Shown: piece by piece, positions 1 through 64,000 of the stretch
How the letters are laid out: the number at the start of each line of letters is the position of its first letter
Numbering within the stretch: the stretch's first letter is position 1
Assembly: GCA_008477525.1 (NCBI GenBank)
Contig: SPDT01000003.1
Coordinates: forward strand, 2,480,001-2,544,000
From: Hypomyces perniciosus
Lineage: Eukaryota > Ascomycota > Sordariomycetes > Hypocreales > Hypocreaceae
Length of the DNA stretch: 64,000 nt
Direction of reading: 5' to 3'
Notes under the pieces: generated by a model
Told to the model about the DNA's origin: nothing
Seen by the model: the letters and a program-made list of their open reading frames with translations, nothing else
The model's database searches: none
Made by a program: the position numbers and the translations under genes

Positions 1-571
1 ATGGTGATGCAGCGCGGACACTCGGGAGGTCAAAGCTATGCGATCTGGTGAGTTCTTCTTGTTCCTTGGTCCTATTCATTTATCCCGTAGACTTGTCATC
101 GTTGTCACCGTCGGATCTCGCAACCCCCGACTCCTGGCATTCTAGCTGTTTGGTGGTTAGTAATTAAATTACCCCGTGTTTGTGACTATGTATGAGTTGG
201 TGGAGTGCTTCGGGCCGGTTTCTTGAGCTCAAATCGCCACGCTAGTCTTGTTGGTCAGACTTCAGAAAGAGTCATATCACTACTCATCAGGCAGTTGTGC
301 AATAACTGACAGCTTCTTTAGGTTCTGTCGCTTTGTCGGCACGTTGATGGGGCTCCCTATCCAAGGTGCTCTGCTGTGGTGGTATTGGCCTGAAGCTCAC
401 GGATTTGTTTTCCATCCGATTTCGGTCATTATTATCGGCACCTCAGTCATCTGTGATATTGCGTATCCCTTCCTGTTGGCTCATGTTAGGTCAACGGAGC
501 AGGTTATGCCCGACGGGACCATCGTCGCAGGAGGAGACCGAGCTCGTGCCGCTAAAGATAAAAAGAAATGA
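1..571 (+). CDS. small integral membrane protein, 5' end at or beyond window edge
   Basis: Two exons, 1-47 and 322-571, fit together. The donor GTGAGT is at 48, and a CTGAC branch-like site precedes the acceptor ending at 321. The join restores a Trp codon (TG|G) and keeps one open frame to the TGA at 569. The visible part starts MVMQRGHSGGQ and runs into two hydrophobic segments (around GALLWWYW and ISVIIIGTSVICDIAYPFLL), followed by a charged Lys-rich tail ending AAKDKKK. That layout suggests a small protein with two membrane spans and a cytosolic basic tail. I do not recognise the family with certainty. An ATG sits at base 1, but the true start may lie upstream of the window, so the N-terminus is unproven. 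The 274-bp intron is long for this genome. Confidence 0.6.
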
Positions 572-2973
572 GGAGCATGGGATTAACTGCCGGATGTACA
601 TAACCATATTACGATATGTGTTGGGCCTCAAGAATCCACCTGAAAGCAGGTATCTACGGATCACACCCGGGTATGGACAAGCAACAATTGCGGCTCCGCT
701 GAAGCTAAGACATCAGTGTCCTGATAGGAGCATATCGACATACTCTAGTAAAGAGACTTGATTGTATCCCTCGTAGCAAGTTCAAATGTCCGCTAGTTCC
801 AACGTTCGGTTAGGGCCCGATGAACCCCAAACGTGGAGACAACAAACCTGTGAGGACTCTTAGAGTCACTCACTCAGTGCGATCACTTGCCAAGAGAGGA
901 ACACGCGCGGCCATCTCCATTTTTAATGCCCAATCATGGCAGTCCAACCGTGCTGTTAACAACACAACACGGTTCGTAAGGTCACAGAGTAACCCGACAA
1001 GATAGGTCGAACGAAGAGGCAACCTACCTTGGGGCTAGGGAAGCCGATCATGGCACTCTGTCGTTGGATAATTGCTGGGTCTAAACTGCTGGGACCAGCA
1101 TCAAGAGTCCATTGGTGGAAGAGATAATAGTGCTGCTCCGAATGCTCATCAAAGGGCATCGGAAAAAGCAGTAGTGCTGATGATGGTCGGGGAACTCATG
1201 TACATACTGCTTGCTCGGAGCTTGCCCAGGAAACAGACTCAGCCGTTCAGGCTTTCGGAGTTATTCACGCCCCCTGGCTCCCCGTCGTATGCTCCAGGCT
1301 GCCGCGGAGATCGAGCAGCCATGCTGACTGTTGGCTTATTAGAAGCCATCAATCAGCATATTAGCCAACGCCCTGCGAAGAGGACAAGGGAGTCCACACT
1401 TGCACTGCCGGATGGGGAACGACTTGCATGAGCGTTTGTTCACGGGACTTTTAGCGCCGGGGGTGGCGGAAGTCGAACCAGGAACAGGGCCTAAATGAAC
1501 TCGCGTCCCATCACCAACAAGCTTACCAGAACTTGTCCGGCATAATCCCGTCATTAAAATAGAAATACTAGTACTAGGGTGTAGGTAGAACGGGAAGCCC
1601 AGGGCGTGTGGGTTGCCTTGGACCTAACAAAGCGCGTTGTTGTTGCTACTACTACTCCGTACTACTAGCTTCAATGGCCGGTTATCGCTGGGAGAGGCTT
1701 GTCGTTCCGTTGCGTTCAATTTGCCCCCAACTGTGGCTCAATAATTTCTCTAAAGAGATTCGATCAATCCATTGAGCTTCTATTTCTGTCTCATTAACCA
1801 TTAGCTGCTAGTCGAAACACAGCCTCGAAATTCCACATTCCACTCAACCCATAATAAACGAAATAAAGTAAGGAGCAAAGACTCAATATGAAGCAGAACC
1901 AACGAGTATACAACGTATTCGAGTGGAAAAGAATGCTATATGGGAGGTCACATGCTTCGTGTGCCATGCGGGAGAGCGGAGCCTCTAACAAAAGCCGATA
2001 TGGAACATGGCAAATTGCAAGATGAAGTCAAAACTTGTTGCCTCCCCGATGAATAGGGCTCGAGCCCAGTGTGCACAGAACCTCGAGAGGTCTGTTTCTC
2101 TGCCACTACTCTAGACAGGGCATCGAATAAATTGATGCATTAGTTTGAAGGGATGCTTTGCATTGTGCTTTGGCCTATGGCAGTGGCCAGACTGGCGATG
2201 AATCGAGGCTCACGGACTACGGGTTACACGTACTAGGTAATTTTGAATAAAAATACTACTAGTATTGCCCAAATTGATATTCAGGCACAAGGCTGACGCC
2301 ACATTACTAAACTCACTCCTAGTGAAGGCCGTAATAGAAGTGCGTGTGGAAAAGATAATCACCCTTTCCTTCGTTATAGGGTAGTAATACCTTGACTTGC
2401 ACTTATTGAGGTCTTGCAGTTAAGAGAGCGTTGGTTGGTTACTCATCACCATGTGAGATGTGAGATGGGGTTGTGTGCTGGCAGGATTAGAAGGTAGGAA
2501 AAGTGACAGAAGTTGTGAATAATTGCTTTTTGTTGTTGTTTTGGTCATTTGAAGGCGATTACGGAGTAGCATGGAACCAACCGAAAGGGCTTTCTTTGCT
2601 CGGACCGCATCAAGCATCCTATCGAGCCCTAACTAACAAAACCGCTCTTAACCAACAGCTACGAGTAATCCTAGTCCACTCACCAGCCCTACCACTGACA
2701 CCCATTATGTGGGTCATAAGTGATCTGTCCTTCACCTGAATGATGCCATATTCTCGGTAGATTTGACTGTATTGAGACACGTAAAGCCACCAATCACTAA
2801 CATTCTGAATGCTCTTCAATGCCATGCCAAGGTTGGACACCATCGATCTCAGGAGCAAATCTCAATCGCCAAGAAAGAAGACGCCCATTGCCCAGAGCTT
2901 GGGGCTTGGACTCTTTCTTGGTCGACCTTTGGCCAGTCATGTTGCCTTGACGCAGCGATTCCGGAGCACCTGT

Positions 2974-3001
<28 letters not shown>
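2974..3001. repeat. (CA)n microsatellite
   Basis: About 14 CA dinucleotides in a row inside the gene-poor stretch. It accounts for the cysteine-valine or threonine-histidine runs in chance reading frames over this spot. Confidence 0.95.
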
Positions 3002-3005
<4 letters not shown>

Positions 3006-6000
3006 CTCAATCAGCATGCGTCTTGAGTGGAGATTAGTTTGCGAATCCTTTCTCCCCACATATTATTCCCTGATGCAGAGGGAATGACAAGATGTGACGA
3101 AAAAAAACGAGATGTCAACTTTTTTGCCGCTGTCAAGTGTGATGGATGGTGGACCCTTCGCCCTATGAGGCGCCTCAGCTATTAGAGGGCAGACATGGAT
3201 CAACAATCGAGTACTACTACGGAGTACATGGCCACTAATGCTTCTAGCTGATAGATAGATACGAAGTACTTTGCATGATATCCTGGTGCCTCTTGTGTAC
3301 TCCCTTTCACTTATCTCTATTCATAAACCCTATCACCATTTATTTTGTTGTGGAAACGCCATGTGGCTAGTCAAAGACCTAAGACAGATAGACATAAGCG
3401 GCCTATCACGCAAGGGAAGAATAGTGTTGATTGTCTGCAGCAGGCATTCACGCGCGCAACATACATACATTTCACACTACTAGTTTCCTCATGGCCATGG
3501 AGACTCCTGGGCCATCGTTACTCCATGGCACAGCTTCTTCCGTCGGTCCTTGAACTGCGTGTCTCAGAGCCACATACAGCTGGGGAGGAGGAATACATAC
3601 GAGTAATACACAGGGTGGTATCAACAACAGTCACGTCACACCAAACTCGCTACTCGTATCACACCAATGCCAGGGCATCACCAAAACGGCCCCCAACAGA
3701 TGCATGGTTGTTCGTCTGCTGTTGGCTAATCGTGTAGGCATGTATGCGTTACGACCTGCCCGTGTTGCATACGTGTTTGCTCGTACATCCTTTCATGCAG
3801 CAAACCTGACTTCAGTCCTCCAATGAGACAAAAACGTGCCGTAGCCACACCATTGTCCCGCCCACCACCACCGCCCGTACCGTATCATTTTCTCCATCCT
3901 TCTAGAACGAGGTCATCCAACTTGCCAACCTCGAATAAGTGTAGTTGTCTCTTCTCACGGCACCAGCTGATAGCTGCTAACAAGCCCTCCAACGCCACCC
4001 GAACAAGCGTCCGGCGCCAAGGCCACAAAACGCGCCCGTCTGTCGCCGCCATTCCCAATGTGCCTAACAAACATCACAGTCGTACGCAAAAAGGTCGTCT
4101 CGAGTGCCGATATTTTGCGGATGATGCCAGCCTATGAGCCACCGCCGATCCAGCCAAAAAGGCATGGGTTGGGGGAATCGAGAATTACTCGATTTAGTGC
4201 GCAATCATGAGATGTGAGATCCTAGATCTCGGCAAAGTGATAGTTGAGAATCCTTTGCGACTTGAGTTATCTTCGCGTGGGAAGAATGCTACTACTTCGT
4301 ACATACATACATACCTTACATGCAGGTCGTGACGAGTCTTGCAGAGTGGAGGAGAAAAGAGGGCGGCGCAGAGGCCAGCACACACATGGGTGCACATGCA
4401 TATGGAGTAGTATATACGAAGTACACGTAACTGATGCTCTGGACACATGTATTTATTTAGCCCGAATTATAGGATACGTCAACCAACATACGTACGGAAT
4501 CTTTACGAGGCCCCTAGTTTGGAAGACTTCTGGAAGACGAAAACGCAAAAAAAAAACGACTTTGCGTTACATTCGTATCTAGCTCTTTTGAACGAACCAT
4601 CGTCAGGGACGGGATTTAAATGAATACTACTCCTACGGTAGTGCGAGCGAGGTGCAATAGAGCGTGGAGACGTCGGGGTAATACATAGTATGAGTCGTGG
4701 AACGCCATACTCTGTCCAACGACGACTCGACCGTATTACCATGCCATGTTAATAATAGTTGGGCGCGTACGTGTATGTATTCGTATGCAATGCGATATAA
4801 AAGTGATGTCCCCCCATAAAACCTGTCAAATCTCGATAGTCCCGAGAAACTGTACAATGGACCCCACGCTCATCTTATGGAGAAACCAACAATAAGGGAT
4901 TGTTGATGTCGTTTCTTTTTGCCCTGAAAAAGAGTAGAAAGCTTGCCCAACGTGGTGGGTTGGGCGTGGATAGGTGCGTCTGGTATGGAGTATCGGTTTT
5001 TTTTTCTCTTGCACGCACACCACTACACCACTGCCACTACCACTAGCTGTAGTACCCCTTTTCTTTTCGTGGGCCGTGTCTTGTTTCTGTCCGTTTGACG
5101 TGGTTGACTGCTGGTGGTGGTATTCAGGTTCAGACTGGTCTGGTGAGACAGAAAAGTTCCGCCATTGCACATGGTAAAAAGGTCGCCGAAGTCTCACATC
5201 TTAGTGCCACTCGCCTATCAACTGCAGCACGCCGCCTTGACATGCTGATGCGCGCAAACCAGTGACCCGCTAGGTAATAGTGAGCACAACGTTTGCGCTG
5301 AACTGAATCCATCACTCATCACAGTCGTACAATAACGTGATAGCCCGAAACCTAGCTTGCTTGGAGGCCGCCGCCTTGTTTCTGCCAAGCAAGAGTTATA
5401 CAAAAAAAAACCTGGATAAAAAAAAACGGTCGGTGGCTCATCAGGCCGCAGTCGGAGGTGTTGAGCAGCCCAACAACTTGATCGGCGAATCGACAAGACA
5501 AAAAGCACATACATTGCACGGAAGTATCGAGGCCTGGTTTCCCGTGTCTCAGCCTTGACGGACGCAGAAAAACCAACAGCCTCACAGCGCTACTCCTGGT
5601 AGTAGTAGTATTCTTCGCTAAACATTCATCTGTGCTAAGGGTTGAAAGACAAAATGTGATATTGTGTGTAGTAGTAGTACTTCGTACTCCGTATTGATTG
5701 AAAATTGACGCCCAAAAATGCCAGTCTCTTTTCGCTCGCTCGCTACTTTGCCCTTATCCAGTAACCATGCTCCGAACCAATGTGTGTAGTAGCCCATACC
5801 AATTTTTTGGAGGCGTTCATGTCCGCTTGCTACAAAGCCACGAAAAAAACAAACCAAGACCCGGAGATTATCTATGATACATATCTGACTCGACAGTGTG
5901 GCGAGTTCCCATGTCATAAGAAAAAAAAAAACCAAACCAGCCCTTCAATGATCGCCGGTGCGTCAAGCGTATGTATGCGTTGTGCATCGCAGCGTTTTCC

Positions 6001-8719
6001 CCTTTGAGCGTGACGTCTCGCCGCTCAGCCTGTCGTGTTACCGTGGCTGTCCACCTCGCTTCCAACCTCTCTCCAGCCAATAAAGCAAAAACCTTGTCTT
6101 CTGACATCCGAAACTCCCAAAGTGGCTTTCGTAGCCGATGCATGGCCGTAGTGTTGACCATCCGGAATTATGCGCCTTTCTCCTCTCCCATGGTCAGGAG
6201 GGAGCCCAAATCCCGGGAATCCAATGAAATATTCCCCCCCAAAAAACAGAATCCCAAGCACGGAAGCTCAATCCCAAAAAGATGACCAGGTTCGCATCCG
6301 GGAGAGCCCAGTCGATCCCTTTCCCATGCCGTCATCTAGAGCAAGTAATTTTAATGTGTTCCCAACTTTTGGTTTCCATGCCGATAAAATAAGAAATTTC
6401 GTCCTTCATCTGTTTCACAGCCGGTTTGCTGAGCACCATATGATGTGGTGGCAGCCTCATGGTGGTGGTGGTAGTGATGATGTTTCCTCCTATGAGATCC
6501 AGTCCATCATGGTAGATGGACGTCTCCCAACCGTAGTACTCCGGTCCATTGAATTCATTAGGTTTGTCTCCAAGACAAGAAATATGCTGACAGTCCCAAA
6601 CCGGGGGATGTCGCTAGCAGTTGGGTCGATTAATGATTCATCGAGCAGGGACCTGCGCATATGATGGCACTCTTGATTCCGGTCGACGGATGAGCTTCGC
6701 CCATGGGTGGTTGCTTGGCTGTTGTCGTTCGCGGCACGCAGCTATGACGTTAATCAGTATGTGAAGGCTTGTTATAGATTCGTTCATGGCGGAGCATACC
6801 ACAAATGTCGTCACCCCTGTGAATATTCCTGTCAACACTTGTCTCCTCATGCGGGGCTGGCTGGGGATCGGCGAAGGCCTGACGTACCAGTATTGCTTGC
6901 TCACTACGGTGGGAGGACACCTTCGCTCAGTCTCGATATACTTGTGACACCATGACTCTACCAAGTGGTAGTGGTGTTGACAGCTCAACTCCTTCTACAA
7001 GGCGGCGGGGACACTGGTTAGCTCATGTCCATAATCGCTCCCATCGAGCATTGGTTCCGAGATCCAAAAGACCAAAGAAAAAAACTGCGGTGAACATACG
7101 TAAATGTAGTTGCACATGGTGATGGTTATGTGTGTGATAAGGCGGAGTGGTTCGGCGTGATCGGGTGAATGATGGTCGTGAAGCGGGTGTGACGGATGAG
7201 GTCGTCGACGAGGGGAATATGCCTGTCTTCCAACGAGACGATTGACTTGCCCAGGAGGAATCGTCGAGTAGTTATATGTTTGTTGGAGAAATGTCAACAC
7301 CGATGAAGCCCAATGCAGAGAGACCTGCAGCCAGTGGGGGGATGCAACGTTTATATGTAAGGCCGGCGGACTAGTCATGGCAAGGGCCGTTTTTTGCGTG
7401 CCCAATTCTCCGGGATGCCCATGAGAGACAAAGTCGTCGATGCCGAGCCGTCTCATTAACCACGGAGTAAAAACAAAGCAGCGACCCGCCGTTGAACGGA
7501 CGTTCCTAGTTCCAGACTCATTAGCACAGCACCGTGGGACATCCACGCAGACTCTCTCGCACACACCCCTCCCCTGGGCCTTGAACTTGACCATGTTTGC
7601 CCACCCTTGGCCCGCTGTCCATGAGAGACCCTGACCCTGCAACGGGGTGTGAGGTGTGTGGGGCGTGGAGGGACCCGAACAGGGGCCCCAACTCGTGAGG
7701 ACCTTGAGAGAACACGGACACAAGCAAGCACGACACTTCGATAAGTCCATAGGCGAGGCGTATGCATTTGTGCGAGCAAGCGCTAAAGGTCCGTCAGGTG
7801 CAACACCAAGAAGAGTTGCGTTGGCCCAGGACTAACTCGTTCATTCTTGAACTGTCGCGGCGCCACACGGACCGTTCAACAGCCTCAACTATTAGCTGGC
7901 ACCTATAACAGGACTTTGCCCCTTGAGATTCTGCCTTCCACTCTTCCCCTTAGCATAGTTTACCCGGTAGTTTTGCAAAAATTTCCCTGCTAATCAAGCA
8001 CTTGATTCTTGGTGGGTATGGGTGGCATTGGGATGTCATCCTTGCGTTTAAAAGCACGGCAACGGACAACGGGACCGTATTTATCGGTAAGAATTAGAGA
8101 GTACATGATTTTGATTCCGTAACAATGCCCGCTGACAGCCATTTCCTCACTTTGATGGTGTACTAGTTTACTCTGTGCCTTCATTTGCATCTAGGTGCAA
8201 AAGGAAACCCACTCGGCCGATACCGAGCTCCACAAACTAGAGCAACGATTTCTCAACGGTCTTGAATAGTTCAACGGAGAAATTATAGCTACTTGGCCGT
8301 CTCAGGTCTGGCCGTTCGTGAGGCTCATTTTGGAGCTCTTGCTCCGTATGACTCGTGCGAGTAGTATGCCTTACTTGGCCATGTCTTCGTCCACCGGTTC
8401 TCGTTACGGAGTTGTATAACCTCCCTCCCCTGCATTTGCGAATCTCAATGGCTTTCTGGGCCAGAACGTAAGCAAGCAAGCAAGACGGGTGCTGCCGATC
8501 ATCGAGGCAACTGACACTCGTACATGCAAAGACCCAAACCACTAATGTATGAGTACGAAGTACTCGTACCCTACCTTCGTACTTCGTACGGCATATTACT
8601 AGTACCCCGAATGGCACGTCCTGGTCACCCGCCATATGAGAATGCAGGATTCCGTCAAAGACAGCGTCTGTGACACACAAACACCGCCTGTTACTGCCTA
8701 CCAACGAATACATAACTGC

Positions 8720-8742
8720 TACTTCGTACTTCGTACTCCGTA
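8720..8742. repeat. three overlapping copies of the TACGRAGTA 9-mer
   Basis: TACTTCGTA at 8720-8728, TACTTCGTA at 8727-8735 and TACTCCGTA at 8734-8742 overlap by two bases each, giving a small tandem array of the dispersed motif. Single copies lie nearby at 8554-8562 and 8580-8588. Function unknown. Confidence 0.85.
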
Positions 8743-11700
8743 CACCGGTGAATGAAGGCTGATGGGCTTGCAGGCTGCAGGCTGCAGTCGGACAGCCCAA
8801 GGAGCCCACGTGGCCAACCTGGTTAGCAAAAGCATTGCCAGCCCACCCTTGCCGCTGGCAATCCATCGATTCGAGTCTCCAGTGACCAGTCCCCGCTCAT
8901 GGCTGTGCGAGTAAGAGGCCTCTTCCTCGCGTTCTCCGTGATATTAGTTCCTCAACACCGTCAGCACGTATGATTTGAATAAGGGAAAATTTTTCTCGAT
9001 TTTCCCCCTTCTTCATTTGGGCACAGGGGAGGGAGGTGAGAGTGGATGGAGTGGAACTGTGCCTAAAAGCTGTGCCAGTTACGACTCATGAGAAAGACGC
9101 CATACCTACATTTGCTAAGTTAGTGTCATTCGCGGGATCTTACCCGCTGCGACCCATCCGGAACGGCACTCTCTAACAATCACCTGAGTCTAGCTTACAC
9201 AAAGTGTGCCATTCGAGACGGCTCTTGGACTAGGGACGAACAATGCAAGAACCCGTTTCTTTCCAGGCAGCCAGTCAGTCATTCTGGGCGTGGTGTTACG
9301 GGAATGGAACATCTATTGGGGCCCTCCGTACGACTTGGTTGCTGTCATCATTAGTCGGATGATGACAGCAATCCTTCAAACAATGTTGCTTCAACATTAA
9401 CGGGGTTGGGCACGAAATAATAACCCCATCATACTCCATACTCCGCCTCGGCAAAACTGCCACTAACTTGATCCTCTCTAGAAACTATTCTGGAAAATTC
9501 GCCCGTCACCGCAATGACCCAAAATGGGGATATGAGGAGGAATTGCACCCTTGCAGATTGACAGGCATTCTTCCAGCAAAAGTTCACATCCGTCAATTCA
9601 AGCATAATCGGCGACCCGAAGAACAATCAGTCTCGTAAATGCCGTACTTGGGGACGCCATCAGCAGCGGTTTTATGTTGATTACTATTCATTATTGTCTT
9701 TGCATCAGACACATCGTGTTACGGATTCCACCGCTCCACCAACCAGAGACATCAGGTCTACCATCCACCACAGTACACAGACCAACCAGATCAAGCCAGG
9801 GAACACAGCTCCAAGGACCTGGGTTTGGACACGCAAGCCTTTTGGCGAGAGCCGATCGCGGCATCAGTCCAGCTGGTCGGATTCGCCCAGCTCTCCAACC
9901 TGACCCAAGTGCTCTGCTATCACTGGTCGGCCTTCCCAATGCAGGAACCGGTGAAGATGCAAAGACATGGATCAGGGGCGGCATGGTCGCAGTGGTCTGC
10001 ATATATGGGTATGGGTGGCCACCAATGGAGGTGGGAAGACCGCGTTGTTGTGCAGCAGCAAGGGCCTTGCGCGGCGCCATCTTACACGCCGTCAAACGCC
10101 TCGCCTCGCTTCTTTTCAATATTCATCAACGCACCATGAACTCCTACAAACGGGGGCGGTGGTTCGCCGAGCAAGGGGCAAAGAATCGTGGGATTGCAGA
10201 TTCTCTTTAACGAGAGTCCCTTACCAGGCTGAAAAGGAAGCCCAAGCTCTGTCAAGAGAGAGAATTCAACTGACACCCGATCCCCACACCACACATGACG
10301 ACGCCCTCCTCGGTCTCTCGGCGAAAATGGATGAGGAATTTTGGCATTTACCGATCGGCTGGAACTCAACGTCGCGCCGCGAGCTAAGCTTACTAGTCCT
10401 CCTTACTAGCAGTCTTCCCTACTCGTCTTCCTTGTTCTGGTATCCTCATCCGTGATCCGCGGGGACCCAAAGTGAGCGAGCTAAACCCTCAGAGACAATT
10501 TGACAAACGCGATCCGCTTTAGTGGCATGTGCCTCACCAAAAACAGCCACCGCCAAGTGTCCCAGCCCGACGGCTCGGTCGTGAGACTATTATGCTTTAA
10601 TTTACATAGACCTGGTGCTTCTCCTCCTGTCGTGTCGATCAACTGGCTCGCTTGACCGTTACACCTTGCTCGTCTGGTGGGTTTTTGCGTCTATCATCTC
10701 CAATGACTCCATCGTCCGCAGCATGTGACAAAACTCCAGGGATGTATGTCGAACTCGCAAATCTTGCTCCATCAGAGAGTCCCTCAGTTGAGTCCCTGAC
10801 CTGGTCATTACTATTACAAGGTCCAAGGGGAATCAAAGCTTACGCCCCTCATCTAGTTTCAACTTTTCTCACCAAATCCGCGCCAGGGAGGGATGCCTAC
10901 TCGTAAGACAAAGAGAAGAAAAATCGAAGTCCTGGTCAGTCATGGCTGCGGAAGCGAACTTGGCTAGAGCCGCAAAAACGAATTCTCGGGACCAATAACC
11001 AGCGGTCCCAGGCTCCCAGCGGCTTGTCACTGGATTTCCCGGGACATGGTCTTGGGTGCTAGGATTTCAGCCCTTGTCTTGGAGATTTCTACGCCCGCTG
11101 CTCTCTGTTTTGCCTTGCCTCAATGCCTTTCAGGCTCATTTGCACAAGCACAGGGTTAGTGACATGATGTGCATGAACGATATTTCAGATGAGTGAGCAT
11201 CAACTTGTTTTTTTCTCCCACGAATATCAAGACATTCCCCCCGCCTTGTCATGGGCCACCCACTGCCTTGATCGACGAGCTTGTGGGTTGCGATACGAGC
11301 TTTTTGTCACATGGGTGGCGGTTGCGGCGGCCGAACCTTAGACCCGATAGCATGGGATGCGATTCAGGTGAGAAGCAAGTTCTGAAGACTCTAGGACCAA
11401 TTGGGGTGCAAAAATCATCACCAGCCCTGGTTCTCTCGCAGGGCAGCGACGGCAGCAGCAGCGTCATGAGTCAGGGGACTGAATGGCACTCGCTGACAGT
11501 CGGATCTCGGATCATTTTCAAGGTTCAGCAAGCCACACACTACCGCAGGATGCTGGCGATGTTGGTTTGGTGGTGATGGCTTCATCGATCGAGAGACATG
11601 ATACTATTCATCAGCCGGCTCGACCCCTCAAATGTGTTCGGCTATCGACCGACATTGTCTGAGAAGACATGATCTCACCGGTGTAGTGAAGATACCCATG

Positions 11701-14264
11701 TCGATCACCAACCACGCACATGTGTTCCCATGACACCCTCCTATCTTCCTGTCTTTGACTTTACAAGGCCCCCATCGCATTGCTGGCGCTCATGCCAAAC
11801 GAGATGGGAATGTCGCAGACAAGCGGAACCCTTGAAATGGTGTTCTTCGCCCACCTTCTTGCCTGTCATTGGATAAGAATTAGGTTTGTTGTCCAGTCCG
11901 CACGGGACTATTGCTCGCCCGATCAGTTGACCCGACGTCTGCAGGTCGTGCTCCAAGGCCTGCCGCCCGCCCGCTATTCCCGTAGATCGGGAGCGTGCCA
12001 CTGTAGAAGAAGAAAAGGATAGCAAGCATGTTTTTCTTTAGCGAGGAGACCCGGGGTTGAAAATGCCGCCAGATATGTGCCGATCCTCTCTGTCTTGCTC
12101 TGGCGGTTAGCATTGCCATGACTCAGTTTGTGGGAATCCTCCTGCTAGACGAAACCGAGAAGAGGAAACAAAATACTACCGTGAAACGGGCGTATGTGGG
12201 ATTATCGGCGAAGACGATGTGACATCGGTAGTGATTCGGCATCTCTCGGTGATACCTTATGTACACATGTGATACTACTACTACTAAGCCATCAGGTTAA
12301 TCTATTCCAAGTGCGATATTTTCTCAAACATTTGGGGCCAAACGCTATCAAACGGTTTCTTTAGAGATAGTAGTACAAAGAACCAGTACGAGGACGGTGA
12401 GTGTGAGTGCGTTTCGATCGCAACCCTGACTTGTCTCCTCCAATCCTGCCGGGATTCTGGGACCAATGACCTACCCTTAACGGGTTTCAGACATGGGGCA
12501 CCCATGGAGCTTGTCTTTGTCTGGTAACCTCCGATGTGGCCAGACACATGCAGGGTCCCGCCACCAGGTATCCAAACAGGTGGTCCTCTCTCTGGTTGAA
12601 CTCAGACATTTCATCGCTTTGATTGGCACGCACCTGAACCTAAGAGTATAGTCTCCCTTTTATGGTATAAATCCAGTGCCTGGACCGCGTTCATGGGGAA
12701 CTGCAGCTTACTGGGAATATCGATGACAATTAGTGGACCTCGGACCTTGATGATTGGCTTTAGTTGCCGGCCAGAAGACCCAAAAACATCATCCTTTTTA
12801 GTGAAGCGGGTTGTGGAGCTGGGTCGTGACCATGACATGACCATGATAATGCCGGCATTGTTGTCAAATTCCCATAAAGCTACTAGTTAGTACTGCTGCT
12901 ACTGCAGTAATATTCTTACTCGCCCAATGACTTTTTCCAGTTTAAACGGATATTTGATGGCATATTACGGAGGATGACGGAGTACAATCCTTGCTTAGAG
13001 CCATTTAGGCAGACACCTACTGCAAATTATCCTTTGGGAGGCCCCTGTGTCCTAAAAATAACGATTTTTTGTTGAAACCCAGTCAGTGCAATAATACCTG
13101 GGTTTAGCTATGCGATATGGTAAGCATCGGAGTGGTTTGCGGGCACAAAGGCTTGCCGATGCTACCATCTCCTCTATCTACGAGTACATCCCTTAGAGTT
13201 GACGAGATTGATAACGCTTCGGTTCTCGGGTGGCGGCGGAACTCTCCGTGGAGTATGCACATGCGCGTATCACACGGGAACGGCTTGGTCGTCAGCCCGT
13301 CGACTCCATTCGTCATTCGTAGTACGAGTACTCCATAGAGTTGCTGTTATCCTGCACCCACAGGGTATCGCGCGTTGACCGCGCTCAAGTCGGACGAGGC
13401 GGCTAATGGGAATAGACGAGTCACCAACGGGGTGAAACTGCAAAACGCCTACCTGTGACTGATACGAAGATTCGTCACTTTGTTAAACACGCCTTGCAGT
13501 GTTGTCAGAATTACGTGGGGCAGCATGCAGCATATCGAAGCTGACATGGGGAGCCCAACCTTTTGAACAGTCCAATGCGTCGAGACAATACGATAGCAAT
13601 CACATCCAAATACTACCCTTGAATTCCATCACACACTAACGTGAAGCACTTCCATTGACCGCCAATACGGCGAGTGATCCATGCTGTCTTGCTATTTCAG
13701 CCGGGTTGAAAACCTATAGACTATTGAAGTGACTCTTCGGGATTAACGGATCCTTCCCATTCCTGATGCAGTACGGAGTACTCAGGCCTGAATACCGCCT
13801 AAAAGGCGTAACAGAGCTACCAAGATGGTAATATTCGGTCCGGTGTGTCGCCAGCATCCCATGTCATCTACTCTCGCTAATATCCGAGGAGCCTCGTGCC
13901 TCAATACTGTCTCTTTTCCATTCCCAAAATATGCAGACCTGCTGAGGAGATTGCTACAAGTTCTTAGCTAGACAGATACCACATCGTCGGAGAATCGCGC
14001 ACGTCGCTTCGTCACCCGATCCCTCGTTTCATAACTAATCGTGTCAATCCCGATCTCGGACACAAACTTGGAGAAATACTGACGGCTCTCTTATCTTACC
14101 GTAAGGGGAAAAAGCTGCAGTATTACATCTGGACCAACTATCCGAAGCACTTCAAATAACCTTCGTCCTTGCCAAATCGCGCCGACGGGGTACGTAGTTC
14201 AACCTTGGGGAATAAATCCCATGTATATGACTTGCGAGCGAACACATCATGTTAAAATCTCCGT

Positions 14265-15310
14265 TCACTGGTCACCATCGGTTTCTGCCTGCTCAGCAGC
14301 CGTCCACTTGTCGTTGATTCGTTCCTCCACAAACTGAAATAGGAGTCCGGAGCATAAGGCTACCTTCTCAAACTCCTGCTTCATCTCCTCGAGAGGGGAG
14401 GTTGCAATGATTTGTCGGATCCTGGTGGAACTTGGAGGGTTTGGTGGTCTGAGTGCAACATTGCAAGGCACAAATCGAATATTGCCCTTGGGCTTTCTGT
14501 AGGTCTGGCACGTAGCCAACCGCTCTATCGTAGCGATAGCTGCAGCAACGGCATCTTGGACATCTGCTTGGGAGGATAGATATGGTTAGGGAAAGCGATG
14601 CTAAATGCGGAAGATGGAGCTCGTCACTCACCTTTCTGAGTCTTCAATTTCCCCCTCATCTTGGCCACTACCTGTCGCTCGAGTTTATACTTGTCGAAGG
14701 TAACACCAGTCCAAGGGGTGCAACCCGGTAGCTGCCTCAATGTAGTGGGATATCTGAAGTCTACAGGTCGGGACACATCACTCGTGATGGCATCCGCACA
14801 ACCCCAGTACTGCGGATCGTGCAGGGTCTGTGAATTCATCCAATCTGGTCCGCCTAGGAGGATAAACTTGAGGGGTTTCTCGTCGTTTTGCATCTTGGTC
14901 GAGAGTTGCTGTCGGAAGGCTGGCCATGAGGCTTGGGAGCCTGGGTAGACCCAGGCCCAGTCTTGTAGTTTGCCAGAGCCACGCCACAGCATGACTCTCT
15001 CCTCTCGTTTCAGAATCAAAGGGTTCTTCTCTTCACTCGTCTTGTGGACGAGCATCTCATCATCAGTCAAAAGGATAATGGCGGCCACGAGGTGAAGATC
15101 GTGGCCAGCGTTGTTGAACACATGGGTTAGAAGGTCGGAGTGACCTTTGTGAGGAGGGTTAAATGATCCGGGATACAGAAGGATCCTGTTCACTCCATTG
15201 GGACGAACGACGGGTGGGTTCTTGGTAATCCCACTGTTGAATGATTGACAAGCTTCAGTAATGCCTTGGTCGACACAGACGCTCTCAAAGTAGTCGGCTA
15301 GTTTTCTCAT
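14265..15310 (-). CDS. NMN/nicotinate adenylyltransferase-like nucleotidyltransferase
   Basis: Two exons on the minus strand: 15310-14632 and 14563-14265, with a 68-bp intron (GTGAGT donor, CAG acceptor) that splits an Asp codon. The spliced product is 325 residues. It carries the nucleotidyltransferase HxGH signature in GSFNPPHKGH (residues 48-57) and the C-terminal SSTRIR motif (271-276); both are hallmarks of the NMNAT branch of the cytidylyltransferase-like superfamily, which makes NAD from NMN and ATP. The closest functional class is the fungal Pof1-like NMNATs, but substrate is inferred. I chose the Met at 15310 because the family-like sequence begins there. The frame stays open upstream to a Met at 15457, which would add 49 Ser/Leu/Lys-rich residues that could be a mitochondrial presequence or simply 5' leader. 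Confidence 0.82.
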
Positions 15311-16816
15311 GATTCCAGTTTCAAGGAAGATAGGCAAGTGAGGCGAGTGAAAGAAGGTGAGCTTGGCGAGCGAGGTAGGGCTGAAGGAAGGAGAGGAAGA
15401 GCGATGCAGGAGGAAGATCTTCAGTTGCTGTTTTGCCAGGAAAGAAGTTTTGAGCAACTTGGCAACTGGCAGGTTTTGTTTCTATGGATTTTGGATAGTG
15501 TAGAAAGGGACTGTTTGCATAAGAACCTGATTTCACTACGGCAACGCACAAAGACGAGACAAAATTTCAGGAACCAGTCACTTTGAACAGCTGAATATCG
15601 ATATAACAAGGGCCAGAACCTCATTTTCGATAGGCTTATTATTTTCCAACATTTACGACGCTAGCTATGAGTATCACCAAGTCGGTGGTCTGTCTTCGAG
15701 CAGCCTCAGCATCAAGAGTAGTACTACATATCCACGAAATAGTACGGATCTATCCAAGCGGAGCTAATTGACGGGAACGGGGGTGATCTAGGGCAAGTTT
15801 GAATACTACGCGAATGAATGATCTGTGGGGGGGTCAGACACTGGAGGGTTATGGCGTCGGGAGATTGTTCAGGCACCAGCGCATCACCACCATCAATCAC
15901 ATGTGAAGCATTTGGTGAAGGTGTGCGGACAGCAAATCAGCACAAGGCCCTTTGTTCACACTTGGAAATCGAACACATGAAGATCTACTCTTTGAGTAAT
16001 TTCATGTCTGTCTATGTATTTGGGATTTTTAGGGAAATTATTCAATGGCCATTTTATGTTCTTGTGATGCACATCAACACAAAGTGCCGGAGTTTGCATC
16101 TGCAGCCTCAACGATCTGCAGCCACCAAAAAAAACAGTCCGGATCCACCCGCATGTCATCCACAACCGTCTGAAAAGGGAAAATGAGCAAAAGACTCCCA
16201 AGTACGAAGTACATCAGGCGCAAGGCTCCTCATTGCGCCGCAATCTGCAGTCAAAGGGACAAACCGTCATGGTGACATTCGATCCCTCCTAGTGAGGGGT
16301 CTGGTGCCTATCAGCCCGTTTGAGAGTGTGTGTGCCTGGCTGGTGAAGATGGGCTGTTCGAGCTGGTATTGGTGCCCTCCTAACGCCTCGCTCCCCCTCC
16401 AAACGTCACTATTGTCAGGATCAGCAGACCAGCATTATGGCAACCATCCCTTGGGCAAGGTGAATCAATAAACCGCTGCACTGTAACTGCATGCAAGTCT
16501 TAGTACTTGGTACTATACGAAAGAAGGACATGTGCTGCTGCTCTGCATGGAGAGGGAGGTTGAGATGGGTTTCGTTTTCACCGCCAGATGCACAAGACAT
16601 GTGTTGTGTTGTTGTTGTCGTTGTTATTGTTGCTACCCTACGAAGTATTACATAATACAGTGCAGCAATTTTCCCCCACCTTTTTTCAAAATTCCTCCCC
16701 TTTGCACGTGCCTCTCGCTCTCTGTCTGTGGGAGAGCGAGCCATCGAATAAAGATCAACAAAAGGCGGCAAATCAGCAGTTGAATCGAGTGTCGCACATA
16801 TCGATATACACCCGCA

Positions 16817-16817
<1 letters not shown>

Positions 16818-16849
<32 letters not shown>
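16818..16849. repeat. (AC)n microsatellite
   Basis: About 15-16 uninterrupted AC units followed by GAGAGA. Confidence 0.95.
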
Positions 16850-16851
<2 letters not shown>

Positions 16852-17200
16852 AGACGGCGGTGAAGGAACTGCGAATGCTTCCAAACGGGTCGCGGTTATA
16901 ATGCGTGCATGAGAGGTGCTTTAGTGCGTCCAGCGCATCGAGCTGATGCGGCAAGGGTCTCACCCCCCCTAATCCCTGTCCGGTCCGGGTTCCTGGACAT
17001 TGATAGATATGGGCAGCAGCAGTGTCACCACCAAGAAAGTCACGACTGGGACTTGATGGAATAGTATGACTGCGGAGGAGGATATACGGAGTGCAAGAGA
17101 TGCGTACCTGTATGCGTCTGGGCGATGATATGACATACTCGTATCTACATGCAAGAAGTTGCATCACCACCACCAACCAACCTCGAGACAAGAAAGAAAA

Positions 17201-17226
17201 CCCCCCCCCCCCCAAAAAAAAAAAAA
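17201..17226. repeat. C13A13 homopolymer junction
   Basis: Thirteen C directly followed by thirteen A. The exact lengths are likely to be unstable or subject to sequencing error. Confidence 0.9.
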
Positions 17227-17801
17227 CCGTCGCCTTCGGCCCATTGAGAGCTTCCCCGCATGAGAGAGAGCTCTCTCCTGCGTTGGCGCCAACTGGCAGA
17301 CCAGACCATCTCCCATCTCCTCCTTGTCCGGGGATCCGCCCTTTCGCTAGCTCCACGCCATCCTGCCACTTTGTTTTGGGCTTTTTTTTTTTTTTTTCGT
17401 TGCGGGCTATTTTTATTATTTTATTTTCTTCTTCTGGGTCGTGGCAATTTCAATTTCGCTCCCTCATCGCAATCATATCCGTTTCTGAAGCATGAAAAGT
17501 TCTTTTTCATGAATAGTGCGACTATTCTTTGCAGCGCCAGCAGCTCGAATGACGCGACTCTTCATGATGCGCATCGCATGAATATCCATCGTCCTCGCTC
17601 GAACCCTCATCCTGGTCTAATACATACTACTACGAAGTACTTGCTTGCTCGCTCTCGCTGACTCTCAGGGCCGCTAAAGCAGCAGATCCTGGGAGACGGA
17701 GTGAGACAGGCATCTTTTGCTGCACGCACAGGCACGAACGCGTGCCAAGCTGAAGGAATTTTTTTTTAGACGTTCACGGGGTCTGTCTTTGCACCTCCGT
17801 C

Positions 17802-17823
17802 ATCAGATCAGATCAGATCAGAC
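17802..17823. repeat. ATCAG tandem repeat
   Basis: About four 5-bp units (ATCAG/GATCA) in tandem, upstream of RXT3. Confidence 0.85.
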
Positions 17824-18041
17824 CAGTGTGCGCCCCGACCAGCAGCCAGCAGCCAGCCAGCAAGCATCAGCAAAAGGGACGGGGGCCTTGGTAGGTACGA
17901 ATAGGCACAGAGCAGAGCAGAGCTGCTGCATCTCATTCTGCAGCCTCCAGACGAGACGAACGCAACGCCGACGACATCTGTGGGGCGCGTGTGCTGGACT
18001 GTACTGTGCTGTGCTGTGCGGACGGAGCACGGAGCCTTCTG

Positions 18042-18080
18042 CTGTGTGTGTGCGTGTGTGTGTGTGTGTGGTGTGTGTGC
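18042..18080. repeat. imperfect (GT)n tract
   Basis: A run of TG/GT dinucleotides with single-base interruptions, about 200 bp before the RXT3 start codon. Confidence 0.9.
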
Positions 18081-18284
18081 GTGCATGCCTTACTGGGCTC
18101 TGGTCATTTGGACCTGGTCATATCTATCATATTTTTTCTCTCTGTCTATTGCTGCTTGCTTGCTGCATGGCGGCTCTCCGTTGCGCTTGACTGGGCATCT
18201 GATCGTCTAGTCCCTGGATCGCTCCGCCCACATACCGCGCAGGTTCGGAATTTTTGAAGCTAAGCTGCCAAAACTTCGGCAGCC

Positions 18285-21200
18285 ATGGATCCAAGACAAT
18301 CACCAGCTTACCCCAACAATCACCAAAACCACAATCACAATCACAGTCACAGTCACAACCCGAGCAGCAATATCGCCAGCAATACTGTGAGCAGCATCAG
18401 CAACAGCAGCAGTAGTGCACGCTCTCCTTTCCCTCCATCTGCGACACAGCAACACGCCTCGACAGCGCCCGCGACCACTCACGCCTCGCAGCATCAGCAT
18501 CAGCAGCATCAGCATCGCATCCCCAGTCCTGCGTATGCCGCTCACCAGCGACGACCGTCCGACGCGACTTACTCGCACTCACACCACCGCCACTCGCCGC
18601 CCTCCCGCGACTATCCGGCCGAGCCCAGCCATTCGCGTGCTCAGAGCGCCTCGTCATTGCCCACAGCCCGCGAGCTCAGTCGCACCATGCCGCCGCCGAC
18701 TTCGCCTCCCCTGCCTGGAGCGCAGCAGCAGCAGCAGCATCCGCACCATCAACATCAACAACCACAGCTGCAGCAACAACAACAACAACAACAACAGCAA
18801 GCCCATGGCATCATGGGCTACGGGCCTCCTCCCCCCAGGCCACCTCCTGTTGCCGTTGGGCCCCCGACCGCATTCCCATCTGGCCGGGAGCTCCCTGCAT
18901 TGAGCTCCATTACGCGGTCTAGCTCCACTGGCGGCAGCTCCATGTCCATTTCGTCCATGCTGGGTGGTCCGCCTCCGACTTCGCGAGAAGCCCAGCCTGC
19001 TCAACACTACTCGCCACACTCTGCGCCAGGCTCTGCGTCTGCCCCGGGCTATGCGCCATCCATCCAAGCCTCTCCTCGAATGCACTCTGCATCCTCAGAT
19101 TACCCTCAATTCCGACGTCCGCAGACCCCCGATCACCAGCGACCCTACGACCCCCGAGGAGGTGCGGTGCCGTCTCCGCGTGGCGGCCACTACGCCAACA
19201 CCCCAGATGTCCAACAACAACAACAACAACAACAGCAACAACAGCAGCAACAACAACAACAACGGTACGGTACGCCTCAATCATACCACTCACGACACCC
19301 TTCAGCCTCGGCCGATCCGACGAGAGACCATGGCAGAATGGCCGCCGCGGCGCCCCCTCCCGGCCCAGCCGCTCAGTCGCAGCCATACGGTGGGATGACG
19401 ACGCGGCCAATGGAAACGGCGAGGCCACCCGGCCCAGAGGATGCATACGGTCGTCGGGAAGAAGCGGGACGGCCTGCGTCAGGGATAGAGTACAACCCTG
19501 ACCGATCTGGTTTGCGACCCTACCCGTATGATGATCGCTACAGGGCAGAAAGAGAAAGACAAGGGGCCATGGCGCTAGAACAGCGGGATCGGGAAGGGAG
19601 GGAAAGGGCGTACTCGGGTAGTGATTCGGGTCGACATCCTCTCCCACCGCACGACCAGACGCACCGCGAGCCCTCTAGGCACCAAGGTCCGTATGGTCGC
19701 CCTCCGGAAGTGCACGACCGACGAGATCCAAGAGATGCACACTGGGTACGACAAGAACCAGAGTCGACATACCGAGCCCCGATGGACCACCAACGTTCAC
19801 ATCCAGACTATCCTCCCTCCTCCGCCCCCTATCCACCTCACGGCCCTTCCTACCCCACAGCACCGCCCGAAAGGTTCCCACCGACCTCACATCCTTCATA
19901 CCCTCCAACTGCTTCTGTTGCTGCTCCTCCACCACCTCAATCCCACGAATCCCCGGACCGAGCCCGAATGGACCACCGCCACCCGCAACAGCCTCCTCCT
20001 CCTCGATCGCGACCCATTGACGAAGGGCCGCCTCCGCCATCATCTATACCTTACAGCGGTGGCGTTCATGGCCATCATCAATTCGATCCCGCAAGAAACA
20101 GGAATGCAGAGGATCAATCAGGACCGAACATCCATCAGCGGAACCTGCTGGCAATACAGGATATCAACCGTAAAGGGCGCGTCTCCCCTCTCCCACAGGC
20201 TGTGCAAGGAGCGCAGCCACAGCTGCCAGGACCCGCTGCTGAACCAGGTATCAAGAGTGAATTTGGCCGTATGTTTGCGGGTATCGGTAGTGGCGTTGGC
20301 GCCATGGGTGGCGTGTCAAGTCCCGTTACTTCCGCCTCGATGGCGCAGTTCACCAGCGTGGCTTTGGCAAAACGAGAGGATGCCGATAACGCGGCTCAAG
20401 ATTCTGGCCCAGACGCCGTGACTAAGGGTGCTAGAGGCAGAAGGCGCAAGCTGAACCCAGAGGAGAGCCGCGATGACGACAGTTCAGGGAGGCTGACCCC
20501 GGTGGGTCGTGGTAACAAGCGATCGAAAGGGCACGGGCATCACCATCACCAGTAAGTATTCTTCATAGCTTTACCATGCTTGCCGACCTGCTGACAGATT
20601 TGAATTGTAGTCACCATCACCATCATCATCACCACGCACAGGAAGGCACCTCTCCGACCGCTGGAACCGCACCACTCAAGAACCCCAAAGGCACTTCACC
20701 TACCGACAAGGCTGTGGGCGTTCCGCATTTCCATCACCATCATCACCACACGCCACGGTCAACAGCGTCAGCACAGAATCAGTCGGCGAAGCAATCCAAC
20801 CAGAGCCCTGCCGCGCTCATCCCCCCCAAGCCGCGGATCACTGTAACGTCTAAAGCAGTACTTGATCTAGTGGCTGGGCACCCCCGCCATCACCTCGGCG
20901 ATTTCATTTACGATCCGGGCCTTAAGCCTGTCCGGTTGTTACCTAGAACGTCCAACACCCGGGGGTTCGTGTCAAATCCGAAACCGCTGCCGATGGACAG
21001 GATTAAAAACAAGATGAATTGTACTTTGACGGTCAAAATATCGCGCACTCACCTTTCGCCGATTGCTCGGGAGGAGATTACAGCAAGGGGGTATCTGTGG
21101 GGAACTGATATCTACACAGATGACTCAGACGTCATTGCGGCTTGCATTCACGGGGGCTGGATAAAGGGAGAATGGGCTGAAGATGTTGATGCGTCAATGC

Positions 21201-21850
21201 TGGATCTTGAGCAAGGGTCTAGCGCTGACACAAAGCGGCGCAAAGTCAAAAGTCAGGAGAGCGAGCCTTTCAACCCTTCATCGGAAGGCCCCATTGTGTC
21301 ACCTCCGGCTGGAGGCCCTATGTCAATCCCTCCTGGCCGCGATCTTCATGTCAACGTTTTGATATTGCCCCAGCTGGCGAGGTACTCATCGACGGTACGG
21401 TATGGCATCGCAAGTCGCGAATATGGTGGCGAGTATGCGATGCGCCGCTCTGTTCATGATGGGCTTAGCTACATGGTTAAGAGCATTCGCTGGGTGCAGA
21501 ATGGCGCGCAGCCTCAGGCGAGACTACGTGGTAAGGGCAGACGGGACCGCATGAGGGAGCAGACAGCCAACTTTGCTAATATCACGGGGCTTGGTAAGGA
21601 TAAGAACCCGACTAAGGAGGGTGATTTGGGCTTGGGCAACGAGATTTCAGGCAGTTGGAAGAAGGGAGATTCAGATGAGGCTGATGGGCGGGAGGGCAAG
21701 CGTGCCATCAGTGAAGGCGATAAGGAGAACCGACCTGAGGACAAGCCCTCGTCTACAAACCCCCGGCCTGAGGGACAGGCTGAGGATAAGGATGTGGAGA
21801 TGCGCGACGTTGCTAACGGAGCGAAAGCTGCCGCGACTGAAGAAAAGTGA
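18285..21850 (+). CDS. rxt3: RXT3 subunit of the Rpd3L histone deacetylase complex
   Basis: Two exons, 18285-20551 and 20611-21850, flank a 59-bp intron (GTAAGT, TAG) lying inside a histidine run; the join completes a His codon and gives a 1168-residue protein. The start ATG has a good context (AGCCATGG). The first 750 residues are disordered, rich in Pro, Ser, Gln and His with several polyglutamine tracts. The conserved C-terminal domain (about residues 830-1057) includes GHPRHHLGDFIYDPG, a Thr/Arg-rich strand, GTDIYTDDSDVIAACIHGGW and a late segment ending YMVKSIRWVQNGAQ; this is the Rxt3 histone-deacetylation domain. A Lys/Glu-rich tail follows. Rxt3 is a nuclear corepressor subunit linked in fungi to transcriptional repression, stress response and morphogenesis. 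Minus-strand openings over it are shadows. Confidence 0.93.
19212..19262 (+). repeat. CAA/CAG repeat encoding polyglutamine
   Basis: Seventeen consecutive Gln codons, mostly CAA with interspersed CAG, inside RXT3. A shorter tract lies at about 18770-18800. The mix of codons limits slippage, but length variation between strains is likely. Confidence 0.9.
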
Positions 21851-22299
21851 TTTTTTTGAAAGGACTCAGTTGGGAGAATTGCATGGGAAGAAAAATGGCA
21901 TTTGGAGCTGCTGAGTATACTTTTATTTTTCGCCTTGTTATTATTATTCACACGGAACAGCGACATTGAGATGGATGGGTGTGGTGTGGCATTGTTTTTG
22001 TACATGAGAATACCCTGTTACCACTCATGATTGTGATAGTACATGTTCAACTCTAGTAATTTGTACAGTCGCCGCTGTGCGGCTTTTGCTTCCTTATGGT
22101 CTTCAAGGTGTCAGCGACTTCTATCGTCGTGTGTTTCCCTCATAATGTGTCCTTCGTCATCGCAGATGTCGCCCAAACTCCACCTGCTGCGTCATTCTCA
22201 TTTCTATAGAGCCATGTTCGCCTTTGTATCTTCAAACCCACGCCTCCGATTCGTTTCGCGCTCCGTTTCTCGCACCGCTTCTCGCACCGCATCGACATC
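21851..22299. other. convergent intergenic region
   Basis: About 450 bp between the convergent RXT3 and Sdh8-like genes. It is T-rich just after the RXT3 stop, as expected for 3' UTRs. Nothing else is seen. Confidence 0.6.
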
Positions 22300-22719
22300 T
22301 TAGAAATCCGTCACCCGTCCGTTATAGCTCCAGTCGCCACCCCCGCCCCACCTCAACGGCTCGTTCTTCGGACCGCCTACTTCTCCCGTCTTAGGGTTCG
22401 TATCGCCTTCGAACTCTGGTGGTGCGCCTCTGAATAAGCCTTGGTTTATGCTATCGTCGTCTTTGGCCCCTGCGCTGCTCTTCCCTGTCGCGGCTGCTGC
22501 TGTTGTGGTATGGCTGGAGGGGTCTGTCTCGGCGGTGGTAGGGGCGGGAGGAGGGTCTTGGAAGGCGGAGGAGACGGAGGCGGCGCGTTGGAGGCGTTCG
22601 AATTCGGCTTGTTGGTCGGCGGGGAGTTTTGGTGGGGAGGGCCGGGAGGAGAATGTGGAGGAGGGGCGGGAGAGGGTTCTGAGGCGGATGAGGCGGAGGG
22701 GGAGAGTGAGGGAGCGCAT
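22300..22719 (-). CDS. sdh8: succinate dehydrogenase assembly factor 4 (Sdh8/SDHAF4)
   Basis: Single exon of 139 residues. The N-terminus is Arg/Ser/Leu-rich without acidic residues (MRSLTLPLRLIRLRTLSRPS), as in a mitochondrial presequence. The middle is Ala/Thr-rich and variable. The last 30 residues hold the family signature: NPKTGEVGG, KNEPLRWGGGGDWSYNG and the terminal RVTDF. SDHAF4 (DUF1674) binds flavinylated Sdh1 in the matrix, shields it from autoxidation and helps assemble complex II. Start chosen at 22719 because the presequence begins there; the frame stays open upstream but that part is not conserved in style. Length and C-terminal motif fit the family well. Confidence 0.9.
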   Translation of the reverse strand: MRSLTLPLRLIRLRTLSRPSSTFSSRPSPPKLPADQQAEFERLQRAASVSSAFQDPPPAPTTAETDPSSHTTTAAAATGKSSAGAKDDDSINQGLFRGAPPEFEGDTNPKTGEVGGPKNEPLRWGGGGDWSYNGRVTDF

Positions 22720-23563
22720 GATGAGAGGTTTTGTCTGTTTGTTTCTTGTTGGTTTGTTTCTTGTTTGTTGGAGAGAGAGTGATGGGTTGAAGATGAAGAA
22801 GTGTGGGAGATGGTGATGATGGTGGGAGGTTGAGCCGAGGTTTAGGCTTTTGTGGGGCCGAGGCCGGGTCATTCCGGCGGAGGGACCGGATGAGATGATG
22901 GCTTCTACGAACATGACAATAATGACGTCTGACAAACTCATACTACCTATGGGATTGTAGGCTAGACGCAGCAGCAGCAGAAGAAGCGACAAGCACAGAA
23001 AGTTCGAGTCCGTTGGTTTGCAGAGTGCCAGGTTGATGCGCATCCGTGTAGAGGGGGAGGGGTTATCCTCTCGGTGAGCTGGGCGAATCAAACTGCTAGG
23101 TTGGGACAAGACATTAAAACAGGCTTGGGCAGCATTGCATGGCACATATTGCCTTTATCTAGAAGCACTTGCTGGAGATGATACGAGGCAAGAAGGAAGA
23201 AAGCTATACTTGGGGGAGTGCAGATAGATGGTCTAGTGGCTCGTAGGACAGTGCAACATCGGACGGCGGCTGTTTCGCCCACGGGGGAGGAATGTACTGT
23301 TTACATCCCAGGCATCTCTTCAAGGTCAAATAAATATTCCTCCTATACCTGCAGTCTTATTTGCTCTGCACACGCTACCTTGCAGCGAAATTATTTACAG
23401 TAATACCTTTGACGGGGCGAGTTACGCTTACAGAACCAGACGAGATGCAAGATGACGCGATAGCTTCATTCAGACAGACGAGGAAGAAGTGACTCGTTTC
23501 TTAGCTTCGGCCCGTGCCGGCACTAGTCCCATACTTGCAATAGCTTCAGATGGAGAGTACGCC
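22720..23563. other. intergenic region
   Basis: About 840 bp containing the Sdh8-like promoter and the 3' end of the HET-S-like gene. A tRNA-like A-box string (TGGTCTAGTGGCT near 23229) occurs without a matching B box or cloverleaf. No gene supported. Confidence 0.5.
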
Positions 23564-24424
23564 TTAGTCAAAGAACCCGCGCCCGCCAAACCTGTTGCCA
23601 ACTTGCACCTTGGCCTGGCCCTTTGCTGCCACAGAACCGGCGTGATTCATCGTCCGATCCGGGATGTTGTTGCCCTGAGACACGGCACTGTTAGCCCACT
23701 GGCTGCCGAGAAGGACGTATGCCGACTCATCGGCGTTGAGGTTCTGGATGTAGTTGTTCCCCTCGGCTGAGCCAGCCTTCTTCTCAACGGCTGCCGACAT
23801 GGCATCATCAACGCCAGAAGCAGCGTCTTGAAGGGCCTTCAAACTTGTCTCGTCCGTTACCTCCTCAATTTCCACCTCAACAAGTACGCTATACGCGGTG
23901 ATCCTCTCAGGGAATATCTTCTCGAGAGCATCCACGAACTCGATGATGTCCTCCAGCAGCTTGGTGAATTGCTTTGCGTCGTAAAGCGCCCATGTCGCCT
24001 TCTTCAGGAACGTCGTGCTTTTTTGCCTCTCGCGAGCTAGGCGTTTGAGACGGTCATGCAATTTCCGAATCGGCGGCTGCAACTCCTTCTCGTCAAAGCG
24101 CGGTGCCTTTTTGTCCGCCTCATATCGCTTGGATTTCTTCTGGGCGCTCGCAAAGAGCCCGTCAATCTCTTCCAGAATATCTTGGATCCGTTGGCTGTCC
24201 CTGTCCGGAGGCGCATTGGCGCGGAAGCGAGGGTCCTCGTTGATCTTCACGGCCACGCCCCATCGGGTGAGCCGCACTCTAGCGACGTCGAGTTTGAGTT
24301 GGCAGCGTTGGAAGTCTTCACCGAAGTGACGAGCTAATTGGATGTACTCGAAGCACTCGACGCAGTTGTTAAATAGTGCAGCAACGCCCAAAGCGCCGCT
24401 TACCGTGCCGAAGACTTCGGCCAT
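23564..24424 (-). CDS. het-S: HET-S-like protein: HeLo domain plus C-terminal HRAM amyloid domain
   Basis: Single exon of 286 residues, close to the 289 of Podospora HET-S. Residues 1 to about 225 match the helical HeLo domain in layout: a hydrophobic N-terminal helix (FGTVSGALGVAALFNNC) that in HET-S inserts in membranes, then CFEYIQLARHFG and a WGVAVKI block. The C-terminus carries two HRAM repeats: R1 about 235-256 (AYVLLGSQWANSAVSQG) and R2 271-286 (AKVQVGNRFGGRGFFD), with a 14-residue linker. This is the HET-s/S prion-forming beta-solenoid plan, including the aromatic end. Residue 33 is His, the residue known to favour the active HET-S over the prion HET-s type. The protein is inferred to execute cell death when its amyloid part is templated by the divergent receptor gene. 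No intron is needed. Confidence 0.92.
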   Translation of the reverse strand: MAEVFGTVSGALGVAALFNNCVECFEYIQLARHFGEDFQRCQLKLDVARVRLTRWGVAVKINEDPRFRANAPPDRDSQRIQDILEEIDGLFASAQKKSKRYEADKKAPRFDEKELQPPIRKLHDRLKRLARERQKSTTFLKKATWALYDAKQFTKLLEDIIEFVDALEKIFPERITAYSVLVEVEIEEVTDETSLKALQDAASGVDDAMSAAVEKKAGSAEGNNYIQNLNADESAYVLLGSQWANSAVSQGNNIPDRTMNHAGSVAAKGQAKVQVGNRFGGRGFFD

Positions 24425-25506
24425 CTTGTGGTGGGTGGAAAGACTGGGGTATTGGTATCAGGTGGATGTTTGAAGATGTCCGGTTGCGGAGGAGGAAGGG
24501 GATCATGTCAAACTAGTGAAGGCGTTCAGTGATTAAATAACTAAGACATAGAAGTACAACATGGGGCTGGCCAACAGAATCCAGACACGACAAATCATGA
24601 TTGCCTTCTCGGTTGGGCATCAAACAAGGCAGACAGCGAGCGGGGGTGCTGAAGAAAACGGTCGTACATACAAGACGCACCTATCAGAACCGCACGTGAT
24701 GCTAATGGGCCAACGCATGCAGAAACCCATGCTTATATGACAGAAATTGATGAGGCAGTGCTTTTAATTTGCTGGGGTGAGGGTCGACATCGTCATCGTA
24801 GAAGTTCACAGAAGACTGCTGCACAGATATGCCCGTTGCTTCAGGCACAACCGACACCCCCTTCATAGATAGCTGTAGGCTTTGTAGCCACACTTACAAC
24901 TGGCTCTATTGGGGTACATGAGGCTCTGGTCGGAGATGCTCATACCGTACCTAAGAGCCTTCAGAGCCTGATGGAAGAAAGAGCCTGAAAACCCCACGTG
25001 GGTTTTACAAGGACTTGGTATCACTGACGATTGGTGCTTTTCAATGTTCGGCTATATCATCAGCCACATGTGGGTGAGCACGAGACCAGATGTTGTCCTG
25101 TCTCTTATCGAATCATTTATGCCATCCTGGCGGCCTGACGTCGGTGAGTTAACTATTGTATCTCGGAAACTAGGACGGTCGCACACAAGTCATGGATGGG
25201 AAAGTGGTTGCCTTTTGCCTTGTTGAAGACCCCTACTTTAAAGCTTTGAGCCGCGACCGCTTGTTGAAAATGGCATGGACATACGGCTGTGTATATGTTG
25301 GACTTGGCTTCCCGTGGCCTGGGCCTGCGAGTCTTTCTTCACATTCATGACAAGGCCATCGTCAACTAAGACTCGAATCTATTTCTCCTTTGGCGGAGCA
25401 GTGGCTTTATGTGAGTATGATGAAACGATTCACACAAAGTCAAGCCGCTAACATCGGTGAAGTACTTTGCTGAGGGTATCGTCTCGGCATCGCAGATACG
25501 AGCACC
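24425..25506. promoter_or_regulatory. shared divergent intergenic region of the het-S/nwd2-like pair
   Basis: 1.08 kb separate the start codons of the two divergently transcribed cell-death genes, so it must hold both promoters. I see no repeat or ORF of note. Co-regulation is inferred from the arrangement only. Confidence 0.5.
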
Positions 25507-28500
25507 ATGGCAATGAGTACACTCAACAGAGCCGATGAGATCATCGCCTCGGATAATGCCAAGGTCCAGATCGGCAACAATGTTCATCACGGGAACAACT
25601 TTTATGACATCAAGAACACGACGGAGCATAGAGATCCTATTGTTGAATGCCTTGTTGACCTGCTGGATACTGACCCTGAGGTTGAAAAAGGAAAGATCGA
25701 GAATATCAGAGGCGGACCGCTCAAGGACGCATACCAATGGGTTCTAGATCACGAGGATTTTCGAACCTGGCGTGATGATGAACAATGTCCAATGCTTTGG
25801 ATTAGGGGAGGTCCTGGGAAAGGAAAGACCATGCTCTCGTGTGGAATCATCGACGAATTACATCCATCATCGAGGTTGGCGGGTGAAGAATCGGACACTC
25901 TGCTGACATACTTCTTCTGCCAAGGCGCTGATACACGCCAAAATAATGCCTTGAACGTGCTCCGCGGCCTCATCTACCTCCTTTGCCACCAGCAAACCTC
26001 TCTTCTTCAACGATACGTACTGCAGAAACACAAGCTAAACAAGCACTTGTTCGAGGGCGAGAACGCTTGGGTCTCTCTTTGTGCGATATTCCGCAATATA
26101 TTACGCCATAAAGACCTCCCACTCACATATGTGATTATCGATGCTCTTGACGAATGCGAAGGTAATTTGCACGACCTATTGCAATTTATCTACGATTGCA
26201 CGAAAATCTCGCCACGGATGAAATGGCTTGTCACAAGTAGAAACTGGTCCAGGATCGAGGGACACCTACGCTACGTCAAGATTCTCGATCTGGAGGTGAA
26301 TAAAGAGGCAGTGAATGCTGCAATTGAGCACTATATCCGGGAAATGGTGCGAAGGCTGGACTTGAAAAACAACTACAACGAAGAAACCCAGTCGACTGTC
26401 GAAAACTATCTATTGAAAAACGCCAATGGTACTTTCCTCTGGGTGGCACTGGTCTGCCAATCCCTACGAAATCTGGGGCAAGCCCGGAGTTCAAAGATAC
26501 TTGAGACCCTCAAGACTTTCCCTCCAGGACTGTCTGCTCTCTATCAGAGAATGCTGGATCAGATACTCGCCTTCAAGTCCTGTGAGAGAGATGTTTGCAT
26601 GAGGTTACTCGCTGTGGTAGCCACCGTCTATCGTCCGTTATCACTGGAAGAATTGGATACCTTCGTTGAGCACCACGAGGAAGACAAGGTTGAGCGGATT
26701 GTCGAACGTTGTGGTACCTTTCTCATCGTTCGAGAGGACAGGACTGTTGACTTCGTCCACCAGTCTGCGAAAGAGTTTCTGTCAGCACATGCCAGTCGAC
26801 TCTTTCCTTGCGGTGTGGAAGAGATGCACCAGAGACTTTTTGAGCAATCCTTGGGTGCCATGTTAAACACACTACAGCCTGATATGTACAGCATAGAGCA
26901 TCCAGGCATTCCAATCAGCGGTATCAAAACGCCCACGCCAGACCCGTTATCGCGAGCAAGATATCCCTGTGTCTACTGGGTTGACCATCTTTGCAATGCC
27001 ATCACGGAAAAAAATACCACACTGTCATATGTCCTCAAGGACGATGGAGCGCTGGATCGGTTCCTCCGTGAGAAGTACTTGTACTGGCTCGAGGCACTCA
27101 GCTTGCTCAAGAATATGCCAGCAGGAATGAAGGCTATGACAAAACTCGAGACACAGCTTGTAAGTTGATTTAACCCCGTTGAATACCATCACAAGCTAAT
27201 AAGATTTCACAGAATGGGCGGACCGGTTGCTCCAAATTGCTTGCTCTGGTACAAGATGGACGCCGATTCATCATGTCATTCGGCTCGGTCATCAGCGACG
27301 CACCTCTCCAGGCATATGCATCAGCCCTGGTCTTTAGTCCCGAGAAGAGCATCATAAAACAATTATTCAAGGAGGAAATGCCAGGCTGGATAGAATCCCG
27401 ACCAACTATGACCGACAAGTGGGATGCGTGTCTGATGACGTTCGACGGACATAATGAGAAGCTTTCTCAGGCCTCGATTGCGTTTTCACCCGAAGGACCG
27501 CGCGTTTTGACAGCGTCAGAGACACATGGCACCATCGACATTCGAGATGTTAGTGTCCAGGAGGCCAAAACGCAGGAAACGCACATTGATACTGCCAGTA
27601 AAGTTCTCGATACCGCGATTTCACCCTGTGGCCGGAGTGTTGCTATGCGATTATTCAGTGACACTCGCATTTGGGATGTTGCAGTCACCCCCCCTAAGCG
27701 AAATGTCTGTTTCTATCACTCCAAAAAAACTGAAATAACGTCGTTTTCCTTCTCAGACAATGGCAAAACTATCGCACTCGGTTTAGATACAGGCCACGTT
27801 CAGCTTTGGGATCCTGCAGTACGCAAACGCAATGGCACTCTCAGAAGAAACAACAACAGGGTCTCTTCAATCGCTGCCTCACATGATGGTCAGTATATCG
27901 CATCAAGGTTAAGATATTGCGATGACCGTGACATATCAAGGCCAAAGGGGTGTATGAGGTCAGAGATGCCACTGGACTGCTCCATCGAGATCTGGAACAC
28001 TAAAGCCAGCCGCTCGGAGAAAACGATCAGCGGACACGACATGCTTGCTGGACCGATCACCTTCTCACCGCAGGGCGAGTACATCGCATCGGGCATCCAT
28101 GGTGATACCTTCAAGATCTGGAATGCTAATACTAGCAACTGCCAGACAGCGATAAGAGGCCACGAGGGGGAAGTTACAGCAATCACTTTCTCACCTGATG
28201 GGAGGCGTGTCGCGTCAGGCTCTAAAGACAGGGATATTAGGGTCTGGGATATCACCACTGGTGACTGCGAAGCAACACTTTCGGGCCATGTCTCAGGAGT
28301 CATGTCGATTGCTTTCTCACCTGATGGCGAGCGAATCGCATCGGTATCAGGCGACTCTGCCATCAAGATCTGGGATGTGGCGAGACACTACGACCAGAAT
28401 AACCTTGATTTCCATAAACACGAGATTCAGTCCATCGTGCTATCGCGAGATGGCCAACGTATTGTCTCGTTGGACCAGGGCTATCTCAGAATATGGGATA

Positions 28501-29552
28501 CCACCACTGGTTACCGCCAGGGAACAATTGGTGCTCGCAGCTATCATGACACGCCGATCGTTCTCTCTCCTGATGGCCTTCGTATCGCATCAGGGCTCGA
28601 TGACTTCAACATTACGATCTGGGACGGAAGGACTGGTTGTTATTGGTATACGCTCAAAGGCCATGTCGACCGGGTCACATCAATCGCCTTCTCGTCTGAT
28701 GGTCAACTTATAGCATCAGGATCAAGAGACAGAACTGTGAGGATTTGGGATTCCTTGCATCGCCGTTGCCGGGCTACTTTTGATGGCCATGAGGGAGAAG
28801 TCTGGTCAGTGGCCATCTCACGTAATGGGCAGTTTGTCGCAGCAGGGTCACAGAGATCCATCAAGATCTGGAATGTCGCCAATCGTCGCTGCCAAGCAAC
28901 TATTCGCGGTGTATTTTCCAAGCCTATTACGTTCTCACCTGACGGTGAGCGTATTGCATCGGCGTCACGAAAATCGGTCAAGATCTGGGATGCTATGAGC
29001 GGGTGTTGGGTAGTCATGATTCCCATGGCGCATGACGTCCAGTCTGTCTCCTTTGACAAGACCGGCAACAATATTCTTACAGACGCTGGAAAGTTCAAAA
29101 TCAGTGAGGGAATACCTCCACCATCACAACCGAAAACAATATGGCATCAACTGCTCGGGACCACACCTGAGTATACTCCGCATCGTCCTGATGGGTATGG
29201 CATCAGTGCCAACAAGGACTGGATTACCTATAGAGGACACAACATTCTCTGGATCCCCGCAGAGTATCGTCCTCAAGTGGTGGCAATTTCAGGATTAAGT
29301 TTCGCCATGGGTTGTCGGTCAAAACGGGTCGTGCTATTTCGCTTTACCCAGGGGACGCCTTACAAGCACTTTTCGCAGAAGACAGCAGGGCCTCGGGGCG
29401 AAGCAATTCGTGAGGCTCTTCAAGAACCACTTGAGAAAATATTTTCTTTACTTAGTGTCTATTTGGTTTTCATTTTCGCTTTTTGTCGACCATTTCTATG
29501 GTCATCGCTATCGTCAAGAAGGGCCGGTATGGTCCAACGACTAAAATCCTAG
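25507..29552 (+). CDS. nwd2: NWD2-like STAND receptor: HRAM motif, NACHT, WD40 repeats
   Basis: Two exons, 25507-27159 and 27213-29552 (53-bp intron, GTAAGT/CAG, phase 0), give 1330 residues. The N-terminus carries an amyloid HRAM motif at about residues 17-36 (NAKVQIGNNVHHGNNFYD) that resembles the R1/R2 repeats of the neighbouring HeLo protein. The NACHT domain follows, with Walker A GGPGKGKT (101-108) and Walker B YVIIDALDECEG (208-219). From about residue 630 to 1160 there are some 12 WD40 repeats of the type FSPDGxRIASGSxDxxIKIWD, rather diverged from each other, then a unique tail with a hydrophobic stretch near the end. NWD2-type receptors oligomerise on ligand binding and seed the HET-S fold. 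The divergent gene next door is the matching effector. An alternative in-frame Met two codons later does not affect the motif. Confidence 0.92.
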
Positions 29553-29703
29553 TGTAAGATCGTTAGTTACTTTACATATGAATGATCTATCCATCTAGCT
29601 ACTACATGAGCTGTTGAGTAACGGAACGTCTCTGGTGTGAGACTTTGTTGTGAGCACTGTCATGTCACCCCTGTGAACGAACCAAGGTTGAAGGCTCAAC
29701 AAC

Positions 29704-30110
29704 TTGGAACCTCCTGAAAACTGGCCTTCCAGAGGATACATCGAGTTCAAAAATATCACTGCATCCTACCAGTACGTATCCTGTCGAAAGCCGCTCTTGA
29801 TGATAGCTACAAAGCCCAACATCTAGACCCGAGTCTGTTGCCTACAGAATCTGAGTCTGAATATTACCGCAGGTCAAAAACTCGGCAGGTGAGTCACTAC
29901 ACACGGTACATATTATTCATCTGAGGACTCACTCTATATATTAGCGGTAAAAGCACGTTACTCTTAACTCTCTTACGGCTTCTGGAGCTGTAATCCGGCA
30001 AGATTGAGCTAAATGGCATTGATATCAAGCAAGTGAGGCTAGATTTGCTACGACAACGGTGCTTCATCGCGGTGTCTCAAGATCCTCTGCTTTTACCCAA
30101 CGAGACATTG
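29704..30110 (+). pseudogene. remnant of ABCC-type transporter, second nucleotide-binding domain
   Basis: Translation from 29704 gives LEPPENWPSRGYIEFKNIT, typical of the entry to NBD2 of MRP/ABCC transporters. A broken part follows, then GQKLG near 29874-29888 and, after an intron-like gap, SGKSTLLLTLLRLLEL at 29943 (Walker A tail). An in-frame TAA at 29991 stands where CAA would be expected, then SGKIELNGIDIKQVRLDLLRQ and SQDPLLLPNET. The signature (C-loop), Walker B and all membrane domains are absent. It is a decayed fragment. The CAA-to-TAA change is of the RIP type (CpA to TpA). Confidence 0.75.
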
Positions 30111-30503
30111 TGGCATTGATGGCAGATGGTAGATTACAGGAAGTCATTGAAGACTTAGAACCAGCGACTTTCCCGCGTTTTAGGCAGATGGAATAGAGGT
30201 ACACTGGTGGCTTTGAGAGGGTTCCCGGCTGAGCATTTAATATGAGAAGTTCATTTCTGTATACAGCAACCACAATGCTATGTATCATAACGAACTATCT
30301 GCTTGACCGCAGAAATGGAAATGTTTGTGGATTATTGATGTTTAAACCGATTATTTGGTGAGCACTACTTGTAAGAATTAGATACTATTGGAACAATATA
30401 TTTATTTTTCTGGTATTATTTCTTTCACTTCATGAATGTTTTGTTAGGTGTTTTCTTTTTCCGGGTATCCAAGTCCGCCTAGTGTCGTCACTTTGCCAGC
30501 TGA
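30111..30503. other. intergenic region
   Basis: About 390 bp of AT-rich sequence between the ABC remnant and the 3' end of the hydantoinase-family gene. No gene seen. Confidence 0.5.
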
Positions 30504-33491
30504 TTATGGTCCATACTCCCGAATGACACTCTTGGGCTCTACGTATGTGCCGAGAGGCTTGTACTCTATGTCGTTGTATCCAAATGACTTTGGTCCACCA
30601 ATCTCAATGCCCAATGGAATATCTGTCCATCTTGGGGAGCAAGTGATGCCAATCACAGTAACACGGCACCCGTACTTGAATTCAGGGACACCCAAGGCTC
30701 GTCCGCTGCCGTTGTCAAGGACAGCGATTAGATCAGGCACCGAGGTAATGATACGGGTTGTCTTGCCATCTTCCGAGGTATGCTCTGCGAAGATGTTCTC
30801 ATTCTTGAAGGGGATACGTAGGGTACCGCCAGTAGCGACGGCAGGGGCACGACCACTGCTGTTACTCTCTTCCTCGTCATTCTCACCAAAAGCCGCAATG
30901 TGGAGCGTTCCGTAAGAGTGGCCCTTGAAGAGACGGCGCTCAATCGCAACAATCTTGCCGCGGAACAAGACCTTGGCTGCTTCGGAACCACCAGCCTCTT
31001 CGATGATGGACTCGGCAACGGTAGAGAGGCGGTTGCTAGCCTCGCAGCGAGCGATGCTTCTGCCGATGCGCCAGGCAAGAGAGCAAGTGTTCAAGACACC
31101 GTAATCGCGAACATACTCAGCTTTTGTCGGTCTGGCCGCCATGCCCACTCGGCTACCCATCTCGGAGGTTGAGGCTCTGAGAGCGCGGTCGACGATTTCG
31201 TCATTTGATGTGCGTGTCATGACAATGCTCTTGCCATCTCCTGAATCGATGGCACAAGGTACCAACTCACCTGGCTTATGGACAGCGAGAGTCGTCTGCC
31301 AGTATGTAGGATAGGCACGGCCCATCCAGTCTCCATCAATGACGGGGGCATCGAAGAAGCGTGAGGATCCCACAAGCATGGGCTCCATACCGTTGGCACC
31401 ACCAATCTCCAGGCCCATGACAGCGTCAATCTTCTTGTGGCCTAGATACTCCATCAGGACCTCGAAGGCACCTACTGTCTCGAGAGACTGGAGACGCTCG
31501 ACTGACACTGCGGGGGATCCCATGTGGCCACCCCAGTAGATGATGTCGTCTTCCTTCAGAGCGGAATGGTCAATGATGCGGATAGTGTGGCCGGCACGGA
31601 CGATGTCGCGCAATTGGATGAAACTCGGGGCTGGAGTACCACCGCCAGCACATCCAAGCACATAGCAGCCATCGGCCAGCCACTGAAGATCAGTCTCGTT
31701 GAGGAGCCACTCAGGGACACCCTCGGCATTCAGCTTGATCTCTGGCCTGTAGGCGAAAGGGTCAACGTGGGGGACATCAATAGTTTTGACGGCCAGGTTC
31801 TTGGACTCTTCAACAGGGATCTCGACATCGTATCCATCGTCCTCCTCATCTTGAACCTGAAGCAGTGCCCCTGCGTGGAAGTCGATGTCACCAACCGCCT
31901 TGACAATTGTGCGGATCTGGTTGGCGACGTATTGCAGCGGGATGCTCTCCACTTCGGCGATAGATATGCTCTCAGGAATAGCACCGGTCTCAATAGCTCG
32001 CTTGACAGCCAACTCTTTGGCATGTTGTATAGCCTGTGCCTCGGTTTGATTGGTAGTGTTCTGTACAATATCCACACTTCCGCAGACACGCGAGATGGCG
32101 GCACCGACAGCGTTGGCCACATCATGGAAAGGCGGCCGGATGACCTTGGAGGCACCAGAAATGTTATCTGGCGCAAGGACGGCACCGCCACCAACCAAGA
32201 GCACGGGCAGAGGCTCCGCCGATGTCTTGATAACGTCGACAGCGCCATCTAGCAACGTTTGGATGCAGGCCTTGGCTTGCTCAACAAAGTCGGGGCTCAG
32301 ATGGGCGACCTTGGACTTATCTCCCATTTCCGCAACTCCAAGGGCCACAGCAATGTCAGAGGCTGTGCAAGTCTTGCCGCCGAATACGAGACCCTCTTCG
32401 AGCAGATAGTGGCCGACGGACTCCGGGCCAACCTTGACTTTGCCATCAACTTCACGGACATGAGAGCCACCACCAAGGCCAACAGAGTGCAATTGCGGCA
32501 TAGAGTAGTTGACTCTCACTCCGGTAACCGTCACATACGCAGAAGCCTGTCTGGGAAGACCACTGGGGAGGATGACACCAACATCTGCTGTGGTACCACC
32601 AATATCGACAACGATGGCTGATGAATCACCGCCAGCATCAATGCCGGCCAGGTAGGCAGCACCTCGCATGGAGTTTGTGGCTCCCGAGGAGAAAGTCCGA
32701 ATGGGAACCTTGGCTGCCGATGCGGAGTCCAGAATGGTGCCATCGTTTTGTGTGATGAACAGAGGGCATGTTAGGTTGAGCTTCTTCATAGCAAGACGGA
32801 ATCGCTTGACCGTTTTGCGTGCGTATTCAAGGATAGCGGCGTTGAGAATACTGGCATTCTCTCGCTCAAGGAAACCAATGTTGGCCACCTCATGAGAGCA
32901 GACAACATCGACACCAGGCAGCTCCCGCTGGACAATGGCCCGCACATGGTTTTCTTGCTGGAAAGTCTCATCTATAGGAGAGAAGACACCGGCGATGACG
33001 ACGGCGCTCAGACCAAGTTCCTTGATCTTCTTGCATTCCTCGACGACCTGGTCCTCATTAATGGGCGCCTCTTGTGAGCCATCGATGTGGAGTCCTCCGT
33101 CGACAATACAGCAGTAGCCGTTCAAGATGGAGGCCAGATCCGCTGGGAAGTCAGAGAAGGGAGGCACCTCACGGAGGAATGAGCGAGATAGACGCAGAAC
33201 CGCGACTTTGCGCAGTCGACGAGCGTCTCTCTCCAGGACGGCATTGATGAAGTGTGTCGTGCCGACAGTGACACTGGCGATGCGGGATGGATGAATGTTC
33301 CCAGCCTCTATGACAGCTCGAACGGCCGTCTCGATACCAGCGGTAGCATCGGGTGTTGTGGGCGTTTTCTTGAATGTGATAACGCCTCGGTTGGCGTCAC
33401 CCTGGGAGGCCAAAGCAACATCGATGGCTACAGCATCGGTGTTGGTTCCGCCGACGTCTACGCCAATGCGGACAGTCTTGCTCAGGGTCAT
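30504..33491 (-). CDS. hydantoinase/oxoprolinase family protein fused to DUF917
   Basis: Single exon of 995 residues. The N-terminal half is hydantoinase A/oxoprolinase: the phosphate-binding start VRIGVDVGGTNTDAVAID (residues 7-24), GTTHFINAVLE near 78, the central LFITQNDGTILDS and the second nucleotide motif IVVDIGGTTADVGV near 297-310. The C-terminal part from about residue 595 is DUF917 (S-methyl-thiohydantoin desulfurase-like), with GCAGGGTPAP, GGHMGSPAVSVERL, ANGMEPM and DGDWMGRAYP. The combination is common in fungi and bacteria. These enzymes open hydantoin-like or 5-oxoproline-like rings using ATP; the substrate of this one is unknown. The divergent NCS1 permease suggests an imported hydantoin, allantoin or related N-heterocycle. 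Cytosolic, no signal peptide. The 242-residue opening on the other strand (31524-32252) is a shadow. Confidence 0.9.
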   Translation of the reverse strand: MTLSKTVRIGVDVGGTNTDAVAIDVALASQGDANRGVITFKKTPTTPDATAGIETAVRAVIEAGNIHPSRIASVTVGTTHFINAVLERDARRLRKVAVLRLSRSFLREVPPFSDFPADLASILNGYCCIVDGGLHIDGSQEAPINEDQVVEECKKIKELGLSAVVIAGVFSPIDETFQQENHVRAIVQRELPGVDVVCSHEVANIGFLERENASILNAAILEYARKTVKRFRLAMKKLNLTCPLFITQNDGTILDSASAAKVPIRTFSSGATNSMRGAAYLAGIDAGGDSSAIVVDIGGTTADVGVILPSGLPRQASAYVTVTGVRVNYSMPQLHSVGLGGGSHVREVDGKVKVGPESVGHYLLEEGLVFGGKTCTASDIAVALGVAEMGDKSKVAHLSPDFVEQAKACIQTLLDGAVDVIKTSAEPLPVLLVGGGAVLAPDNISGASKVIRPPFHDVANAVGAAISRVCGSVDIVQNTTNQTEAQAIQHAKELAVKRAIETGAIPESISIAEVESIPLQYVANQIRTIVKAVGDIDFHAGALLQVQDEEDDGYDVEIPVEESKNLAVKTIDVPHVDPFAYRPEIKLNAEGVPEWLLNETDLQWLADGCYVLGCAGGGTPAPSFIQLRDIVRAGHTIRIIDHSALKEDDIIYWGGHMGSPAVSVERLQSLETVGAFEVLMEYLGHKKIDAVMGLEIGGANGMEPMLVGSSRFFDAPVIDGDWMGRAYPTYWQTTLAVHKPGELVPCAIDSGDGKSIVMTRTSNDEIVDRALRASTSEMGSRVGMAARPTKAEYVRDYGVLNTCSLAWRIGRSIARCEASNRLSTVAESIIEEAGGSEAAKVLFRGKIVAIERRLFKGHSYGTLHIAAFGENDEEESNSSGRAPAVATGGTLRIPFKNENIFAEHTSEDGKTTRIITSVPDLIAVLDNGSGRALGVPEFKYGCRVTVIGITCSPRWTDIPLGIEIGGPKSFGYNDIEYKPLGTYVEPKSVIREYGP

Positions 33492-34848
33492 GGCTTCAGT
33501 CTGTTATTCTTGAATAGTAATGGTAAAGTAAATAAAATGAGTGAAATGAATGCTCCTTTTTAGACCTTGTCTCGCTATGAAGCAGACGGGCGACTCATCC
33601 AGACAGAGACACAGGACAAACAAAAGACGACGGCCCTCAAATTATCAGCCGCCAATCGACGCTCATCTATAAGTTCGAGGCTCCGGAATTCCGGCTTCGG
33701 ATACAATGGACTCGTGTTAAAGCAAACGATTACCCAACATCAATATTGGGTCGTTATCTTCGCGCTACCGCCCCGAAGAATAATGAGCGGATGTTATCAA
33801 TAAATATTGGAAAATTGCCGCCACCTCCGGTCACCGTCTCCGGTTATTTATGTAGCGTTTCCCACTTCTCCTTGGGAAAAGGAGTATTAGGTGGCTCCCG
33901 AATATCGGTTCGGCTTTTAGCCGCTATCAATGAGAGCCGCTATCAGCGACTAGCGAATCGCATGATAAGTCTTACTCGTATTCAGATGGTGGAGTTGGCC
34001 CAACATTCTAGCGTTCTGGCGAGAGTAATCCGACGCTTATCATCATTCAGTAGTACTACTAACATGAGTCGGTTTACGATGATTGGGAGGCTAGTACACT
34101 TGGGCCGATTTCGTCCCGTGTCTGATCCTCGTAAACGGGATTTCCCCATTCCAGACTCCCTCTCCGTCCTTTATCTTTACTTGGTCTCATCTATCTTTCC
34201 ATGTAGTGCTGGTGTATAGAGTTGTCTTGAGATCATGTCGTCTTGAAAAATCCACAACACATTAAGCCTTGGTCATGTAATAATAAGTAGTAATGTAGCA
34301 ACACTAGTGAGCACTACTCTGAAAGGAGTGGATGCCTATACTACTTGCATATCTCATCCCAGGAACCACATGTTGGCCGCGTGCATCCGTGGGGGGAAAA
34401 GCTGGGGTATGGAGAACTATTCATTCGTTATCCGAGGTAGCATAGTTATCCCAGACCTGTGTGTTCCGTGGCATCTCCATAGCTTCGTAGAACCCACATG
34501 CAGGACATCCCGTTTTGGTATTCTATCTTGCGTAATGATAACCGACAGTTGGTCGATGATAATAACTGATTGGAGCTGAGTGATGACAACCCTAGAGCGA
34601 TCCGGCTATGATCAGCATCATTAACCGGCTAAGTGTGGCTTGGCTTCAATGTCTGTTATCTCGTAGCGTCTCCACTATCCCTGAGACCCTGATTCAGTGT
34701 CGATAAGGTTTCTCAGCGCCCTTCGGTCTTGGTGGTATAATAGAGAAACACGATCGTGCCCTGTTTGTCGCGTGAGTCTTGTGATGTGATCTCCATCATC
34801 TTCCATTTACTCCTCTAACACCCTATTTTCCTTTCAAAGTGAGCCAAC
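33492..34848. promoter_or_regulatory. GATA-rich divergent promoter region
   Basis: 1.36 kb between the divergent hydantoinase-family and permease genes. I find at least a dozen HGATAR-type cores on either strand, for example at 33642, 33754, 33794, 33924, 33940, 33963, 34037, 34171, 34191, 34523, 34536 and 34656. AreA/NIT2 GATA factors activate nitrogen-scavenging genes through clustered sites of this kind. The sites are seen; the regulation is inferred. No gene is supported within the stretch. Confidence 0.55.
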
Positions 34849-37058
34849 ATGGTCGTTGCCTCCTTCAAAAAGTGGGCTCGTTTGCCCAGTGTTGACGGCA
34901 CCCGCGCCAACATCTGGATCTTGTTGTTGTTGTTATTATTAACGTCCTATTGGTGCTAAATACACAGGCCTATCTAGGCATCTGGACGGTAGGAGCCAGC
35001 CAAGGTCTTTATCGCATCCATGGATACAATATTGGGTCACCTCCACGTGGTCCTGTCAGTTCAAGACCGGCCTAACTGGCCAGCAAGCTGCCAGAGAATA
35101 GCCGGAGGTGTTGACCTTATAGCCGTTCGCTACGTTTCGCCGGACAAAGGAAAGGATTCGAGGCCTAGGGCCTCAGGATTCAGGCACCAGGATGAAAAAC
35201 CCTCCTTGCAGAGGGGAAAAACCTGAGTGTTGGCTGCTGAGCCCTCTATGAGGTCTAGCAAGTGGTTCAGGGCAGGCCGAGGCTTGCGAGCCAACATCTG
35301 GATCAATGACGATATTCGTCCTTTGGAGCCAGCAAGGCGAACTTGGGGCACTATTACCTTCATATCTTTCTGGTTAGTGAACCAGGTTGCTAGTATGCCT
35401 CTCCCAAGTTACGAACAGGCTTTTCCAAGCCTAGCAGTGCAACATTGAACTAACAGGCGCTCAAAGTTTCAAATTGGCAGCTTGGAGCATCCCTTGTGGC
35501 GACTGGTCTTAGTGTCTGGCAAGCCATTCTTGCCACTATCGTTGGCAAGATCATCATCAGTTTTGTCGCCATCTTCAATGGCTTTGTGGGCGCAGAATGG
35601 CATATCGGCTTCCCTGTGATGTCACGATATGTCTGGGGCCCCTATGGATCATTTATCCACATTGTTCAAAGGATCATTCTCAGTCTGGTGTGGTTTTCTG
35701 TGCAGTCATGGACCGGTGGCCTTTCCGTTGCCGTCATGCTGTCAGCCATCTTCCCCAGCTTCCAGAATCTCCAGAATGTCTTCCCGGAGTCTTCGCACCT
35801 CGAGACCAAGCAATTTGTCGGCTGGATTTTGTTCAATGTAGCCATGGCCACGGTCCTATGGATTCCTCCCCACAAGGTTCAGCGCATGCTTGCCTTCTTC
35901 AACCTTGCGGCATCAATCACCCTCGTCTCTATCATGATTTGGTCTCTGGCCAGGGCTCAAGGTGGCGGCCCTCTGCTTTCCGCTACGTCAAAGCCCATGA
36001 CCTCCTCAGAACTGGGATGGAATATTGTTTCCGGTATCAGCACAGTTATTGGAGGCATTGCCGTGGGCTTGACCAACCAAAACGACTATAGTCGGTTCGC
36101 CCGCAAGCCTGGTGACCAGGTTTTCGGACAATGGTTCTCCATCATGTAAGTTTCAGGCCTAACCATCATGAAACTGGGAGGAAGAATTCTGGGTGTCTAA
36201 TTCTGAGTACAGGTTTTTCGGAACCCTCTTCCCTCTGTTTGGCTGCCTCACTGCATCTGCCACTCAAGGCATCTATGGCCAGGCCCTCTGGAACCCTCGT
36301 ATGTTGCAACCCAGTTCGCCCCCTCGTTATTTACTAACAAGCCATGATTAGCTGTTATTTGCCAGATGTGGCTTGACGATGGCTATACTTCCGGTTCCCG
36401 AGCTGCTGCTTTCTTTGCTGGCCTCGGTATCCTTCTCTGCCAGGTCGGTATCAATGTCACGGATAACGCGTTCAGCGCGGGCATGGACCTTGCCGGTCTT
36501 CTCAGCACTTACTTCAACATCCGTCGCGGCGCTTATATCGGCTTGATTCTCAGCATTTGCCTCTGCCCATGGGAGCTCCTCTCCTCCGCCGCTGTCTTCA
36601 TCTCGGTCCTGTCGGCTTATAGTGTCTTCCTCGGACCCGTTGTCGGTATCCAAGTGTGCGAGTACTGGGTCCTTCGTAACCGCCGTATCAAGCTCAGCGA
36701 CCTGTACAACCCCAAGCCAGACAGCATCTATTACTATTTCCACGGATTCAACATCAGGAGTTTCATCTCCTGGGCGCTCGGATTTGCGACTCAACTTCCA
36801 GGTTTTGCCCAAGCCGTCACTCCAGACAAAGTCCAAGTCTCACAGGCGTGGACCAACCTGTATTATCTCGCATTTCCTCTTGGTTTCACAATTTCCTTCA
36901 CAGTGCACTACATCATCAACAAATTCTTCCCACCGGAGGGACTTGGCGTCATTGATGATGTTGACTATTATGGAACCTTTACCCCAGAAGAGACTGCAAA
37001 ACTGGGCATTGAACCTTATGATTCTGTAGGAATAGAGGCTAAGTCCGACAGTGCATGA
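34849..37058 (+). CDS. NCS1 nucleobase/allantoin/hydantoin permease, first exon interrupted
   Basis: The ancestral start appears to be the ATG at 34849, reading MVVASFKKWARLP and on to RANIWI, where a 384-bp insertion begins and adds a stop about 36 codons in. After it the frame resumes with ANIWINDDIRPLEPARRTWG, the conserved NCS1 entry. Exon ends and starts after the insertion are 35392/35467, 36145/36213 and 36298/36352, with GT-AG introns of 74, 67 and 53 bp; each join restores an expected codon (Ile, Met, Pro). The rest holds the usual dozen membrane spans and ends at 37058. Minus the insertion it would be 543 residues. As it stands, an ATG at 35248 inside the insertion is in frame and would give 538 residues with a new N-terminus. 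It may therefore be functional with a replaced start, or a young pseudogene. Family: proton-coupled uptake of purines, allantoin, uracil or hydantoins. Confidence 0.85.
34906..34920 (+). repeat. left copy of 15-bp target-site duplication
   Basis: GCCAACATCTGGATC at 34906-34920 is repeated exactly at 35290-35304. Both copies are in the permease reading frame (encoding Ala-Asn-Ile-Trp-Ile), which is what a target-site duplication in a coding exon predicts. Confidence 0.85.
34921..35289 (-). mobile_element. SINE-like non-autonomous retroposon in permease exon 1
   Basis: 369 bp lie between two perfect 15-bp direct repeats. At the left edge is a run of four TTG followed by three TTA; read on the minus strand this is a simple TAA/CAA-repeat tail, as left by LINE-driven target-primed reverse transcription. 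The body has no coding capacity. A weak B-box-like string (CCTCGAATCC, minus strand, around 35157-35166) might point to a tRNA-derived head but is not convincing alone. The insertion adds a multiple of three bases (384 with the duplication) but carries in-frame stops. It also supplies an in-frame ATG at 35248. Confidence 0.7.
35290..35304 (+). repeat. right copy of 15-bp target-site duplication
   Basis: Exact copy of 34906-34920; see that entry. Confidence 0.85.
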
Positions 37059-38109
37059 CCGACTTTGATGTCGAGTTTGGACTTGGAAGCAAAGGGCTTT
37101 CAAGTACGGAATAATAATGTCTTGATGTTTCTTTAAAATAGCTAAATATATATTCAATCTAATAACAGACAGCACAGCCGTCTGGTAACCCTAGACAATT
37201 CTGGCCTTTATAATTGACTGATTGGCTCAATGATTACAATGAGTGAATGCTTACGAAGGAGGCACGGGGAATGGCCAATTTGGCGGCCCCAAGTAGGGTG
37301 GGATGGTCATTTGTGAGACCCCCCAAGTGTGTACGAAGTATGATCTGTTATACTACGCTTGCAGTTCGGTGGGGGTGCAAAATGGGGCCACCATTTTCCA
37401 TCGGTTCAGGAGTGCGAGCATATTTGGCGTCGCGAAATGGGATTGACCTTCATTATTACTACCAGAATCAGTTACGAGCACTACTATAACTCACTCAAGC
37501 TCTCCATAAAGAGGAAGAAATGGATTCACTGGTACTAATTTGACTAAGTTGAATCATTCGACTGTACGGAGCATGGACAGACTCGTATGCCTCGGCTCCG
37601 CAGTTTTTCAGGCTTCAAGGGGTCTCCGTATCCACATATCACACATACGTGCCGTTACATTTGTTGTATAACGCGTTGTGCAGACCATGGTCATCACCAT
37701 ACTCCGAGGGGGACTCGGAATCTTTATTCAATACCCTGCATCACGTCCATCCATCCAACAATGTTGGCGTTATCCACCAGCAATGGGTTGATTGGCTGCA
37801 CATCTGCACATTTTTATGTACGAAGGTATACGCCTTGTCAAATAATAATACACAGATGCTGTATTACTACGAGTATGGCGAGTGAACGAATCAGAACACG
37901 CCTAACTCTGCAGTCAATGCCCAAGACACGTGGTGGATGCCCAATTCTCGGCCTGGTCATGTCTTGGTCCTGACATGAATTCTAGAGTCATAAAGTCCTT
38001 ATCCCTACCTGCCTGTATTCCCGAATGCTCCACGTTGGGCTAATCATTCCTCTCTCGACTGAGCGCTACACGTTCCACGATTGCGTACGGGCCTTGTAAC
38101 TTACCCATC
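37059..38109. other. intergenic region
   Basis: 1.05 kb between the permease and the second STAND gene. One TACGAAGTA motif at 37332-37340. No gene supported. Confidence 0.5.
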
Positions 38110-41100
38110 ATGGAGGTTACCGGCGGCGTTTCCACTCTCCTCGACCTTTCTACGAGGGTCATCTTCCTGTGCGCCCAGTATTCCACAGGCGTAAAAAATG
38201 CCAAAGCCGAGATCAAAAAGCTTCACGACGAGGCTATCCAGCTCAAGGGGGTTCTGGAAGAGATCCAGAAGCTGTGTGACAGCCCTGATGGCGCGAAGCT
38301 CAGAAGCACCAGTCAGCTAGTCGACGCCATCCAGAATGGTAAATTGCAGCTGCAGAAGCTGGAGGAAGACCTTTCCCCTGAAAGAAATCATCAGTCAATC
38401 TGCTGCATCAGCCTGCGCACTCTGAAATGGCCCTTTCAGACCAAGGAGGTGGAGAAGATTATCCATGATATGAATCGGTACAGAGAGGTCATTTCTACAG
38501 CTCTTCAAGTGGACCAGACGTAAGTGAGCCATCTGTGAATCCCAAAAACCAATTCCTGACCCCTCATAAGGAACATCATCCTAGGTCTCTCTCAAAAGGC
38601 AGAGAAGGCAGAGCTGGCAGAGCTCAAACAACTCGTTGTTGAGGGAGCTGCATTTGACTCTGACTATGAGGGGCGCAGCCCGAAATGCCTCCCAAACACT
38701 CGGGTTGAGTTTCTCAAGGATGTAGCTCATTGGGCCGAAGACCCCAAGTCACACATCATTTTTTGGTTGAATGGAATGGCTGGAACCGGAAAGTCCACTA
38801 TCTCTCGAACAGTCTCCCAGTCCTTTGCGGAAAGCAAACACCTTGGAGCTAGTTACTTTTTCAAGAGGGGCGAAACTGACCGAGCCGGGCTATCCAAGTT
38901 TGTTACAACAATTGCTGCCGATCTGGTTGTCAAACAGCCAGCAATTGCACCCTTTGTGAAGGAAGCCATCGATGAAGACTCTATTCTGAGGAAGTCAGTA
39001 CCAGAGCAATTCGAAAAAATGATTCTTGAACCTCTATCGAAACTTTCGCCAAATTCCGGACACGAAGGCTGTGTTAAATCCCCCATCATCATCGTTGTTG
39101 ATGCCTTGGATGAATGCCAGGAGGATGACGATATGAGGCTCGTCATTGATCTCTTTTCACGCGCTCAGAATTTGCAGCATCCGAGGCTGAAAATCTTCAT
39201 TACGAGTCGACCCGAACTTCAGATTCGTCTTGGTTTCACGGCAATTAATGGACACTATCAGGATTTCATTCTTCACAGAATAGATGATTCCGTTATTAAG
39301 CACGACATTTACCTCTTTTTTCAGCACGAGCTCTTCAAGATCCGATGCGACTATAACAATTCAGTGCCAGTGGCCCGACGGCTGCCAGACTCCTGGCCTA
39401 GCGATGACAACATTAGAATTCTAGTGGAAATGGCTGCGCCGCTGTTTATTTTCGCGTCAACCATATGTCGTTTCATCAATGAACGCAGACATGGCAATCC
39501 AGAAATGCTCCTCAACAAGGTTCTCAAGTACAAAACACAAAGTCAGGAATCGAAACTTGATGCAACATATCTGCCAGTTCTAAATCAACTGCTCATTGGT
39601 CTGTCCGTACGGGAGAAGAATAATGTGGTTCAACAATTTCAGTACATTGTTGGATCCATCGTCATTCTTTTTAGCCCCCTTTCAACCACTGCGTTATCGA
39701 CGATTCTCGACGTTCACCTAGAAGCTGTTTATGCTCGGCTTGACTTATTGCATTCAGTCCTCGATATCCCACAGTCAGCAGAGGTACCAGTGAGGCTTCT
39801 ACATCTGTCCTTCCGTGACTTTTTGTTGGATCCAGAGAAGCGTGATAAGAACCCGTTCTGGGTGGATGAGAAAGAGGCGCACGCGAAGATGGCAGACAAT
39901 TGCCTGTGTTTGTTGAACACTCTGAAACCAGATCTCTGCGATATTCAAGCCCCAGGTACGCCACAGCAAGAAATCGACTGTGCTCTACCACCAGAGCTTC
40001 AATACGCTTGTTTGTACTGGGTCAACCATGTACAGCAGGCAGGAACTCAGCTCACAGATGGAGACCAAGTCCACGGGATTTTATTGCGCCATTTTCTTCA
40101 TTGGATGGAAGCATTGAGTCTAATGGGGAGAGCGTTTGAAAGCATAGGCCTGGTTCAAGTTTTGCGGTCCCTTGCGAAGGTGGGTAATTCACACATGTCA
40201 TATTCTATCGACTGACATTCACTGACAATCTTCAACACAGCCTCAATCTAGCCGAGAGTTATCTGAGTTTCTCGATGATGCTGAGCGCTTTATACTTGCA
40301 AACATCTCTACTATTGAGTCTTGGCCGCTTCAGATCTACTCTTTGCTAGTGTTTGCACCAAAAGAGAGTAAAGTGCGGATCACCTTCAATAACAGTATCC
40401 CCTCTTGGCTATCCCTTGCGCCAGAAATCGACTCAAAGTGGAGCCCATGCCTTCAGATTCTAGAGGGTCATCAAAGCGATGTAGTATCTATTGCCTTCTC
40501 TCATGACTCGGAATTATTGGTCTCGGGCTCATGGGACCATACTGCAAGGCTCTGGAACAGTAATACGGGCGAATGTCTACAGGAGCTGAAGCATAGTAGT
40601 CAGATCTACTCAGTCTCTTTTTCATACAACTCGACGCTTATAGCATCTGCCTCAGCAGATAAGTCAATCCGTATTTGGCGCACCAAAACAGGCGATTGTG
40701 TGCATATACTTGAAGGACATTCTATGGAAGTTAATTCAGTGGCCTTTTCACATAACTCATTACATATAGCGTCGGGAAGCGATGATGAAACAGTCCGTGT
40801 ATGGGATGCCAGCACCGGAAAATGTGTGTATACGTTTCTGGGTCATGACGACTGTATCTATTCTGTGGCCTTCTCGCACAATTCAGCGCTTGTGGCATCA
40901 GCGTCGAGTGACGACAGCGTCCGGATCTGGCAAGTCGATACGGCAACCTGCCTGCATACTTTTAGCACATGGCAACACTGCTCTTTCCGTTGCCTTTTCA
41001 CACGACTCTGCACTTTTGGCCTCTGGTTCATCAAGCGGACAAATACGAATTTGGAAAGTCGACACAGGCCATTGCGTGCATCAGTTCGACACCAAAACTA

Positions 41101-42497
41101 GCATGTATGTCTCTGTGGCCTTCTCGCCCAATTCGGCTCTTATCGCTTCTCCTTGGAGTGGCGAATGTATAAGAATCTGGTCAACGGATACAGGAGACTG
41201 CCTTCAAGAATTCAACGGCCACAGATTGTATGTTAAGTCAGTGGCTTTTTCGCACGACTCTAAACGTATCGCATCAGGCTCATTGGACAAGACGATCCGT
41301 ATTTGGAATGTCGATATTGAGGATGATAGTGCAGCCATTTTAAAATCCCCTCAAGTCTCACACAGATTGGGTCATAACATACAGGAATCCAAATGCCATA
41401 AAGGCGCCGTTCATTGTGTTGTCCTCTCGCCTAATGCGGTACTCATAGCGTCACAGGCTTACTCGGACGAGACGATCCGCATCTGGCGCGCCGATACTGG
41501 CGAGTGCATTCAAGAACTCAATCACGATGGAAACCTTAACTCGTCTCTGCCTCCTGTTTTTGCGCATGACTCGTCACTTCTCGCGTCCGGGACACACAAT
41601 GGTACAAATTACATCTGGCGACCCGATACAGGCGATCGTGTTCATCAATTCAAAAATTGTTTCGATTCAATTCTGGCTGCTGCTTTTTCTTGCGACTCGA
41701 TTTTTTTGGCCTCAGCTTCAGTGGACTTGAGTTTTAATAAAGGAGCTGTTGAAGTTTGGCGCGTCGAGACAGGTGACCGTATTCTCAAACTTACAGATCT
41801 TAGCAACGGGGTCGTCGTCTCCGTTTCCTTCTCGCCAAACTCAGCTCTCATAGCAACAGGCTCACGTGATGGCACAGTGCGGATTTATGATGTCAAAACT
41901 GGCAAGTGCATCCATAAACTGAAGGGTCATTCTGAACTTATTCGGTCAATTGCATTTTCTAATGACTCTGCACTCGTTGCATCTACCTCGAGTACAAATA
42001 TATTCATCTGGGGTGTTGACACAGGCAACTACGTGCGGACATTGGAGCACCCGGGCCATGATATAGAAATGTGGGTCACATCAGTGGCATTTTCAAACGA
42101 CTCATCGCTCATCGCATCGGCTACAACCAATAAGACTGTGGGGATCTGGAACACGAAGACGGGAGAGTTAGTCCAGGAGCTTAATCTCGGGGTTGAACCC
42201 CGCCGCCTAGAATTTGAAGGTGATCAGCTTCGATTAAATACGGATGCGGGCTCTATCGACATAGATGCCAATTGGCATCTGAATGCTTCTTCCGCCCGGA
42301 ACTGCCGTCGTTTTGGCTACGGCTTTGTTCAAGATGGACGCTGGATTATGTGGTGTGACGCCAACTTACTCAGGCTACCAATGGAATATGAACTTCAATG
42401 CTCAGCTGTGGCAGGATCTACAGTTGTAATTGGTTGTAACTCAGGTAGGGTCATTGTCATTGGCTTCTCAACCGATAATTTGCCAAAGATGATCTAG
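38110..42497 (+). CDS. STAND receptor: HeLo-like N-terminus, NACHT, about 13 WD40 repeats; one frameshift
   Basis: Exons 38110-38519, 38571-40179 and 40241-42497 join cleanly (introns 51 and 61 bp, GTAAGT and GTGGGT donors). The N-terminus (MEVTGGVSTLLDLSTRVIF, then amphipathic helices) fits the fungal HeLo-like/STAND N-terminal domain. The pre-NACHT block AAFDSDYEGRSPKCLPNTR, Walker A GMAGTGKST (205-213) and Walker B IIIVVDALDECQED (309-322) follow. WD40 repeats of the form VAFSHNSALVASxSxDxxVRIW begin near residue 743. At the TTTT run 40960-40963 the frame shifts by one base: the upstream frame ends at 41101 (959 residues, about four full repeats), while the downstream frame continues the repeats to 42497. 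Without the extra base the product would be about 1424 residues. It is either a broken allele or a sequencing/assembly slip. Likely role: ligand-triggered cell death or heterokaryon incompatibility. Confidence 0.85.
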
Positions 42498-42569
42498 TAT
42501 TGGATCAAGGAACGTGTATCTAGAGGATAGTTGTTTGATAACGCCTACTTTGTTGTTAGTTATCTCTAA

Positions 42570-44114
42570 ACATAAAATAAGCAGGAACTCATCCTATAAT
42601 ATCCTTGGCATCCATATCTGGCTTCCCAGCGACGCTGGTAGGCCAATAGAGGATCAATTATATTGCGCCTAGTCTTAAAAGTGGAAAGATAAAGTTGTAT
42701 ATCTTCGTCTTCCTCACCCATCCGGGCCAAGGGTTGACCATATATTCGAGCTGGCGTTGGGTAGATTTCCGTGCCACACCATTCCATCTTTGAAGAATGA
42801 CTGAGTAAAGGTCCAGGTCTACCCTCCAACTACTTCTCCAAGTAAGTTTCGAACGTCTGCTGTTATAGCAAAGGATACAAGCGTGTCCTTCACCTGTGTT
42901 CCATAATTCCATTATATATAGTTCAGGCATCTAGTTCGCTGCTATTGTTGCCCTGCCGATCAAATCCTGGACTAAAATTGTGATGCTGTCTGAGTGCAGT
43001 ATTTGAGACGTCAACGCTACGACTCACAGCCTACTCCAGCGAGGATCGTGTAGAAGTTTGCCATTTAGGAGGTCAATTTCCGTGAAGTCAACGAAGAAAT
43101 GGACAGCATCAAGAAAAAGTGAGGCCGTTAAAAGACAAAGTCCCCGACTCTATCTTACTTTTGCAATTCCCAATTCTCTATTAGTCAGGCGCTTCCCGCG
43201 GTCAGGATATAGGTGAATGTTGTGGTCTTCGAAAAGATCAAGTTCCCTCAGATCTGACAACTAGTGTGCGACCAGGCTCTTGTAGTCTAAATTGTGAGAT
43301 GAACGTTAGCTTCATCAAAAATTGAAATATCTAGGAAGAGGTTTGGACATGCCATGTTCAGTTTCCGACTGCCAGCCAACATTAACATGGTGCCAGACCT
43401 CATGGCGGATCCAGTGGAAGTTTGTGAAACTTTGATACACGAGTGTCGATATCGCCATTGGAGCTATGACACGATAAAATTGACGTCGAATGAGTAGTCC
43501 GGTGACAATCTCAGCCTCTGGAAACCGTCGTACCCTTCTGTATAGCCCGCCCAGTTTATTGAGATGGCCATGTTACCTAGTACTCAGACTCCAAGCTCAA
43601 TAGTCAATCCTGGTTGCCCTTGGCTAGTTCCTGATCGCTTCCATGTTGTGATCGTGCATAAGAAGCTGTATAGTGTTTGAGTAAAGGTAATAGCGTTACT
43701 GTATATGGCTCTGATCATTAGCTACTGTAACTTTGGAAATGAATCCCGACCAATAAGAGCTCCATGATACGACCGAAACATTGCGTACCGGTTTACTGTA
43801 CTTTCTGAATCTTCCATCGACTGGCAGTTATCGCAATCGTATTCCTGAAGTTTCATAAAAAGGGAAATATGTTGGATGTGGTTGATTCTTCTCCTGCTTT
43901 CACCATGAACCACGCCTTTCAGCTTCCTCAGGCGCCCCTGGTCGAGAATGAGATGGTGGAAATTATGTTCCTCAAAAAGAAAACCAATGCTAGTCTCTGC
44001 TCACTCTAGCATGGCCTGTACGGGCAAGCGACTCTGTTTGGGATCGAAATCCCCCGCAACAATGTCAAAGATCATAAGCATCAGCTCCGCCGGTAGATCG
44101 TTGCAATCTGCCAT
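42570..44114 (-). pseudogene. F-box-like DUF6546 protein pseudogene
   Basis: An ATG at 44114 opens MADCNDLPAELMLMIFDIVAG, an F-box-like start. The frame has a TGA at 44003-44001 and then continues in the same frame with FEEHNFHHLILDQGRLRKL and RRINHIQHISLFMKLQEYDC, typical of fungal DUF6546 proteins. The middle is scrambled by stops and shifts. The C-terminal part is again readable at 42930-42660 (ELWNTGEGHACILCYN, LTWRSSWRVDLD) and, one frame over, around 42730-42590 (LYLSTFKTRRNIIDPLLAYQ). The total span of about 1.5 kb equals a full-length family gene. It is clearly non-functional. Confidence 0.7.
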
Positions 44115-44926
44115 TATAAGCTAATGCATGAGTTCAATATTGATGTCGTACGACCTATTGCAAAATGAAAGTGGGGATACTTGGAATTCTCGGAATCAAA
44201 GATAAACCATGAGAAAAAAAGACAGTCAGCGCATAGGCTTTACGTGTATGCAAGGCTCCCTTCACAGATGTCTTGGTCTCGGTAATTTGCATCAACGATT
44301 GCAATGACTGATGAGAGGGAGAAACAAAGATTCTCTCCTGGGGTTTTTGTCTTGTACATTGAAGTTGAACTTTACCTCATTGGAGTCAACTTTAAGTTTG
44401 AGCCAGCCAGGGAAGGTTAGGCAACACAGTCAAGACCACGCCACCGCAGCCAACAGACCATCATATACATTCCATTTCCTAGTCACTGTATTTGAGGGCT
44501 AGGTATACCGTTTGGTGCATCCGAGTTCTATCTGTGCGAGGCCCTCCGCGGAAGGGGAATAATAAAAACTCGAAAAACTGGATGCAGCCGCAACATTAGA
44601 GCCAAGTTCCCTATAAGGTGGTACGTGGGCTGAACAATAATGCGAAGAGGGGGAGGTTGATAAGTCTCTCGGTTGAATGAGTGAAGGTTTGGGGGGAGTG
44701 CGTCCCTCTCCTTCGAGACAAAGAGGTTCATCGGAATGAAAAGAGATGATATACCCTAAGAGTTGGGGATGGCTCTTAATGGACTGTCACAAACTGCGAT
44801 TACTTTTCCTATGACCTAATTCTATATCGAGGCACTTGATAACTCAGAATGAGAGATTGCGTGGCATCATAACCTCCAAATCCAAACCTCCAAATCCAAA
44901 CATCTCACGTCAGCCTGTCAGCATAT
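44115..44926. other. intergenic region
   Basis: About 800 bp upstream of the pseudogene and downstream of the convergent P5C reductase end. No gene supported. Confidence 0.5.
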
Positions 44927-45835
44927 TTACAGCTTCCCGAGAGTGTTCCCCAACTCAGCTCCTCGGGCCGTGGCAGCCTTGACAGCCTTATCCACTGTGT
45001 CTTTGAAGCCCAATGCGTCAAATGTCTGGAGTGCGGCATGCGTGGTTCCATTGGGGCTGGTCACGTTCTGGCGCAGCTGACCAGGCTCATCAGACGACTC
45101 GGCAAGCATCTTGCCAGCTCCCAAGCATGTCTGCTTAGCCAAACGAGTGGCCTGCTCTTTCGGCAAGCCCAAGGCGGTGGCACTGGCAATGAGATGCTCC
45201 ACCATGGCGAAGAAGTAAGCAGGGCCAGATCCTGCTCGGTGTTAATTAGGCACAAAACACTGAACTCCGTTGACAAACTTACCGGACAGGCCGGTAACGA
45301 CATCGAGCAGCTCTTCTCGATCGACCCACTCAGTAGCTTTGCTGACACTTCCAAGCAGAGCATTGACCAACTCCTTCTCGTCGGCTGTCACATCCTCGCT
45401 GGCAAAAAGCCCCGAGGCGCCTTCACCAACCAGGGCGGGAGTGTTGGGCATGACACGAACAATATGTGCCGTCTTTCCCTCACTCGTTCTAAGCCACGCT
45501 TTCAAACTATCTAGTGTAATGCCGGCGGCAATGCTGACAACGATGGGTAGTGTGGTGCGCTGTGACCAGGAGGCGCCCAGTTCCTCGCACACGGTCTTGG
45601 TAACCTGTGGCTTGACAGCAATGATGACGATATCCGCGTCTTTGCTAGCCTCGACATTAGAAGTCGTTGTCCGCACACCAGTAGCGGCCAGTTTCTCTCG
45701 GTTGACGTCCCATGGCTCCGAAACGAAGATGTTCTGCTTGTTGATGCCCTGGTTGGCCAGGCCTCCAATAATGGCAGCGGCCATGTTGCCGCCGCCAATA
45801 AAGGCTATCTTGCTGTTCTGAAGTGACGCAGCCAT
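44927..45835 (-). CDS. pro3: pyrroline-5-carboxylate reductase
   Basis: Two exons on the minus strand, 45835-45283 and 45231-44927, with a 51-bp intron (GTAAGT/CAG) splitting the Gly codon of LSG-SGPAYFFAMVEHL. The 285-residue product is typical for the family. The N-terminal Rossmann motif is IAFIGGGNMAAAIIGGL (10-26), followed by AVKPQ and RVMPNTPALVGEGASG. The C-terminal dimerisation domain has the P5CR signature around SPNGTTHAALQTFD. It reduces pyrroline-5-carboxylate to proline with NAD(P)H, the last step of proline synthesis. I prefer the Met at 45835 (context GCCATGGC on the plus strand); an in-frame upstream Met would add 31 residues unlike the family. Confidence 0.94.
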
Positions 45836-47437
45836 GGCAATATTAGCACTGAAGAGCCTTTGAAATGACAGCTCTGTTGTTTGAAAAGACTTGAAGATGG
45901 CTTGACGTTTGGTGGCATCTAAAATCACGCCGCATTGGTGGAGAAACTCCGGTCCGGCTTCTATCGGCAGAGTGGGGAGTCTAAGAGGGGCACAATTGAC
46001 CGGTGTCGGCAGAATCGGAGATTGTTGTTCCGTATTTTTTAAGGGTCAACGTTTACCCGTAGATCGCTCTTTTAGGTAGGGCTGCCTAAGGTAGAGGTAG
46101 TTAGGCAGAACTGTCCGGGACAAGGTGATGAATTTTCTGAAGCAAACACTATTTATAGGGACGTATATACAAAACTGCATCTTCTAGACTTGATATGCCG
46201 CGATGTCTGTTATTTTGGCATATGATTTTGAATATATAATTCAGTTATATGATCTTGTCATATATTCGGTTCTTTGTATTACTATATATATAGGTACTGT
46301 ACTCCGTAGGTAAGTCAAGGTCCTTGACTAATAGGTTTCTCTTTTTTCTCTCCTCTTTTATCGCGTGATGCCGTTCAAATTACTACTACGACTATATACG
46401 AAGATACGAAGATACGAAGTATGAGTAAATCTCCTTACCTTGTCAGAAGCTAATATTATACCCGACTGGCGTGGGGCCGCTCAGTCGGCCCAAGGGCGGC
46501 ACTCGGGAATATAATATCCAATAGAAGACATGAAGGGACATACTACCTACTGCTAAAGCTGATCATTTTGACATCAATTTAAGCAACATGGCAATAGATG
46601 AGACATGTCACGCGTTCAAGGGAATACCATTACGCGAATAAAATATCCTCTGAGACATTATGCCCCCCGCTTCGAGAGCTAAACTCGTAATTACACTAAA
46701 ATCCCTTACCCCGGCCCTGGCCACTGAAGAAAGGGAGTAATAATAGGCTGCAGACTGGCAGCAGTGCATAGCAAGGACCCATCGGAGGGTAGTATCGATG
46801 GTCACGATACGAGAACGCCTCAACTGTATGTCACAGAAGGGTGGATGTCAGTGGTCCAAGTGGCTGCGCCCATCATCACGACCCTTGAGAAGGATGCTGG
46901 GAGATTTTGCTAAAACAGCCGAGTAGTTTTCTACTGGGTATAGCACTCCGTAGTGCAGGCACGGCACAAAACATTCTCCCTTTGCTGACAACATCACTCA
47001 GCATGAATCATGCTTATTATCCCTGCTTGCATCCTCCATCTGGGGCGCGTCTTCTATGAGATATTATATTAGCCCTGCTCCTTGAAAATACCGACACGGG
47101 CTGGGGGGAGGGGGGCGGCCTCGAGTCACGCGACCCATTGGAGCTGGAATCAGTGTGGCGTAACCGCATATGTGCAACATTCCAACTAGTATCCATTCCT
47201 GGAAATATGGCACGCGACACGAACTCTTTGGGCCGCTCATGTTTGAGGGACTAATACTGGTCAGTACCTGACCGGCGGTGACTGCCCCTATGTAGGGCTA
47301 AGTCCGTCCCTTCGAAGTTTATCTTGTTTGTTATAAGGATCACGATCCTATACGAGACCAAGCTTATTTTGCACATTCAAGTATTCGGATATGCGACCGT
47401 CACTCTTCCCTCCTTGCTTCAACGCCAGGATATCACG
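45836..47437. other. intergenic region
   Basis: 1.6 kb between divergent P5CR and sulfatase-like genes, partly AT-rich around 46130-46450. It holds an ATACGAAG triplet repeat and a TACTCCGTA copy at 46300-46308. No gene supported. Confidence 0.5.
46396..46419. repeat. (ATACGAAG)3 tandem repeat
   Basis: Three perfect 8-bp units. The last runs into TACGAAGTA, a copy of the dispersed 9-mer, hinting that the tandem grew from that motif. Confidence 0.85.
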
Positions 47438-50044
47438 ATGATCACCTCACATGGTCCTCAACGGCCAGCTTTGGCTGCAACTGACTGTCAACATGCTATG
47501 CATGCGACGGGGCGCCGATTCGCCGGCACCATGGCCTCCGCACTTTTTCTCTGCAGACGGATCGTGCTGGCCATTGCCCCCCGCCTTATTAACAGGCGAT
47601 TTGCCTTTGCCATCTCCGTCGCCGCCACCCTCAGTGCGAAATTGGTACATATCTACGCCCATCTCGATGCCCTGCCAACAATCGACCTGCTTTTCTGGGG
47701 GGCGTCATTCTTTGCCCAGGACGTGGCCTTCTTGCTCGTGCTGCGACTGCTCCTCGAAAACTGGCTGGGCATCATCACGACAATATTGGCTTCTGTCCTG
47801 ATCCCGTTCGTGCTGAGCATAGCTGCGATCAGCATATCCTTCTTCTTCACTGCTGGCACAGAACTTCAATGGCGCAACATTGTCGTTGCCGGCGACTCTT
47901 CATCATGGTCCACGCTGCTGACTGGACTCATGTCCTGCACGCTGGTGTCTGCGGTTTTATTCATGATGGCCGGGATCTTCCAGCTACCCTGCGAACTTGT
48001 GTCAAACATTGCTTTGCATATACTCAAGTTGCCAGTAACATTTCTCTCTAGCAAGCTCTCGATACTCCGACGATATAACACATCGGATACCAAGTACAGA
48101 CATATACCCCAAGGCGATGTGGAAACTTCGGGCGAGCAAACGTGCAAGGAAGTCGAGTCGGATGGTCAAGACATGGAGGATATTTCGCTAGATTCATCAA
48201 AATCTACGTCAATATTGGTCATGCTGGTTGGCATCGGACTGATGGCTCAGGTCTTAGGGACCATTCTTCGGCCAACAGAGAGCTCATTCATTTACATGTC
48301 ATGGACTCTGCCATTGATGCCGTTTGTGGACTTTGCTCAATCAACACCACAGTTGACGAGTCTGCATGCTTTCTCAGGCAACGTCAATGGAACTCTGGAT
48401 AACACCACTGCCTTGGCTCCGCCGATCCAATATCCTTGGCTACCCAAGGATACCAAGCTCCCCGGTTTTGAGGACTGGTATGAGACGGACAAGGATCATT
48501 ACCTCGCGGCCAACGATCCATTGAAGCTGTCCAACCTTAGGGATGAGCTTCTTCCAGCTCTACGACACAAGCTTCGTGGCATCAAAATCCGGCACGTTAT
48601 GCTGATAAAACTTGAAAGCACCCGAAAGGACGTTTTTCCAATCAAGAAAGGGCAGTTTATCTGGGACCGCCTCACCAAATCATTCGGGAATGCATCTTTA
48701 CCTCTTGACGCACAGCAGAGACTCGCCACGCTGACATCAACCGCAAAGCTCCTTACCGGCGACTTCGATGATGGCTTTGATCAACAGTCACAACAGAAAC
48801 CACGCGGTGGTATCAACGCTAACAATGCATTCACTACGAGCACCTACACACTCAAGAGCTTAACAGGCACCCATTGTGGACTATCTCCACTACTCGCTGA
48901 CTTCAACATCGAGCCTCAGCACCACGTTTATCAGCCATGTCTGCCCCATATTTTTAATGCTTTGAATCATATTGACCACAAGAATGACCGGACTTCAAAT
49001 GACGATTTTACTTCATTCAAGTGGAAATCCGCATATATGCAATCTGTAACGCTCAGATACGACAAACAGGATCACCTCATGCCAGTCTTGGGGTTTGTTG
49101 ACCCTATCGGCTGGTGGGAGCTTAAGAATGAAACGGCCAAGTTTAGCACCGCCAACTTGACGGATGTCAATTACTACGGCATGCCCGAAGTTGCCATCGA
49201 AGAATACGTCAGAGATGCGTTTGCGTCGGCTAAAGCGAATAATGAAAGACTGTTCCTTTCACACCTAACAAGCTCCACTCACCATGACTTTGGTATTCCC
49301 AAAGATGAGAAGTACGTTCCGCTGGCGGGCGAGAAAGAACTTAATGATTTATCCCGCTACCTCAATGCTGTTGGCTATGTTGATCGGTGGCTGAAGAAGG
49401 TACTCGACATTTTGGAGGAAGAGGGCGTTGCTGACGAGACCTTGGTGGTCCTTGTCGGCGATCACGGCCTCTCCCTTGCAGAACGCGGTAGCATCACGCC
49501 GTATAGCAATCCTCACGTCGCAAACTACCATGTACCTCTCGTTTTATCTCACCCGAAGCTACCGCACATCAATGTCGACGACGCGGTATCCTCTATACAG
49601 ATCCTCCCAACCATCTTGGACCTCCTTCTGGAAACAGCCTCCCTATCCAAGTCCGAGACCCAAGCTGTGCGCGACCTAGTTCAGAACTACGAAGGCCAAT
49701 CTCTCCTGCGTCCGCTACGCAAATTCTCAGAGAAGAACGGCCAAGGAAGCTGGCAGTACACACTCATGAATCCCGGGGGCTCTACCCTCGCCGTCCGCGA
49801 TGCCCGCAAACCGAACTGGCGTCTTATCGTGCCGGTGTTTGGAAATTATGAGTGGCGCTTTACAGATCTGGAATCAGACCCCCATGAGAAGAGTCCATTA
49901 GTCTCTTTCGACTTTAAGACGGTGGTGCGTATTGTGGAGGAAAAACAGGGTGCTGAGGCAGCGAAGTGGGTGGAAGAAGCTGCTGTCGTGGCGCGATGGT
50001 GGGCAGGTGAGAATTACAAGCGTTGGCGTTATCATCCCAAGTGA
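47438..50044 (+). CDS. membrane-anchored sulfatase/LtaS-like phosphotransferase family protein
   Basis: Single exon; from the first ATG at 47438 it is 868 residues. The N-terminal third has about five hydrophobic spans (for example IDLLFWGASFFAQDVAFLLVL and IITTILASVLIPFVLSIAA, then a further pair near the end of the third). A long non-membrane domain follows with alkaline-phosphatase-superfamily motifs: LIKLESTRKDVFP (Thr as likely nucleophile, with preceding Glu), SLTGTHCGLSP, LTSSTHHDF and LVGDHGLSLAE (metal-binding Asp-His). Fungal proteins of this build resemble bacterial lipoteichoic-acid synthase and phosphoethanolamine transferases; the real substrate is unknown. Active-site residues look intact. 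Another in-frame Met at about 47531 is possible, since the first 30 residues are not membrane-like. Confidence 0.85.
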   Translation: MITSHGPQRPALAATDCQHAMHATGRRFAGTMASALFLCRRIVLAIAPRLINRRFAFAISVAATLSAKLVHIYAHLDALPTIDLLFWGASFFAQDVAFLLVLRLLLENWLGIITTILASVLIPFVLSIAAISISFFFTAGTELQWRNIVVAGDSSSWSTLLTGLMSCTLVSAVLFMMAGIFQLPCELVSNIALHILKLPVTFLSSKLSILRRYNTSDTKYRHIPQGDVETSGEQTCKEVESDGQDMEDISLDSSKSTSILVMLVGIGLMAQVLGTILRPTESSFIYMSWTLPLMPFVDFAQSTPQLTSLHAFSGNVNGTLDNTTALAPPIQYPWLPKDTKLPGFEDWYETDKDHYLAANDPLKLSNLRDELLPALRHKLRGIKIRHVMLIKLESTRKDVFPIKKGQFIWDRLTKSFGNASLPLDAQQRLATLTSTAKLLTGDFDDGFDQQSQQKPRGGINANNAFTTSTYTLKSLTGTHCGLSPLLADFNIEPQHHVYQPCLPHIFNALNHIDHKNDRTSNDDFTSFKWKSAYMQSVTLRYDKQDHLMPVLGFVDPIGWWELKNETAKFSTANLTDVNYYGMPEVAIEEYVRDAFASAKANNERLFLSHLTSSTHHDFGIPKDEKYVPLAGEKELNDLSRYLNAVGYVDRWLKKVLDILEEEGVADETLVVLVGDHGLSLAERGSITPYSNPHVANYHVPLVLSHPKLPHINVDDAVSSIQILPTILDLLLETASLSKSETQAVRDLVQNYEGQSLLRPLRKFSEKNGQGSWQYTLMNPGGSTLAVRDARKPNWRLIVPVFGNYEWRFTDLESDPHEKSPLVSFDFKTVVRIVEEKQGAEAAKWVEEAAVVARWWAGENYKRWRYHPK

Positions 50045-50540
50045 AGAGCACTGTTATGCCTAATTGTAGTATCTAGATATAGAATATCTATGTAATTTTA
50101 TTGCTGATTTGTTCATGGTGTTGGGGGGTTCGGTAGATCACCTGGGTCTAGCACATGAAGGTGAATACTTTACAAATAATGTACCATTACTCCAACATAG
50201 CAACCGAGTGTTAAATACCGCCTTGGTACTACGTAAACTTCACTCAATTTGTCTTTGGTGTCCTTGATCCAATTACTGGGCTTAACCTCTCCATCTCGAC
50301 GGCATCTTGACGACTTTGTATCTGTCTAGTTGATGGACTCTTTTCCGGTATATTCTTATACGTACCGAACAATTTGTGTCTAAGCACTATTTAGCAGCGA
50401 TTAGTTTCCATTAAGAGACTATATGCTAACACATTCCAGCAGATGCATTACTCGTCGTTCTCAATGGCCATTCCAACGGGTTTGTTATGAAGATCAATTC
50501 CCTTATTAGAGTCTGTTTTTGATTCGTCATTCGTGTATTA

Positions 50541-50578
<38 letters not shown>

Positions 50579-50955
50579 TTCTTCATTATTTCGCCTAGCA
50601 AGCCAACAGTAAGAGTGTCGACAAGCCTCCACACAATATTTTCCTTCTTGTTTATGTGCCCTCATATTTGTGTTTTTCAGCTGATAGATGCATTGTATGG
50701 AGCAGGTACACATGGTACATTGTGTCAGGCTCCCTTGAAGTGATATCTTGAAGGGATACCCGACGTAAGTCGGCATACCAGGCTCTAGTAATACATATCT
50801 TCTCAAGGCTTGGGCGACTATAGGATAGCTGATTGCCCATTCTACTTGCCGATCATCATTTCTCATCTTTCAAGGAGCATCTTCCGCTTTGATATCTATC
50901 GTGCTCCATATTACCGAATTCCAGCTTCTTTTTCGCTTGCGTCTACGACACAGCT
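50045..50955. other. intergenic region
   Basis: About 900 bp with an AGT microsatellite; otherwise nothing seen. Confidence 0.5.
50542..50578. repeat. (AGT)12 microsatellite
   Basis: Twelve uninterrupted AGT units. The tyrosine run in the overlapping minus-strand frame is an artefact of this repeat. Confidence 0.95.
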
Positions 50956-51392
50956 ATGAAGCTCATCACTACCATATTCCGGCATTGGACGGCGCCCTCG
51001 AGGCACCTAGCTACCCTCCGGTTAACAAGTGCGAGATGTCAATACGGCATCTTACTGAGCTTCTAGAAGGGCTATATCTCCACGAGAAGGAAGTTGCAAT
51101 ATTTGACAAGAGGGAGGAAATGGGCACTCAGGCCAGCAGTGTAGACCCACTGGGTATCCTACTCAGTGGCACAGTAGGTGGCGTCAGAGGTGGCCCACTG
51201 GATCCCAAACCCCTGTTGAATATCATATCGGATCTCAAACGCATACTGTGTGATAAAGGTGATAGAGGTGACGGCGTGCTGGATCCCAAAAAACTACTGA
51301 GTGATTTCTCGGCGCCCAGCAGCACACCTAGTCACAAAGAAAGAACTTGCAATTATACTGCCACCAGGTTTATTAAGAAATTAGTGACATAA
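50956..51392 (+). pseudogene. small secreted protein, frameshifted in its signal peptide
   Basis: The ATG at 50956 reads MKLITTIF, a typical fungal signal-peptide start, but then runs out of frame. One frame over, the sequence continues as LDGALEAPSYPPVNK, which looks like the end of a signal peptide, and stays open to the stop at 51392 with RHLTELLEGL, KREEMG and two LDPKxLL repeats. The whole looks like a small secreted protein (about 145 residues) broken by a one-base change near 50980. Alternatively the downstream frame is a chance opening starting at 50889. I do not recognise a named family. Confidence 0.4.
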
Positions 51393-51433
51393 TAACAACA
51401 TATCCATTTCTCTCAACAAGCATCTCGCCCCGC

Positions 51434-52519
51434 CTATGCATTCACCATTGCCATATAATCTACCTCGGACTTCACCTCTTCAGCCCTCCTGAAATTCCCA
51501 GCTGACATGCTACTCTCAATATATGCGGTTTGGAGGCGCTCGGCATCAGATCGAGTGATCTCTAGATTCGGGACAGCGTTCGGGCGCAGGATTTGCGTCA
51601 TGACCTGAGCCCATTTCCATGGCTCGGCTGTTCCGCCAGGCTGGCTATTGAAGTACTCCCAACCCATCACGCCGCCAATTTGACCATACTGATCTCGCAG
51701 CGAAATTACAGTAGCATTGAGATCGGTGTATGAAATGTAGCCTCCACCATTGGCTGGGGACGTGAGTTGACCGGCAACAACCTCTGATGGGGTAAAGCCG
51801 TTCGTGACAATGTTCCGAAAGTCCCTTGGCGTCCTCATACTGCCGAAACCACTGTAGAATTGCGCGTTATACCAGGCAAGATCGGAGCCGAAGGTATTCT
51901 TGAGGGTCTTGTAATTGAAGCCACTGAGATTGGCACCGTTGTTGAGTGCCGACGCGACAGGGGCCGTTGTGATAAGGAAGTCCGGGCCAAAATCTCGACG
52001 CAGACGAGCGACTAACCGCGTAATCCCATTTTGGCTCATAGGTTGCTCGACATCAATGTCCAAACCTTCCAATTTAAAGGACTGGATAACCTCTCGCAGC
52101 TCTCCGTAGTACCACTCGAAGGTGGTTTCGTTGCCATCCAATGTGTACACGTCGAATGAACCAGGAGCTGCGCCTCCAATCATGCCCATCACCTTGACAC
52201 CAGCCTTCTTGATCACGGCTGTCTCGTTCCAGAGAGTGTAGAATCTCGGGTCACTCGGCGGGTAGTCGTTGAGGTGGATCACCGAACCCCGGTTGATGTG
52301 AATTGAGCACACAATCAGATGCGTCAGGGCAATACGTTTCTGATTGATAAGTGGTAGCATAGAAATAGGCCGGTTTAGTGAATCGTGCGTTGTCTGGAAG
52401 TAAATAACGAGCCGAGGAAGATCATTTGCCTTTGCTCTTATGTCTGTGATGGGAGTTGCCCACGACAATGAGGCCAGTAAGGCCACGAAGTATAGGAACA
52501 GGGACTTCATTTTGGACAA
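51434..52519 (-). CDS. secreted GH18 chitinase / endo-N-acetylglucosaminidase-like enzyme
   Basis: Single exon of 361 residues. The N-terminus has a hydrophobic signal sequence (MKSLFLYFVALLASLSWA from the second Met at residue 4). The GH18 barrel is readable: LPRLVIYFQTTHD strand 1, LTHLIVCSIHIN, GVKVMGMIGGAAPG (the SxGG-like strand) and the catalytic strand EGLDIDVEQ at 151-159. Glu158 is the expected acid/base, with Asp154 and Asp156 before it; the first Asp of the usual DxxDxDxE is Glu151. GVMGWEYFNSQPGG matches the late Trp-containing strand. There is no chitin-binding module, and short GH18 enzymes of this type include endo-beta-N-acetylglucosaminidases acting on N-glycans, so the substrate is open. 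Confidence 0.87.
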   Translation of the reverse strand: MSKMKSLFLYFVALLASLSWATPITDIRAKANDLPRLVIYFQTTHDSLNRPISMLPLINQKRIALTHLIVCSIHINRGSVIHLNDYPPSDPRFYTLWNETAVIKKAGVKVMGMIGGAAPGSFDVYTLDGNETTFEWYYGELREVIQSFKLEGLDIDVEQPMSQNGITRLVARLRRDFGPDFLITTAPVASALNNGANLSGFNYKTLKNTFGSDLAWYNAQFYSGFGSMRTPRDFRNIVTNGFTPSEVVAGQLTSPANGGGYISYTDLNATVISLRDQYGQIGGVMGWEYFNSQPGGTAEPWKWAQVMTQILRPNAVPNLEITRSDAERLQTAYIESSMSAGNFRRAEEVKSEVDYMAMVNA

Positions 52520-53786
52520 GTCCAGAGAATCTATAAGGCTGATTTAGACTGCTGGCACAGGTAGGTCTTCGGGCATTAAACAAGCTGGCGATTCGGGACT
52601 TGATATAACCCCCTCGCAGATGCGGAGTACTTCGTATTCAGGCCTTGGGAATGGATCATGCCGCAGCCAAGAATCCTAAGCCATCTCGCGCCCTATAAAA
52701 TTCTCCGTGAGTATCCACTCGAACTCCTCAGAAAGGTGATGTCTTGCAAATTTCGCTGGGTGTGGGCTTCCACCGTCCCATGTCCATTGGATGTAACCTT
52801 CCCTCCTGGGCTACGGCTCGATTTTTGGGCGTCCGTTGACTTTCTTAAAAGGTACGGAAGGGGTTACAAAGCTTATCAACTAGGCTGTTTTTTCCCGTAA
52901 TATTGCATGCTCTTGCATGATTGATAGCGGATGTGAAGAAGAGACTTAATGAGGCATGGCGGGGGAAAGTCTTATCACCGACGAGAACGAAATGTCTTTG
53001 TAAAATGCGGATAAGTATCCGTTGGTTAACCACTATGAGCGCCCTGTAATTACGGACATGGTGTGTATGCTGAGTGGAAGAAGCGTGTAGGTTATTCCAT
53101 GTTATCCGATCGGCAATCGAGTCTCGCCATTCTAGGTACAAATAGCTAACCAGTCCCAGAAACACAAGCAAACTTCTTGTGGTGCTTCCATATCAGTGTA
53201 ATATGAGCCGTTTGCTAAATGTTCTGAAATTGCTTTCTGTTATCGGTAAATTTGATGTTGAAGATTACATGGCGGTTTAGGATCATTTTTAATGGTGACA
53301 AGTTGGGAACAGGTCCAGCAGGTTGACACTCAGTGCGCGACCGAAGGTATTCGCCAGCTGCAAATTCCATATTCTCAATAGCCTATACGCAATATTTAGC
53401 GATCAACGTATAGTATGGGTAATTAAAGGGTCGTCTTGCGACACAGAAACAGCAGTTGCCGCCTCTAGATGAGTGAGTCAAACGAGGTCCCTCAGATTCG
53501 TCATACTGTGTTGATTAGAGACCAATAATAACACACATAAGTAATTTATTTCTGTATTGGTATTCTAGGATATACCCCGGATTTAGTCCTCGAGGCGTCG
53601 TATTAATAGAAAGTCTAACTATGGTAAGAGGGGTGGGTATAGCTAAAGGTCACATCCACTTTCCAGACTTAGACTGGTCCACACTTTAGTTAATATTTAA
53701 TCTATAACCTATCCTCTATTCTAAAGTAGAAAACAAATCGCTAGTCTACTTATTGCCTCACGATGAAATCAGATAGTTCATCTTCC
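52520..53786. other. intergenic region
   Basis: 1.27 kb of moderately AT-rich sequence. One TACTTCGTA copy at 52628-52636, close to the GH18 start. No gene supported. Confidence 0.5.
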
Positions 53787-54761
53787 TTACCAAGGGAGCT
53801 TGCTGCCATCAAAGGTGTAGAAGGATCCAGTATCCTCAATCTTGACCTCCTTAAGCACCTTCATGCATCCAACCGCAGACTCCTCGATAGGAACATCACG
53901 AGTATTCGGAGCATACTTAGTCAGCCAAGGAGCCATGGCATTGCCGATTCCAGTGCTTGAAATCCAGCCTGTTGATTGTATTTTGTTAGCGATCAATAAA
54001 ATGAGAATTAATACCCGGGAACTTATACCAGGGTGAATCAAGATCGTAGTGATTCCATCATTCTTCAGGACTGCATCCCATTTGCGAAACAGCCTAAATT
54101 ATAAGTTAGACAAGCAACCCCTCTGTAGATAAGAGCTCACTCACATGTTTAATCCAGCTTTGGCCACAGAATAGGCGTTCGATAAGTTGGGCATGAAGCC
54201 GCCAAGCTGAATTGATCCCACTACAGACGTAAGAACAAGAATCTTCTTTTCCTTGCTCTTTTTGATACTGGGGAGGAATGCCTTTGTAATGGCGATGGGA
54301 GAAACAAGATTAAAGCGCAATTCTTCCTCATACTTGGCGATATCACTGTATCAAGGGTTAGAATCTTGCACCAATATAGAAATAGAGAACGCACAGGTCT
54401 TCAAAGCTAGTTAAGGGTTGAAGGTTAAGTCCAGCGTTGTTGATGAAATTGTCAAGTCCCTCAGGGACCAGGCTGTCAAGTTGCGTGGCCACATTCTGGA
54501 TGCTCTCCAGATTGGTGACATCCAAGTCAAGTAAGACGAGACGATCTTTCGAATAGTTGGCTGCCAGCTCTTGGAGTCCCTGAGAGCCTGCAGTGCTTCT
54601 CGCTGTAGCGATAACCTTATTCAAGGGGTCCTTGAGCTGCAAGTTTTTGTGTAAGCCTCAGTCGCAGTTGTTCAGTCTATGTCCTGGTTATGCCTTACCA
54701 GCTGTTGGGTAAAAGCCAGGCCCAAGTTGCGACCGGCTCCAGTAACTAGGTAGGAAGGCAT
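53787..54761 (-). CDS. short-chain dehydrogenase/reductase, five exons
   Basis: Minus-strand exons 54761-54699, 54636-54395, 54345-54145, 54093-54029 and 53968-53787. All four introns (49-62 bp) have GT-AG ends and every join keeps frame, giving 250 residues. It starts MPSYLVTGAGRNLGLAFTQ with the dinucleotide motif TGAGRNLG (7-14). NNAG is at 87-90, the catalytic Ser at 142 (LTSVVGS), and the YxxxK pair Tyr160/Lys164 in NAYSVAKAGLN. It is a classical SDR with an intact active site, resembling fungal C-factor/ketoreductase-like members; the substrate is unknown. It is not in an obvious biosynthetic cluster. A perfect 34-bp palindrome lies about 370 bp upstream of its start. Confidence 0.9.
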
Positions 54762-56199
54762 GTTGGATTGTTGGTATTTTAGAATGAGACTTGCGAATAT
54801 GAGCTAAGGCTGAGATTGCTTGTGATTGTTGATCATGTAGTATATCGGATAGAAGCTCTCAAGGTTTTGTTGAATATGCGCAGACATATATACTCATTCA
54901 GTCAATTGCATCGAACTTGCGAATTGACATTTACATTCTAGAAAGTCATTTGAAATCAACTGTAGGCATTGCTGCTTGTAAATCATCATGTACCTAGCGG
55001 TGCAAGTATCCTCCGTTTCAGAGAGACTGGCTTAGACAGTGGTGGTGTATCGGCTGACTATTGGCAGCAGAGTAAGGAAGGTCCTTCGAATATCATGTTT
55101 AGTGATCAAAGCTAGGTAGTTCGTCCGTCAAATATTGTGATTACTGATCAGTAATCACAATATTACTGATCAGACTTTTAGTGGATTGTTAAGCAAAGCT
55201 GTGGGCAGACTTTCGGCTGTGATGTGTTACGGTTAGTATTCCATTGTGGACGTGTGGAGACCTTCGCCTCTTACTGAAGCTCGGGCAATAGTATTTATCC
55301 GACTATTGCTTAGATTAAAGATAGGATCGTTATTGGCCGTTTAGAGACGACGTCAAGTCCGCATCCAAGACTCTAGAACTTTGCGTACCCTACGGTAGTT
55401 CTGACGCTGAGATCAAATTGGAAGTCTGATATCAGAGGCCTTTCTATTCACAAACTGCAATTGGGTTGCAGCTGAAGCAATGGCTTAGGTACAAACTGAT
55501 GAATGGCCTAGTGCACTGACTACAAGCCAGATCCAGAAGCTAGAAGCCATCATGGCTTGCAAGGAAAATCACCGCATGACGTAATTACTATCAGAACCTT
55601 GATGCCCTTGGTTACAAATACTGGTCTTACGCACGACGAAAGCCTGCCTAGGCCAGCTGCAGGGAAAGACACATACATACTATTGGGTCGGCTTGTTGGT
55701 AATTCGGTCGGATACATTCGGAGGCGGGCTACAGTCGGGCCGGCGCATTCGGGCCGGCGCAACCCAAGATCATAAATATGTAAACCATCCGTTAGTAGGA
55801 ATAGACGCAATATTTTGATGTGCCAAATAGTGCCAGGCTTAGCTATCGAAGAACTGGAATTACCAGCGGCGCTTCTCTCGTTATCCTGGGATCTCGCCGC
55901 CAACTGCCTCCGCTCATCACTGTTAATTACGACAGCCTTGGTTCCGGTGAGAGCGAATATTTCTTCTTTCCGAGAGAAGAAAACTGGCGAGAAGGATGCA
56001 GATCTTGATGAGTTTATCTATTAAGGCTTCAATAGAGTTATCATGTACGCAAGTTCATCACGACGATTTGCCAATGGGTCAATTATAAAAATAGCAACGC
56101 TGGAATATACGTCTTTATTAATGAGTCAATCTGCGCGGTGGTCTAGCCCCTATAACAGGCAAGTGCAAGTCAGCTTGGTGTATTTGAAGGACTAGGAAT
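54762..56199. other. intergenic region upstream of the SDR
   Basis: 1.4 kb with a perfect palindrome and, near 55735-55762, a short GC-rich direct repeat (two copies of CGGGCCGGCGCA). No gene supported. Confidence 0.5.
55131..55164. repeat. perfect 34-bp palindrome
   Basis: The left arm AATATTGTGATTACTGA is followed immediately by its exact reverse complement, with no spacer. A further ACTGATCAG copy follows at 55166-55174, repeating the centre. It could be a dimeric transcription-factor site or a cruciform-forming relic; it lies in the promoter region of the SDR. Confidence 0.9.
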
Positions 56200-57640
56200 C
56201 TGGCCTCTGAAACTTGGTCCATATGACATGTGTGTTACTGGGCTCACGCACGCATATGGACCTTCTGCCACACAGACACTGAAACCAAGCCAGAGGTTCC
56301 CGCAGTTTGGTCCAATGCTATGGTTCCATCGGAGAATGGGAATGTTAATGCCGTACTTCTATATGATGCCCCAACAACTATCACCTAACACCATGGTGCG
56401 ATATCTGGAGCACGTGGCTGTGTTGCACCCGGTGGTCCAATGGTGTGGTGGTGGCCTGTCGACTCCAATGTAGATGCCGCGGCTTTCAACATCTCCCAAG
56501 CCATCATAAATGTCCGTGTCACAGTTCGGGCCAAACCATGGCTTTGATGTCAAGAGATGATCGACTGTGATCCGAGTAGTCTCTTCAATATCCGAGCAGA
56601 GGGCGACTGCAACGAAGCATACTTGGTTAGCAGATACAGTATTTTATAGTGGTATGCTTACCATAAACAAGAAAAATGGCCACTTAAGTCCAACATCGGA
56701 GTCGAAAATGAGGTTGTGACAAGAGCATATAGGGATTGTTCCAGGATAAGGCTCCATATATTCCGGATAGCAGGTTGGTAGGAGGATCATTGGCTGTCTC
56801 AGGGTCAGCTTTATTCGCTTTCACAGGGGTTTTGTTAGAAATTGAACTCTTTGAACTCACACAAGTGAGAATTATTATTCAGGGTATAGCAGCGGTAGCC
56901 CTCTTGCAGGAAGCACTCGTCAAGGAAAGCTAGACTCGGATTTCACAAAAGGAAACCCTGTAGGTCAACACCATATTCGGTCGCAGCGAAGTCTCCTCTC
57001 TTAATGTGCTCGCTGACGGTGCGGATGTCAGGTGACTCAAACTGGTCCATTAAAGGCGGTACTGGGAAGTGATAAATAACCGGTTCACAGTCTAGCACAT
57101 ATCCCGGAGCAGTGGGGAGCACAGCCAACAGTGTTATGATAGCCTGCGCCACTAGTCGCGTCAATGTCCTAGTGGTGTAGATCGGTGTATGCTGGAGAGG
57201 TAGTGTAAGGGTAATTCGAGTACGTGTTAATATCCCCGACTGCCTTGGCACACTACACAACGTCAAAAAGGGGTTAGTACAGTCTTCTTTGATGGATGGG
57301 TTGAGAAAGTAGAAGTTGCGGAGCTTGATTTGATGGTGAATGGAGATAGCCTGGCAATAATCGCCATCCTGAACAGTGTACCACTTGACACATGGATAAT
57401 TCGACTCGTCCTTGCCATTGGTGGGCTTCGGAATGGGAGATAGTCATGCCCGATGGATCGCCACCAAGAGGGCTTTGAGAGTCAAACAAAATTCATACGT
57501 GGCAAAGATCAGAGTCTCCTTGAAGTATCGCAGATTTCTGCACAGAGGACCGCTATTTAGATTCCAAGCCCATAAGCCCATAGCAGTAAGCTCAGTATGT
57601 GTGTCGAAGACATCTTTGCAGGCATCATATATCTGCACTC
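56200..57640 (-). pseudogene. multi-LysM domain protein pseudogene
   Basis: On the minus strand a LysM domain is readable at 57392-57272: CVKWYTVQDGDYCQAISI, then LRNFYFLNPSIKEDCTN. A second is at 56420-56265: CSRYRTMVLGDSCWGII, an in-frame TAG at 56361-56359, then KYGINIPILRWNHSIG and CGNLWLGFSVCV. Between them WFGPNCDTDIYDGLGD fits the inter-LysM segment of fungal LysM proteins. The LysM parts lie in different frames, and frame changes occur after the first domain (VGDINTYSNYPY appears one frame over). Fungal LysM proteins bind chitin and are secreted. This copy cannot encode a full product. Confidence 0.7.
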
Positions 57641-59810
57641 AATACAGATTACAGGGCGTTGGTAGACACAGAGACTGTCCCACGTACAGGTTATAGGTAT
57701 CCACATATATTAGGGTGTATGGGTCTTCGCACGTGGTATATTCTGGTACTATCTCAGGTACATTTGTTCGAGCAGCGTATGGTGCAGGTATGCGAACTCA
57801 TATCCTGTGATATTGTAGCTGGTTGTAGGTGACTGAGGTTTTCAGCCAGTTCCTCATCATAGTCGATGGGAGAGTTGAGCTGAATCTGAATGTCACCCAA
57901 GTTACAGCCAGCAATTTTGAGATGCTGTCAAACCCTTTTCCGACCAAGCCGAGAGAGAGACGGTGCTCATCACAGTATTTGTCTTCAAATATATTGAAAG
58001 GGTCCCTCAAATCAACTATTCTTCTCACTCACCTATCTTGCAACCACCTTATCTTTCGAGTCGCGAGCTTATTCATTTACCCCGCTTAGCCATTTATACA
58101 TTTCAATCCATTTCCTTTCTGATGGATGAAAAAGCCCTTCTCTAATACCTCTTCTACCGTCGTACTTGTGATCATAGCAAACATCGTACAACCGTGTAGT
58201 TTAGTATCGCTTCTAAGCATTGTCGGGATCTTCCTCCCCACCTTACTTATCCGACTTGAGGGAAAGATCACGTCTGAGATCAACTTACCCTCTTCTCTCT
58301 GGACTTAGTCCTGTCGAAGTAGCACTGGATGAAGCTACATCCAATATTTCTTCTCTTGTTCGTCGCCTAGACTACAACTGTGGCCCATGATGACCCTTTA
58401 CCAGTGCAGCCTGCTACAGTGAGACTGGCTTCTGCGGGTATGGAGGATGTGCTGCTTTAATTGATTCCAGGCTTTGTCGTCTCCGTAGGTGCATCGATAG
58501 ATCACGAGGCCCCATGTAATGTAGGTGACTGCAAATTCCCTGCCGCCTCTCACCGCCTTCCCACTTAGGCAACAGCCCCACTTTCGACCTCCCGCTGCTT
58601 TATAGATTTCTATAAGAACACTTACTTCTTCCCCTTTGTCTCTCTATCCCTTGACGCGTCCCCTCTACCTTATCGCTCGCTTCATTCGACCCAACAATCT
58701 CCTTTGCTCCCTGCGCCCTGTCGCATAGCCCTCCTCCTTACTGGCTGTTCAGCTAGGATCAAGATCCGAGGCGATTCCGCTCGTTTTGCCAGCTACCCCT
58801 AACATATCTTTTCTTCTCTCTCTCTCTCTACTAATAATGTTTTTTACCATCTTTAATACCATTCAGCTCGAGTAGATAAACCTCTTACTATAATTGCCCA
58901 TTTTTAACGTGTTACTGCCCCGAATCCATGTCTGATAAATAATAAAAAGCATTATAGTCATAGCAATTATACAGGTAATACACCTACCCCTTAGATGGGC
59001 TCTCAGCTGTCGCTTACTAGGTCGCCTAGCATTTCCAGGTATCTAAATCTGCCCTGTGCTTATAAGCTACCTTCCTTCTCGGTGTACGCGACGCGGTATA
59101 ATAAGAAATAACAACTGGAACGCTATAGTGATTGGATAGCTGGAACTCAGTGGAGTGCGCGAGATGGTTATCTGATAGAAGTACTACTGGCATAGGTCTG
59201 CAACCTGCGACCGCATTCACGATGCGCGGGCTATCTATGCGTTCATTTGCTAACGATATTTCGTTTCCCCTTTTAAGTATATATATGTTATGTTATAGAG
59301 TCAGAAGACCTTGAGGGTGGCGTATAGGCTGTGCCTATAATTCTCGGATATATCATTTTCTGCGCTATAACCTATATCTAAAGGTCTTGCCATTGGCTGG
59401 ATTTAGATATTATTTGCGGTGTCTGATAGTCTCGATTCGCCGCTAGGGCATATTCCTCTTAGATTAGCGCGACTTTTAACCCTGACTGATAGCGTAACGC
59501 AACCTATTTGGGAGGAAAGCGAAAACAGGATTTATAGATAATAGGGGAAAAGGCAGGGGTCGACAGGGGGCATACAGGAATACAGCAAGTAGGAAAAGGG
59601 GTAATGGCAAGTACTGGCCGCGGCCTTTCCTGTAGACGAGATACTTAGAATTTATGGGATTTTCAGAGGGGACGACGAGCGTGCGAGGATAGGCTGGTAA
59701 GGCGTTTTAACCCTGTTAGGTTTAGGTATATAAAGCCATTGAATCCGCAAAACTTCTTTGAATATTTATCTTCTCTATCTACTATCTTTTATCGCGACCT
59801 GATAATGAAA
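57641..59810. other. no gene seen; transition into AT-rich DNA
   Basis: 2.2 kb. The first part may hold further degenerate upstream pieces of the LysM gene (open minus-strand frame at 57798-58028). From about 58.5 kb composition shifts toward AT with many TA dinucleotides. No gene supported. Confidence 0.5.
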
Positions 59811-60686
59811 ATGGATGCCTTTAAAACTCCTTATCGTTCTTCTCTTATTTCCAGATCAGGTGGCCTATAGAATGATCCTTTCTTAACTGCATCGGCCGCT
59901 CTAGCTGGTTTAGTGAGTCGTGGTTTTATCGCTAGCACCCAGTATGGCCGTTCTTACGGTTCTTGCGAATCCGCTGAAAATAGCTCTAAGTCGGCTCCTT
60001 AAAAATCCTAAGTTAATACTAGTAATGTGACTTCTGCAGTATTCTGCGAGACTAAGTAGGCGAGAGCTGCAGCTGGGCTTGCAAAAACTGCGCTGGATAT
60101 GGCTCCTATAACTATAAGCAATAATAGCATTTATACCCTCTTTTTTGAATGTGAAAGGATATTTGGAAGATAAATGGAGTTATATGCGCGAAATGTTTCG
60201 CTAGAATAAGGTGATATAGTTCCTGCTATTTTATATTATGCCAACAGATATAACTTGCATTCTATAGGGAATAAAATCTCTGAGCCTGATTGCCGCGAAC
60301 CTGTATATAATACTGTTGTGCTTAACCTGATAACTGATCTCTAGTATTAGCGGCAGATATATAGCAGGCAAGGGAAGAAGATTAATAATGCATTATGCGT
60401 TGCTAAATCCTGTGTTTAAAGGAAATGCGTTTCAATACTTAGCAGTTAGTATGACTTTTTGCGCTTAGGCAAGGTGCGTCGACAATTTGACCAAACTATC
60501 TAAGTTAAGGTCTACTGGGCGCTAACCTGGGTAAATATTGAGGACCTTTAAGGGAAAGAGGCGCTTGAAGAGGCTAAGGCACTTGTAGTAAAGGAATTTG
60601 GATTAAAGGTATGGGAAGAGGAGGCGCGTTTATTTGGCTATATTGTGGATATAGATATAGCGACTGAAGATAGCGAGGCAGAATAA
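59811..60686 (+). pseudogene. relic ORF interrupted by 12 TAA/TAG codons
   Basis: From ATG 59811 to TAA 60684-60686 a single frame runs 291 codons. I count 12 internal stops, all TAA or TAG and none TGA, while the amino acids between them stay protein-like (for example RNVSLE then GDIVPAILYYANRYNLH; EALEEAKALVVKEFGLK; acidic end GYIVDIDIATEDSEAE). This is what C-to-T change at CAA/CAG codons (CpA to TpA, the RIP preference) would leave. I do not recognise the protein; a transposon-borne or repeated gene is likely because RIP acts on repeats. Confidence 0.6.
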
Positions 60687-61261
60687 ATAACGCTGTGATT
60701 GATTGAATTTATAAGTTCTATTATATATATATCCCTGCTTTTCTGGTAATTAAAATGATCTTTATATATTATGTCTTTGTTATCCTTGGCTAGACTAATA
60801 ATATGGTATTAACTGTCGTTGCTTTTAAACCTTATATGAGGTTTTGCTAGCCTGCTTGCGCTAGTTGCCGTTTTTTATGGGAGGTGGGTCTCTGCCTACT
60901 GTTTTGCCTAGCCTCTAATACTGAACTGCGCGTAAAACTATACTGCACCCTCCCCAGATACTCTTATAATACGCCCCCTCTATTATCTTTAAATTAAATA
61001 AATCTTTTTAAATTAAACAGGAACTCTATGTATTATTTCCTCTAGACCCGCAACCTGCTAGGCGTCTGTCTATATGCATCTAGCATTTAGGTGCTATTCT
61101 TTTCCCCTGAGCCGCTTTATTATTGCTCTTTTATCCCTGGTGATGGTTATAATCTTATTTACCATTAATGTGCTATTGATTGACCTCCCTGCATTATTTT
61201 GCTGAGTTTTTGGCGATATTAGTGATAGGGAAAAGGATTGCGGTTATATACTTGGTGCTGA
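60687..61261. other. AT-rich, no gene seen
   Basis: About 570 bp between two relic ORFs; no domain or repeat recognised. Confidence 0.5.
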
Positions 61262-61791
61262 TATGATGTATTAGGTATTGTGGATCCCCCCTAACTGCTG
61301 GCAGAGGAATAGAGGAGCCCTTATATGACTATGAAGTATATGATACGGTGATCCATTAAAGGAGTTTAGTTATGGCTTCCTAATAAGGTAGTATGTCGGC
61401 GAACCTGGCCAGTTTTACTTAACTGGATGAACCTACTATTAATAGATTTCCCACTACTGCAATGCCTTTGATATAGATGATGAACGTGCATTACAGCAAA
61501 GTTGGCTAGACTTAGCCTGAGATTTGACTAATGCGGAGTAGTATTCTATAGATATAAGCTGTGTAGTTTGGGAAATCTTACTTGCTTAGTAGTTTATTAT
61601 ATTACCGCTTGTATAGAGTATAAGTTTATGTAGCGGAGCTGGGTTTTAAGTATTATATTAGGTTTATAGTTTAGGAATTTAAAAGACGTTAAATAATGAA
61701 AGCGAAGATATTAACTTTTGGCTGATTTACTTGAAATGGTCAAGAGTTCTATACTGGGCAATTAGCCTGGAATATTCAGAATAATATCTAT
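61262..61791 (+). pseudogene. second relic ORF with many stops
   Basis: One frame reads protein-like runs such as YGDPLKEFSYGFLIR, YVGEPGQFYLTG, CNAFDIDDERALQQSWLDLA, NNESEDINFWLIYLKWS and ends LEYSE before TAA. It is broken by TAG, TAA and also TGA codons, the latter as expected from CGA. Family not recognised. It may belong to the same decayed element as the relic at 59811-60686. Confidence 0.4.
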
Positions 61792-61999
61792 ATCAATTAT
61801 TAGATACTACTGTATAGCTAATATATTAACTGGGGCGTTGTAATGGGATTTATGGGAGTGTAATGAGGGCAGTGGATACTGAATATGACCTCAAACAGTA
61901 TCCTTTAGCTAGACTATTTGTTATAGAAACCGACTTCCTGCACAGCAATTGCAATAAGTGGTTATCTAGCTATTATATTGGGCATGAATGTGCTGAAAC

Positions 62000-62760
62000 C
62001 TATTCCACCAAATCCTCTTTATTCTCCCCTAAATATTTAGCATCTTTTATAGCTTTTTGCGGTTTACTCCTGCGCTCTATAAGGAAGCTATTAATTTCAG
62101 CAGGTGAAATACAATAATTGCCTACCTCTTTGGCGAATCTGTTAGCCAGCTTCTGCAAGTCTTCTTTATTATATATTCTATGCCTAGAAGATTTATATGC
62201 TAAAACAAAGAGCTTTTTAGCCTGTTCCTTTATAGCGAGTTTAAACTTAATCACCTGATCGATGCGCCTTGGTCGGATGAGTGTTCGTGATAGAGCCTCC
62301 AGCTTGTTGCAGGTTATGATGAGAATGTGACCTTTATGAGAGGCGATACCGTTAAGGGTATTCAGCAAGCCTTTACGGGTAATGCGGTTATTTTCCTCGC
62401 TACTTCTCCCGGCCGCAAATAAATCTATATCCTTTAAGAGAATAATGCATTTTAGTGGGAGATTGGTAAATAGATTTGAAAGCTTTGCGTTGTTTGTGTT
62501 TAAAAGCTGAATAATATATATACCGACGCTGAGGTGTCCTGTTAAGGCCTTTATAAAGCTGGACTTTCTAGTCCCTGGAGGGCCATAGAATAGGTAGCCT
62601 TGCTTATATAACAGCCCTATAGTAATATACTATAATCTTTCTTCCTTATCCTAAAATCTTTTTAAGTCGTTTACTATTACTGCCTTTATACTCTTATCCA
62701 GCACTACTGTCGCTAAAGACCTTACTGTTTAAAGTGTGGGAGATATCTAGGGATTTTTAA
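62000..62760 (-). pseudogene. BCS1-like AAA ATPase pseudogene
   Basis: The minus-strand frame gives GYLFYGPPGTRKSSFIKAL (Walker A at about 62584-62561, with Arg where Gly is required), LKCIILLKDIDLFAAG (Walker B), LLNTLNGIASHKGHILIITCNK (sensor region) and ALIRPRR-like TLIRPRRIDQVIKFKLA, ending at 62000. Upstream, SLATVVLDKSIKAVIVNDL is followed by two TAG stops before the Walker A. This matches the C-terminal AAA part of fungal Bcs1-like mitochondrial-type ATPases. GGA-to-AGA in Walker A and the TAG stops are G-to-A/C-to-T changes in line with RIP. The N-terminal part upstream is only faintly readable. Confidence 0.72.
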
Positions 62761-64000
62761 AGAAATATATCCTTGGTTGGTATATGTTAAGTTTCTTGTT
62801 CTGGTTCGCAACCTATTTATTCGCATTCTTGATTAAGAGCTTAAAAGGAGCTAGAACTGTGATTTAGCAATGTTAGACCAATATTCTAAGACTATAGGAA
62901 GCCTTTACCTATAGACATTCTATAACGGCAAAAAGTAAGTCGCTTTAATGGCTGAGATTTATGGCCCTTTATCTTTATTATCTCGATCTGAATAGTAATA
63001 TGCTATTTTTTGTAGTTAATTGTTATGGAACCTGGAGGTAGTGTGAAATGGAGTTTTTTTCTTTTATTAGCAAGTGTATAAAATATGTAAATACTGTAAT
63101 TTACTGGTTGGCTATTATTATCCTAATTTGTTTATGCTTCGAGGTGTTAATTACGCTTTATCTCGGACTTCTATAAGAGATATTTCATTATATTCTTGTA
63201 GTGATTACTTTCGCTATTAATCTTAATAGAAGCTGTAAGGAGACGCTGGATAAGTTAAAGTATATCGTAATCGAAAATGTAGTAACAGATAGCTGAAATT
63301 AATATTAAACTGATTTAGGGGACTAGACTCTATATAAATGAACTATTGGCAATTGTATTTAAATATATAATGCCTAGTAATTCTATAGTGTGGAGTATAA
63401 TTAAGTCAAAAGTCTTTGTAGTGTTTCTAAGTTAACTAGGAATAATTTTGCTGGGAGACTATAAGGTTAAAATATTCTAAGATATAAGAATTAGGAAGCG
63501 CTTCTATTTGAAATGCAGCTTAGATAGTATACCGCTAGGCTATCAGGTGGCTTGTATAAGGTATATACTTAGAGAGTATTAAGTACCCAATCCCTTAGTA
63601 TAGTTAAGGATAGGGGTAAAGGTTAAGCGAGCTAGGTAGAAGGATTGCCAGCTAGTGGCTGACTTAGGGATTAATTATACTGACTAAAGTTATTCGATTA
63701 GCTTTAAAATATACTACTATATAGATATTAGGGTGTATATATTACTGTTTTACCTTTTAGTATTAATAAGCGGTGAAATTATATAATAGGGGGCCGCGAG
63801 ATAAGTAAGGCAGTTAAGTATGACTGTTAAGGTTTTCTCGGCCTAATTTCTAGCCTCTTTAATTATTGTCTGGATCTGGCTCTTTAGTGGCCTCTCCTTT
63901 AAGGTGGATACGCTATACTGTAAGAGCTACTATAGATAATTGCTCTGTAAAGTAAATAATAAAGGGATAGTATTATAGGCAATATACTGTATTTGTAGAG
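62761..64000. other. AT-rich DNA, no gene recognised
   Basis: The last 1.2 kb is strongly AT-rich with many TATA/TAG/TAA strings. Faint pieces of the BCS1-like N-terminus may extend to about 62980 on the minus strand. No intact frame or terminal repeat recognised. Confidence 0.5.

Follow-up and report, generated by a model that had tools for sequence, protein, structure and literature searches.

A probable nwd2/het-S-type amyloid-signalling gene pair in Hypomyces perniciosus

Comparison with described nwd2/het-S pairs

In Podospora anserina nwd2 and het-S are adjacent and divergently oriented (PMC3321046), the effector having a HeLo domain and two C-terminal repeats, and the NACHT-WD40 receptor a single N-terminal repeat. 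PMC4344463 reports nwd2 next to a het-S homologue in 46 of the 55 genomes that have HET-S homologues, and its NWD2 experiments count in favour of reading the locus described here as nwd2/het-S. The window (the whole stretch of 64,000 nucleotides analysed) contains the following pair:

23564..24424, minus strand: gene for a HET-S-like effector of 286 aa, in one exon (stop codon at 23564-23566; identified from the open reading frame, PDB, Pfam and homologues)
24425..25506: 1,082 bp of intergenic DNA separating the divergently oriented pair (from the coordinates)
25507..29552, plus strand: gene for an nwd2-like NLR (STAND) receptor of 1,330 aa, in two exons (identified from reading frames, Pfam and homologues)

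An earlier note on this DNA proposed that a HeLo effector adjoins a NACHT-WD40 receptor with a matching HRAM motif, and the analysis finds both of these genes, in divergent orientation and with the three motifs. The het-S/nwd2 reading is supported as well: the domain content, the divergent adjacency, the single N-terminal versus double C-terminal motif and a Fusarium falciforme pair with consecutive locus tags all fit it, with function argued by analogy. We therefore regard the two genes as most probably a canonical nwd2/het-S (HRAM1) amyloid-signalling module, and as a new, diverged member of a documented family, not a new kind of system.

FALCPG4_014828 and FALCPG4_014829 of F. falciforme are the closest pair found with consecutive locus tags, both being listed with a longest contig of 3,561,180 bases, and they share the domain order of the window pair. 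The effector (FALCPG4_014828) is 59% identical to that of the window and the receptor (FALCPG4_014829) 47% identical, with the motif present at 15.8 bits. The F. falciforme receptor differs in its length (1,181 aa), in having visibly more uniform WD repeats, and in ending without a C-terminal extension; at motif position 17 its r0 and the r2 of its partner have His, whereas r0 and r2 of the window pair have Gln.

By analogy with the Podospora work, binding of a ligand by the receptor WD40 region would lead to oligomerisation of the NACHT domain, and the N-terminal r0 motifs so clustered would adopt a beta-solenoid amyloid fold. The effector's r1-r2 tail would then be templated on this fold, with the resemblance of r0 to r2 as the probable basis, and conversion of the tail would release the N-terminal hydrophobic segment of the HeLo domain, such that the effector damages the plasma membrane and kills the cell.

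The effector: HeLo domain and amyloid tail

The effector contains four recognisable features:

23831..24409, minus strand: HeLo domain, residues 6-198 (PF14479 and Foldseek)
23699..23761, minus strand: amyloid repeat r1, residues 222-242 (HET-s PFD alignment, register, family counts and model strands)
23591..23653, minus strand: amyloid repeat r2, residues 258-278 (HET-s PFD alignment, Pfam, register, family counts and model strands)
23567..23590, minus strand: glycine- and aromatic-rich C-terminal loop, FGGRGFFD, at residues 279-286 (aligned with the HET-s PFD; published HET-s role)

The HeLo domain scores 190.6 bits in a Pfam scan (PF14479; cut-off 23.2, E 3.9e-56), and a PDB sequence search matches the effector to the HET-S HeLo domain 2wvo (E 1.7e-71). 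As with P. anserina HET-S, the fold agrees with 2wvo: Foldseek aligns the predicted model with the solved HET-s/HET-S HeLo structures 2wvn, 2wvo and 2wvq at TMt 0.89-0.93 (E 5.3e-20 for 2wvn). In the model, pLDDT is under 50 over residues 1-11, and the N-terminal hydrophobic stretch has a value of 1.48, slightly under the homologue median of 1.61. There are 150 effector homologues at E 0.001 or better, and both Pfam domains are present in 116 of the 120 listed; the nearest one found is 59% identical, and the best named matches listed are from Fusarium, Dactylonectria and Tolypocladium, a set that, like that of the neighbouring hydantoinase-like protein, points to Hypocreales.

HET-S has Ala23, His33 and Glu86, and the prion form has Asp at position 23; the window effector has Glu23, His33 and Glu86. 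Its acidic residue 23 is a difference from P. anserina HET-S that resembles the Asp of the prion form, as expected if this were a prion-only (HET-s-like) protein in which the tail polymerises, the HeLo domain is non-toxic and the locus serves allorecognition and not execution. However, residues 33 and 86 are both in the HET-S state, and Asp or Glu at position 23 is the family majority (85/120 homologues), so we consider such an effector very improbable. The argument that His33 points to the active type is itself weak, since His is the family default at this position (88 of 120 homologues, with Pro in none) and position 23 is Glu.

The effector tail matches HET-s_218-289 (PF11558) over residues 221-280 in a Pfam scan, at 58.6 bits against a cut-off of 32.2 (E 6.2e-16), and a PDB sequence search aligns residues 219-286 with the HET-s amyloid domain 2kj3 (E 2.9e-8). 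The effector thus does end in two HRAM repeats, as the earlier note had it, but in the published 21-residue register these occupy residues 222-242 and 258-278, not about 235-256 and 271-286. The predicted model has two matching strand pairs, at 223-231 and 236-239 in r1 and at 259-267 and 272-275 in r2. The glycine/aromatic region that follows r2 corresponds to one with a published role in HET-s (PMC4518210).

The motifs agree with the HRAM1 (canonical HET-s) class (PMC4518210, Daskalov et al. 2015) in Asn3, Gly19 and hydrophobic residues at positions 5, 8, 16 and 18, all of which are kept in r0, r1 and r2. In contrast to that class, r1 has Tyr15 and Ser20; in 92 of 110 relatives position 15 is R or K. 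Whereas r2 keeps N3 and G19-N20, r1 ends in G19-S20, another difference from the P. anserina pair, and a 'GN' core is therefore not common to the three motifs.

The receptor and its N-terminal motif

The receptor is organised as follows:

25519..25581, plus strand: amyloid motif r0, residues 5-25 (23.6 bits with an independent profile; PF11558 13.9 bits, under the cut-off)
25732..26241, plus strand: NPHP3_N/NACHT nucleotide-binding domain (PF24883, E 8.3e-36; PF05729, E 7.6e-10)
27160..27212, plus strand: predicted intron of 53 bp, phase 0, GTAAGT...CTAAT...CACAG (from the sequence; both exons stay in frame)
27450..29072, plus strand: WD40 repeat sensor region, limits approximate and set by eye (PF00400, E 3.6e-73, 8 stretches)
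29352..29549, plus strand: predicted C-terminal extension of 66 aa that includes a strongly hydrophobic segment, past the ends of the compared homologues

The predicted intron is a correction to the earlier note, as it lies within the span given there for the pair. PF24883, PF05729 and PF00400 all score over their Pfam cut-offs, and the NACHT region has GGPGKGKT at residue 101, VIIDALDEC at 209 and WLVTSRN at 240, which we take to be Walker A, Walker B and sensor 1, respectively. The receptor homologues listed are 43-49% identical, with a Paraphaeosphaeria WD40-NACHT relative as the top match listed. The repeats of P. anserina nwd2 are reported in PMC4344463 to be nearly identical and variable, whereas no tandem DNA repeats with a score of 40 or more were found in 25507-29552; near-identical WD repeats under concerted evolution are described there for P. 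anserina, and we do not take them as a requirement for the family.

In place of an effector domain the receptor has a single HRAM1-type motif immediately before NACHT, as had been suggested for the plus-strand STAND gene. The motif occupies residues 5-25, or 3-23 if translation starts at the second in-frame ATG (25513), a position that differs from that in the P. anserina pair. The HRAM and HeLo profile searches proposed in the earlier note place both effector regions over their cut-offs; r0 is below the PF11558 cut-off (13.9 bits versus 32.2, E 0.055), but is recovered by an independent profile of 21 columns, derived from 110 r1 and 115 r2 effector repeats of other proteins (23.6 bits, E 1.9e-6), ranking first of the 746 open stretches that surround 30 STAND matches. 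The sub-threshold Pfam score would be expected if the genes were unrelated neighbours and the receptor motif a chance match. With 20 shuffles of each of the 746 stretches the best shuffle reaches only 7.3 bits, and this together with the E value leads us to reject chance as the source of r0; a motif is also found directly N-terminal of NACHT in 7 of the 120 receptor homologues listed, including that of F. falciforme (each at E 0.002 or better). We therefore give a chance juxtaposition almost no credence.

Arch position 12 of the window r0 is Asp, and the motif is more charged than is usual for HRAM1 motifs, with 5 of its 21 residues charged; the mean charged share given for r0 motifs in PMC4344463 is 12.7%. 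When the r2 repeats of 116 family members are scored against this r0, that of its own effector is second (score 54; best 62, median 40). This resemblance between sequences is a weak sign of pairing: the F. falciforme r0 places the r2 of its own partner no higher than 38th of 116, and the window effector's r2 comes 5th for a receptor that is unlinked but in the same genome (C22:3634096).

The predicted 66-aa receptor tail, also a difference from the P. anserina pair, has a hydropathy peak of 2.0 over 19 residues and is absent from all seven homologues with comparable ends, six of which end 5-6 residues past the matching motif and the seventh about 11 residues past it. It may reflect a lost stop codon. 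This raises the alternative of a decaying module, in which the genes are homologous to nwd2 and het-S but no longer signal fully or at all, since r1 has drifted (lacking N20 and R/K15) and the receptor overruns its old stop into former 3' sequence that now encodes the hydrophobic tail. A HET-S-type relic with stop codons (C4:6406564-6406742) and NLR matches with internal stops, both in the same genome, are consistent with such decay. Against it, the reading frame is uninterrupted in the effector and in each receptor exon, G19 and the hydrophobic core residues persist in all three motifs, and according to PMC4344463 single mutations in the asparagine ladder of NWD2 did not abolish its activity. 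Decay is thus an unlikely explanation, and a canonical nwd2/het-S module is preferred.

Related loci in the same genome

A PF11558 search of the genome finds an intact canonical HET-s tail only in the window effector, the other match over the cut-off being the C4 relic. Single-sequence motif searches of the genome return the query loci only, plus this relic for r2 (18.5 bits, E 0.148). By direct scoring with the effector-repeat profile, which gives 27.7 bits for the window receptor, HRAM1-type motifs are present in at least three other receptors: C22:2633605 (NACHT-WD40, 25.1 bits), C22:3634096 (NPHP3_N with ankyrin-like repeats downstream, 31.8 bits) and C4:5919004 (NB-ARC with an adjoining TPR frame, 17.9 bits); C4:5606121 is a weaker fourth candidate. 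This list is a lower bound, drawn from the PF11558 search and a scan of 30 receptor loci among 76 genome matches to receptor exon 1, some of them pieces lacking the N-terminus. No intact effector was found next to the other motif-bearing receptors. A HeLo-like match of 15 residues upstream of C4:5919004 (60% identity, E 0.021) is too short to count.

It is possible, but doubtful, that several of these receptors share the window effector as their only working executioner. If so, different sensors in one cell would converge on one amyloid-gated pore former; a network across non-adjacent genes has been raised as a possibility in print (PMC9815663). Against this, C22:3634096 is the only one of the three to rank the window r2 high, the other two placing it 68th and 36th of 116.

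The surrounding genome is more useful than the pair itself, as it contains, besides a second HeLo gene, the effector relic and the motif-bearing receptors described above; such a set in one genome therefore offers a natural test of one receptor-one effector pairing versus a network. The second HeLo gene (on C16) has a dissimilar tail and adjoins a receptor-like gene that was recognised by eye and is absent from the 76 matches to receptor exon 1. Their pairing is unproved, since the receptor-like motif, placed by eye in a fixed 21-residue frame, scores poorly against the repeats of its neighbour (-18 and -14). The window pair itself is neighboured by a gene for a hydantoinase-like protein, with a best match of 81% and best named matches listed from Tolypocladium, Paramyrothecium and Fusarium.

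Organization and conservation of the gene pair

The window (C8:2480001-2544000) carries a HET-S-like effector gene and a divergent nwd2-like receptor gene, 1,082 bp apart, in a 44.0 Mb assembly of 23 contigs. An earlier note had placed a HeLo effector beside a NACHT-WD40 receptor with HRAM motifs in both, and the genes and motifs are indeed present, with corrections such as that to the repeat register. The receptor exons are joined in phase 0 across a predicted intron of 53 bp (donor GTAAGT, branch-like motif CTAAT, acceptor CACAG).

Features of the effector-receptor pair
23564-24424, minus strand: effector gene, one uninterrupted frame (286 codons and a stop)
25507-27159, plus strand: receptor exon 1, open frame
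27213-29552, plus strand: receptor exon 2, open frame
29352-29549, plus strand: hydrophobic C-terminal extension of the receptor (66 residues), absent from seven homologues compared

The Podospora anserina pair is likewise divergent (PMC3321046). HET-S homologues are reported in 55 genomes, with an adjacent motif-bearing receptor in 46 (PMC4344463), and 98 of 155 HRAM effectors have an NLR gene as neighbour (PMC4518210). F. falciforme FALCPG4_014828 and FALCPG4_014829 are homologues of the effector (59% identity) and receptor (47%), the latter with an HRAM motif of 15.8 bits by the effector-repeat profile described below; their tags are consecutive and the longest contig is of equal length for both. 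The window pair is a further member of an already known type of gene pair, and homology supports its reading as a putative receptor-effector module.

The HRAM and HeLo profile search that had been proposed as a check places the effector above the Pfam cut-off for both domains: HeLo at residues 6-198 (PF14479, E 3.9e-56) and HET-s_218-289 at residues 221-280 (PF11558, E 6.2e-16; 58.6 bits, cut-off 32.2). The closest of 150 homologous proteins found has 59% identity, and both domains are present in 116 of the best 120 of the 150. Hydrophobicity of the effector over 19 residues peaks at residues 4-22 (mean 1.48; median 1.61 and range 0.32-1.93 for the N-terminal stretch of 120 homologues). An AlphaFold2 prediction (alignment of 25 sequences, five models; mean pLDDT 78.4 in the best and 54.8 in the lowest) has a mostly helical N-terminal domain, with pLDDT below 50 at residues 1-11, and a tail where the strand pair 223-231/236-239 is matched by a second one at 259-267/272-275. 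Foldseek gives four matches at E <= 0.001, with chains of 2wvn, 2wvq and 2wvo at the top (TMt 0.89-0.93); HET-s amyloid entries come next after these HeLo chains (E 0.12-0.16, TMt 0.65-0.69), a likeness of the model that is suggestive only.

Receptor motif and C-terminal extension

The receptor matches NPHP3_N (E 8.3e-36), NACHT (E 7.6e-10) and WD40 (E 3.6e-73). Because its PF11558 match at residues 4-24 (13.9 bits, E 0.055) lies under the Pfam cut-off, a separate effector-repeat profile was built from 110 r1 and 115 r2 repeats (the first and second C-terminal effector repeats) of other proteins, leaving out those of the window. Among 746 open stretches in coding orientation, upstream of and into 30 genomic matches to receptor exon 1, the window receptor scores 23.6 bits (E 1.9e-6), followed by a NACHT-WD40 gene at C22:2633605 (19.6 bits, E 3.5e-5) and then by 5.9 bits; the best of 20 shuffles per stretch reaches 7.3 bits. 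The motif occurs within the first 80 residues, at E <= 0.002, in 7 of the best 120 of 4567 receptor homologues. Compared with 116 family r2 repeats, the receptor motif (r0) ranks its own effector's r2 second (score 54; best 62, median 40), a weak sign of pairing since F. falciforme r0 places its own partner's r2 only 38th.

A shared end motif lies at residue 708 of receptor exon 2; six homologues stop 5-6 residues past it, and a seventh, outside the motif pattern, about 11 residues past the matching point. The 66-residue extension is absent from all seven (mean hydropathy 2.0 over 19 residues). The simplest explanation is a lost stop codon, such that former 3′ sequence is now read; a membrane anchor is possible. 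Directly 3′ of the receptor, at 29690-30180, is a fragment with stops that we take to resemble an ABC-transporter ATP-binding domain.

Effector repeats, switch residues and proposed mechanism

In the 21-position register of PMC4518210, r1 and r2 correspond to residues 222-242 and 258-278. Of 120 aligned homologues, r1 aligns without gaps in 110 and r2 in 115; in these repeats Gly19 is universal (110/110 and 115/115) and Asn3 is present in 106/110 and 111/115. Window r1 has Tyr at position 15 (Arg or Lys in 92/110 relatives) and Ser at position 20 (Asn in 87/110).

HeLo residue 33 is His, which had been taken as a sign of the active type. In P. anserina, H33P makes HET-S prion-like, and D23A and P33H together make HET-s toxic (PMC3531502). 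Given these effects and the family counts, His33 agrees with an active effector but is the usual state in the family (His in 88/120, Pro in none), and residue 23 is Glu (Asp in 64/120 relatives, Glu in 21/120), which is not the HET-S state. Residue 86 is Glu, as in 82/120.

The N-terminal motif of P. anserina NWD2 assembles into prion amyloids in vitro; it also triggers conversion to the [Het-s] prion and switches HET-S on, and for induction by NWD2 the nucleotide-binding site must be intact (PMC4344463). By analogy, the likeliest steps in the window pair would be the same.

Related genes elsewhere in the genome and in the window

A PF11558 search of the genome gives seven matches at E <= 10, of which two, those of the window effector and of a relic at C4:6406564, exceed the cut-off. 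The latter (C4:6406546-6406742) is a broken remnant of the tail of a further HET-S-type effector; stop codons interrupt it, and the 10 kb around it contain no HeLo match. With TpA/ApT at 0.95 in its 900-base bin and at 0.45-0.55 in the window genes measured, the relic may have undergone repeat-induced mutation. Three sub-cut-off matches lie directly before a nucleotide-binding domain.

Receptors with an HRAM1-type motif (canonical HET-s amyloid class), with effector-repeat profile scores of the motif sequences scored directly (window r0, 27.7 bits)
C22:2633605: NPHP3_N and WD40, 1,570-aa frame; 25.1 bits
C22:3634096: NPHP3_N (E 7.3e-38), followed in separate frames by ankyrin-like repeats (by eye); 31.8 bits
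C4:5919004: NB-ARC (E 4.1e-14), adjoining TPR frame (E 1.2e-66); 17.9 bits

A similar low-scoring motif (3.8 bits) occurs at C4:5606121, with a NACHT match containing an internal stop. In tblastn with both effectors, a HeLo gene is absent from about 10 kb around the three listed receptors, with a lone 15-residue HeLo-like match near C4:5919004. These receptors have no intact effector found in the 10 kb around each, and the window effector might therefore serve several of them, although we consider this rather unlikely. Cooperation of non-adjacent genes has already been proposed (PMC9815663).

A HeLo profile search of the genome gives five matches at four loci. A second HeLo gene, within the locus C16:646500-656400, has a different repeated tail ending NARVHNGNTYTDVDDFWD that is barely scored by the HET-s profile; its r2 scores 9.0 bits with the effector-repeat profile. 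PF14479 (E 1.5e-48) is the sole Pfam family at E 0.001 in this protein (C16:651167), and no PF11558 match is found up to E 10. By eye, its divergent neighbour is receptor-like, with ankyrin-like repeats and, near the N-terminus, a stretch (HAKVHNGNTY) resembling the tail of the HeLo protein; the two genes are possibly a separate pathway. At C22:2730457, HeLo is joined to DUF7580 (E 3.3e-10, above cut-off) with a weak kinase match (E 1.2e-4, under cut-off), a layout reminiscent of MLKL. A further HeLo-domain gene lies at C23:2595239.

The window itself includes another STAND gene at 38044-42497 (NPHP3_N by Pfam); by eye, it has WD40-like repeats and its N-terminal region looks helical. A 999-aa protein of hydantoinase/oxoprolinase type, part of which is S-Me-THD-like by Pfam, is encoded at 30504-33503, near a frame at 35454-37058 that by eye is membrane-transporter-like.
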